A stretch of 36,198 nucleotides of DNA from positions 1 through 36,198 of IMG/VR virus record IMGVR_UViG_3300020202_000170; one strand, 5' to 3'. The DNA is from a virus. A program made the translations under genes and the position numbers. A model generated the notes under the pieces. That model did not search any database and was not told the origin of the DNA. It saw nothing but the letters and a program-made list of their open reading frames with translations. Shown one piece after another: positions 1 through 36,198 of the stretch; the stretch's first letter is position 1; each line of letters opens with the position of its first letter.

Positions 1-71
1 AGCTCGACGGCTGGCGAGGGGACCAGACCCGCGCCGAGTATCTGCGGGCACGCGGTCTGAACCCGCCATAG
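1..71 (+). CDS. 3' end of an unidentified rightward gene (partial)
   Basis: The frame beginning at base 3 is open to a TAG stop at 69-71 and ends in LRARGLNPP. Its codons mostly end in G or C, as in the well-supported genes here. It converges on the leftward early operon, whose last stop is at 82, so a rightward gene block seems to lie beyond the left edge. Only about 22 residues are visible and no family can be named. Replication genes are absent from the window, so this could be the last of them; that is inference. Confidence 0.45.
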   Translation, partial: LDGWRGDQTRAEYLRARGLNPP

Positions 72-81
72 CCGCCTCACC

Positions 82-342
82 TCACCGCCCACGGTCGTCT
101 CCTGGGCCAAGCAGTTCGCGCAGGTGCTTCAGCGAGACGCGCTTTTCGAGCGTGTCGGTGGCGCGCCAGTTCGACCAGTTGCCGTAGTCGGGGAACTCGA
201 CCTCAAGCACCAACTCGTCCGGGTGCAGTTCGATGACTAGGCCCGGCCCGTGCAGTTCCAGCGGCGCCCCGTCGTACTGCCAGCGGCGCAGCGTCCAGCC
301 GTTGCCGAGGTCGCGGACCAAGTCGGGTCGGTAGTCGCTCAC
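82..342 (-). CDS. hypothetical protein, last gene of the early operon
   Basis: An 86-residue protein of unknown function. I place the start at the GTG at 342, which overlaps the stop of the preceding gene in a GTGA junction and has purine-rich GGAGGG/GGGAG sequence just upstream. A longer reading further upstream would run through the coding part of the neighbour. The product is acidic to neutral with alternating hydrophobic residues (LVIELHPDELVLEVEF) suggesting beta strands, then a basic helical tail. No motif is recognised. It lies at the convergent end of the operon. Confidence 0.7.
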   Translation of the reverse strand: MSDYRPDLVRDLGNGWTLRRWQYDGAPLELHGPGLVIELHPDELVLEVEFPDYGNWSNWRATDTLEKRVSLKHLRELLGPGDDRGR

Positions 343-551
343 CGCTCCCGCCCTCCCTCTGCCTCTGCGGCTTCTCGCGTGACGATTCGCCCGTCGCTGA
401 GTTGGACCATGCAGACTGTGCGGTCGTAGTGGACCCACGTCAGGCGAGGCGGTTCGGGCCGAGGCGGCGGGTACTCGAACGGCTTGGCGTGCGGACCGAA
501 CAGCAAGTCCCAGAACTCGCACCATTCGCCAAAGGACCTCGCCTTACCCAC
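339..551 (-). CDS. small hypothetical early protein
   Basis: A 70-residue protein starting at GTG 551, which overlaps the TAA stop of the upstream gene by 8 bases and ends in a GTGA overlap with the next. It has an aromatic N-terminal part (FGEWCEFWDLLFG), a proline-rich middle and a short beta-like segment (VCMVQLSDGRIVT). Its C-terminal residues EAEGGRER are almost the same as the end of the gene before it, because the two junctions share a near-identical 25-base sequence. Function unknown. Confidence 0.65.
   Translation of the reverse strand: MGKARSFGEWCEFWDLLFGPHAKPFEYPPPRPEPPRLTWVHYDRTVCMVQLSDGRIVTREAAEAEGGRER
343..367. repeat. gene-junction repeat, 25 bp, copy A
   Basis: This stretch matches 551-575 with one mismatch. 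Both copies sit at the 3' end of a gene just before the next GTG start and encode EAEGGRE/DAEGGRE-type tails. Confidence 0.85.
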
Positions 552-801
552 GCTCCCGCCCTCCCTCTGCATCTGTGCTCGGCTCCAGCTCGGCGAGAAG
601 GGCGAACAGTTGGTCGAATACGCCGTCGTTGTCCCCGTCGGCGCTCAGGATGGCGTCGAGTCGCCTCGCCAGAACGGCGGCGCAGGCGCGGGCCAGCCAG
701 TCGTCGTAGTCGGGCCAGTCGCCTTCCATGTCCTTGACGAACTCGTGGAAGCTGTTGCGGGCCTCGCAGATGGCGCCCGAGAGTTCATCCAGCAGCGTCA
801 C
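544..801 (-). CDS. small acidic helical hypothetical protein
   Basis: An 85-residue, acidic, helix-rich protein starting at GTG 801 in a GTGA overlap with the preceding stop. It ends in DAEGGRERG, which is encoded by the repeated junction sequence also found at the end of the following gene. No cysteine motif and no recognised domain. Its sequence is more ordered than its neighbours' and resembles a small all-helical protein. Function unknown. Confidence 0.7.
   Translation of the reverse strand: MTLLDELSGAICEARNSFHEFVKDMEGDWPDYDDWLARACAAVLARRLDAILSADGDNDGVFDQLFALLAELEPSTDAEGGRERG
551..575. repeat. gene-junction repeat, 25 bp, copy B
   Basis: Second copy of the 25-bp junction sequence at 343-367. 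Confidence 0.85.
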
Positions 802-1382
802 GTCTCACCTCCAGGGCCAAGTGCGCGGCGTGCGATGCTTACGACACATTCCGGTGTGTGGTGATAGTTGCGTGCCCTAGGCCACGGGCGCCGCGGTTCG
901 CAGCAGATCGCTCCACGGGGGCCCATTGCGCACCCGCCGATGACCACGGCCTCCAGCGCCGCCCTGTACCGCGCGGCTTCGGCCCGTGCGGCGTTCTCGG
1001 AGTCGATGGTCGTGTGCAGCGCGCTCCGCACCAGATCCACCCGCCGGTACAGTTCGCGGGCCACTGCTTTCCATCGCTTGGCGTACCCCTTCCGCCGCAG
1101 CGACGCGCGCACGGCCATGCGCTGGTACCGCAGCATGACCTCCCGCTCCTTCTGGTACTCGACGATCTCCTCCCGTGCGGCGGCGAGATGGGCGCGGAGG
1201 TCGTCGCAGCCCTGGCACCTAGGCGCGTTCATCAGGCGCGCGCGGTCCTCTATCTCGCGGCGCAGGCGGATGCCCTCGGCCGCCACCTGCTCCAGGCACG
1301 CCTTCGTGTGGTGGATGCGGTGCATGTCGTCCGTCGGGCACGCGCACCCGCCGTCGGTCGGGTCAGCAACAGCGCCGGGCAT
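798..1382 (-). CDS. coiled-coil protein with cysteine pairs
   Basis: A 194-residue protein. The ATG at 1382 is preceded by GGAGGCGGGGG and lies two bases after the stop of the upstream gene. The N-terminal 25 residues hold C, H and C positions (CACPTDDMHRIHHTKAC). Residues of the type CQGC follow near position 55, and then a long charged helical stretch rich in E, R, K and A suits a coiled coil. Near the C-terminus a CC pair and a C-V-V-S region follow. It may be a zinc-binding coiled-coil early protein. No family is recognised. Confidence 0.7.
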   Translation of the reverse strand: MPGAVADPTDGGCACPTDDMHRIHHTKACLEQVAAEGIRLRREIEDRARLMNAPRCQGCDDLRAHLAAAREEIVEYQKEREVMLRYQRMAVRASLRRKGYAKRWKAVARELYRRVDLVRSALHTTIDSENAARAEAARYRAALEAVVIGGCAMGPRGAICCEPRRPWPRARNYHHTPECVVSIARRALGPGGET

Positions 1383-1384
1383 GG

Positions 1385-1582
1385 CTACCCCCGCCTCCCC
1401 GTGGTCTGCGCGTCCCGCGTGCGTGGCTTGTGGCGGGTGCAGACCATCGAGCCGCACGCCGTGCAGAATCGAACGGCATCCTTGCCGCACTGGTGTGAGC
1501 AGCAGCCGGACTCGCACGTGACGAGGAACGTGCATGAGAACGTCCGCGGCGCCTTCACCCACCGATGCCGGTGCTTCGACAT
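1385..1582 (-). CDS. small cysteine-rich zinc-ribbon-like protein
   Basis: A 65-residue basic protein starting at ATG 1582, with GGAGGG five bases upstream. It has CESGCC, CGK, CTACG and C.RHK in series, nine cysteines in all plus several histidines, consistent with one or two zinc sites. The spacing is like treble-clef or B-box-like knuckles, but I cannot assign a family. The preceding TGA stop lies two bases upstream, so translation is likely coupled. Confidence 0.75.
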   Translation of the reverse strand: MSKHRHRWVKAPRTFSCTFLVTCESGCCSHQCGKDAVRFCTACGSMVCTRHKPRTRDAQTTGRRG

Positions 1583-1584
1583 GC

Positions 1585-1932
1585 TCACCCTCCCTCCCTG
1601 GTAGTGGTCGGCGGGGCGCCGTTCGGCCGCTTCCGGTAGCACCACCGTTTGATGGCTGCGTCGTCGTTGTCAGCGGGCGGGCCGCTGCACCAGCACGACC
1701 GGCAGAACATCACGCGCTTGCCGTTCGCGGTCCCGATGTCGAGCTTGAAGTTGTTGCCGCACCATGGGCAGTCGCCTGTGACGGCGGGCTGGCTCAGCAA
1801 CTCCTCGTACTTCGCGATGATGTTGTCGCGCGCCCACTTGAGTCCGGCGATCGAGCCGCACTTGTAGGCGATGAACAGGAAGCCGCCGAAGATGCCCAGC
1901 CACGTCAGAACCCCCAGCCACGCGCTACCCAC
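1585..1932 (-). CDS. membrane-anchored Lar-like zinc-ribbon protein
   Basis: A 115-residue protein starting at GTG 1932, which overlaps the previous TAG stop by 8 bases and has strong GGAGGG-type sequence upstream. Residues 5-23 form a hydrophobic segment (WLGVLTWLGIFGGFLFIAY). Residues 54-95 carry C55-x2-C58 and C77-x2-C80 followed by SGPPAD, AI and W, the pattern of the Lar restriction-alleviation family zinc ribbon. Known Lar modulates type I restriction and is cytosolic, so the membrane segment is unusual. The domain call rests on motif spacing, and an anti-restriction role is inference. Confidence 0.7.
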   Translation of the reverse strand: MGSAWLGVLTWLGIFGGFLFIAYKCGSIAGLKWARDNIIAKYEELLSQPAVTGDCPWCGNNFKLDIGTANGKRVMFCRSCWCSGPPADNDDAAIKRWCYRKRPNGAPPTTTREGG

Positions 1933-2185
1933 CGCCGCCCTCCCCCTCCTGCTGCCCGGCCGCTGGCATCTTTCCGCAGTACGCGCACCAGTCGCGACCG
2001 CCTTCGTCGTCGTGCCCTGGGCAGGTCGCAACGCGCCTCTTCCACAGTTCGACGCGCTCGTCACTGAGCGCGCCCAGCGCACGCGCCATGAACAGCAGGC
2101 CGCGCACGTACCCCTTCACCTCTGGCCCAGCGCCGTTGCGCATTTCAAGCCACGCCTCTCGCAGCACCTCGTCGACGTCGCTCAC
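1925..2185 (-). CDS. small helical protein with C-terminal cysteine pair
   Basis: An 86-residue protein starting at GTG 2185 (reads SDVDEVLREAW), with AAGGAGAGG upstream and a GTGA overlap with the previous gene. The first 55 residues are helical. The last third has C-x-G-H and CAYCGK, a likely zinc knuckle. It ends in PAAGQQEGEGGGG, low-complexity residues encoded by the junction repeat shared with the upstream gene. Function unknown. Confidence 0.72.
   Translation of the reverse strand: MSDVDEVLREAWLEMRNGAGPEVKGYVRGLLFMARALGALSDERVELWKRRVATCPGHDDEGGRDWCAYCGKMPAAGQQEGEGGGG
1948..1966. repeat. 19-bp junction repeat, copy A
   Basis: Identical to 2202-2220. Both lie in the 3' ends of adjacent small genes and encode PAAGQQ tails. 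The 2202-2220 copy partly overlaps the 28-bp junction repeat. Confidence 0.85.
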
Positions 2186-2205
2186 GGCCTCTCCTTTCCC
2201 GCCTG
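2178..2205. repeat. gene-junction repeat, copy A (28 bp)
   Basis: This 28-bp stretch matches 2369-2396 with one mismatch. Each copy spans the end of one gene, an AAGGAGAGG ribosome-binding site and the GTGAGCGA start of the next. The copies therefore carry a ready translation-coupling signal. Confidence 0.9.
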
Positions 2206-2376
2206 CTGCCCGGCCGCTGGGGCCGCTGCCAGCCGAAACCGCGACGGCGACCAATCGCAGCGGGTGGATTTCTCGTTGATCCACTTCGCGCCGATGAACG
2301 CTCGGCAGCGGTGGTAGTTCGTGCAGTCGGCGCAACTACGCCCCGACGGCAGCAGCATGTCGTCGCGCTCGCTCAC
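2182..2376 (-). CDS. small zinc-binding phage protein (CxxC...CDWSPSRF type)
   Basis: A 64-residue protein starting at GTG 2376 with AAGGAG upstream. It contains CADC, then C six residues on, then RCDWSPSRF. This cysteine pattern with a terminal CDWSPSRF-like box is one I know from small phage accessory proteins of unknown function. The tail APAAGQQAGKERP is encoded by a junction repeat. It probably binds one zinc ion. Its role in the early operon is unknown. Confidence 0.75.
   Translation of the reverse strand: MSERDDMLLPSGRSCADCTNYHRCRAFIGAKWINEKSTRCDWSPSRFRLAAAPAAGQQAGKERP
2202..2220. repeat. 19-bp junction repeat, copy B
   Basis: Second copy of the 19-bp junction repeat at 1948-1966. 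Confidence 0.85.
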
Positions 2377-2396
2377 GTCCTCTCCTTTCCCGCCTG
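2369..2396. repeat. gene-junction repeat, copy B (28 bp)
   Basis: Second copy of the 28-bp junction sequence, with one mismatch to 2178-2205. It lies at the boundary of the 53-residue and 64-residue genes. Confidence 0.9.
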
Positions 2397-2534
2397 TGCG
2401 TCGCCCGCCCGCGGCGCATCCGGGTCGCCGTGCTCCTGGCACGGATTGTCGAGGCGGCAGTGAACGCAGATGAGGTGCTCGCACAGGAGATCGTCCGGGC
2501 ACCTCCGCTTGCATTCGACGCAGCGGATGATCAT
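2373..2534 (-). CDS. 53-residue cysteine-rich protein
   Basis: A very short gene. The ATG at 2534 overlaps the previous stop in ATGA and has AGGGAGAA upstream, and the gene ends in a GTGA overlap with the next. The product begins MIIRCVECKRRC and continues with C-E-H and C-V-H-C, giving about seven cysteines and two histidines in the first 37 residues, so two zinc sites are likely. The C-terminus RAGDAQAGKERT comes from the shared junction sequence. The overlaps on both sides support it as a real gene. Confidence 0.7.
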   Translation of the reverse strand: MIIRCVECKRRCPDDLLCEHLICVHCRLDNPCQEHGDPDAPRAGDAQAGKERT

Positions 2535-3907
2535 GGCTTCTCCCTCCCATCCGCGTCGCCCGGGGCTGGTGGCCGGCCATGCTCGTGGATGTGTCCCGGC
2601 CTGTGCTGTCCAGGCGGCACCATGCAGCCGGCGGACGGGCAGGGGGCCGCGTCGCCCGGGGCTGGCTGGGTGGGCTGGGCTAGGCGGTGATGCTTCGGGC
2701 TCAGGTCCAGAAAGAGCCGTTCCAGTTCGCCAGCCAGCGGCACCACTCGAACAGCCAGCGCTTCGGCCTCCTCACATGGAATCGCGGCGACCAGCGGCGG
2801 CCACTTGCTCGCAGCCTCCTCGGCCGTGTACTTGCCGGCCTTGTCGAGCACCGTCGTGTAGCCGCGCGAGTCGGGCTTCCACCACAGGACCGTGTCCCCG
2901 TGGCCGCGCTCGGACTTGCACATCAAGTAGAACAGCTGCGCCTGCCGGCTCGGGGCTGGCTGGGTGGGCTCTGGGGTGGGAGGGGCGGCGGCCTTGGGTC
3001 CCGGGCATGTCACGCCGGGGTCGATGACGTTGCACTCGCCGCACAGGCCATGCAGACACAGGTCGCACGGCCCCCGCTTGCAGCGCTTGCAGCGCTTGCA
3101 GCTCGGTCCGCTCTGATGCTTCTCCGCACAGGAACCAGCCGGGCAGATCGGCACCCCACAGTGGCAGCAATGGAACAGGAGCCGGCTCTCGCCGCCGTTG
3201 TAGCCGCACGAGACGCACAGCTCGGTCCCGCGCTCCACCTCTCCCGTCTGCCCGGGTGCCGCTGCCGGGGCCGGGCAGCGCGGGCACTTGGTGACGCCGG
3301 CCTCGTCGAGCAGGTACACGCCGCGACCGCCGCACACCGGACACGTCGTGCGCTCCCCAGGCCCGCCGGACGCTGCCTGGAGGTCAGCGTACGCGGGACG
3401 CTCGGGCGCGCCCGGGAACTCCCTCGCATCCCCCATAGCCGTTCCGCACGACTCGCAGAACGCGACTCCGGAGCGCACGTAGACGCGCGGCTTCTCCCCA
3501 GGCCCACCGGGTGCGGGGGCGGGGAGGGCATCGAGGACGCGATAGGCCGCGCGAAAGTTCGCCCCGAAACACGCCGTCGGCCACTCGTCGCAAATATCCG
3601 TCGCGCACCCGCACAGGGGACATACCGCCGTCCCATCTGGGTCCCGTTGTTGGGCAGCCAGGCGACCCGCCTCGGCTACCCCCTCCAGCGCCCGCACGCG
3701 CTCTACGGCAGAGGCGGCGGGGGTGCGGCGGCGCCAGGACCGGCCTTCGTCTCCCATGCGCCGGTAAACCAGGCCGGCGAGGCCAGCCGTGATGACCTCG
3801 AACCGCGCGTCAGTCTCGCGCGGCTTCGTGAGCACGAAACCCGTCTCCCACGTGTCGACGCTCGTCAGCACCTCGATCACGTCTTCGGGCTTAACCGGGT
3901 CGATCAT
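2531..3907 (-). CDS. large multi-zinc-knuckle protein
   Basis: A 458-residue protein starting at ATG 3907 (MIDPVKPEDVIEVL), with GGGGGAGGG just upstream. The N-terminal 70 residues look like a small beta-rich domain. After that come many cysteine clusters: CPLCGC with a later C, CESCG, CPVCGGRG (DnaJ-like), CPRC, CVSCG, CCHCG with CPAGSC, and a dense CKRCKRCKRGPCDLC stretch encoded by three 9-base tandem repeats at 3077-3103. The clusters are joined by Pro/Ala/Gly-rich linkers. A second ordered region (about residues 320-400) begins QLFYLMCKSERGHGD. No known family matches the whole, and the function is unknown. Confidence 0.7.
   Translation of the reverse strand: MIDPVKPEDVIEVLTSVDTWETGFVLTKPRETDARFEVITAGLAGLVYRRMGDEGRSWRRRTPAASAVERVRALEGVAEAGRLAAQQRDPDGTAVCPLCGCATDICDEWPTACFGANFRAAYRVLDALPAPAPGGPGEKPRVYVRSGVAFCESCGTAMGDAREFPGAPERPAYADLQAASGGPGERTTCPVCGGRGVYLLDEAGVTKCPRCPAPAAAPGQTGEVERGTELCVSCGYNGGESRLLFHCCHCGVPICPAGSCAEKHQSGPSCKRCKRCKRGPCDLCLHGLCGECNVIDPGVTCPGPKAAAPPTPEPTQPAPSRQAQLFYLMCKSERGHGDTVLWWKPDSRGYTTVLDKAGKYTAEEAASKWPPLVAAIPCEEAEALAVRVVPLAGELERLFLDLSPKHHRLAQPTQPAPGDAAPCPSAGCMVPPGQHRPGHIHEHGRPPAPGDADGREKP
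2657..2676. repeat. 20-bp direct repeat, copy A
   Basis: The sequence 2657-2676 is identical to 2951-2970. Both copies lie in the multi-zinc gene and encode the related linkers QPTQPAPGD and EPTQPAPSR. This indicates internal duplication of a linker. Confidence 0.85.
2951..2970. repeat. 20-bp direct repeat, copy B
   Basis: Second copy of the 20-bp linker repeat also found at 2657-2676 in the same gene. Confidence 0.85.
3077..3103. repeat. three tandem 9-bp repeats
   Basis: CTTGCAGCG occurs twice in a row and then as CTTGCAGCT. The repeat encodes the repeated Cys-Lys-Arg unit of the multi-zinc protein, so its copy number would change the number of cysteine knuckles. Confidence 0.9.
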
Positions 3908-5057
3908 CCCTCCCCCTTCCCGCCCCGCCCTCGGCGGGGATGTGCTGGCCGCGCTGGATTGCCTCTGACACCCACCCGCCGCCATGAAGCATCTGGTCGC
4001 GTCCGTCCCTCATCCACCGCACCACGTCCCGCCGCTCCTCCGCCCGGCCGACGAAATACTCGTCCGTCTGCCGCATGGGCATGCACTCCACGCACCGCAC
4101 GCTGGCCGCCTGCGCCTGCGACAGGTCCACGACGTTCGCGCCGCACTTGCAGCGCCACACATTCGGCCCAGTCCCATCGGCTGACCGGGCCTCGCGGATG
4201 GTGGGGATGCCATCCCAGATGCCCGTGCGGGTTCGCAACTCGTCTCGCACGCGGCGCGCTCCCGTCCCGAATTCGTGCGACTTGCAGTGGCCGCACATCT
4301 GGCCCCCGTAGTTCATGACCTCGGTCGCGACCCGGATCGCGAAGTCGACGCCGTCCTGCCGGCCACGGGCGTACCCCATCGCTTCGTGCATGCCCCTCCT
4401 CGCCTCGAACGTCCCTTCCAGGAACGCCGCCAGCTTCTCTGCGATGTCGCCGGCCAGGGCCCCGCGCGCCGTCCCCTTCATCGAGTACTCGGCGCAGTGG
4501 CGCAGCAGCGGCAGGGCGTCCACGATCAGCAGCGCCACGTCCTCGGACATGCGCAGCGGGTCCGCGTCCCCCGGCGTCTCCCGTGCGCTGCGGATGGCTG
4601 CGATGGCGGCGCGGGCCCGACGGCGGTACATGTCGGCGACGGCCACCCAAGGTCGCGTCTCATCCTCGTCGGCGCCGTACAGCAGCCGCGCCACCCGCTC
4701 CACCTCATCGGGCCCCACGGGGTCGGGATGCTCCGTAAAGGCCGGCGGCACGGGGGTAGCGGCTGGCGTCGAATCCAGCACCACCGGAGCACCGACACCC
4801 TCGCGGGCCTCACCCGGTGACCTCGTTAGTCCACGCTCCCCCGTGCCGGTTTCCCGGCCAGAATCTGTAGTGCGAACAGCGGCGGCGCGGCCCCGCATCC
4901 AGCGCAGCGCCTCGTCGGCCATGTAGACGCAGAAGGCGCAGGCACGCGGCACCTTCGCCGTCGACTCGCCCTTGCACTCGGCCCGCACGTGCAGCAACTC
5001 GGCCAGCCCGAGCACCATCACCTCATCGGGCCCCACGGGGTCGGCTGGGGCGGTCAT
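3891..5057 (-). CDS. early protein with duplicated segment and zinc ribbon
   Basis: A 388-residue protein starting at ATG 5057 in an ATGA overlap with the preceding gene. It overlaps the start of the next gene by 17 bases. The motif DPVGPDEV occurs near residue 6 and again near residue 113, each followed by a helical hydrophobic stretch, and is encoded by an exact 26-bp direct repeat. A CAFC pair lies near residue 41 within the N-terminal unit. The C-terminal third has CGHC, then CKCG and CVEC, consistent with a zinc ribbon of four or more cysteines. It looks like an in-gene duplication plus a zinc module. No family assigned. Confidence 0.7.
   Translation of the reverse strand: MTAPADPVGPDEVMVLGLAELLHVRAECKGESTAKVPRACAFCVYMADEALRWMRGRAAAVRTTDSGRETGTGERGLTRSPGEAREGVGAPVVLDSTPAATPVPPAFTEHPDPVGPDEVERVARLLYGADEDETRPWVAVADMYRRRARAAIAAIRSARETPGDADPLRMSEDVALLIVDALPLLRHCAEYSMKGTARGALAGDIAEKLAAFLEGTFEARRGMHEAMGYARGRQDGVDFAIRVATEVMNYGGQMCGHCKSHEFGTGARRVRDELRTRTGIWDGIPTIREARSADGTGPNVWRCKCGANVVDLSQAQAASVRCVECMPMRQTDEYFVGRAEERRDVVRWMRDGRDQMLHGGGWVSEAIQRGQHIPAEGGAGRGRDDRPG
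4701..4726. repeat. 26-bp direct repeat, copy A
   Basis: Exact match to 5019-5044. It encodes the DPVGPDEV segment of the 388-residue early protein. Confidence 0.9.
5019..5044. repeat. 26-bp direct repeat, copy B
   Basis: Exact match to 4701-4726, encoding the first DPVGPDEV unit close to the N-terminus of the same protein. Confidence 0.9.
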
Positions 5058-5407
5058 GGCGCGGACTCCACGACCTTGGCCGCCACCGCTCGCAGCAGCG
5101 CGGGCAGATGGTTGCGTGTGCTGATCCGCTCCGACGCCCGCACCTCGATCAGCGGCCTGCACTCGCCGGCCTTGCTGTAAACCAGCCGCCACGTGTGGGC
5201 TTGGTGGAAGTTCGACCAGCCCAGCACGGCGCCGTCTCCTATCGGCAGCATCACCTCGACCCGCACGCCGCTTTCACGCAGGTAGCCCTCAAGCGCCTTG
5301 ATGTCTGCTGTCAGCTTGTCGAGCTGCTCCGTGAACGACTCGACCCACGGCGCTACCTCGCGACAGGCAGCGTTTAGCGCCGGGTCGTTGAACTTGCTCT
5401 CGCTCAT
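5054..5407 (-). CDS. hypothetical early protein beside the exonuclease
   Basis: A 117-residue protein starting at ATG 5407 with GGGGAG upstream. The first 45 residues form an amphipathic, probably coiled-coil, helix. Residues from about 48 to 95 alternate hydrophobic and polar positions (VRVEVMLPIGDGAVLGW), suggesting a small beta sheet, and a helix closes the chain. It sits 31 bases downstream of the exonuclease gene, so it may act with it in recombination. That link rests on position only. Confidence 0.72.
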   Translation of the reverse strand: MSESKFNDPALNAACREVAPWVESFTEQLDKLTADIKALEGYLRESGVRVEVMLPIGDGAVLGWSNFHQAHTWRLVYSKAGECRPLIEVRASERISTRNHLPALLRAVAAKVVESAP

Positions 5408-5438
5408 CTCGTCTCCCCTCTCTGCGCGTAGTCGCGGG

Positions 5439-6227
5439 TCAGAACGGCGGCGCTCCAGCCGCTTCCAACGCCTCGTCGCTGAACGTCAGCTCCACGTCAT
5501 CCGGCACGTCCAGATCGACGACCGACTCCGCGTAGGCCGGCCAGTAGCCGCTCTGCTCGCAGACCTGGAACCGTTCGAACCAGAGCCGCCACAGCCGCTC
5601 GCCCTGCTCCAGCGCCCGCGACGTCAGCCGCAGCACCGTCACCGGGTAGGGCGGCGACGACTCGACCGCGACGATGTACGCCTCTTTCGGCTGCCCCAGC
5701 CCAGCCGCCTTGATGGCGTTCAGTTGCCAGGACAGCTGCCCGTGGTAGCCGAGCCGCAGCGCATGGCTCTGGAACCGCACCGGGTCGGCGCTGAACGTCG
5801 TCTTTAGTTCGACCGCGCGCGAGTCGTACACCGCTACGTCAGGCGTGCAGCGGCAGTCGCGGCCGTTGATCTTGAAGTTGATCGTCTTCTCGCGCGTCCC
5901 CTCGAGCAGCCGCACGGCCTCCTTGTGGCGCCGTACCGCCTCGGCCATGGCGGCGGCTTTGTCGTGCTCGGCCTTGGTCAGGATGAGCGCACCGCCGTTC
6001 TCGGCCTGGAACGCATCCCACTCCTTGCCGCGACGTACAGCGCCTGGGTAGCTCGTCACCTTCGCCGTTTCGAACAGCAGAGCGTGAACGGCTGATCCGC
6101 GCTGCATGGCTGCCGTCTCGTCGGACAGCCCTTGCGCGTCCAGTTCCATCTTGAGCTTGGCGAACGCGGGGCAGCGGCCGACCGCGCGCAGGTAGTCGAA
6201 GCGCACCGGGAGCGCCGGGAGCGTCAC
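5439..6227 (-). CDS. RecE/DUF3799-like PD-(D/E)XK exonuclease
   Basis: A 262-residue protein starting at GTG 6227 in a GTGA overlap. It shows the ordered motifs of the PD-(D/E)XK nuclease fold of RecE/DUF3799 exonucleases. RGSAVHALLF near residue 44 has H48. PDVAVYDSRAVELKT has D130, E140 and K142 as the metal-binding and catalytic residues. GYHGQLSW has Y161 and Q164. Such enzymes degrade one strand of linear double-stranded DNA from its end to feed phage recombination with an annealing protein. No RecT-like annealase is visible. The preceding gene may supply a single-strand-binding function. The fold assignment is strong and the substrate polarity is inferred. Confidence 0.88.
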   Translation of the reverse strand: MTLPALPVRFDYLRAVGRCPAFAKLKMELDAQGLSDETAAMQRGSAVHALLFETAKVTSYPGAVRRGKEWDAFQAENGGALILTKAEHDKAAAMAEAVRRHKEAVRLLEGTREKTINFKINGRDCRCTPDVAVYDSRAVELKTTFSADPVRFQSHALRLGYHGQLSWQLNAIKAAGLGQPKEAYIVAVESSPPYPVTVLRLTSRALEQGERLWRLWFERFQVCEQSGYWPAYAESVVDLDVPDDVELTFSDEALEAAGAPPF

Positions 6228-6562
6228 TTGGCGCCTTTCTCGGGCGGCACCGTCGGCCGAACGCGCACGCAGTCGACCGTCTCTGGCCCCATGCTGGTCT
6301 TGGTCGGGTAGAGCGTCACCCGCTTGCCGACCCAGCCCGCCGTGTCGTTGCCGTACAGGGTGGCGATGATCTTCGAATTCGTCTTGTTCAGCGCCAGCCC
6401 CTTCTCCTTGCCTTCGAACCAGACGACGGGCTTACGGGTCTTGCGCCCGCCGGCCGAGATCAACTCGCGCCCCTCGACCTTGCTGATGGTGACCGTGACG
6501 TCGCCGGGAAGGTCCCAAGCGCCGATGTAGTCGCGGTCGAAAAACGTCCTGTAATCTGGCAA
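6224..6562 (-). CDS. conserved phage early protein, possible ssDNA-binding partner of the exonuclease
   Basis: I place the start at TTG 6562, because AAGGAGGT lies five bases upstream (6568-6575) and the preceding gene ends there. The product is then 112 residues (LPDYRTFFDRDYIGAWDLPG...). It is a beta-rich protein with GGRKTRKPVVWFEGKEKGLALNKTNSK, a segment typical of a conserved family in phage exonuclease operons that has no firm name. An OB-like single-strand-binding role next to the exonuclease is inference. The TTG start and near-perfect Shine-Dalgarno are worth noting. An alternative start at 6622 would overlap the upstream gene by 59 bases. Confidence 0.75.
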   Translation of the reverse strand: MPDYRTFFDRDYIGAWDLPGDVTVTISKVEGRELISAGGRKTRKPVVWFEGKEKGLALNKTNSKIIATLYGNDTAGWVGKRVTLYPTKTSMGPETVDCVRVRPTVPPEKGAK

Positions 6563-6563
6563 C

Positions 6564-6758
6564 TCAGACCTCCTTGCTTTCGTTCGGCACCTCGCGCTCC
6601 CACAACTTCTCGGCCACCTCACGCGCCTGGGGCCAGGCGTCCTGCAACGACCCCGCGCGCCCCTGGTACACGGTCAGCACGCCGCGCACGGCAAGCTCGA
6701 CGGTCCAGCGGTAGCCGTCGGGCTCCGGCGCGAACTTGTAGAGCAGCGAGACGATCAC
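6564..6758 (-). CDS. small hypothetical early protein
   Basis: A 64-residue protein starting at GTG 6758, overlapping the previous stop in GTGA. It has a beta-hairpin-like first half (YRWTVELAVRGVLTVYQG) and a C-terminal helix. No motif is recognised. Its end overlaps the ribosome-binding site of the next gene. Confidence 0.7.
   Translation of the reverse strand: MIVSLLYKFAPEPDGYRWTVELAVRGVLTVYQGRAGSLQDAWPQAREVAEKLWEREVPNESKEV
6568..6575 (-). promoter_or_regulatory. strong ribosome-binding site before a TTG start
   Basis: AAGGAGGT on the minus strand, 5 bases before TTG 6562. It lies inside the last codons of the upstream gene and decides the TTG start. Confidence 0.75.
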
Positions 6759-6961
6759 GACTTCGCCTGCCTCTCGCGCCAGATACGCGCAGCACAGTTC
6801 AGCGCGCCGCCAAGGGTCGTGTAGACGTGGCAGCCGGCCAGTTCAGCGCTCGGCATCTCGGCGTAGGCGGCCCAGGACAGCACGTGAACGCCGCCCGCCT
6901 GATCCACCACGTACGCCTCGCCCTTGCGGACACCGGCCGCGAAACGCTCCATGTTCGTCAT
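6755..6961 (-). CDS. small hypothetical early protein
   Basis: A 68-residue protein. I choose ATG 6961 (MTNMERFAAGV) because AGGAGG precedes it at a proper distance and it overlaps the previous stop in ATGA. A longer frame would run into the previous gene. The product has mixed beta and helical character with no recognised motif. Confidence 0.68.
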   Translation of the reverse strand: MTNMERFAAGVRKGEAYVVDQAGGVHVLSWAAYAEMPSAELAGCHVYTTLGGALNCAARIWRERQAKS

Positions 6962-7119
6962 CGCCAGCCCTCCTCTCGCCGCTCCTTGCACCGACGATCC
7001 CCCTCCTCCTCCGCGGCGCACTGCTCACACATCCGCATGGGGCGGTTGGTGCGGTGGTTCCACTCCACCGGGCGGCGCTCGCAGGAGCAGAGCGGGGGCG
7101 TGTCTTCGTCGAGGTTCAC
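6958..7119 (-). CDS. 53-residue cysteine-rich protein
   Basis: The start is GTG 7119, preceded by GGAGGTG and overlapping the stop of the upstream gene in GTGA. The product reads MNLDEDTPPLCSCERRP..., with CSC, then CEQC and a final C. It is likely a single zinc ribbon of four or five cysteines. Function unknown. Confidence 0.65.
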   Translation of the reverse strand: MNLDEDTPPLCSCERRPVEWNHRTNRPMRMCEQCAAEEEGDRRCKERREEGWR

Positions 7120-7289
7120 CGCCGCACCTCCGCGCACTCCGAGCACCACGCCCCGTCACGGTCCCGCACCGTCGCCGGCCGGTTGAAGTGACGATCGCAG
7201 CGCATCAGCCCCGTATGCGCGCAGACCTCGCAACCACGGCCAGCGCAGGGGCGGCCGAGAACGGTGGCGTTGCAGAGCATGAATGGCAT
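7116..7289 (-). CDS. 57-residue cysteine-rich protein
   Basis: A short gene supported by its junctions: ATG 7289 overlaps the previous TGA in a TGATG, and its own TGA overlaps the next GTG. The product MPFMLCNATVLGRPCAGRGC... carries C, C, CEVC, a CDRH and a C-terminal CSEC. That is seven or eight cysteines and one histidine, and fits a two-zinc knuckle. No family named. Confidence 0.65.
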   Translation of the reverse strand: MPFMLCNATVLGRPCAGRGCEVCAHTGLMRCDRHFNRPATVRDRDGAWCSECAEVRR

Positions 7290-7546
7290 CAGCGCACCAA
7301 CTCCGTGCGCGGCCCGGTGAACAGCCGCTCCTCGCGGTCCGATCCGTCGACCGAGTCCGGCCAGCGCCAGCCCAGTTCGTCATCCTGCTGGGAGTAAAAG
7401 CAGAGCCACACGCCGTCACGCTCGGTCGTGACCGTGAAGCCTGTGTTGCCAGCCTCTTCGACGGTGCCCAGAACGCCGCGCGGGTTCAGCAACTCAACGA
7501 CGTCACCGACCGCCGGCCGGCGCCCAACCTTGTTTGTCGTGTCCAT
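7289..7546 (-). CDS. first gene of the early operon, small KOW/SH3-like protein
   Basis: An 85-residue protein starting at ATG 7546. No Shine-Dalgarno is present, and a -10-like TAAAGT lies 7 bases upstream, so the message may be leaderless. Residues 12-42 (AVGDVVELLNPRGVLGTVEE) look like the small beta-barrel seen in KOW/SH3-like domains. The C-terminal half is acidic and probably flexible. Function unknown. It is controlled by the operator just upstream. Confidence 0.75.
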   Translation of the reverse strand: MDTTNKVGRRPAVGDVVELLNPRGVLGTVEEAGNTGFTVTTERDGVWLCFYSQQDDELGWRWPDSVDGSDREERLFTGPRTELVR

Positions 7547-7574
7547 GGTTAAGACTTTACCCACGCTCTTAACC
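7547..7574 (-). promoter_or_regulatory. inverted-repeat operator over the early promoter
   Basis: On the plus strand GGTTAAGA (7547-7554) and TCTTAACC (7567-7574) are perfect reverse complements separated by 12 bases, so their centres are 20 bases apart, close to two helical turns. The repeat brackets the -10 element and lies just before the first early gene. It is downstream of a gene for an HTH regulator, which is its most likely ligand. Binding is inference. Confidence 0.8.
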
Positions 7575-7581
7575 AAGTCAA
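7554..7581 (-). promoter_or_regulatory. early operon promoter
   Basis: On the minus strand TTGACT (-35, 7576-7581) and TAAAGT (-10, 7554-7559) are separated by 16 bases. The -35 matches TTGACA in five of six bases and the -10 fits TAnnnT. The expected transcription start is the ATG at 7546 or the base before it, giving a leaderless message. The inverted-repeat arms sit in the spacer and at the start site. Confidence 0.65.
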
Positions 7582-7618
7582 GCGCAATTCGACCAAGGCC
7601 CATCATCTCCGTCGCTGG

Positions 7619-8074
7619 CTAGTGCTGCGGGCGCAGCTTCGAGGCGGGGTAGCCGGTCAGCTTCTCGAACTTCTTAGCCTTCGCGTCTGACATGTGCTTT
7701 TTGCCAGACGCCACGAGGGACATGAACGCCGTAGAGACCTTGAGGGCGCCTGCGATCGCTCCCAGCGACGGCATACCGGCCCGGCGGGCGTATTCCATCC
7801 ATTCGGGCTCGTCGGTGAGCATCTTCTGGCTGATGGCTTGGCGCTGCTGCGGCGTCACGCTCTTAACCTTGCCCGACTCTTTACCGCGCGTCAACCGCGC
7901 GCTGCCCTCGCTCGACCCCTCCGTCTTCCGCCTCGCCTCCACAAACGCCCGCACCGCTACCGCCTCCTCAGCCAGCCGCCGCGCCCGGTCCAGGTCCCCT
8001 GCAGCTACTAGCTTGGCCACCTCGCGCTCCATACGCGCGGCCTCGGCCTCGAGGAGGTCTAGCGGGAGCGGCAC
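7619..8074 (-). CDS. HTH repressor-like regulator of the early operon
   Basis: A 151-residue protein starting at GTG 8074. Residues 1-50 are a charged helical region, about 53-74 a flexible linker, and about 102-135 a helix-turn-helix of the lambda-repressor type (SLGAIAGALKVSTAFMSLVASGKK). A short C-terminal helix follows, and no peptidase or cleavage domain is seen. It lies immediately before the early promoter, whose perfect inverted repeat is a natural target. A role as a repressor of the early operon is inference. A leaderless start is possible, with a -10-like TAGCGT 7 bases upstream. Confidence 0.8.
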   Translation of the reverse strand: MPLPLDLLEAEAARMEREVAKLVAAGDLDRARRLAEEAVAVRAFVEARRKTEGSSEGSARLTRGKESGKVKSVTPQQRQAISQKMLTDEPEWMEYARRAGMPSLGAIAGALKVSTAFMSLVASGKKHMSDAKAKKFEKLTGYPASKLRPQH

Positions 8075-8081
8075 GCCCCCA

Positions 8082-8111
8082 ACGCTACCACGGGCGCCGC
8101 GTCGGTATCAA
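8082..8111 (-). promoter_or_regulatory. possible leaderless promoter of the regulator gene
   Basis: On the minus strand TTGATA (8106-8111) lies 18 bases before TAGCGT (8082-8087), and 7 bases separate this from GTG 8074. The -35 is good but the -10 is weak. It lies within the end of the upstream gene. Confidence 0.35.
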
Positions 8112-8258
8112 TTTGGGGGTTTTCTCGGAATCTTGGCCACGGGCGCGTTCCTGCGCCATGTCGGCCAGTAGCTCAAGCTTCGCGGCAAAGTTGGCGTTGC
8201 CCGCTTTCGCCTCCAGCGACGCGATCCAGCGGATCCAGGCTACGTCATCGGCGTTCAT
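8085..8258 (-). CDS. 57-residue hypothetical protein
   Basis: The ATG at 8258 overlaps the stop of the nuclease gene in ATGA. The product begins MNADDVAWIRWIASLEAKAG and is helical for about 40 residues, with a basic C-terminus. It has no recognised motif. Codon use is like the neighbours and supports coding. The promoter of the regulator gene lies within its end. Confidence 0.65.
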   Translation of the reverse strand: MNADDVAWIRWIASLEAKAGNANFAAKLELLADMAQERARGQDSEKTPKLIPTRRPW

Positions 8259-8557
8259 GCCGCCTGCCCGGCCTGGATGACGCCCGTTGCTGCTAGCGCT
8301 TCCTCGACCGAGCGGACGACTACGACCTTGGGGCCCTTCCAGGCGCGGTGCCACTCGACCTGATTGGCTGAGACGCGGTCCCGGCCGTCGGGATTCTTGA
8401 TCTCCATCAGCAGCATCCGGCCGCTGAACGCGACGAGGATGTCTGGAGCTCCACCGCCGACGCTCGACAGGTCCAGGACCGTGCAGCCGCGGGCCTTGAG
8501 GGCCGCGACAATAGCCGCATGGTTGCCGTCCCGTTTGGCGCGGCGGAAGTGCCTCAC
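8255..8557 (-). CDS. VRR-NUC domain nuclease
   Basis: A 100-residue protein starting at GTG 8557, overlapping the endolysin stop. It is a compact VRR-NUC domain, a PD-(D/E)XK subfamily. GGGAPDILV has D39, MEIKN has E52 and K54, and NQVEWH has Q66, followed by VVVVRSVEEAL. Stand-alone phage versions are thought to act as structure-specific nucleases such as resolvases, at recombination or packaging intermediates. Its position in a lysis/late cassette suggests work on replicated DNA before packaging, which is inference. Confidence 0.88.
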   Translation of the reverse strand: MRHFRRAKRDGNHAAIVAALKARGCTVLDLSSVGGGAPDILVAFSGRMLLMEIKNPDGRDRVSANQVEWHRAWKGPKVVVVRSVEEALAATGVIQAGQAA

Positions 8558-8991
8558 GTCGTCTCTTCGCTACCCACGCCAGCCCCGGCCCACCTGGCGA
8601 TGTGGCCGTCGGCCTTCTTCCGGCGAATGTCGACGTGGACCCAGGAGCGATACGCCCCGATGCCGCCCAGGTCGGGCAACTCGCCTTCACGCACCATGTC
8701 CTCGATGAGACCGCGCAGCGGGTCGACGCGCAGCACGTCCACCGGCCGGATGTCGGCCGCCTCACCGGTGACGTGATAGCTGCTCTTGGCGCCGCCTACG
8801 CGAGCGTTCCAGGTGCGGGACCGCCACCCGCTGACCACGATGATGGGACCGCCCCACGCCTTACGGATGGGCTCCAGGAGCAGTTCGCACAGGCGCCTGA
8901 CGTCGGGCTGGCACTCGGGCGGGACCGGGGTGCCGTCATTGCAGCGGAACTCTTCCCACGCAAAATTCGTGGTGACGTGCGTGAGGCTCAC
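8554..8991 (-). CDS. peptidase M15 endolysin
   Basis: A 145-residue protein starting at GTG 8991 in a GTGA overlap with the preceding gene. It is a full-length D-Ala-D-Ala carboxypeptidase-like M15 domain. SSYHVTGEAADI has H73 and D80, and WVHVDI has H119 and D121, giving the zinc ligands and acid of this family. No signal peptide or wall-binding domain is present, so it needs a holin to reach the peptidoglycan. It probably cuts cross-linking peptides at the end of infection. Confidence 0.9.
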   Translation of the reverse strand: MSLTHVTTNFAWEEFRCNDGTPVPPECQPDVRRLCELLLEPIRKAWGGPIIVVSGWRSRTWNARVGGAKSSYHVTGEAADIRPVDVLRVDPLRGLIEDMVREGELPDLGGIGAYRSWVHVDIRRKKADGHIARWAGAGVGSEETT

Positions 8992-9311
8992 CTACCGCCC
9001 CTCAGCGCAACTAGCAGCTTGCGCAGCTGCACCCAGCTCGTCGGCGTGGCTATCGTTGCCAACGCCAATAACCCCCATCCCCACTTCGGGACGCCAAGGG
9101 GGCCGGGCGTATTGTCCATGAGCAGGCCCGCTGCCTTCCACGCGCAGAACAGGCTCACCGCCCCCCCGGTAATCTGCGCGACCACTTCCGAGGCCACCGA
9201 TCGCGGCGATACCGAGGCCGATGAGTGCGTAGACGACGAGGACGACGGCGTACCGGAATCGGGGCCAGTGTACCTGCGCGGCTCGTCGGAATCGAACTGC
9301 TCGTCGCTCAT
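8988..9311 (-). CDS. holin-like membrane protein, possibly frameshifted
   Basis: A 107-residue protein starting at ATG 9311, just upstream of the endolysin with a 4-base overlap. Residues 50-67 and 77-95 are hydrophobic (GGAVSLFCAWKAAGLL and GWGLLALATIATPTSW). The segment between, about residues 17-47, is a Ser-rich low-complexity stretch, odd for a holin. Over that same stretch a different frame (an ATG at 9315, better spaced to GGAGGAG) encodes FRYAVVLVVYALIGLGIAAIGGL with codons ending in C. The true protein may contain this segment through two compensating indels, at CCCC and at a 7-G tract (9161-9167). Holin is inferred from position and hydrophobicity. Confidence 0.6.
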   Translation of the reverse strand: MSDEQFDSDEPRRYTGPDSGTPSSSSSTHSSASVSPRSVASEVVAQITGGAVSLFCAWKAAGLLMDNTPGPLGVPKWGWGLLALATIATPTSWVQLRKLLVALRGGR

Positions 9312-9318
9312 GCATGCC

Positions 9319-9681
9319 TCACTCCTCCCGCAGGACGAGGTACGACAGCGCCAGCAGCCATCGGTCCTGGTCCGTCCGCGATGCCGGGGCGATGGCTCGA
9401 ACCCGCGCGACTTGATTCTTGACCACCGTCAGTGCTGCCGTGCGCTTGGTTTGCTCTGCCGATATGGCGGTGTTGAATGCCGCGTCGGCCGCCTCTTTCG
9501 CCGCACTCGCCACCCGCAGACACGCCCCGACGATCCTGCCGTCGGGCAGCCGATACGCATCGTATTCGCCCTCTGGCCCCGTCGCGCGGATGCGCTTCCC
9601 CCCCATCTCCTCGTAGCGCTCGCACACGGGAGCGAAGGTGCCGTGTTTGGCGACGTCGTGCATCTCCTTGAACGTGAACAT
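9319..9681 (-). CDS. hypothetical late protein
   Basis: A 120-residue protein starting at ATG 9681 (MFTFKEMHDVAKHG) with GGAGG upstream and a TGATG overlap with the previous stop. It reads as a structured alpha/beta N-terminal half (YDAYRLPDGRIVGACLRVASAA) and a helical second half (ALTVVKNQVARVRAIAP) ending LLALSYLVLREE. It precedes the lysis genes. No family identified. It could be a small tail or lysis accessory protein. Confidence 0.65.
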   Translation of the reverse strand: MFTFKEMHDVAKHGTFAPVCERYEEMGGKRIRATGPEGEYDAYRLPDGRIVGACLRVASAAKEAADAAFNTAISAEQTKRTAALTVVKNQVARVRAIAPASRTDQDRWLLALSYLVLREE

Positions 9682-10202
9682 CACGCCACCTCCGAGTACT
9701 CTTCGATCGTGACCTCGGAGCCGATGGCCAACGTGTCGGCGGCGCCGCCGTCGATTTCCACCGACGTCATAACATCGCTGCTCTCCCAGTTCACGACGCC
9801 GTAACCGGCGATCTCGATCGACTGCCCCGCCTGGTTGGCGACGTACTGTATGACGCCCATACGGCGCAGGCTGCTTGCCGTGTACTTCGTCGGCATGTCG
9901 AGGACCACCAGCGCATCCGCGCTCGCCCGCAGCAGGCCAATCAAACCAGACGAGCCGCCCACGGTGGAGCCGCTGACGTTGCCCTGCTGCATGGTCACGC
10001 CCGTGGTCGCGCCGTTGAACTTCAGCGTTAGGCTGCGCCCCGACGCGGTGGCGTTCTTGAGCCGCCACACCACCCGGATCCGCCGGTTGCTGTTGCCGTT
10101 GAGCACGGTGGCGGCAAGCGTCCGCGCTGTCGCGGCCAGTGCCGTCCGCACAGGAGGGCCGCTCACCAGGCGAGGGCCGTAGGTAGTGCCGGCGTAGGCC
10201 AT
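9681..10202 (-). CDS. beta-rich structural protein
   Basis: A 173-residue protein starting at ATG 10202. It is rich in Thr, Val, Ser and Gly with alternating hydrophobic residues (RIRVVWRLKNATASGRSLTLKFNG) and no long helix, like a jelly-roll or Ig-like virion protein. It lies between the ejection genes and the lysis genes. A virion or tail-associated role is inferred from composition and position. Confidence 0.65.
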   Translation of the reverse strand: MAYAGTTYGPRLVSGPPVRTALAATARTLAATVLNGNSNRRIRVVWRLKNATASGRSLTLKFNGATTGVTMQQGNVSGSTVGGSSGLIGLLRASADALVVLDMPTKYTASSLRRMGVIQYVANQAGQSIEIAGYGVVNWESSDVMTSVEIDGGAADTLAIGSEVTIEEYSEVA

Positions 10203-10204
10203 GG

Positions 10205-10630
10205 CTAGGCTCCCGGCTCCGCGTCGTCGTAGGCCGTGACCGTGGTGATCATCGAGTCGGGGTTGTTGGCGCCGGCTAGCACGTAGATGCGCCAGTCAGG
10301 CGTCGGCACCTTCCAGTCGAGCGTCTTCGTGGTGCTCGCAGCCAGCGTGTACGTACCAGCCGTCGCGATGTCCGGGTCCGTTTCGAACGCCGACGACGTG
10401 GTCAGCGTCGGATTCGTCATCGCGCGAAAGACGATGCTGACCTGTTGATCGCCGTTCTTCACCGTGATGGAGACACGGCGAAAGCGCGCCCACTGGCCGC
10501 GGTGGTTTCCCGGCGCCGGCTCGCTCGCAGCTGATGCTGGCAGGCCGTTGATCCCGTACGTGCTGTCAGCAACGACGAGATATTCGCTGTTACCGGGAAC
10601 GGTTGAGAGGGTGTACGAAATCGTGTCCAT
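10205..10630 (-). CDS. beta-rich structural protein
   Basis: A 141-residue protein starting at ATG 10630, with GGAGGAG upstream. Beta-rich, Thr/Ser-rich sequence (VSITVKNGDQQVSIVFRAM), like the next protein in the operon and possibly related in fold. It follows a 60-base gap after an ejection gene. Likely a small virion protein, with no named family. Confidence 0.65.
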   Translation of the reverse strand: MDTISYTLSTVPGNSEYLVVADSTYGINGLPASAASEPAPGNHRGQWARFRRVSITVKNGDQQVSIVFRAMTNPTLTTSSAFETDPDIATAGTYTLAASTTKTLDWKVPTPDWRIYVLAGANNPDSMITTVTAYDDAEPGA

Positions 10631-10690
10631 TCGGACTCCTCCTCGTCGCCGGCCCTCTCCTTCCCGCGACGTGGATATGGGTTGTTGGAA

Positions 10691-12511
10691 CTATTCTACC
10701 TTGCGTTTTCCGGCCTGTTTTCTCTTTAGGCTGTTCTGCGCTGCAATCGACAGCGCTTCCATGATTGGCAGGTACGCTGGCCCGCCCTGCATCGGCGGAA
10801 CCGCTCTTTGCGTCGCCCCGGCCGCGGGCAGGCCCATGCGGATGCCCGCGATCTGCTTGTTTCGTGGCGTTAGACCGACCAAACCGAGAAAACCGCCAGA
10901 GCCGCGCGCTTGCGACTGCTCGATCGCCATCTGGTTCGCGCCTTCTTCGCCATAGCGCAGGCTCTCTTGGGCCTTTTTGGCCCGAACCTGCGTCAGCATG
11001 CGCTTGTAGTACGGGTCGAGCGCGGCGAGCTCCTCGAGCTGGTCGGCGCGAATGGTACCCGCCTGCGACGGGTCGCCGGCCCGGCCAAAATTCGCAGCGG
11101 CCGTGCGCTCCGAAGCCGCCCGACTTGCCACGTCGGCCGTGTCCCGGCCGTACATGATGTCGTTTGCGCGTTCCAACTTGGACATTGTGGCCGAGAACTT
11201 CTCGTCGATGGCCCGCAGCCTGGGATCGATGTCCTTGCTCGCCTCGGAAAGCGTCTTGTAGATAACCCGATAGGGTGCGTTGTCCTTCGTGACTGGCTGG
11301 CCGAACTGCGCCAGATCCGCGACCGTCTCCTTGGCCTGCCTGAGGTCCTGTAGCGTGGCCTGTGCCCTGGCGGGCGCTCCGGTCTGGAGCGGTTCGCCCT
11401 TTGGTCCGAACAGTTGAGGCCCAGGCTCAGCGTCGACCGTGATCAGACGCTTGACGTTCTGGACGGCGGCGGCGATGTCTGGGTTTGCGATCTGCCCGTT
11501 CGACTGCCGCTTGATGAGACCGTCCAGGCGCGCGGCGACTGGCTCGAGGTCCACCGGATCCGGGTTGTCGCGCGCGATCTGCTCCAACTCCTTGGAGTAC
11601 TCCTTGCGCGCCTTCTTCAGTACGACGCGGTTGAAGCGGGTGAACGTCCTGCCCGCCGCGCCGGCCGCCTTGTTGACGCCCTCGCGCCCCTCGGGGAGAG
11701 CCTGCATCGCCGGCTTGTCGAACTCACCGCCACGGACCGGCTCATCGCCGAAGGTGTTGATCTTGCCGCCCGCGTCCTTGACGTCCTGGATGATGCGGCC
11801 CGACTGCGTCTTGGGGTCAGTCGTACGCGCGATGTGCCGCTGAGCGGCCACGCCCAACATCCCCAGAAGGCCGCCAGCCGCCAGGCCGACGGGATTCGTC
11901 GCAGCGTCCTTGGCCGCCTGAACGGGCCCGACGTCCGCAGGGTCGCTGACAGCGGCCGTCGCTGGGGCGGTCATCTCGTACGCTGCGACGCCACGAGCCA
12001 GCCCCTTGCCGGCCATGCTCGGGATGCTCTTGGCGGGAGCCCCCAGCCTAGGGACCGCCCCGGTCGCCTTCCAGGCCCCCTTGCCCAGCATGCCGGGGAT
12101 ACCGACCGTTGCGCCGGCCATCCCGCTCGCCGCCGACGTCCACGGGTACGCACTCGTCGACTCGGCAAGCCGCTGCGTGCGCTCCTGGGCCTTGGGTCCG
12201 CCGAGCTGCACCGGGCCAGGGGCCATGGTGCCGTCGGCGTGCCTCTGCATCGGCGGCGGGGCTCCAGGCGAGACGGAGAAGAACTCGGCCAGGCGATGAG
12301 CGCCCGGCAGAAACCCTTCCGCGAAGTTACGCCCCGCAGCCTCGGCTCGTGACGGCGCGTTGACCTTCGCCGCAGCGGCCTGGCTCAGCGCTTCGGGCAG
12401 GGAAGGCTTTTGGATGACGCCGAGTTTGCGGAGCCACTCACGGGCTTCGTTGTGGTTGGGGCCGCCCAACTCGGCCTGCCAAGCCTGGATCTCCTCGTCT
12501 CGGCTAGACAT
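10691..12511 (-). CDS. ejection-type internal virion protein (third)
   Basis: A 606-residue protein starting at ATG 12511, with only a weak ribosome-binding site. About residues 130-210 are Ala/Gly/Pro-rich with hydrophobic stretches. Residues 270-460 are long charged helices. The C-terminal part is basic (LKRKQAGKRKVE). Size, composition and position last of three large helical proteins match the DNA-ejection proteins of P22-like podoviruses, whose gp16 is about 609 residues. These are packed in the head and leave with the DNA to help it cross the envelope. No significant motif is visible, and the assignment is by context. Confidence 0.6.
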   Translation of the reverse strand: MSSRDEEIQAWQAELGGPNHNEAREWLRKLGVIQKPSLPEALSQAAAAKVNAPSRAEAAGRNFAEGFLPGAHRLAEFFSVSPGAPPPMQRHADGTMAPGPVQLGGPKAQERTQRLAESTSAYPWTSAASGMAGATVGIPGMLGKGAWKATGAVPRLGAPAKSIPSMAGKGLARGVAAYEMTAPATAAVSDPADVGPVQAAKDAATNPVGLAAGGLLGMLGVAAQRHIARTTDPKTQSGRIIQDVKDAGGKINTFGDEPVRGGEFDKPAMQALPEGREGVNKAAGAAGRTFTRFNRVVLKKARKEYSKELEQIARDNPDPVDLEPVAARLDGLIKRQSNGQIANPDIAAAVQNVKRLITVDAEPGPQLFGPKGEPLQTGAPARAQATLQDLRQAKETVADLAQFGQPVTKDNAPYRVIYKTLSEASKDIDPRLRAIDEKFSATMSKLERANDIMYGRDTADVASRAASERTAAANFGRAGDPSQAGTIRADQLEELAALDPYYKRMLTQVRAKKAQESLRYGEEGANQMAIEQSQARGSGGFLGLVGLTPRNKQIAGIRMGLPAAGATQRAVPPMQGGPAYLPIMEALSIAAQNSLKRKQAGKRKVE

Positions 12512-12582
12512 ATTGCCGACCCCCGTGTGCTGAACACCCGTTCCCGCTGTACAGGCGCGACGACTGGCGCGACCCTGTGGTC

Positions 12583-12759
12583 ATGTTTACGGCGGTGCTG
12601 ACGTGGTGGATGTTCATGGCGCCGTTCGCGGCGTGCGCGGCGGTCGTCAGGTACGGATTCAACGGAGAGCTTCTCGGCGCCCCGCCATGGGCGTGGGGGC
12701 TGATGGGCGGCATCGCGCTCGCAGCAACTTCACAAGAGGTGAGAGGAGGGTCGGCGTAA
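12583..12759 (+). CDS. small membrane protein of a plus-strand islet
   Basis: A 58-residue protein starting at ATG 12583. A GTG six bases earlier is an alternative. Two hydrophobic segments are seen, MFTAVLTWWMFMAPFAACAAVV and WAWGLMGGIALAAT, making a likely two-pass holin-like inner membrane protein. No Shine-Dalgarno is visible. Codons mostly end in G or C, supporting coding on this strand. The stop directly abuts the next ATG, and AGGAGG inside the gene serves the next one. Its PWAWGL...ALAATS segment resembles PKWGWGLLALATIA in the holin-like protein at 8988-9311. Possible roles are a second holin or superinfection exclusion. Confidence 0.65.
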   Translation: MFTAVLTWWMFMAPFAACAAVVRYGFNGELLGAPPWAWGLMGGIALAATSQEVRGGSA

Positions 12760-13032
12760 ATGAAGCGGTCAATCGTGATTGGCGTTGCGTGCTTTTTGCT
12801 CGGGTCGATGTCGTCGCCGAAGGCGGCCGGCGATCGAAATGAAACGCTCGACATCTTGTGTGCCCGGTACCGGGCGACGAACGGCGACAAGCTCCTAGAG
12901 ACCGCGCGGAAGCTCTCGGCCGCTGAGAGTGACAAGATCGGCCAGGCGTTTGTCACGCTCTCGCTGGCCGCGCAGTTGAAGGCCATCGCTTGCGGCGAGA
13001 CTGGCCTAAAGACGCTGAGCAGGGGCCCGTAG
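12760..13032 (+). CDS. secreted protein of a plus-strand islet
   Basis: A 90-residue protein starting at ATG 12760, with GAGGAGGG about 9 bases upstream. The first 22 residues (KRSIVIGVACFLLGSMSSPKAA) are a classical signal peptide ending near a likely A-x-A-type site. The mature part is helical with two cysteines that may pair in the periplasm. There is no lipobox. Paired with a membrane protein and read against the surrounding operon, it looks like a moron that changes the host envelope or blocks superinfection. This is inferred from location and topology only. Confidence 0.72.
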   Translation: MKRSIVIGVACFLLGSMSSPKAAGDRNETLDILCARYRATNGDKLLETARKLSAAESDKIGQAFVTLSLAAQLKAIACGETGLKTLSRGP

Positions 13033-13033
13033 T

Positions 13034-14452
13034 TCACCGCTTCCCCCGCTGCAGTTGGCGGCGACGAGCTGCCGACGCTTCCACCGTCGCCTGCTCTGCC
13101 GCTGGCCGCTGCGCTCTCAGCGTCTTCTCTGCCGCCGAGCCGGCGAGCGATAGAGTCTGATCGGCGAACGCCTCTAGTCTCTCAAGCTTCTGCTGTTTCA
13201 GTTCCGGCGAGTCTCCGGCGTGCCACGCCATCTGCACGGCCTCGCGCCGAGCTTCGCTCTCGGGCATCCCGGCGCCAGTCTTGACGCGCACGATGTATTG
13301 GACGGCATTGTCCATCGCGTTCGCGATCTTCTGCTCTTCTGGCGTAAGACCTTCGTATTTGGACGCCGGGACGAGTTCTGCTCGTCGCAGACCGCTCGTA
13401 ACCAGCGCCGACACGTTGCCGCTCGCGGCGCTGTTGTCCGCCGCTTCGGCGCGTAGGGAATTCTCCTGAACTTTCCGTAGGGCATCGTCCGAGATGTCGA
13501 TCCCGCGCTTCAGCACCTCCAACTCGCCCTTGATCTGGGCGCCGTAGAGAGCATGCTTGCCCTGCGCCTCAGTGGGCGGCTTCTCTCCCGCCCTCCGCTC
13601 TGCCGCCCGCGCTGCGATGTACGCCCGTTCCTTCGCTTCCTTCGCGCGCTTGTCCCCCTGCTTGTCCTGAAACTGCCGCCCGACTTCGGCCGAGTGGGCG
13701 CCCATGATCTGCTGCATGATCGTCGGGTCAACGTTGTTCCCGAACAGCATTCGGCGCAGGTTGATGTCGCGGCGCACGTTCTCGGGCAGATTCGTCATGT
13801 CCAGCGCGCCGAGTTCCTCGCCCTGGCGCCTGCGCTCCTCCGCGATGGCCTCGCGCTGCGCGTTCGGGTTGATTTGCATCGGCGGCTGCTCGGGTAGACG
13901 CAGGGTGTAGTTCTGCGCGTTCCGCGCCGCGTTCCCGTAGTCCTGGGCGTAGCGCTGCATGCCCTGCGACCACTCGTTCGCCCTCGCAGCATCCGGCGAC
14001 GGCTCCAGCGCGCTCTGCAGCTTGGGCAATAGGCCCAGCTTGGCCAGTCCGCCCACCCATGGCTGCACCTGCATCGTAGGCTCACGCAACTGGAGGCGCT
14101 CAGGCGACGCGACGTCCTCCATCTGGTTCTGCTCGAGCGACCCGCCTACCGTCCCCGCCATCGCCTGTGCGTCCTGAACGCGGCCAGGCGTCCGCATCGA
14201 CTCCAGGATCTTGGGCAGCACGTCCATCACCGTCTTGCGCGCCTTCTCCCTTCGCGCATCGTCCGCCTGGTCCTTCCGCAGTTCGCGGTCTCCTCTCTGC
14301 TGCTCAATCAGCCCCCGCTGGTACTCCGCAGCCGCCTTGTTGCGCTCTTCCTCCAGGTCAAGCTGGCGCTTGCGGTTCAGCCGGTCCGCGAGGCTGCGGA
14401 ACGGCGTGGCCATGTCGATGCCCTGGTACTGGGGAACGTTGAAGAACGCCAT
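13034..14452 (-). CDS. ejection-type internal virion protein (second)
   Basis: A 472-residue protein starting at ATG 14452. It overlaps the previous gene by one base in TGATG and ends two bases from the plus-strand islet. Helical and charged, with heptad-like coiled-coil stretches around residues 25-90 and 280-340 (RAKEAKERAYIAARAAERRAG). It has a defined middle and C-terminal part (EEQKIANAMDNAVQYIV; SEARREAVQMAWHAG). The length equals the P22 gp20 ejection protein to within a residue, but I see no clear homology, so the name rests on size, composition and context. Confidence 0.6.
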   Translation of the reverse strand: MAFFNVPQYQGIDMATPFRSLADRLNRKRQLDLEEERNKAAAEYQRGLIEQQRGDRELRKDQADDARREKARKTVMDVLPKILESMRTPGRVQDAQAMAGTVGGSLEQNQMEDVASPERLQLREPTMQVQPWVGGLAKLGLLPKLQSALEPSPDAARANEWSQGMQRYAQDYGNAARNAQNYTLRLPEQPPMQINPNAQREAIAEERRRQGEELGALDMTNLPENVRRDINLRRMLFGNNVDPTIMQQIMGAHSAEVGRQFQDKQGDKRAKEAKERAYIAARAAERRAGEKPPTEAQGKHALYGAQIKGELEVLKRGIDISDDALRKVQENSLRAEAADNSAASGNVSALVTSGLRRAELVPASKYEGLTPEEQKIANAMDNAVQYIVRVKTGAGMPESEARREAVQMAWHAGDSPELKQQKLERLEAFADQTLSLAGSAAEKTLRAQRPAAEQATVEASAARRRQLQRGKR

Positions 14453-16275
14453 CAGCCCGCCTTCTTGTACGACGCCGCGGTTTCAGCCATCGACGTGTAC
14501 GTGTTGATGATGTTCTCGACGGTCTTCGCGTCGATGCCCGCCTTGGCGAGTTCGATCGCGAGCGCCTGCATCTGCGCCTGGAACCGCTGGCGGCCGCCCT
14601 CGCTTTCAAGATCAAGCGCCATGCCCTCGAAGCCCTTGAGCGTGCCTGCCTGACCAGAGCCAAGGTTCAAGCCGCCAGTGATGAGGTCGCGGAAGTACCC
14701 GCTCTGCTCGTCGCTGGCCCCGCCGGCCATCTGCGCCAACAGCCGGTCGCGGTCGAGTCCAAGACGGTCGGCCAGCTCAGACACCCGCGCGCGGAAGTCG
14801 GCCTGCTGGCGCTGTTCGCCCGACAGCCCCATAGTCACGTCGTACTCGTAGTCGCGGTCGCGCTCGGCCTCGTCCGAGGCGCGATACGCCGCATCGCCAG
14901 CCGTGCGGAAGCGGTCGAGCCCCGACCGCGTCGAGGCGTCCGCGAGCCTGTCCAGCCGCTCGCGGTTGCGCAGGTCCACGTCGTCAGTCGCCGACGCTGC
15001 GCCAAAGTACTGGTTCTCTCGACCCTGCGTGAGCGCGTCCAGCGCGCGCTGGTTCTCGAGCAGGAAGTTCGCCGACCGGTAGGCAGCCTCGTCAGCCTGG
15101 CCGAGCCGCTGCGTCTTGATGTTCTCCATGCCCAGGCGCCCATGCAGCGCCCTGTTGAGCTTGTCCATCTCGACCTCGTCGCCAGACCGCGCCGCGTCCC
15201 CGAAGTACCGCTCACGCTCCATCCGCGACGTGTCCGCCAGGCGCGCGAAGTCACCGCCTTGGCCCTGCCGCGCAAGTTGCATCTCCTGCGCAGACCGCGC
15301 AAGTCCGCCCATCTCGAGCCACTGCTTGGCCCGGAGTCCCTGCAACTGCTCGCCGTACTGGCGCTGAGCCAGGCCCGATGCGTAGCCGCCCGTGGCCGCC
15401 GCCCGACGGTCCAGGTCTTCCTGCATCTTCTTCGCAAAGTAGTCGTTGGCGCTGTTCAGGTTGCCCAACTGCTCGTCGTAGAACTTCTCGGCCGCGCCCT
15501 TCTCCTGGACCGCCGGCATCATCTTGCGGAAGTAGCCGCCGGCCTCCGATTGCTCGTTGGCCAGCGTCCGGGCCCGAGACGTCGCCTCGTCGGTTCGCTG
15601 GCGCATGCTGCGGAGTTGGTCGATCTCGGGCATGAAGATCGCCTGCCGCGCCTCCATCTTGCGCTGCTCGGCGTAATCCTTCAGCGGGTTGCCCATCGTC
15701 CCGCGCTCCCGCAAGCGATCGGACCAGCCGTCGCCGCCCGACTTGTACCGCTGCAGGTATTCGCTCATCCCCGACGGACCCGCCTGGTACTTCGTCTGCC
15801 CGTAGCGCGTCTCGACGTCGCTCGCCTGGTCCATCCGGCCGGCGTTCTGGCCGTACCAGTCGCGGTAGTTGGTGACGCTCTTTCTGTTGGCGGCGAGCCC
15901 CGCCATCGGCCCAGGCTTGTTGCCGTACGGGTCATCGAGCAGGCGCGTGCTGTTGAAGTTCGGGCCGGCGTTGCTGTACTTCCGGTACAGATCCGCCATG
16001 TACGTCGGCCGGTTCAGCTCATAGCTGCGCAGGTAGTTCTGCGCTGGGCCGTAGAAGCCCAAGGCGCGCTCACCGGCGGCGCGCCCCTTGTCGGCCAGGC
16101 CGCCGTAATAGCCCTGCTGCTCATTGCCCAGGCGCCGAGCGCCCTTCGCAGCGTCGCCGTAGCCTTCCTTGGCATTCTCGCCCGCCCAGATGTGCGGCAC
16201 GGCGCCCCAGGTCATGGGACCACCTGCGATCCCAGCGCCGACCTTGCCCCATTTGCGCCAATTGAAGCGAGCCAT
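14452..16275 (-). CDS. ejection-type internal virion protein (first)
   Basis: A 607-residue protein starting at ATG 16275 in a TAATG overlap with the previous gene. It begins with a basic, aromatic N-terminus (FNWRKWGKVGAGIAGG) with a Gly-rich hydrophobic stretch. It is then dominated by charged, amphipathic helices rich in Arg, Glu, Gln and Ala, and ends in another helical segment. It is likely an ejection protein. Basic Gly-rich N-termini fit membrane interaction during DNA entry. No known family motif is recognised by eye. Confidence 0.6.
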   Translation of the reverse strand: MARFNWRKWGKVGAGIAGGPMTWGAVPHIWAGENAKEGYGDAAKGARRLGNEQQGYYGGLADKGRAAGERALGFYGPAQNYLRSYELNRPTYMADLYRKYSNAGPNFNSTRLLDDPYGNKPGPMAGLAANRKSVTNYRDWYGQNAGRMDQASDVETRYGQTKYQAGPSGMSEYLQRYKSGGDGWSDRLRERGTMGNPLKDYAEQRKMEARQAIFMPEIDQLRSMRQRTDEATSRARTLANEQSEAGGYFRKMMPAVQEKGAAEKFYDEQLGNLNSANDYFAKKMQEDLDRRAAATGGYASGLAQRQYGEQLQGLRAKQWLEMGGLARSAQEMQLARQGQGGDFARLADTSRMERERYFGDAARSGDEVEMDKLNRALHGRLGMENIKTQRLGQADEAAYRSANFLLENQRALDALTQGRENQYFGAASATDDVDLRNRERLDRLADASTRSGLDRFRTAGDAAYRASDEAERDRDYEYDVTMGLSGEQRQQADFRARVSELADRLGLDRDRLLAQMAGGASDEQSGYFRDLITGGLNLGSGQAGTLKGFEGMALDLESEGGRQRFQAQMQALAIELAKAGIDAKTVENIINTYTSMAETAASYKKAG

Positions 16276-17711
16276 TATGCCTCCTCCATCGTATCAAACG
16301 ACTCGATCACTTTGGCGATTGAAACCAGCGCATTGGACGAGCCGTAAATCTCCCATTGCCTATGGAGGTACGGTTTCCCGATGCTCCATTTCTCGACCGT
16401 TGCAAACGGGCGGGTCGACGTCGTCCCAAGGCCCACTTGCAGCGGCCCCGAGAACGTCCCCAGGTCATCCCGCCAGCGCATCAGGAAGAACGGCTCAGCG
16501 GTGTCCGTAGACTCCCCCCGCCTGACGTGAAACTGCACCTTCTGTGTCGCCTTTGTGCTGGCGTTCTCGTGGTCGACGAACCCCGAACGGGCCAGCCAGT
16601 GAATGGCCGTCCCCGAGTCGGTGTACGTGCTCAGGTCCAGCTTGGCGATGGTCCCGTCGGACAGCCCGACGAGGTTGACGTTCTTCTCGGGCCAATACAC
16701 ATGACTCTGGATCGTCAACCCCGCCCAGTTGCCGGATGACCAGCCACGCCACTCCGACCAGACTTTGGTCGTCATGTCGTACGCGAATGCCCGACCGTCC
16801 GTCGGGAACACCCACAGCAGCAGATCGCGATCGTCGAGACGAACCCGCGAGCCCCAGCAGTCGGTGACGCTCGCGAGTTCAGCAACGAGGCGGTCCGTGG
16901 CTGGCGTGCCGATGGCCTCATAGGCCCGGCCATCCGACATGACGAACCGACGCCGGCTGTCGAGCCAGGCGAACTGCTCGTCGTGGCGGATGATGCTGTG
17001 CCGGGCCAGGCACCCAAGGTCCATATTGTTGATCGGCGCGAACACCTCGTTCGGGTCGGGTCCGTAGACCTGCAGAGTCTCGCTGCCCCAGACGAACAGT
17101 TCGCGCGCCGAGTCCCTGATGGCTACGATCTTGTCCGGGCGCGCCTCGGCCTCGCGGAAGTCCTCCGACGTCGTCCACGTCTCGTGGTTTCCGTCTCCCG
17201 GTGCCGACCAGTAGAAGAGCCCGCCCTCTCCCGCCTCCAGCGCCACCACTCGCTGGGTCATGACCAGTACATCGGTCACGAGCGCTGGAGGCGAGCCGCC
17301 CAGGAGCGCCGCCAAGCCGCTGCCGGTGTACTTCAGCATCGCCCCGCCGCCGGCCAGGATCACCTTGGTCCGAGTCGTCGTGATGCGCGGGCGCTCGGCG
17401 CCCTCGAGCTGCGTAGCCGTCGTGGAGTCGGACAGCGCCTCGACGTTCTGGTACGACGTCCAGGCGTACAGCTTCCGCGTGCCCGTCGAACTCTGCGTGA
17501 CGTAGACCAGCTTGTTTTGCCAAACCGTCATGGCTACGACAGGGTTGGCGTCAGGCACGGTCGGCGGGAACTCGTCCCAGGCTGCAATGCCTGGACGTAG
17601 GCGCATCCCTCCCGCAGCGTCAACCAGCAGGTTGACGAGCGGCCCCCGCGACCCGGACAACTCGTCCAGGCCGGAATCGGGGCCGTTGAAAGGGATGGGC
17701 GCCGCGTCCAT
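16275..17711 (-). CDS. P22 gp10-like tail factor
   Basis: A 478-residue protein starting at ATG 17711 (MDAAPIPFNGPDSG), in a TAATG overlap with the tailspike gene. An apparent longer N-terminus lies inside the upstream gene. The sequence has repeated WxV/YxT strands and motifs such as NLLVDAAGGMRLRPGIAAWDEFP, GYDTE-like and WSAPGD, as in the six- to seven-bladed propeller of phage packaged-DNA stabilisation and tail-hub proteins. P22 gp10 is about 472 residues. It should join the connector to the tailspike. Confidence in family is moderate to good. Confidence 0.75.
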   Translation of the reverse strand: MDAAPIPFNGPDSGLDELSGSRGPLVNLLVDAAGGMRLRPGIAAWDEFPPTVPDANPVVAMTVWQNKLVYVTQSSTGTRKLYAWTSYQNVEALSDSTTATQLEGAERPRITTTRTKVILAGGGAMLKYTGSGLAALLGGSPPALVTDVLVMTQRVVALEAGEGGLFYWSAPGDGNHETWTTSEDFREAEARPDKIVAIRDSARELFVWGSETLQVYGPDPNEVFAPINNMDLGCLARHSIIRHDEQFAWLDSRRRFVMSDGRAYEAIGTPATDRLVAELASVTDCWGSRVRLDDRDLLLWVFPTDGRAFAYDMTTKVWSEWRGWSSGNWAGLTIQSHVYWPEKNVNLVGLSDGTIAKLDLSTYTDSGTAIHWLARSGFVDHENASTKATQKVQFHVRRGESTDTAEPFFLMRWRDDLGTFSGPLQVGLGTTSTRPFATVEKWSIGKPYLHRQWEIYGSSNALVSIAKVIESFDTMEEA

Positions 17712-19357
17712 TACCAGATATCGTTGCTCCCGGCGTTGTTCGGATAGCTGAAGGTCGCGCCGCCGTCTTCCTTGCCGATCTGAGTAGACAACCACTTGGA
17801 CGAACTAGCCCGCCACGTGAACCGGATGGCGACGTTCCCCGAAAAGTTCGAGGTCGGAAGATAGCCGAAGTACTGCGCATTCCATGTGAGCGCGACGCCC
17901 GCGCCGCTCTGGTTCGAGAGGACCAGTAGCATCGTCTGGCCGTCATGAAGCCCCGTCGTCGACGTGGCGCCGATGGTCAGAGCCGCAGTCGTCCGGCATA
18001 CCTGCAGCTCGCCCAGCGATGGGTCGGGCGTGAAGGTGCCGCCGGCCTGTGCGGACCGGTTGCGCTTGAATACGTTACAGCGGGGCTGCGACTGCCACGC
18101 CCCGCCGTACTCGGCAAGCGTCCGCGTGCTGAAACTGTTCATCTCGTCGATGACGTCGGTCGCGCTGGCATTTGTCGTAAAGTCGGTCGTGTTCGTACCG
18201 ACACGGCAGTTGATGCAACCCGACCGAGCGACGGCCCCGACGCTGAAACCGGTAGTGCAGGCTCCTGCGATCGAATCGCGGGCGATGGTGTCGTCCGCGG
18301 TGAAGCTGAATCCGGTGCCGGTCGACGCGACGACCATACAGTCACGCGCATGGGCATGCTGTCCGCCCAGGACGAAACCGGTGCCAGTAGCAGCCGCGGC
18401 GATGCAGTGGTCGGCTAGCCCGTGCTTGCCCAGCGTGAACCCGACGCCGGCCGAGTTGCCGTCCGTCGAGTCGACCCGGCAATGGTGTAGCTCGCCGCGC
18501 TGGACCGTGGATGTCCAGGTGAAGCCCTTGCGGTGAAGCGACGTCACCACACGCTGACACACGACTCCGTCCCCCGATGTAACCGAGATGGCTGATCCCG
18601 TTGACGTGGTCGAGTGGGTGAGCGCCAGGTCGGAAATGACCATGTTGGCTTCGCCAGTGATGTTCACGGTCAGCAGCGTAATGGCCGCGCCAGTGCCCTT
18701 GATCTTGCTGGCCGTGGCGCCAAGCCCCATCAGCCAGATTCCGGCCGTGCTAGTCGACAGCCCCGCCGAACACGCGAACGTGCCCTTAGGCAGCAGACCG
18801 ACGCCGCCGCCCTTGGCCGCGAGCCGGTCGAGAAGCTTCTGGAGCGCAACGTAGTCGTCGGCCGTCCCGTCTCCCTTGGCCACCTCGCCGTTGGCACCCT
18901 TGACATCGAACACCGAGACGAACCGCTCGGCGAGGACGTCGCGCAGAAGACGCGCGTTACCGCCGGTTGCCTCAAGGTACTTGAAGTCAGTCCCCATGAA
19001 CGACGACAGAGCGGAAGTGAGCGCCGCATTGAGCGTCGTGGTCCCGCCCGCGCCCTGGCTGCCGTTCGATAGGGTGCCGGTAAGAAAGTTGTTGGCGACC
19101 TCGACCAACTCAGCGCGGCCGCCCTCGATGAAGCGGTCAACCTCCACGCCCGCGGCCGTCTTGACCACCACTTCGACGACCTGCTTTACCCAGAACTTCG
19201 CGCGCCCCGACGAGTTGAGCACCTGCTGCGCGGTCGTCAGCGTCGACGTCGCGGCGTAGTTGCTGTAGGCAGTGACCCGGCTGGTCGAGTTCGGCTCGTA
19301 CAGCTCGTACGTGCCGGACGGCGCCTCGGGGTAGTAGATCCGGACGGTATAGGCCAT
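17711..19357 (-). CDS. tailspike with parallel beta-helix
   Basis: A 548-residue protein starting at ATG 19357. The first about 120 residues look like a head-binding domain (AYTVRIYYPEAPSGTYELYE). From about 135 a Pectate_lyase_3-like beta-helix begins (GTADDYVALQKLLDRLAAKGGGV), with repeating GxGFxL/CxV turns to about 430. A C-terminal domain with Thr/Ser/Trp (about 455-548) may trimerise the spike. Such spikes bind and often cut surface polysaccharide. A Ser/Cys ladder at the turns is seen. Catalytic residues cannot be named. Confidence 0.8.
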   Translation of the reverse strand: MAYTVRIYYPEAPSGTYELYEPNSTSRVTAYSNYAATSTLTTAQQVLNSSGRAKFWVKQVVEVVVKTAAGVEVDRFIEGGRAELVEVANNFLTGTLSNGSQGAGGTTTLNAALTSALSSFMGTDFKYLEATGGNARLLRDVLAERFVSVFDVKGANGEVAKGDGTADDYVALQKLLDRLAAKGGGVGLLPKGTFACSAGLSTSTAGIWLMGLGATASKIKGTGAAITLLTVNITGEANMVISDLALTHSTTSTGSAISVTSGDGVVCQRVVTSLHRKGFTWTSTVQRGELHHCRVDSTDGNSAGVGFTLGKHGLADHCIAAAATGTGFVLGGQHAHARDCMVVASTGTGFSFTADDTIARDSIAGACTTGFSVGAVARSGCINCRVGTNTTDFTTNASATDVIDEMNSFSTRTLAEYGGAWQSQPRCNVFKRNRSAQAGGTFTPDPSLGELQVCRTTAALTIGATSTTGLHDGQTMLLVLSNQSGAGVALTWNAQYFGYLPTSNFSGNVAIRFTWRASSSKWLSTQIGKEDGGATFSYPNNAGSNDIW

Positions 19358-20034
19358 CAGTAATCCCCCACGCAGAAGCGGATGCGGCCACGTTCGGTCT
19401 CATCCAGCATGGCTTTGTCCTTGTCCGGGTTGACGACCTTCATCAGGTACGCCGCGTGATTCAGCATCCCGGCCTTGACGGCGAACTCGTGGGCAAGCAG
19501 GTACGTGATCGTCTTGAGCCACTTGGGCTCGAGGTCCAGCGTCACGTTGCCCGTATCGGTGTCCCGCAGCTTGCGGTACTTCTGGTAGATGAAGGTGTAC
19601 GCAGCGTCGCTCTTAACCGGAAAATTGACCGTGACGGTCCCGGCCGACGTTTTCTCTACGTAGAACTCCAGCGGGCGCGCGATTGTGGTCTTTGACGACC
19701 GGCGAAAGTAGTCGTCTCGGCTGATGCGCGTCGCCTCGCTGTCCACGTTCGACGAATCGCGCAGGTTAGCCACCGGACCGACGTCAACGGTATCGGCGTC
19801 GGCCGTAAAGCCCGTGTCGTTCGCCGCGACGGCCTTGGACACGCGCTCGACGGCCCGAACGATCAACCCCTCTTTCTGCAGGTCCAGGATGATGAGTTGC
19901 AGCGCCCGGGCGCCAAAAGCGATCTGATCGGCGTCCGCCGTGTGCCCGTCGTGGAGCTGGCGCGCGAGGCTCGCCGCCTGCGAGATGATCTGATCTCGCT
20001 GCATGTCGAACGTGGCCGTAGTGGAGACAGCCAT
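19357..20034 (-). CDS. gp4-like head-tail connector/completion protein
   Basis: A 225-residue protein starting at ATG 20034, overlapping the next gene in the operon at one base (ATGG/TAATG junctions). The helical N-terminal half (RDQIISQAASLARQLHDG, ARALQLIILDLQKEGLIV) and the beta/helix middle resemble P22 gp4-like packaged-DNA stabilisation proteins that bind under the portal. It is longer than P22 gp4 (about 166 residues). The position before the tail genes supports this. Confidence 0.75.
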   Translation of the reverse strand: MAVSTTATFDMQRDQIISQAASLARQLHDGHTADADQIAFGARALQLIILDLQKEGLIVRAVERVSKAVAANDTGFTADADTVDVGPVANLRDSSNVDSEATRISRDDYFRRSSKTTIARPLEFYVEKTSAGTVTVNFPVKSDAAYTFIYQKYRKLRDTDTGNVTLDLEPKWLKTITYLLAHEFAVKAGMLNHAAYLMKVVNPDKDKAMLDETERGRIRFCVGDY

Positions 20035-21659
20035 TATTCAAGCCTCCCCATGAACGCCTTTGGCTCTTGCCGGTAGAACGACCCGACCAACGCGGCATTT
20101 GTGACCGTCTCGACGCGCGTCAGATTCGTGTTCGTGTACGGCTGCAGCGACAGCCCCGACTGGCCGAGCGTATTCAGTCGCAGGAACCGCTGCGGCAACG
20201 GGTCCTTGGTCGTCGGCTGAATGCTGCTCACCGCCTCCTTGGCCGTGCGAAACGCGGCGTTGTTCCTCGCGGACTGGATCGGAGCCAGCAACCCCGCGGC
20301 CGCCCAGTCGTACAGGGTCGATCCGTTCTTCTTCGTCGCCGCCAGCGGCGCCCCCTCTCGCACCAAAAGAACCGTTGACGGCGCCAGGGTCGGGTCGTAG
20401 TCGCCCTTGAGCCCTCGCCACAGTTGCGTCTGCTCGGTGTCGAGCGGGCTCGTGGCCTCGTAGTCCAACTCGTAGTCACTGTTGCTGGAGAACGTCATCA
20501 GCCAATCCCAGATGGACGTCACCTGAGACGACAGGCCATCCACCTCGTAGAGAGCGCGCAGGGCGGTCGACCAGTTGCGAGCGCCGATCGTGGTACCCGT
20601 GGCCAGCGGCCCATTCAAGTACTCCCAGGACCCGCGGCCCGTCGGGTAGCTTTGAAAGAACGACCTCGGCGTCGTCGCCGAGAAGCCCTGGATGTTCGCG
20701 CCGTCGTCCGCCGAATATTGCGCGGTGGACCAAAACGCCTTCGCCTCGCCGATGGCCGTGGACACCAGGGTCGCGCGGCTCGCGTTGAAAGGGACCGTGA
20801 TGGTCGACGATCCGATCGTCTCGTCACCAGCAATGTTCTTGAACAGCGTCAGGAACCAGACACCGATGAGGTCGCCAGGGAAGTACTTGTGGTCCCAGGT
20901 CCCGCCCGTCGTGATGCTGAAGGTCCACGCGCCCCAGTGCTTCGGCACCAGCCCAGCCGCATCGGCCGAGCTGAAACCAGAAGAGAGCAGGTCGCCGCAT
21001 TGGGCGCTGCGCAGGAACCACGCGGTGGCACGCGCAGCCGCCAGGTGCTTCGCCTTGCCGTGGACCTGATAGGCGCGCAGCAGAGCAATGCCCGCCAGCG
21101 AGCTCGTGGACGTGAAGTACGACGATCCGATGGAGAACGCACCCCACTGCAGGGCGTCGTCCGTATACGTCGTCTTGCCTGGCCCGCCGACTTGGTTATC
21201 GTAGAGCCAGTCGGCCAGCTCGAGCAGCTTCGCCTTCGCGCGCGTGATCCAGTGCGGCGGCCGCTGGTTCTCCGCGATGAGGTCGTACAGGTACCAGCAG
21301 GCTAGCGCCGCGTCCTGGACGCTCGTCGTTCCCGTGCGGGCTCCGCTCACCGTCTGGTCTACAGACCCATACGGCGCAGTGTCGCAGATGAAGTTGAAGA
21401 GATACCCTTCCTCTGCCTCCCACGTATCGCGCCCGTCGCGCGGCTTCGGCGATGGTACTGGCCGATCGCTGCGTGGCGTCCGCCGGGCGTTGATGCGGTC
21501 GAGTTCGGGAATGGTCCGCATGCCCTTGTGGTCGCTGCAGATCCAAACGCCATCCACGCCCTTGACGTCGAACTGGACGGGCGCCGTCTTCCACGATCCG
21601 CAAATGTCGCAGACCCGCCGCCAGGTGCCTGGGCGGTACTCCTGGATGAGCACCGCCAT
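20034..21659 (-). CDS. virion protein with N-terminal zinc ribbon and alpha/alpha-toroid domain
   Basis: A 541-residue protein starting at ATG 21659. Residues 15-45 have CDICG and later C and H (ICSDHKG), a zinc-ribbon-like start. From about residue 108 to 500, regular helical hairpins appear (ALACWYLYDLIAENQ; LLELADWLYDNQ; AGIALLRAYQVHGKAKHLAAARATAWFLRSAQ), a pattern of the (alpha/alpha)6 toroid found in glycosidases, lyases and terpene cyclases. It sits in the structural operon between beta-helix proteins and the connector. It could be a virion-associated polysaccharide-cleaving enzyme or a binding protein. No family is recognised. The fold call is inference from helical repeats. Confidence 0.65.
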   Translation of the reverse strand: MAVLIQEYRPGTWRRVCDICGSWKTAPVQFDVKGVDGVWICSDHKGMRTIPELDRINARRTPRSDRPVPSPKPRDGRDTWEAEEGYLFNFICDTAPYGSVDQTVSGARTGTTSVQDAALACWYLYDLIAENQRPPHWITRAKAKLLELADWLYDNQVGGPGKTTYTDDALQWGAFSIGSSYFTSTSSLAGIALLRAYQVHGKAKHLAAARATAWFLRSAQCGDLLSSGFSSADAAGLVPKHWGAWTFSITTGGTWDHKYFPGDLIGVWFLTLFKNIAGDETIGSSTITVPFNASRATLVSTAIGEAKAFWSTAQYSADDGANIQGFSATTPRSFFQSYPTGRGSWEYLNGPLATGTTIGARNWSTALRALYEVDGLSSQVTSIWDWLMTFSSNSDYELDYEATSPLDTEQTQLWRGLKGDYDPTLAPSTVLLVREGAPLAATKKNGSTLYDWAAAGLLAPIQSARNNAAFRTAKEAVSSIQPTTKDPLPQRFLRLNTLGQSGLSLQPYTNTNLTRVETVTNAALVGSFYRQEPKAFMGRLE

Positions 21660-22480
21660 CAGATGATCCTTGCGCTCCCGCTCTTGTTGCGAAGCAGGAA
21701 GGTAACCGGCGTGCTCGACCCCGTATCGATGTCTGAGTCATTCAGCAGGTCGATATTCAGCATCAATAGCCGCGTCACCGCTGCGCTGCACTTGATGACG
21801 TAGGGATTCGACCAGCCAGACGACCCGCCGTCGAACACCACTGCGTCGGCGTCGTTCGGGCCGCCGATCACTAGGTTGTTCATCGCGTTGCTGACCAAGA
21901 TCCCGGTCGCCGGCTGACTCGACACGCTGCCGCTCGTGGACGAGAACGTCGTCCCCTTCACCAGCGCCTCACCAGCTCCCGTGATGTATTCAATGCACTC
22001 GGCGGTATCGTTCGTGCCGCACTCGAACAAGCAGTCTTCAACCCGCGTGCCTACCGAAGCGATGCGGATGCGACTGTTGGGCGCCGTGGTCGACGCTGGG
22101 AAGTACAGGTTGCAGAACCACACCCCCGCGGCCGTGACGTCGAACATATCGATAGCACCGCCGCAGATGAACTGCGGGCGGCTCGACCCGGTCCCCTCGC
22201 CGTACACGTGAATCCCGGCCTTGTTGAAGGTCTGCGCAGCGGTCAACGTTTCCGTATGACCTGACAGGCAGACGATGATGTCACCGGCCGAGGCGTTGGT
22301 ATGCGCCTGGGCAAGCGAGGCGAGTGGCCGGATGCGCTCCTTACCGCGTGGCGAGGCAGCATCCGATCCGTCCTTGTGGACGTACCAGATCGCACCCGTC
22401 ATGGCGAGCGGGCTGCGGGTCGTTACTCCGTAGCCCGATGTGCCGCCGATGCCGTTGAGGTATGCGGGTAGGGTGGCCAT
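21659..22480 (-). CDS. beta-helix virion protein 2
   Basis: A 273-residue protein starting at ATG 22480, with GGAGAG upstream. Residues 50-105 (PLASLAQAHTNASAGDIIVCLSG...) match the same module in the next upstream gene, and the rest alternates short strands with Gly/Asn/Thr turns, typical of a right-handed parallel beta-helix. It overlaps the toroid gene by one base. Likely a capsid- or tail-associated fibre-like protein. Paralogous to the protein at 22565-23497. Confidence 0.72.
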   Translation of the reverse strand: MATLPAYLNGIGGTSGYGVTTRSPLAMTGAIWYVHKDGSDAASPRGKERIRPLASLAQAHTNASAGDIIVCLSGHTETLTAAQTFNKAGIHVYGEGTGSSRPQFICGGAIDMFDVTAAGVWFCNLYFPASTTAPNSRIRIASVGTRVEDCLFECGTNDTAECIEYITGAGEALVKGTTFSSTSGSVSSQPATGILVSNAMNNLVIGGPNDADAVVFDGGSSGWSNPYVIKCSAAVTRLLMLNIDLLNDSDIDTGSSTPVTFLLRNKSGSARII

Positions 22481-22564
22481 TCACTCTCCGATAGGCGCCC
22501 CTCGTTCCCTGAGAGCCGCCAAGGAGAGGTTGAACGGCCCCCAAGGCCCGAGAGGCAAACTTGC

Positions 22565-23497
22565 TTACGTCGCCGCTGCAGCCGGCGCGAGAACCGCCGA
22601 CTTCTTCGCCTCGTCGATCGAGTAGTTCTCTCCGCACACGACGAGCGCCCCAGCGCCGAACGTGATGCCCTGGGCAGACGCCGTGCCGTCGTTCTTGGTG
22701 CCGAGGTAGTTCCGCACCACGATGCCGTCGCAGGCGACGTTGTCGAACACGATGCACGCCGTGGACGACGTGTGCGTGTTGTAGATGATGTTGTCGCGGA
22801 TGACCATCTCGAGCGCCGCCACGGTGACGTGGATGAGCCCGTTGGCAGCCGTAGCCGACGCCACCATTTCGTTGTCGAAGATGCGGAGTCGTGACGGCAC
22901 CGTCCCGCCGACCACCTTGATCCCGTCGGTCACGTTGTGCGTGGCCGTGCCGTAGACCCAGTTGCGGGAGATGGTGCAGTCGGTCGCCGCCGAACCCACC
23001 TCGATCGCGATAGTGGCCTTGTTGCTCGCCCCGCTCGCGACCTGGATGTGGTTGTCGTCCAGCGTGACGCCAGCGCCGGTGATGTCGATGGCCTTCGTGA
23101 CGCCGTTGGCGCCCTCGAGACGGAGCCGAAGCCCCGCCACGATGGTGTTGGCGTTGTTGAGCGCCCACTGGCTGCCGGCCGCCGTCCAACGGAACGTCGG
23201 GCGGTTCGTGCCGTGGCCGATGCCGATGATGGCCACCCCGTCGTCCAGGTTGTCCAGCATCGTCGCGTCCGCGACGCTCTCCGAGTGGCCCGGCAGGCAG
23301 ACGACCGCGTCACCTGGCCCTAGGTCCGCGTCGGCCAGAGCCGCTGCCAGCGTTGCGTACGGCGTGTCGAACTCGCCATAGCCCGCCAGCGTGCCAGAGG
23401 CATTGCCGACGAACTTGACGTCGCCGATGACGCCGTACTTCGCAAGCGCCTGCTCGACGATAGGCCGGAGCCCGATGTAGTTCGTGGTGGTTCCCAT
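22565..23497 (-). CDS. beta-helix virion protein 1
   Basis: A 310-residue protein starting at ATG 23497. It has a short N-terminal helical segment, then YATLAAALADADLGPGDAVVCLPGHSE, then many short strand repeats (GVTLDDNHIQV, CTISRNWVYG, MVIRDNIIYN) in right-handed beta-helix style. It follows the capsid gene by 12 bases. Proteins like this next to capsid genes are often annotated only as beta-helix proteins. A decoration or host-surface role is inferred. Confidence 0.72.
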   Translation of the reverse strand: MGTTTNYIGLRPIVEQALAKYGVIGDVKFVGNASGTLAGYGEFDTPYATLAAALADADLGPGDAVVCLPGHSESVADATMLDNLDDGVAIIGIGHGTNRPTFRWTAAGSQWALNNANTIVAGLRLRLEGANGVTKAIDITGAGVTLDDNHIQVASGASNKATIAIEVGSAATDCTISRNWVYGTATHNVTDGIKVVGGTVPSRLRIFDNEMVASATAANGLIHVTVAALEMVIRDNIIYNTHTSSTACIVFDNVACDGIVVRNYLGTKNDGTASAQGITFGAGALVVCGENYSIDEAKKSAVLAPAAAAT

Positions 23498-23509
23498 GGT
23501 CGCCCCCGG

Positions 23510-24415
23510 CTAGGCGTTGACGCCGATGAGCCCGCGCGGATCGAAGCAATCCATCGCGAACATCTCGTAGCCGTCGTAGACCTTGTTGCGCTGGCTCTCG
23601 ACCGAGTACTCCTTGAACTCGGGCCGAGCGGTCCAGATGCAGTGCAGGCCGTGCTTGTGGTTCGTCACCACGAACCAGTTGGTGACCGACGCGAAGAACG
23701 GGTTGCCCTGTACCCGCACCTTGCCCTTGAGGGTGTTGTAGGTGTGATTGGCCGTGTCGTTCTGCAGCGGCGACATCGTGATCCGCTCGGCCGTCTCGAT
23801 CTTGTCCGAGTGGACCAGCAGGATTTCCGGCTGGACGCCCATCGGGTAGCCGTTGCCACCGGGCATCGTCCGGCAGAGCTGCATGATCTGCTCGAGCGAG
23901 CTGTGAGACAGCGCCGCATCCGCGCTCGGGCGGTTCGCAAACGTACCGCCCTTGGCCAGCTTGTGAGCCGTCGAGCAGAGCGCCACGCCGTCCGTGGTCG
24001 CCACCGCCGCGTTCGCGTCGAACGCATCGGCGAAGACCTGGGCCGCCTTGATCTCCTGGGCCAGTCGCAGCGCTTCCGCGATGCTCTCCGACCCCATGAT
24101 GGCCTCCCGGTACTTGTTGAACCGGATGGCCTCCTCGGAGACCGGCATCATGACGGCGTAAGCGGTCTGGTAAATCCGCTTGCCGTACCCCTGCTGGATG
24201 ACGTCGACCGCCATTTGGGCGCCCTGCTTCTTCTCGGGCGCCGGTCCCAGCCCCGCATACTCCTGGATGTCCTCGAACAGGTCCTTGGAGTTGATCTCCT
24301 TGAACCCGCAGTCCTTCCAGATGGGCTTTTTCGCGGTCTCGTTGCGGAACGCGACGAGCAGCGTCTCCTTGAGAGCCGCGTTGATGTTGCCTGTGAGAAC
24401 GACCGTGTTAGCCAT
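23510..24415 (-). CDS. major capsid protein (HK97-fold type)
   Basis: A 301-residue protein starting at ATG 24415 with GAGGAG upstream. It has the features of small capsid proteins of the HK97 fold. The N-terminal part resembles a spine helix (YREAIMGSESIAEALRLAQEIKAAQVFADAF), middle residues resemble an A-domain (GGNGYPMGVQPEILLVHSD), and the C-terminal half is beta-rich (GNPFFASVTNWFVVTNHKHGLHCIWTARPEF). It lies downstream of scaffold and portal in the correct order. It is shorter than the P22 coat protein (about 430) and lacks space for its insertion domain. Confidence 0.82.
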   Translation of the reverse strand: MANTVVLTGNINAALKETLLVAFRNETAKKPIWKDCGFKEINSKDLFEDIQEYAGLGPAPEKKQGAQMAVDVIQQGYGKRIYQTAYAVMMPVSEEAIRFNKYREAIMGSESIAEALRLAQEIKAAQVFADAFDANAAVATTDGVALCSTAHKLAKGGTFANRPSADAALSHSSLEQIMQLCRTMPGGNGYPMGVQPEILLVHSDKIETAERITMSPLQNDTANHTYNTLKGKVRVQGNPFFASVTNWFVVTNHKHGLHCIWTARPEFKEYSVESQRNKVYDGYEMFAMDCFDPRGLIGVNA

Positions 24416-24427
24416 GGTTCAGCTCCT

Positions 24428-25039
24428 CTAGACGCCAGTGGTGGAGAAGGTGCCAGGCCACGCATCCGTCTCGTTGGCGACAACGAGGTACTTGGCCCGA
24501 GTGACCGTCACGTTGTTCGGCGTCGCGTCCGAGATGCCGATGATTCGCCAGCCGGCCGCGCCCGTACCGTGGGTCGAGATGTCGAGCACCGCAGCGCTGC
24601 GGCCGCTCACCGTGTCACCGGTGCCGGTCGCATGGTCGCAGTTCTCCCAGATGAGCTCGCGCGCCGCCGCAACCGTCGTGATGGACGTGCCCTCGTCGGC
24701 GTCGACCTCGAAGATGGTGTAGGGCGTGGCGGCGATGCAGTGGGCCTGCGACCGCAGGTAGTCCTGCGTGTAGGTCGTAGACGCCGGGATGTGATTGCTC
24801 TCCTCGAGCTTCCCGCTCTTGTTGTACTGGCAGCGCGCAACGACACCCCAGATCGCCTGGCCAGCAGCCGCGACGTCTACCGAGCCATCGCTGACGCAGT
24901 TGACCGGGTCGCCGCAAAACACCGCCGTGCCATATGCACTCGCAACCTGGCGCTCGAGCAGTCGAGGGACGATGTTCTCGCCGAACACGCTCCCCCAGTA
25001 ACGGAAGCCGCCGATTGTCTTGTTCGTGAATCCAGCCAT
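24428..25039 (-). CDS. head protein next to the capsid gene
   Basis: A 203-residue protein starting at ATG 25039 with GGAGGAG upstream. It is a Gly/Ala/Thr-rich, beta-rich protein (CVSDGSVDVAAAGQAIWGVVARC, TIFEVDADEGTSITT, AKYLVVANETDAWPG) like many phage head-decoration or fibre-type proteins encoded beside the capsid. Twelve bases separate it from the capsid gene. I cannot name the family. Decoration is inferred. Confidence 0.68.
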   Translation of the reverse strand: MAGFTNKTIGGFRYWGSVFGENIVPRLLERQVASAYGTAVFCGDPVNCVSDGSVDVAAAGQAIWGVVARCQYNKSGKLEESNHIPASTTYTQDYLRSQAHCIAATPYTIFEVDADEGTSITTVAAARELIWENCDHATGTGDTVSGRSAAVLDISTHGTGAAGWRIIGISDATPNNVTVTRAKYLVVANETDAWPGTFSTTGV

Positions 25040-25042
25040 TGG

Positions 25043-25513
25043 CTACGCTCCTCCCATTGGAACAACGACGTTCTTGAGGTAGCCGCCAGTGCTCTCCGCG
25101 CGGGCCTTCATCCCCGCCAAGGCAGCGTTGAAGGGAGCGCGCTTGCGGGATTCAACCGCCGCGCGCCGAGTCTTCAGAATCTTGCAGAGCCGAAGCTCCT
25201 TGAACGTGATCTGATCGCCAACCTTGAAGTCCTCGGGCTGCACCCAGTGGGGACGCGCGCAGGTCGGCTCGCCTTTCCCGTTGACCTGCCAAGTCTCCGC
25301 GACCCAGCCGTCAATGCGGTACTCCGGCCAGACGTCTGCCGTCAGCCAGCAATAGTCAAACCTCGCGTCCTGGCCCTTTAGGTCCAGGATTCGGTAAACG
25401 CCGTCGACGGGAGCATCAACGGGGTCGTTGCGCCGCTGCTTCTTAGGCGGGCGCCCCCGGCGCTTCCTTGGCTCGCTCCCGCTCTCCTCGGGTCCGGTCT
25501 CGACAGGCTCCAT
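25043..25513 (-). CDS. AT-hook-like basic protein in the head cluster
   Basis: A 156-residue protein starting at ATG 25513, with GAGGGA about 10 bases upstream. Near the N-terminus, after an acidic stretch, is a basic RKRRGRPPKKQRR segment carrying the RGRP core of an AT-hook. The rest (VDGVYRILDLKGQDARFDYCWLTADVW; VGDQITFKELRLCK) is a small beta-rich domain, possibly OB- or SH3-like, with a helix at the end. It may bind DNA or a capsid component. Placement between scaffold and head protein is unusual. Confidence 0.65.
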   Translation of the reverse strand: MEPVETGPEESGSEPRKRRGRPPKKQRRNDPVDAPVDGVYRILDLKGQDARFDYCWLTADVWPEYRIDGWVAETWQVNGKGEPTCARPHWVQPEDFKVGDQITFKELRLCKILKTRRAAVESRKRAPFNAALAGMKARAESTGGYLKNVVVPMGGA

Positions 25514-25641
25514 TCGCAGTATCCCTCAGCGCCGCGATGACCGCTTGCCGTACGGGTCAGCGGCCTGTGACCCAGGCGTATCGGTCTTCTGCTGTGCGCC
25601 GGTACTGCTGCCTGCCCGGACTTGATCGCAGGAGCGAAGCT

Positions 25642-25660
25642 ACTCCCCAGCGTGGGGAGT
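25642..25660. repeat. hairpin between scaffold and head genes
   Basis: ACTCCCCA (25642-25649), a GCG loop, and TGGGGAGT (25653-25660) form a perfect 8-bp stem with a 3-base loop. Leftward transcripts carry it between scaffold and the next head gene but without a following U-run. On the plus strand TTATTT follows. It could be an RNA processing site, an attenuator or a terminator that is not typical. Confidence 0.7.
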
Positions 25661-25680
25661 TATTTGGAAATAGTCAATGG

Positions 25681-26553
25681 CTATTTGCCCATCTTGCTCC
25701 CGATTTCCTTCCACCATTTGGCGTGCGCCTGCTCGGGTGGGAGGTTGGAGAAGAGATTTTCCGCCAATGCCTGCATTGCTGGCGTCAACTGCGGCGTCGA
25801 CAGCGAATTACCAGCACCAGAATCCTTTCCGCTTGTTCCGGCAATGCGCTGCTGCTGGATTTCCCGGTCCGGGTTGTCCTTGCCGCCGCCAAGTCCATGC
25901 TCCTTGGCCACGAGCGCCGCTGCCTCGCGCATGGAGGCGTAGAGCACCTGCTTGTTGGAGAAGTCGCGCCCGTCGCGCTTCTTGAGGCTGCGCAGCTTGC
26001 CGTCCGCAATGGCTGCGTAGTCCGGATCGGACAGCCACGGGAAGTCCACCAGCATCTGCTGTTCGAACGGGTCGCGCTGGCTGCCCTTGAGGGTTTCGAT
26101 CTCCTGCTGCAGGGCTTCGATCCGCTTCTGCTGCGCGCCGGTCGCCCCGACCGCGAGCTCCTCGAGCGCCTCGGCGAAGTCGTCGTAGCCAGCGTCGGGG
26201 TTTGCCTGGAGCCCGGCCAGTACACGCGCGAGCTTCTCGCGGTACGGCTTGCTCTGGGGCTGTTCGCCCGGCTGCTGCCGGTTCGCAAGCACCGTCTGCA
26301 AGAGCCCCATCATCTGCTGATTCATCTGCTGCTGCGCTTCGAGGCGACGGCCGAGGTCGTCCACTGTCTCGCGCAGCCCGCGGCCACGCGCCTCGGAGCT
26401 CGATGGACGCGACTGGCGCCGCTGGTCTCCCTGCGCCTGCTGCTGCTCCTGCGGCTCTTCGCGTGCCTGCCCGTCATGGGGCGCGTCGTCCGTGACGGGC
26501 GCCTGTCCTTCGGTCGTCTCGGCCTGCTGCTGCGTCTCGGTCTGCGTTTCCAT
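25681..26553 (-). CDS. scaffolding protein
   Basis: A 290-residue protein starting at ATG 26553 with GGAGAG upstream. The N-terminal about 70 residues are Gln/Glu-rich, acidic and probably disordered. Then come coiled-coil helices (RETVDDLGRRLEAQQQMNQQMMGLL; QQKRIEALQQEIETLKG) and a helical C-terminus ending in AKWWKEIGSKMGK, basic for coat binding. Length is close to the P22 scaffold (about 303) and it precedes the capsid genes. Role: assembly of the procapsid, then exit. Confidence 0.78.
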   Translation of the reverse strand: METQTETQQQAETTEGQAPVTDDAPHDGQAREEPQEQQQAQGDQRRQSRPSSSEARGRGLRETVDDLGRRLEAQQQMNQQMMGLLQTVLANRQQPGEQPQSKPYREKLARVLAGLQANPDAGYDDFAEALEELAVGATGAQQKRIEALQQEIETLKGSQRDPFEQQMLVDFPWLSDPDYAAIADGKLRSLKKRDGRDFSNKQVLYASMREAAALVAKEHGLGGGKDNPDREIQQQRIAGTSGKDSGAGNSLSTPQLTPAMQALAENLFSNLPPEQAHAKWWKEIGSKMGK

Positions 26554-26561
26554 GGTCTCTC

Positions 26562-27077
26562 CTAGTAGACGGGAATGAACACGTACTGGCCCGGGTCGTC
26601 GATGTTGTCGCGCACGTAGATGCGCCGGAGTTTGCCCGCGCGAATGCGCTCCTTGAGGTCCTCGCCGCCGAATAGGCCGTTGTTGGTCAACTGCAACACC
26701 TTTTTCGGCGCGTCCGCCTTCTCGTCCATGGCGTACTCCTTCTCTTCTCCCTCGAAGGAGCCCCAGTAGACGATGTCGCCGACAAAGATACCCTGCGACC
26801 GCAACTCCTCACGAGCCGCCAGGCCAGCTGCGAGCAGAAGGCCGTGATTCTCGGGCCACACTTCCTCCTGGGCGATGTCCGGGATGTGAAGGCCGCTCGC
26901 CGTCATGGTCCGCTTGGCCTTTGGCCGGAAGCGGTAGACGGCGATCCGGTTGAACACCGGCTCATACGGCGGCTCGGGCGCGTCGTGCTCCTTCACCCGC
27001 TCTGCTAGGCGCTTTTCCGCCTCGCTCTCAAGCGCGCGCCACGCCGCCTCTTCCTTGGCGAGGTCACGGATGATCAC
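26562..27077 (-). CDS. GroES-like phage co-chaperonin
   Basis: A 171-residue protein. I start at GTG 27077, which overlaps the previous stop in GTGA and has AAGGGC upstream. An N-terminal helix (residues 5-31) is followed by the GroES-like chain: PVFNRIAVYRF (40-50), a basic stretch, then GLHIPDIAQEE (62-72) where GroES has GGIVIPD-like, HGLLLAAG (78-85) and VGDIVYWGSFEGEEKEY (99-115). This order and spacing fit co-chaperonin 10. A C-terminal addition follows to 171. Phages such as T4 (gp31) encode such a cap for host GroEL to fold the capsid protein. The location between portal and scaffold fits. Homology is by motif only. Confidence 0.78.
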   Translation of the reverse strand: MIIRDLAKEEAAWRALESEAEKRLAERVKEHDAPEPPYEPVFNRIAVYRFRPKAKRTMTASGLHIPDIAQEEVWPENHGLLLAAGLAAREELRSQGIFVGDIVYWGSFEGEEKEYAMDEKADAPKKVLQLTNNGLFGGEDLKERIRAGKLRRIYVRDNIDDPGQYVFIPVY

Positions 27078-27367
27078 TTGCCGTTGCCCTTCAGCGACTC
27101 TTTGATCTCTCGGATTCTGCTTTCCCATTCTTCTTTGCCCTCTCCCTTACGTGGAATCGTGTCGATGAGCCCCAGCATGTCGCGCCACGCGCGGCACGCC
27201 CCAGCCCGCCAGATGCGCTGCTTTTCGTCCGGCGCGAACTCTGAGTAGCGCTGGTTGCCGCCGATCTCAGCCTCGATGAACCTCCGCATCGCCTGCGTGA
27301 CATCGGAGCACCACCAGGCGAGCAGCTTGTCCGCCGGCTGGTTCCAAAACTCGCCGCCGTCGCTCAT
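27074..27367 (-). CDS. small helical hypothetical protein
   Basis: A 97-residue protein starting at ATG 27367. Helical and charged, with Trp residues (WWCSDVTQAMRRFIEAEIGG; WRAGACRAWRDMLGLID) and a basic/acidic C-terminus. It lies between the portal and the GroES-like gene, with overlaps on each side. It might be a small portal or chaperone partner. Unknown. Confidence 0.65.
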   Translation of the reverse strand: MSDGGEFWNQPADKLLAWWCSDVTQAMRRFIEAEIGGNQRYSEFAPDEKQRIWRAGACRAWRDMLGLIDTIPRKGEGKEEWESRIREIKESLKGNGK

Positions 27368-27597
27368 CGGCCGAGCTCCTCGAGCATTTCCGCGATGCTT
27401 CGGATCCCAACTGCCATGCCGCGGTTGTGGACCGTGCTTTCTCGGCTACCTTCCGGCGAGCAGGAGATGAGCGCCGCCTGGTCGCAGGCATTCGCCATCT
27501 CATGAAGGTAGGCCGCCAGGCTCTGGCCCAGCGGGCTCGCCGCTAACAGCTTCTTCTGCTCCAGGTCCAGGTTCTGCCATTTCGCTCGGCGGTCCAT
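27364..27597 (-). CDS. small helical hypothetical protein overlapping the portal
   Basis: A 77-residue protein starting at ATG 27597 with GGAGAG 8 bases upstream. It reads MDRRAKWQNLDLEQKKLLAA and is helical. It overlaps the portal's 3' end by 98 bases in another frame, and this segment shows G/C-ending codons in its frame. A later ATG at 27498, just after the portal stop, would give only 44 residues and has no ribosome-binding site. Unknown function. Confidence 0.58.
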   Translation of the reverse strand: MDRRAKWQNLDLEQKKLLAASPLGQSLAAYLHEMANACDQAALISCSPEGSRESTVHNRGMAVGIRSIAEMLEELGR

Positions 27598-29698
27598 TCG
27601 GGGTCTCTCCTTGTGGCGCTCCCGGCGGGAGCATGGGCGGCGGCGCAATGGGCGCCTTTTCGATGATGGCGGCTGCCTTGTCGGAGCCGATCGAACGCAT
27701 GAGGTCCGCGGTCAGCGTCCGCCACAGCGCGGACATCGCCTCGGGCGGGAGCATCAACGCTTCGGGCGGAATCTGGCTCATCGACTGGATCGCGCGCATG
27801 GCGGCGCGTTCCTTCTGCGGCTGACTGGCCAGGTTCGGGTCAGCCGTGAACGTGACATCGAAGTCCTCGACGTAGTCCAGGCGCCCGACGGTATTGGGCT
27901 CGACCGTCCCCTCTTCCTGAACGTAGAAGTACTCGAGGTCGTCGAGCGTCTGGCTGTTGATGTACGCCAGCGTCTTCACCTCGTTCGACCGGGCCCGGTT
28001 GTACCGCTCGGCCATGGTCGAGAGGTTCTGCATGGCCATGGACGCTCGGATTTCGGTCGTCGTCGCGGTCTCTCGGTCGGACACCTCGCCCGAGAAGATT
28101 TCGGGAGCGCCAAGGCTCTCCGCGTTCTGCTGAAACAACTCCAGGAACTTGAATCCCTGCGGCGGCGGCGCTGGAAACTGGAACTGATGGAACGCCTTGG
28201 ACAGCAACTCGGGCGGGAGCGGCGACTCCACGCCCTCGCCAAGGCGCAACTGGATGTCGCCTCGCTGCAGGGCCGCGTTGCGGCTGTACATGAACGTCGG
28301 TTTGATGTTCAGCGTCGCCAGGCTGATCATTGCCGACGCCCAAGCGTCCGCCGCGACGTTGTCCCCCTCGAGGAGGAAGCCCAGCCCCAGTCCGTAGATG
28401 CCCTCGGGGTTGGGAACGCAGATGTAGTGCGTGTAGCGGTTCCACGCGATCTTACGGACCGGCGCCGGCTCGGGTGGAGGCGTCGGGCGGGGCGGGGGAG
28501 GCGGCAAATCCTCTCCCGACAGGGGCGGGATGAGCACCACGTTGCCGAACTCGTCGACGTCCTCGCGCGGCTGCGACAGATACTCGACTGAAGCGCGCCA
28601 GGCTTGCTCATCCTGCGCGTACATGGCCTCCTGCGACTGGATCTGAGCCTCGCGGAGGTCGTTTTCGCGGTTGTAGCGGGCGCGATCGTCGGGATCGTCG
28701 CGCTCCCGAAGCGAAAGCCGCAAAAGCGTCTCCGTTTGCAGGTCGACCACCGCCGTGACCGGCCGGCGGCGCGGCTGACCGGGCAGTTTCAGCAAGAAAT
28801 CCTGCTCGAGCAGCTCGCGCGGGGCGTCCGGGTCGTCTTCCTGCGGCTTGACCCCCTGAAACGACGTCACCAGGGCCGTCACCGGCTTGCCGGAGTGGCC
28901 GTTATCGGCCGTTCCGCCTCCCGCGGCCTTGCCCCAGTCGTTTCCGACGCGCGCCCGACCGTCCTCGCCAACGTCCTGGTACAGGTTCGTGACGTTGGCG
29001 TAGTAACCGTCGGCTTCGAGTTCCTCAAGTTCGGGCCGGTACTTGTACAGACGGCGAGTGATGCGCGGAACGTCGGCCAGATCGGGCCTGTCCGACTGGA
29101 ACTTGTACGGCAGGATGATGTCGTCGGTGCGGCAGAACTCGAAACACGGCCGCTTGCCGAGCGGATCGTAGTACCAGACCGAAAACGCCGAGCCGTAGAG
29201 CAGCGTTTGCATCAACCCGCGGTCGTGGGCGGGTATGTACTCGGGAATCTTGCGCCGAACCTGGAAGTTGATGTGCCGGGAGAGGCGCTTGGTGCGCATC
29301 TCGTCGTTCGGCTCGGTCGGAAGGGCGCCGTAGATGTCACCCGTCGACGGGAAAAGCTGGCTATACAGCTTGGCGTGAAACAGCAGCGTCGATCGCGCGA
29401 TGAGCGGCAGGTGAATCTGGGCTAGATTCTCGTGGCCGGCGGGCTTCTCGCCCATCAGTCCAACGAACATCTTGAGCCACGACGCGCGCCGCTCCCGAAA
29501 CTCCTTGCTACCGTCCCAATCCAACTTGGCCGTGAAGACGACCTGGCGGGCGACCTTCTTCGCCTCTTCGGGCGGAAGGCTCGCTGCGATGTTCGCCGCG
29601 TTTTCGTAGTCCGGCGGGGGCGGCTGCGCAGACTGCTCGTCAGTCATGGCCGCGCCTGGCGGGGTGGTCGGATCGATCTGGGAGAGTTCTTCGGCCAT
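27500..29698 (-). CDS. portal protein
   Basis: A 732-residue protein starting at ATG 29698 with AGGAG upstream. Features of P22-like portals include YGSAFSVWYYDPLGKR (about residue 165), a charged wing region, a C-terminal helical barrel region (DVTFTADPNLASQPQKERAAMRAIQ), and then a Pro/Gly-rich tail. Length is close to the P22 portal (about 725). It forms the dodecameric ring through which DNA is packaged by terminase. Its place after terminase supports this. The middle holds a long Pro-rich PPPPPRPTPPPEP insert. Confidence 0.85.
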   Translation of the reverse strand: MAEELSQIDPTTPPGAAMTDEQSAQPPPPDYENAANIAASLPPEEAKKVARQVVFTAKLDWDGSKEFRERRASWLKMFVGLMGEKPAGHENLAQIHLPLIARSTLLFHAKLYSQLFPSTGDIYGALPTEPNDEMRTKRLSRHINFQVRRKIPEYIPAHDRGLMQTLLYGSAFSVWYYDPLGKRPCFEFCRTDDIILPYKFQSDRPDLADVPRITRRLYKYRPELEELEADGYYANVTNLYQDVGEDGRARVGNDWGKAAGGGTADNGHSGKPVTALVTSFQGVKPQEDDPDAPRELLEQDFLLKLPGQPRRRPVTAVVDLQTETLLRLSLRERDDPDDRARYNRENDLREAQIQSQEAMYAQDEQAWRASVEYLSQPREDVDEFGNVVLIPPLSGEDLPPPPPRPTPPPEPAPVRKIAWNRYTHYICVPNPEGIYGLGLGFLLEGDNVAADAWASAMISLATLNIKPTFMYSRNAALQRGDIQLRLGEGVESPLPPELLSKAFHQFQFPAPPPQGFKFLELFQQNAESLGAPEIFSGEVSDRETATTTEIRASMAMQNLSTMAERYNRARSNEVKTLAYINSQTLDDLEYFYVQEEGTVEPNTVGRLDYVEDFDVTFTADPNLASQPQKERAAMRAIQSMSQIPPEALMLPPEAMSALWRTLTADLMRSIGSDKAAAIIEKAPIAPPPMLPPGAPQGETPNGPPSEMAEPGPGAEEAVSGEPAGPEPGGLPS

Positions 29699-29706
29699 TT
29701 GGGCTC

Positions 29707-31389
29707 CTACCAGGGCATTCCGGGAAACCCGGATGCAGTCTTGGGTCGGCCGAGCTCTCTCCGCGCTCGGATCTCATCGAGAATTCTTTGATTGGCGTCC
29801 TCGGTGTCCGCGTACGGCACCAGCATGCGATAGAGCGCGCCGTATCCGGCCGCGTCCATGTCGTGGTCGTCGCCCGTGGTGTCCCACAGGTCCGGGTTAT
29901 CGGGGTCCGCCAGCAGACCTGGGATGCTCGTGATGGGGCCCGTCTCGTCCCAGTCGCCGCCCTTGAGCTTGTAGCGGGTCTTGCACGTCGAAAACCAGCG
30001 GATGCCCGGGATGACCATCTCCCCAGCCGCGTTGGGAGTGCGGCGCCGCAGCCGGTTCCGTATCTGCTCGGCCGCGGACTCACGGCTGCGGTCCGCCTTG
30101 AAAAAGCCGGTGCCGAGGTTCTGTAGAATCTCGCCTCGCGACGGCCCCGTCTCCCCCTGTCGCGACCAAAGCGACGAGTCCATCGGGCCGTAGACGGTGG
30201 AGCAGTCGCGCAGCTCGTCCCACTCGGGCGGCACGATCAAGATCGGCTTGCCGTCGACCACCGCCGTACAGGGGCGCTTTTCGATCTCCCTGATGCGGTA
30301 GCCGAGCTCCTCGGCCGTGTGCCCCGTGACGGTCAGCGACCGGTAGCAAGTCATGTTGCCTTCGGGGTCCACCGCCCACCACTGCACGCTGGACTTGCTC
30401 GAGAACCCGTAGTCGCCGCTCTTGAACCGGAACCAGCCGTTGGGGATCGTGAACGGCTTGCAGATGTGGATCGTGGGATCCCAGTCGTCGCTGACCCACG
30501 TCCCCTCTTGCACGTCCCAGTCGTTGTCCAGGAGCGCGCGCCTGACCTCCGACCGCTTGGTCAGCAGGTTGCCTTCGTAGTTCCCGTCGCGCATGAGGGA
30601 CGGGTTGTCGTAGAGGTTCCCCGGCAGGTAGACCTGGGTGAACTCTTTCCACTTGCCGCTGCGGAGCTTGACCCGCATCTGGACCGTCTCGCGCGGGTCC
30701 GCCACCTTCACGAAACGGCGTTTCAGGTACTGCTTGGTCGCGCCGCCGACGGGGTTTGTCAGCAGCACGGTCTGGAGCTGCCGTGACAGCACCGGGTCTG
30801 GGCACCGGACGCGGGTGTCGAGCTCCTCGATCATCTTCTCGGTGAACGGCGCCGCCTCGTCGATGACCAGAAGCGTCCACTCCGGGCCGTAGAACTTCAG
30901 GTAGTCGTCGTCGTGCTCGATGCCGGCGAACTGGACGCGGTAGCCGCACGTGAACGTGCATAGCTTCTTTTGCTCGTTCCACTCGGCCGCCGGGTCAATG
31001 CGCCGGTAGTAGCGCTTGAAATCCTCGACCACCTGCAGGAGCTCGTGGCCGAGGCGGCGGAAGAAGATCGCCCAGCCCTTGCTGTGTTCGATCTCCCCCT
31101 TGGCGTGCCGGTCCATCTCCCCGAACAACTGCCGGAAGTACAGCCGCGAACCGACCGTCGTCTTTCCGGGACCAGCGCCACCGCCCGCCAGGATGTACCG
31201 CTCGGTGCGGCTCATCAGGTCTTCCTGAAAACCCAGGAACGGCGCGAACAGAACGTCCTTCGGCAGGCACGACTGACAAACCAGCCCATCGCCGTACCGA
31301 TGCACGGCCGGATCTCGGTCGCACCGGCCGCAGTAGCCGTACGGCGCCCCGTCGCGCTCGAGATAGCTGCGAACGGCCGGCGCCGTCAC
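29707..31389 (-). CDS. terL: terminase large subunit
   Basis: A 560-residue protein starting at GTG 31389 in a GTGA overlap. It has a Walker A GGGAGPGKT at residues 69-77 and Walker B LLVIDEA with D177 and E178, followed by the nuclease half. That half has GDYGFSS, VVDGKPILIV and GDDHDMDAAGY, in the positions of the RNase H-like acidic motifs. It drives ATP-dependent packaging and cleavage. An unusual N-terminal extension has C20-x2-C23 and C38-x2-C41, a zinc ribbon, before the ATPase. Confidence 0.92.
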   Translation of the reverse strand: MTAPAVRSYLERDGAPYGYCGRCDRDPAVHRYGDGLVCQSCLPKDVLFAPFLGFQEDLMSRTERYILAGGGAGPGKTTVGSRLYFRQLFGEMDRHAKGEIEHSKGWAIFFRRLGHELLQVVEDFKRYYRRIDPAAEWNEQKKLCTFTCGYRVQFAGIEHDDDYLKFYGPEWTLLVIDEAAPFTEKMIEELDTRVRCPDPVLSRQLQTVLLTNPVGGATKQYLKRRFVKVADPRETVQMRVKLRSGKWKEFTQVYLPGNLYDNPSLMRDGNYEGNLLTKRSEVRRALLDNDWDVQEGTWVSDDWDPTIHICKPFTIPNGWFRFKSGDYGFSSKSSVQWWAVDPEGNMTCYRSLTVTGHTAEELGYRIREIEKRPCTAVVDGKPILIVPPEWDELRDCSTVYGPMDSSLWSRQGETGPSRGEILQNLGTGFFKADRSRESAAEQIRNRLRRRTPNAAGEMVIPGIRWFSTCKTRYKLKGGDWDETGPITSIPGLLADPDNPDLWDTTGDDHDMDAAGYGALYRMLVPYADTEDANQRILDEIRARRELGRPKTASGFPGMPW

Positions 31390-31835
31390 TTGCGCTCCTT
31401 GGCCGTGACCTTGACGTGAAAGGTCATCGCCTCGCCCGCGTTGTCGTCGCGCACCTGGACCGAAACGGCATTCGTCGACGCCTGGGTCCGCACGTCGATG
31501 CCCACGTGAGACTCGATGGCCGTGAAGACCGCCTGGTCAGCCCCCTCCTGCGTCGCTCCTGCGCCGGCCCGATACCAAAGCGCCGCCACCTCGTGATACG
31601 ACCGCCGGCCCGACCCGAACCCGACCGCCTCGACCCGAATCCGCCAGGCACAGTCATCGGGCATGTCGGGCAGCGTGACGACGGTGGTCCACGTACCCGC
31701 GCCGTCGGTCGTCGCCGTCCCCTCGCGCACCAGTTCCAGGTTCACCTGGCCCAGCAGGTCGTTGACCGTGCCGATGATGTCGCGTTCGGTGGACCGCTCC
31801 TCACGGAGCGCCCCGCGCCGGATCGTCGACTCCAC
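31386..31835 (-). CDS. hypothetical beta-rich protein next to terminase
   Basis: A 149-residue protein starting at GTG 31835 with AAGGAG upstream, overlapping its neighbours by a base or more. It has a helical N-terminus and a beta-rich body (GTWTTVVTLPDMPDDCAWRIRVEAVGFG; VSVQVRDDNAGEAMTFHVKVTA), like a small Ig-like or jelly-roll domain. Position between small and large terminase genes is unusual. It could be a head or decoration protein, or a packaging partner. Unknown. Confidence 0.65.
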   Translation of the reverse strand: MESTIRRGALREERSTERDIIGTVNDLLGQVNLELVREGTATTDGAGTWTTVVTLPDMPDDCAWRIRVEAVGFGSGRRSYHEVAALWYRAGAGATQEGADQAVFTAIESHVGIDVRTQASTNAVSVQVRDDNAGEAMTFHVKVTAKERK

Positions 31836-32212
31836 TACTTCTCCTTCACCTCGACGATGCGCTTGGGGTCAGGTTGCTGTGCCGTCGGCATGACAACCTG
31901 GGGCCGCGTCGGCTGCTCCAGCCGCTCCGGCGCCTTGCGAATCCGCATCCCCATCCGCTCATGCGCCATACGCACCGCGTACGACGCCTGCGACATCGGG
32001 TTGCGTGCCTCGAGCATCACCTCCACTTCCTCCCGCTCGTACCCCCGGGCCCGCAACTCCTCATCCGGCAGAGCCGCCAGCGCCTCCAACTGCGCCTTGG
32101 TCATCCGAAACGACCGGTTCGCCAGCTCGCAAATCCTCTGGTCGTCCTCAGCCAGCGAAAGCACCCGGTCCCGTAGAGCGTCGATCCGCTCCTTGCGGGC
32201 CTCACTTGCCAC
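31835..32212 (-). CDS. possible terminase small subunit
   Basis: A 125-residue helical protein starting at GTG 32212. It has a basic N-terminal helix (MASEARKERIDALRDRV), a helical middle, and a Pro/Gln-rich C-terminus that ends in VKEK. The position upstream of the large terminase in the packaging operon, the size and the helical DNA-binding-like start fit a small subunit, which binds the packaging site. No clear HTH can be named and the call is contextual. Confidence 0.5.
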   Translation of the reverse strand: MASEARKERIDALRDRVLSLAEDDQRICELANRSFRMTKAQLEALAALPDEELRARGYEREEVEVMLEARNPMSQASYAVRMAHERMGMRIRKAPERLEQPTRPQVVMPTAQQPDPKRIVEVKEK

Positions 32213-32294
32213 GCTTCACCGCCTTGGCCTTGTCCGCCAGCTTGGCAAACGGACCCTTCGGCTCCGGCCTGGGCGGCGGCTTCACCGGCTTCAC
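32202..32294 (-). CDS. 30-residue basic Pro/Lys-rich microprotein
   Basis: A short frame from GTG 32294 with GAGGAGG 4 bases upstream, in a GTGA overlap with the zinc-protein stop, ending in TGA at 32202-32204 and overlapping the next gene by 11 bases. The product is MKPVKPPPRPEPKGPFAKL..., basic and Pro/Lys-rich. Its signals resemble those of the coupled genes around it. It is too short for homology by eye. It could also be only a translation-coupling bridge for the next gene. Confidence 0.5.
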   Translation of the reverse strand: MKPVKPPPRPEPKGPFAKLADKAKAVKRGK

Positions 32295-32473
32295 GCAGCC
32301 TCCTCGGCCGTCGCCTCAGCCCGCGCCTGCCGCATCCGCTCACGGTGCAGCCGCCTGTGCTCGTCGCAGTAGTACGTCTCGCTCTTCGCCGTGCAGCCCT
32401 CGTAGCCGCACAGCCCCTCCGCACGGCGATTACGCCGATACCGGTACTTCACGAGCCGCTCGTTCTCACCCAC
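32291..32473 (-). CDS. small zinc-finger protein, first gene of the late operon
   Basis: A 60-residue basic protein starting at GTG 32473, with AAGGTGG 6 bases upstream. An alternative GTG is at 32476. It has LCGYEGC, then YYCDEH, a C-x4-C...C-x2-H zinc knuckle, within basic helices (KYRYRRNRRAEG; RRLHRERMRQARAEA). Such small fingers are found near phage packaging or HNH genes. It may be a DNA-binding factor. Function unknown. Confidence 0.7.
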   Translation of the reverse strand: MGENERLVKYRYRRNRRAEGLCGYEGCTAKSETYYCDEHRRLHRERMRQARAEATAEEAA

Positions 32474-32494
32474 CACCGTCCACCTTGAAGAACT

Positions 32495-32519
32495 GTGCTG
32501 GCAATGCAATGACCAGCAC
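32495..32519. repeat. 7-bp inverted repeat ahead of the late operon
   Basis: GTGCTGG (32495-32501) and CCAGCAC (32513-32519) are reverse complements with an 11-base spacer that contains CAATG twice. It lies 22 bases ahead of the first late gene. It could be an operator or RNA hairpin. Confidence 0.75.
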
Positions 32520-32522
32520 GCA

Positions 32523-32535
32523 CGCCTATTAGGCG
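32523..32535. repeat. 13-bp palindrome ahead of the late operon
   Basis: CGCCTA-T-TAGGCG, a perfect 6-bp inverted repeat with one central base, at 32523-32535. On the plus strand it is followed by ATTTTCTATTT. The loop is too short for an RNA stem-loop, so a protein-binding site is more likely. Confidence 0.75.
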
Positions 32536-32750
32536 ATTTTCTATTTACCGGGCTGGATGGGACCCACGAGGACGGGTGCGATTTGGACGGGTCTTGGAGC
32601 GTGAGGGGGTATCGCCGGGCGCGTCGCCTCTCGTTGGGGGCCTCCCCCGGGTGCCCGGGTCAAACCGCACCCCACCCCCGTTGTCGCACACCCACCGACC
32701 CGCCTCGCCCCCTCCCGATGCTTCCCCTTGTAGGGTAAGTAACCTGCACT

Positions 32751-32764
32751 CGCGTGATTACGCG
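32751..32764. repeat. short inverted repeat in the leader
   Basis: CGCGT (32751-32755), spacer GATT, ACGCG (32760-32764). Weak by itself but part of a cluster of palindromes in the leader. Confidence 0.5.
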
Positions 32765-32809
32765 CGGTTAGCTGCTCACCTCAATGGACTATCAATCCAC
32801 TGACCCGTA

Positions 32810-32819
32810 ATTGGCCAAT
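32810..32819. repeat. 10-bp palindrome in the leader
   Basis: ATTGGCCAAT, a perfect palindrome in an AT-richer patch near the end of the regulator gene. Possible operator. Confidence 0.5.
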
Positions 32820-32904
32820 ATTCGTGGGTGCAGTGGCCAAACGGCGTCGGGGTATTCGGCGGCGTCGTTGGGGGATTTGAGCGCCATAAGGAGAGGGAGA
32901 GCGG

Positions 32905-33249
32905 CTATCTCCTCTCTTCCCCTCCATCCCGCCCAATCGCCTCAGCGAAATTCGTCACTGCCGCTGCCGTCGCGTTCTCGCTCCTCAAGAACGCCGTCAA
33001 ATCGCGCTGCTGTATGCGCCAGTGTGGATGCCCTTTGCCGCCGTCTGGCTTGGCGTGTATCGCCGTCGCTTTGAGCCAGCCTCGATGAATCCAGCGGCGT
33101 ACCGTCTCGACATGCACACCCAGCGCTGTTGCCACCTCCGAGACGCAGAACCATCGCGTTGGGCCGCGTCCTCCTCGCTGGGCCTTGTAGTAACGTGGCT
33201 CACCGTTCCACGTGTACCTATTGGGGTTGGCGTCTATAGTTGCAGCCAC
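32905..33249 (-). CDS. MerR/Xis-type helix-turn-helix regulator
   Basis: A 114-residue basic protein starting at GTG 33249. Residues 35-62 (CVSEVATALGVHVETVRRWIHRGWLK) are a winged-helix HTH of the MerR/excisionase type, and the flanking beta segment (YTWNGEPRYYKAQRG) and basic parts fit DNA contact. A TATACT lies 6 bases upstream of the start codon, so the message may be leaderless. It sits between the divergent promoters and the late operon, so it may set late expression. Excisionase function is possible but no integrase is in view. Confidence 0.8.
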   Translation of the reverse strand: MAATIDANPNRYTWNGEPRYYKAQRGGRGPTRWFCVSEVATALGVHVETVRRWIHRGWLKATAIHAKPDGGKGHPHWRIQQRDLTAFLRSENATAAAVTNFAEAIGRDGGEERR

Positions 33250-33255
33250 GTCCCC

Positions 33256-33261
33256 AGTATA
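33256..33261 (-). promoter_or_regulatory. -10 element of the regulator gene
   Basis: TATACT on the minus strand, six bases before GTG 33249, which would make transcription start at the start codon (leaderless). No good -35 is seen at the usual distance. It matches the TAnnnT pattern seen at the other probable leaderless starts here. Confidence 0.5.
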
Positions 33262-33366
33262 GCCGTCGCTCCTCGTGGCCTGACAGCCGAAGGCTAAACC
33301 GCGCGTTGGCGTTTTGGCCTCCTAACCCGGCTATCACGTTTGGCGAAATATCTCAATCAGCCCCGT

Positions 33367-33372
33367 TACAAT
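33367..33372 (+). promoter_or_regulatory. -10 element of the rightward gene pair
   Basis: TACAAT on the plus strand, six bases before ATG 33379. With no Shine-Dalgarno, a leaderless message is likely. A -35 is weak, with TTGGCG 21 bases further upstream. Confidence 0.5.
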
Positions 33373-33378
33373 CAGCGC

Positions 33379-33585
33379 ATGTATCCCGCAAAACTGGCGT
33401 GGTTGTACGGGCGGCGAACCGGTAGTTGGTACAGGGCCAAGCGCCGCAAACTCGACCAGGCCATCGCAAACGGCGCCGTACGCCGCCTGGACGCTTCCGC
33501 TGTGCTGGCAACCCCGCCGCGTGCCATCTCAGCGCCGGCCGTGAGAGAGAGCCCCAAGCCGCTCAAGCGGGTGCAGCGTGGCTAG
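33379..33585 (+). CDS. small basic hypothetical protein
   Basis: A 68-residue very basic protein starting at ATG 33379 (MYPAKLAWLYGRRTGSWYRAKRRKLDQAIANG), with many Arg and Lys and no Cys, and a Pro-rich C-terminus. No ribosome-binding site. It is divergent from the regulator gene. A DNA- or RNA-binding role is possible but unproved. Confidence 0.62.
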   Translation: MYPAKLAWLYGRRTGSWYRAKRRKLDQAIANGAVRRLDASAVLATPPRAISAPAVRESPKPLKRVQRG

Positions 33586-33847
33586 CCGGTCGTTCTGGGA
33601 ACGCCTGGAGGCGCGCAAATCGGGCGGCAAGCCCGTGGCACCATCCGAGCCGAATAAACGCCGCCAGCGCGCTCCTGATGCGTCCACGGTGGCTGGTATC
33701 GAGCGGGCGCGGTCCAGTCATGGGCCCGCATCGCCCACGGGGCTCACGGCACGTGAGCGCCGGCTCTTGGCTACGCTCGACGGCGGCTCGGCCGACGACG
33801 CTCTACGCGAGGCGATGCGGCTCGAGCAGGAGCTACGGCGCCGCTAG
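33578..33847 (+). CDS. basic hypothetical protein
   Basis: An 89-residue protein starting at GTG 33578, overlapping the previous gene by 8 bases. It has a basic, disordered Pro-rich first part and a helical C-terminus (LTARERRLLATLDGGSADDALREAMRLEQELRRR). No family. It converges on the leftward gene starting at 34065, with the stops 2 bases apart. Confidence 0.62.
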   Translation: MASRSFWERLEARKSGGKPVAPSEPNKRRQRAPDASTVAGIERARSSHGPASPTGLTARERRLLATLDGGSADDALREAMRLEQELRRR

Positions 33848-33849
33848 TT

Positions 33850-34065
33850 CTACCGCGTCCGCCCCTTGCGCTTGGAGGGCTGCTGCTGGGGCCGTGGCAG
33901 CGGGTCATCCACGCTCACCGCCAGCATTGCCGGCGCGTCCTTGGGCAGCCGCACGTTCCAGGGCCACTCGTTCAGCTTGGCGCGTATCCGCTTCATCTCG
34001 CTCTCTGGCATGTAGGGCGCCAGCGATACCGCCTCCCGCCCCTTCGCCTTGCCCTTGCGCTTCAC
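33850..34065 (-). CDS. small basic hypothetical protein
   Basis: A 71-residue protein starting at GTG 34065 in a GTGA overlap. Basic N-terminus (MKRKGKAKGREAVS) and C-terminus, with a middle KLNEWPWNVRLPKD stretch. No known motif. It is the last gene of the right-hand accessory set and converges with the plus-strand pair. Confidence 0.62.
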   Translation of the reverse strand: MKRKGKAKGREAVSLAPYMPESEMKRIRAKLNEWPWNVRLPKDAPAMLAVSVDDPLPRPQQQPSKRKGRTR

Positions 34066-34262
34066 GGTACGAGCTCCCAGTCGGTGGCGAGGATGTCATC
34101 GGCCATGGCGCCCCAAAATCCCACAGGCACCGTGTCGCCGGGTCGCAGCGACTCGATCAGTTGCCCACGCACGACGCGCACTGCCTTGTGTTCGGCCCAT
34201 TCGCGCCGCCTGAAGTATTGCCCCGTCGTGCGCGCCTCCCTCACCACCTCCACCAGCGTCAC
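34062..34262 (-). CDS. possible DUF2829/Tad2-like protein
   Basis: A 66-residue protein starting at GTG 34262, overlapping the previous stop in GTGA. It reads TLVEVVREARTTGQYFRRREW... and ends ADDILATDWELVP. The pattern of an N-terminal helix, basic R-x2-W, and a terminal D-x-A-x-DWE-V matches short DUF2829-family proteins. Some DUF2829 phage proteins (Tad2) sequester Thoeris signals. This is motif-level likeness only. Confidence 0.6.
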   Translation of the reverse strand: MTLVEVVREARTTGQYFRRREWAEHKAVRVVRGQLIESLRPGDTVPVGFWGAMADDILATDWELVP

Positions 34263-34507
34263 GGCTGGTCCTTGGCTGGCAGTTGGTCGGCCGTTACGTG
34301 GCCCGTGCCGCCGCACGTCGGACACGTCTGCGCCCCGCCCAGGTAGTCGTAATCTGACTCCAGCCGCACGACGGAAATGGACCCGCGGCCGGTAGCGCCC
34401 TCGATGTAGGCGCCGCCGTTGTGAAGGTCGAGACGCATTAGCCTGAACTTGCTCCCGTCAGACTTGCGCCGGAACCACTCACCCACGTTTTGGTATCCGA
34501 CTGACAT
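34259..34507 (-). CDS. small protein with DnaJ-like zinc motif
   Basis: An 82-residue protein starting at ATG 34507 in a TGATG overlap. It is a beta-rich first half (VGEWFRRKSDGSKFRLMRLDL) with CPTCGGTGHV near residue 62, a single CxxCxGxG knuckle as in DnaJ. It has only that pair, so zinc binding would need another partner. Function unknown. Confidence 0.65.
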   Translation of the reverse strand: MSVGYQNVGEWFRRKSDGSKFRLMRLDLHNGGAYIEGATGRGSISVVRLESDYDYLGGAQTCPTCGGTGHVTADQLPAKDQP

Positions 34508-34800
34508 CACCCCCCCTTCGCCCGCCGCTTTCGCATGAACGCCTCGGTCATGACGATGCAGTTAGGGGCGTTCCACGGCTTGAACGCGTCCGCCTGCGCC
34601 TGCGTGGCGCACTGAATCCTGCAGTTCATGAACCGCACGACCACGCCGAGCTTCTTGGGCGGGAACAGGATTCGACAGCCACGGGCCACGATGACGGCGC
34701 AGTCATAGAACGTCCCGTAGCTTAGTTTGCGCATGTCCACCGTACCTGTCAGCCGAACAACGGCCCGGGTGATGTCGTCGTGATGTCGCAGTTCGATCAC
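34507..34800 (-). CDS. hypothetical protein
   Basis: A 97-residue protein starting at GTG 34800 with GGGGAG upstream and a GTGA overlap. Four cysteines are spread out (YDCAVIVARGC; CRIQC; NCIVM). It has a beta-strand pattern that resembles a short parallel beta-helix or ladder (VVRLTGTVDMRKLSYGTFYDCAVIV; GVVVRFMNCRIQC). A possible beta-helix module. Unknown. Confidence 0.62.
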   Translation of the reverse strand: MIELRHHDDITRAVVRLTGTVDMRKLSYGTFYDCAVIVARGCRILFPPKKLGVVVRFMNCRIQCATQAQADAFKPWNAPNCIVMTEAFMRKRRAKGG

Positions 34801-35042
34801 GGCTCCCCCTTCGCCATCTCGCGGATGCGCTCGCCTAGTACAGCGCATGCGTAGTCCCATGTACCGTACTTGCCCGCCGCCTCCTCGCACACCTTCGCCG
34901 CCGCCTCCAGGACCAGCGGCGCGATGACGTCCCAGGCTGCGCGTCCCTGCGCACGGGGCGCGACGTGGCCGTCGGGCGTTGAGGCGCGAGCGATGGCGAC
35001 TGCGATGGCCTCCAGCTGTTCCCGCGTCGGCTCTAGCTTCAC
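34797..35042 (-). CDS. small helical hypothetical protein
   Basis: An 81-residue, acidic, helical protein starting at GTG 35042 in a GTGA overlap. It reads MKLEPTREQLEAIAVAIARAS..., with helices separated by Gly/Pro. No motif recognised. Confidence 0.65.
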   Translation of the reverse strand: MKLEPTREQLEAIAVAIARASTPDGHVAPRAQGRAAWDVIAPLVLEAAAKVCEEAAGKYGTWDYACAVLGERIREMAKGEP

Positions 35043-35317
35043 GTCCTCGGCTCCACGATGAAGAACTCCTCGGCGGGGATGGTCCGCACGTCGCCGTCGT
35101 TGGTCATCTCGTAATGCCCCGGCATGATGAACACGGTGCAGCCGGGGCCCGCCACGTCGAGGGCCGCTTTCAGCGTCATGAACTCGCCTCCCTCACCGAC
35201 GCTGATCCATGCGTTCTGCCGCAAGATGAGCGGCTGTGCAGGTGCGGTCTTGAGCACCGACGTGCCCGCCAGCACCGCTGCCATGCCGCTCAGGAACGCT
35301 CTGCGTGACGTGCTCAT
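35039..35317 (-). CDS. Tat-exported beta-helix-like small protein
   Basis: A 92-residue protein starting at ATG 35317 in an ATGA overlap. Residues 2-21 form a twin-arginine signal (STSRRAFLSGMAAVLAGTSV) with S-R-R-x-F-L and a hydrophobic stretch. The mature part has WISVGEGGEFMTLKAALDVAGPGCTVFIMPGHYEM, which resembles the opening of a pectin-lyase-like beta-helix and also the module in the phage beta-helix virion proteins. Folding in the cytoplasm before export is implied by the Tat signal. Function unknown. Confidence 0.72.
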   Translation of the reverse strand: MSTSRRAFLSGMAAVLAGTSVLKTAPAQPLILRQNAWISVGEGGEFMTLKAALDVAGPGCTVFIMPGHYEMTNDGDVRTIPAEEFFIVEPRT

Positions 35318-35652
35318 CGCTTTACCCGTGCCAGTAGTTCGCGGGCCGCTTCCGTTACACAGTCGTGCGGCCCTGTACGCGTGCCCTTCTGGCATTCGAC
35401 GCAGTTACGCCCCTCGGCGATGCGAGACACGAGCGCGACCAGTTCGTCATACGTCGGCTTGGGCGCCACGAAGACTGGGCCGCCGTTCGCTGCTTCCATG
35501 AGCCTGGTAAGGTGCGCGCCGATATCCACGCAGTCCTGCATCGCCCGGCTGTCGTCGTCCTCGCCCGGTTCGCGCTCGCGAGGAGACACGGACAGCAGTG
35601 CTTCGCCGTTCCCGAGTCCACTCAGCCTAACCGTTGCCCGCTTCGTGCTCAT
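35314..35652 (-). CDS. hypothetical protein with cysteine pairs
   Basis: A 112-residue protein starting at ATG 35652, overlapping neighbours by 4 bases each side. It has CVECQK and later C, and one C in the N-terminal half, in a mixed helical/beta chain (ELVALVSRIAEGRNCVEC). Possibly zinc-binding. Unknown. Confidence 0.65.
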   Translation of the reverse strand: MSTKRATVRLSGLGNGEALLSVSPREREPGEDDDSRAMQDCVDIGAHLTRLMEAANGGPVFVAPKPTYDELVALVSRIAEGRNCVECQKGTRTGPHDCVTEAARELLARVKR

Positions 35653-36197
35653 CGCCTACGGACCCCATGCTCCACGTTCACCATCCCGCACGCAAGCCCG
35701 CCCAGGCCGGTACGCATCGGGGCGGGTGGGCCGGCTCCAAGCTCGTGCAGGGCGACCGAGCGGCGCAGATACGGCGGCAGTACGGCACCGCGCCGGCCGA
35801 ACTGCGACACCTGGTCCAGCCAGATGGCCTCCTCCCTGAACACCGGACACACCCCCTCAGTCCTGCACGGCTCCTTCGGCGTACACCCAGGAGCGCAGCG
35901 GGGCGTGGCGGGCGCGGGCTTGCCGGCCGCAGCCCTGGCCTTGTCGTAATCCTGCATGGCCTTTTGCAGCGCCTCGGCCTTCCCCTCATCAGGGCCGGGG
36001 ACGGGGCCGCCCACGCAATCCGCAACAGGCAGGCCGCCAATGGCGTAGCGAACGAAGTGCATCGAGTCGCTCTTCCAGGCGTCAAGCTCGACCTCGCCGC
36101 CACCTGTCAGAACGCCCGTGGCGCGGCCTACGTAGTGAATGCCGTTGTGGTTGAACTCGTACCACTCGCCCTTCTCGAACGTCACCGACCCCTTCAC
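35649..36197 (-). CDS. hypothetical protein at the right edge
   Basis: A 182-residue frame reaching the last bases of the window. The GTG at 36197 (MKGSVTFEKGEWYEFNHNG) may be the true start but the upstream sequence is cut off, so the gene may be longer. Residues 1-60 are beta-rich. CAPGC, C and C follow near residue 103, then a basic helical end. Function unknown. Confidence 0.6.
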   Translation of the reverse strand: MKGSVTFEKGEWYEFNHNGIHYVGRATGVLTGGGEVELDAWKSDSMHFVRYAIGGLPVADCVGGPVPGPDEGKAEALQKAMQDYDKARAAAGKPAPATPRCAPGCTPKEPCRTEGVCPVFREEAIWLDQVSQFGRRGAVLPPYLRRSVALHELGAGPPAPMRTGLGGLACGMVNVEHGVRRR

Positions 36198-36198
36198 C

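Follow-up and report, generated by a model that had tools for sequence, protein, structure and literature searches.

How is transcription of the early genes controlled in a phage whose convincing genes are all on one strand, and does the short gap in front of these genes hold an operator for a repressor encoded next to it? The window analysed here is the complete IMG/VR record IMGVR_UViG_3300020202_000170, which has 36,198 nt. It belongs to a high-GC tailed phage in which every convincing gene is on the minus strand, and its terminase is about 29% identical to the terminases of Pelagibacter, Roseobacter, Puniceispirillum and Rhizobium phages. The original prediction placed an early promoter and an overlapping inverted repeat in this gap, directly before a leaderless first gene, and proposed the HTH gene just upstream as the source of the repressor. 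The features discussed are collected in Table 1.

Two further IMG/VR contigs are overlapping pieces of the same phage, about 99% identical, and they span everything in the window from position 8559 or 8912 onwards. One of them runs 7.9 kb past the window end without closing the genome; encoded in this extension are a partial tyrosine integrase (PF00589), which suggests a temperate phage, and a protein resembling a single-strand binding protein. Given this added sequence, the phage record is incomplete, and another repressor could exist. None of the overlapping contigs of this phage (L020-L023) extends into the HTH region or the promoter-repeat element. Past the window end, the two contigs that overlap it part from each other, and blocks that match alternate with blocks that do not, as in a mosaic (L021 from 12285; L022 1-7889). 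Within the window, the small protein before the endolysin (8988-9311) is only about 52% identical to its counterpart in the otherwise 99% identical contigs, which corresponds to a local swap. An 87-aa protein at 34062-34325 has a sub-threshold match to Tad2-like proteins (Thoeris anti-defence 2; PF11195), with an E of 5e-4 that falls short of the gathering score, and likewise to phrog_643.

Table 1 Features of the promoter region and related sites in the window.
Feature	Position	Strand	Basis
Sigma-70-type promoter core, TTGACT-16-TAAAGT	7554-7581	-	Best PSSM score on either strand
Putative operator, 9-bp perfect inverted repeat TGGTTAAGA-N12-TCTTAACCA	7546-7575		P about 0.001-0.006 in the 72-nt gap
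85-aa ORF starting at ATG 7546, probably the leaderless first gene in the early unit	7289-7546	-	Codon usage; -10 distance; no strong SD
Alternative N-terminal extension, ATG 7606/7603, probably non-coding	7547-7606	-	Codon statistics
Candidate repressor, 151 aa; N-terminal half helical, C-terminal half modelled as a Cro/CI-type HTH	7619-8074	-	
Possible weak promoter TTGATA-18-TAGCGT, ends 7 nt before GTG 8074	8082-8111	-	
GGTTAAGAGCGTG, second copy, within the HTH gene, encodes V-K-S-V	7856-7868	-	
Third copy, GGTTAAGAGCGAC, 11/13 match, in a structural-region gene, codes V-K-S-D	19606-19618	-	

The promoter and the inverted repeat

On the minus strand, TTGACT (7581-7576) is followed by 16 nt, TAAAGT (7559-7554), CTTAACC and ATG 7546. 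The bases and coordinates originally given for this element, including the 7 nt between TAAAGT and the ATG, were all right on re-reading. Its hexamers have a spacing within the 16-18 nt of sigma-70-type promoters, and it stands above the background. With a PSSM of approximate E. coli frequencies, it scores 15.4 and ranks first among the sites of both strands in the 36 kb, while the next two sites score 11.4 and 10.6. A promoter that matches 9 of 12 consensus bases is unremarkable alone, since 2 are found in the 36 kb and about 3 are expected. Another candidate, which precedes GTG 7858 within the HTH gene, was judged too weak to be a second, internal promoter.

The arms of the repeat, GGTTAAGA and TCTTAACC, lie at 7547-7554 and 7567-7574. 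The original description of a perfect 8-bp inverted repeat with centres 20 bp apart is right, and the repeat is perfect over 9 bp when the flanking T/A is counted, with the arms 12 nt apart. It overlaps the spacer, the end of the -10 box and the predicted start point of the promoter, so that a symmetric site overlies the promoter core, the arrangement expected of a repressor-operator switch. The repeat sits in the 72-nt AT-rich gap between the stop of the HTH gene and ATG 7546. The record has six such AT-rich dips, which mostly fall at gene gaps.

Inverted repeats of at least 8 bp are common in the whole record (22 seen against 31 expected), and the promoter could be real while the palindrome arose by chance and has no regulatory role. 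We find this quite improbable. The probability of such a repeat in the 72-nt gap is low, with P of about 0.006 for at least 8 bp and about 0.001 for at least 9 bp in shuffles, and the arm GGTTAAGA is the most over-represented 8-mer of the record (4 copies against 0.07-0.19 expected). The longer word GGTTAAGAGCG, at 7574, 7868 and 19618, is the top-ranked over-represented 11-mer, with 3 copies against 0.0026 expected. Over-representation was judged under a second-order Markov model of the record; other words are nearly as extreme, and this ranking is therefore support, not proof. The PSSM rank, the gap-specific probability and the over-representation of the motif are independent statistics that back the promoter/operator reading.

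The minus strand can also form a 9-bp stem that ends at the start codon. The repeat could then be an RNA hairpin, acting as an attenuator or in translation control in read-through transcripts, and not a DNA operator. Folding is no better than that of shuffled sequences (z -0.59, 53 of 200 as good), a U tract is absent, and the repeat is centred on the promoter elements; we give the hairpin a very slim chance.

When the 28-base repeat pattern was searched in viral contigs, it gave five hits, all unrelated: three precede psbA-like genes in contigs of low GC, and the other two are in coding sequence. No DNA similarity was found in phages. The tetramer TTAA has five sites in the whole record, all of them in GGTTAAG, and two of the five form the inverted repeat. 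It is avoided beyond codon usage, with 3 sites in genes compared with 14.7 in synonymous shuffles. A clustering of the half-site GGTWAAGW, with five of six copies in 7547-7885, was defined post hoc and was not counted as evidence.

The start of the first gene

The 85-aa ORF has coding-like codon usage (0.38 bits/codon), and ATG 7546 has at best a weak SD-like match, while most other genes carry SD sequences. TA-led leaderless genes of bacteria have a TANNNT motif about 12 bp upstream of the start, a signature that is commonest in Actinobacteria and Deinococcus-Thermus (PMC3160421). Here, the first T of the motif is 13 bp upstream of ATG 7546, and the equivalent distance is 12 bp at GTG 33249. 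These are the two of 45 starts examined that combine a strong -10 box 6-7 nt upstream, TAAAGT and TATACT respectively, with no strong SD. CTGTCA-19-TATACT, at 33249-33286, ends 6 nt short of GTG 33249, the start of an HTH_17 (MerR/excisionase-like) gene that lacks an SD and, judged from these elements, is likely a second leaderless regulatory gene. The leaderless pattern at GTG 8074 is weaker because the promoter there overlaps a plausible 57-aa ORF (8085-8258).

The downstream gene could, alternatively, start at ATG 7603/7606 and encode 105 aa. The promoter and the repeat would then be coding sequence, with a match by chance. The extension is open and in frame and has GGAG 3 nt before ATG 7603, 12 nt past the HTH stop, a start that the original prediction did not mention. 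Its peptide MGLGRIALDLVKSVGKVL looks helical, and the exact 20-mer TTGACTTGGTTAAGAGCGTG has one other occurrence among viral contigs, where it codes for the same DLVKSV in an unrelated gene of an unrelated contig with 51% GC (L040). Against this start, chance would not readily put the best promoter of the record at this position, and the codon statistics of the extension are poor; we consider it unlikely. The leaderless reading of ATG 7546 is favoured, with fairly good confidence, because the 20 codons of the extension have a GC3 of 0.55 compared with 0.85 for the phage, a codon score that ranks at the 0.9 percentile among coding windows, and a TTA codon, which is found 3 times among 9669 codons, and because a test of coding against non-coding favours the latter by about 7 bits. 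The leaderless start that had been predicted also agrees with the distance of the -10 box, the lack of a good SD and the recurrence of this pattern at GTG 33249. A search for relatives of the 85-aa or 105-aa ORF found none.

The candidate regulator and the copies of the motif

The gene of the 151-aa protein is located just after the lysis genes and just upstream of the promoter, on the same strand, and its codon usage is phage-like throughout. The protein has no match to a Pfam HTH family and only weak matches to phrog_638/4441 (E 0.13-0.15). Searches with the full-length protein and its C-terminal part in viral contigs, bacterial genomes, and phage and plasmid records gave no convincing relative; one of the searches gave weak hits only, with E of at least 0.2. 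The full protein, folded without an alignment, gave a poor model (pLDDT 60), and a single-sequence model of its C-terminal 76 residues has five helices (pLDDT 77). Foldseek matched the C-terminal model to SinR, the C proteins of restriction-modification systems, 434 Cro (2cro), TP901-1 CI and numerous Cro/CI domains of phages, with a probability of about 1 but E values of 0.03-0.1 and none below 0.02. On this model, the C-terminal half can be described with moderate confidence as a Cro/CI-type HTH. The HTH assignment of the original prediction is supported by this model but not made certain.

That the 151-aa protein represses the promoter is plausible only. Neither the protein nor the DNA has recognisable relatives, and therefore nothing comparative links the protein to the putative operator; as the 85-aa protein also has none, there is no conservation test of the operator. 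The RecE-like exonuclease gene (5439-6227), which is downstream of the promoter, gave no bacterial relatives, and its relatives L002 and L003 have no HTH gene matching the 151-aa gene.

The promoter and the repeat could be real and serve a different regulator, either another phage protein, such as the HTH_17 protein or a repressor from the part of the genome that is missing, or some factor of the host. The HTH_17 gene (32905-33249) is the other DNA-binding candidate in the window and has Pfam support, and the genome is still not closed by the 7.9 kb that the overlapping contig adds. Furthermore, one arm of the repeat reads TTAACCAT, which we take to resemble a half-site of the alphaproteobacterial regulator CtrA, but the full CtrA site, TTAA-N5-8-TTAA, was looked for in the record and is absent. 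On the other side, no DNA-binding gene is closer than the 151-aa HTH gene, and within 300 bp there is a further copy of the motif. A different regulator is, in our judgement, unlikely.

The 13-mer CACGCTCTTAACC is found at 7562-7574 and again at 7856-7868, which confirms the copy that had been noticed inside the HTH gene. The third copy was absent from the original prediction; it is also present in the overlapping contigs, and the 7.9 kb extension contains no further copy. All three full copies have one orientation relative to transcription, and the possible promoter of the HTH gene itself has no GGTTAAGA site. Read in frame, each of the two in-gene copies encodes Val-Lys-Ser, a tripeptide that occurs only twice in the predicted proteins examined, with the same codons both times. 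These copies may be codon coincidences, or they might be additional binding sites. The half-site proposed inside the HTH gene belongs to an over-represented motif, but it equally just spells Val-Lys-Ser-Val.

A proposed switch and its relation to known systems

The promoter/operator candidate is real and better than chance, and the neighbouring regulator is plausible. Where transcription actually starts, whether a protein binds, which protein this is and in which direction it acts are inferred as follows. The transcript would begin at ATG 7546, or a base or two from it, and the first gene would therefore be leaderless. The repeat would be the operator. Its occupation by a regulator, for which the 151-aa HTH protein is the most likely candidate, would exclude RNA polymerase and shut off the early unit, including the exonuclease. 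We put this scheme as a whole just short of an even chance. The switch may serve lysogenic repression, as an integrase is present, or late shut-off, as the HTH gene follows the lysis genes. If the scheme is true, an uncultured phage without characterised regulators has a compact single-promoter switch, and there is a hint that it expresses its regulatory genes from leaderless messages, which would help to narrow the host.

This kind of switch is already known. The two predicted leaderless genes resemble the TA-led genes of bacteria (PMC3160421) in their TANNNT 12-13 bp before the start and the lack of a strong SD, and differ from them in being phage genes with starts predicted from sequence. 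The repressor of cluster A mycobacteriophages binds operators and stoperators, more than 20 asymmetric 13-mers in promoters and short intergenic spaces (PMC9283540). Like the stoperators, the 11-13-base motif has copies that are co-oriented when full, two of them outside the promoter. Unlike them, there are only three copies in place of more than 20 largely intergenic sites, two are in coding sequence, the promoter copy belongs to an inverted repeat, and no sequence relation was found. For a stoperator-like system to have arisen independently here, the 151-aa protein, whose N-terminal half is unlike known repressors, would have to bind GGTTAAGAGCG both at the operator of the leaderless promoter and at the co-oriented in-gene sites, and to block initiation and also impede read-through in a one-directional genome; we regard this as highly improbable.

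In lambda-type CI/Cro systems, a divergent cI/cro pair surrounds dyad-symmetric operators, three of 17 bp, and cI is translated from a leaderless message when transcribed from PRM. The region studied here differs from such an immunity region, as the convincing genes near the site are all on the minus strand, with no divergent pair around shared operators and with the candidate regulator upstream and co-directional. In place of three 17-bp operators, it has one repeat with widely spaced arms. It resembles the lambda-type systems in having a modelled Cro/CI-like HTH protein beside an early promoter with a dyad-symmetric site over its core, and resembles cI from PRM in its predicted leaderless message.
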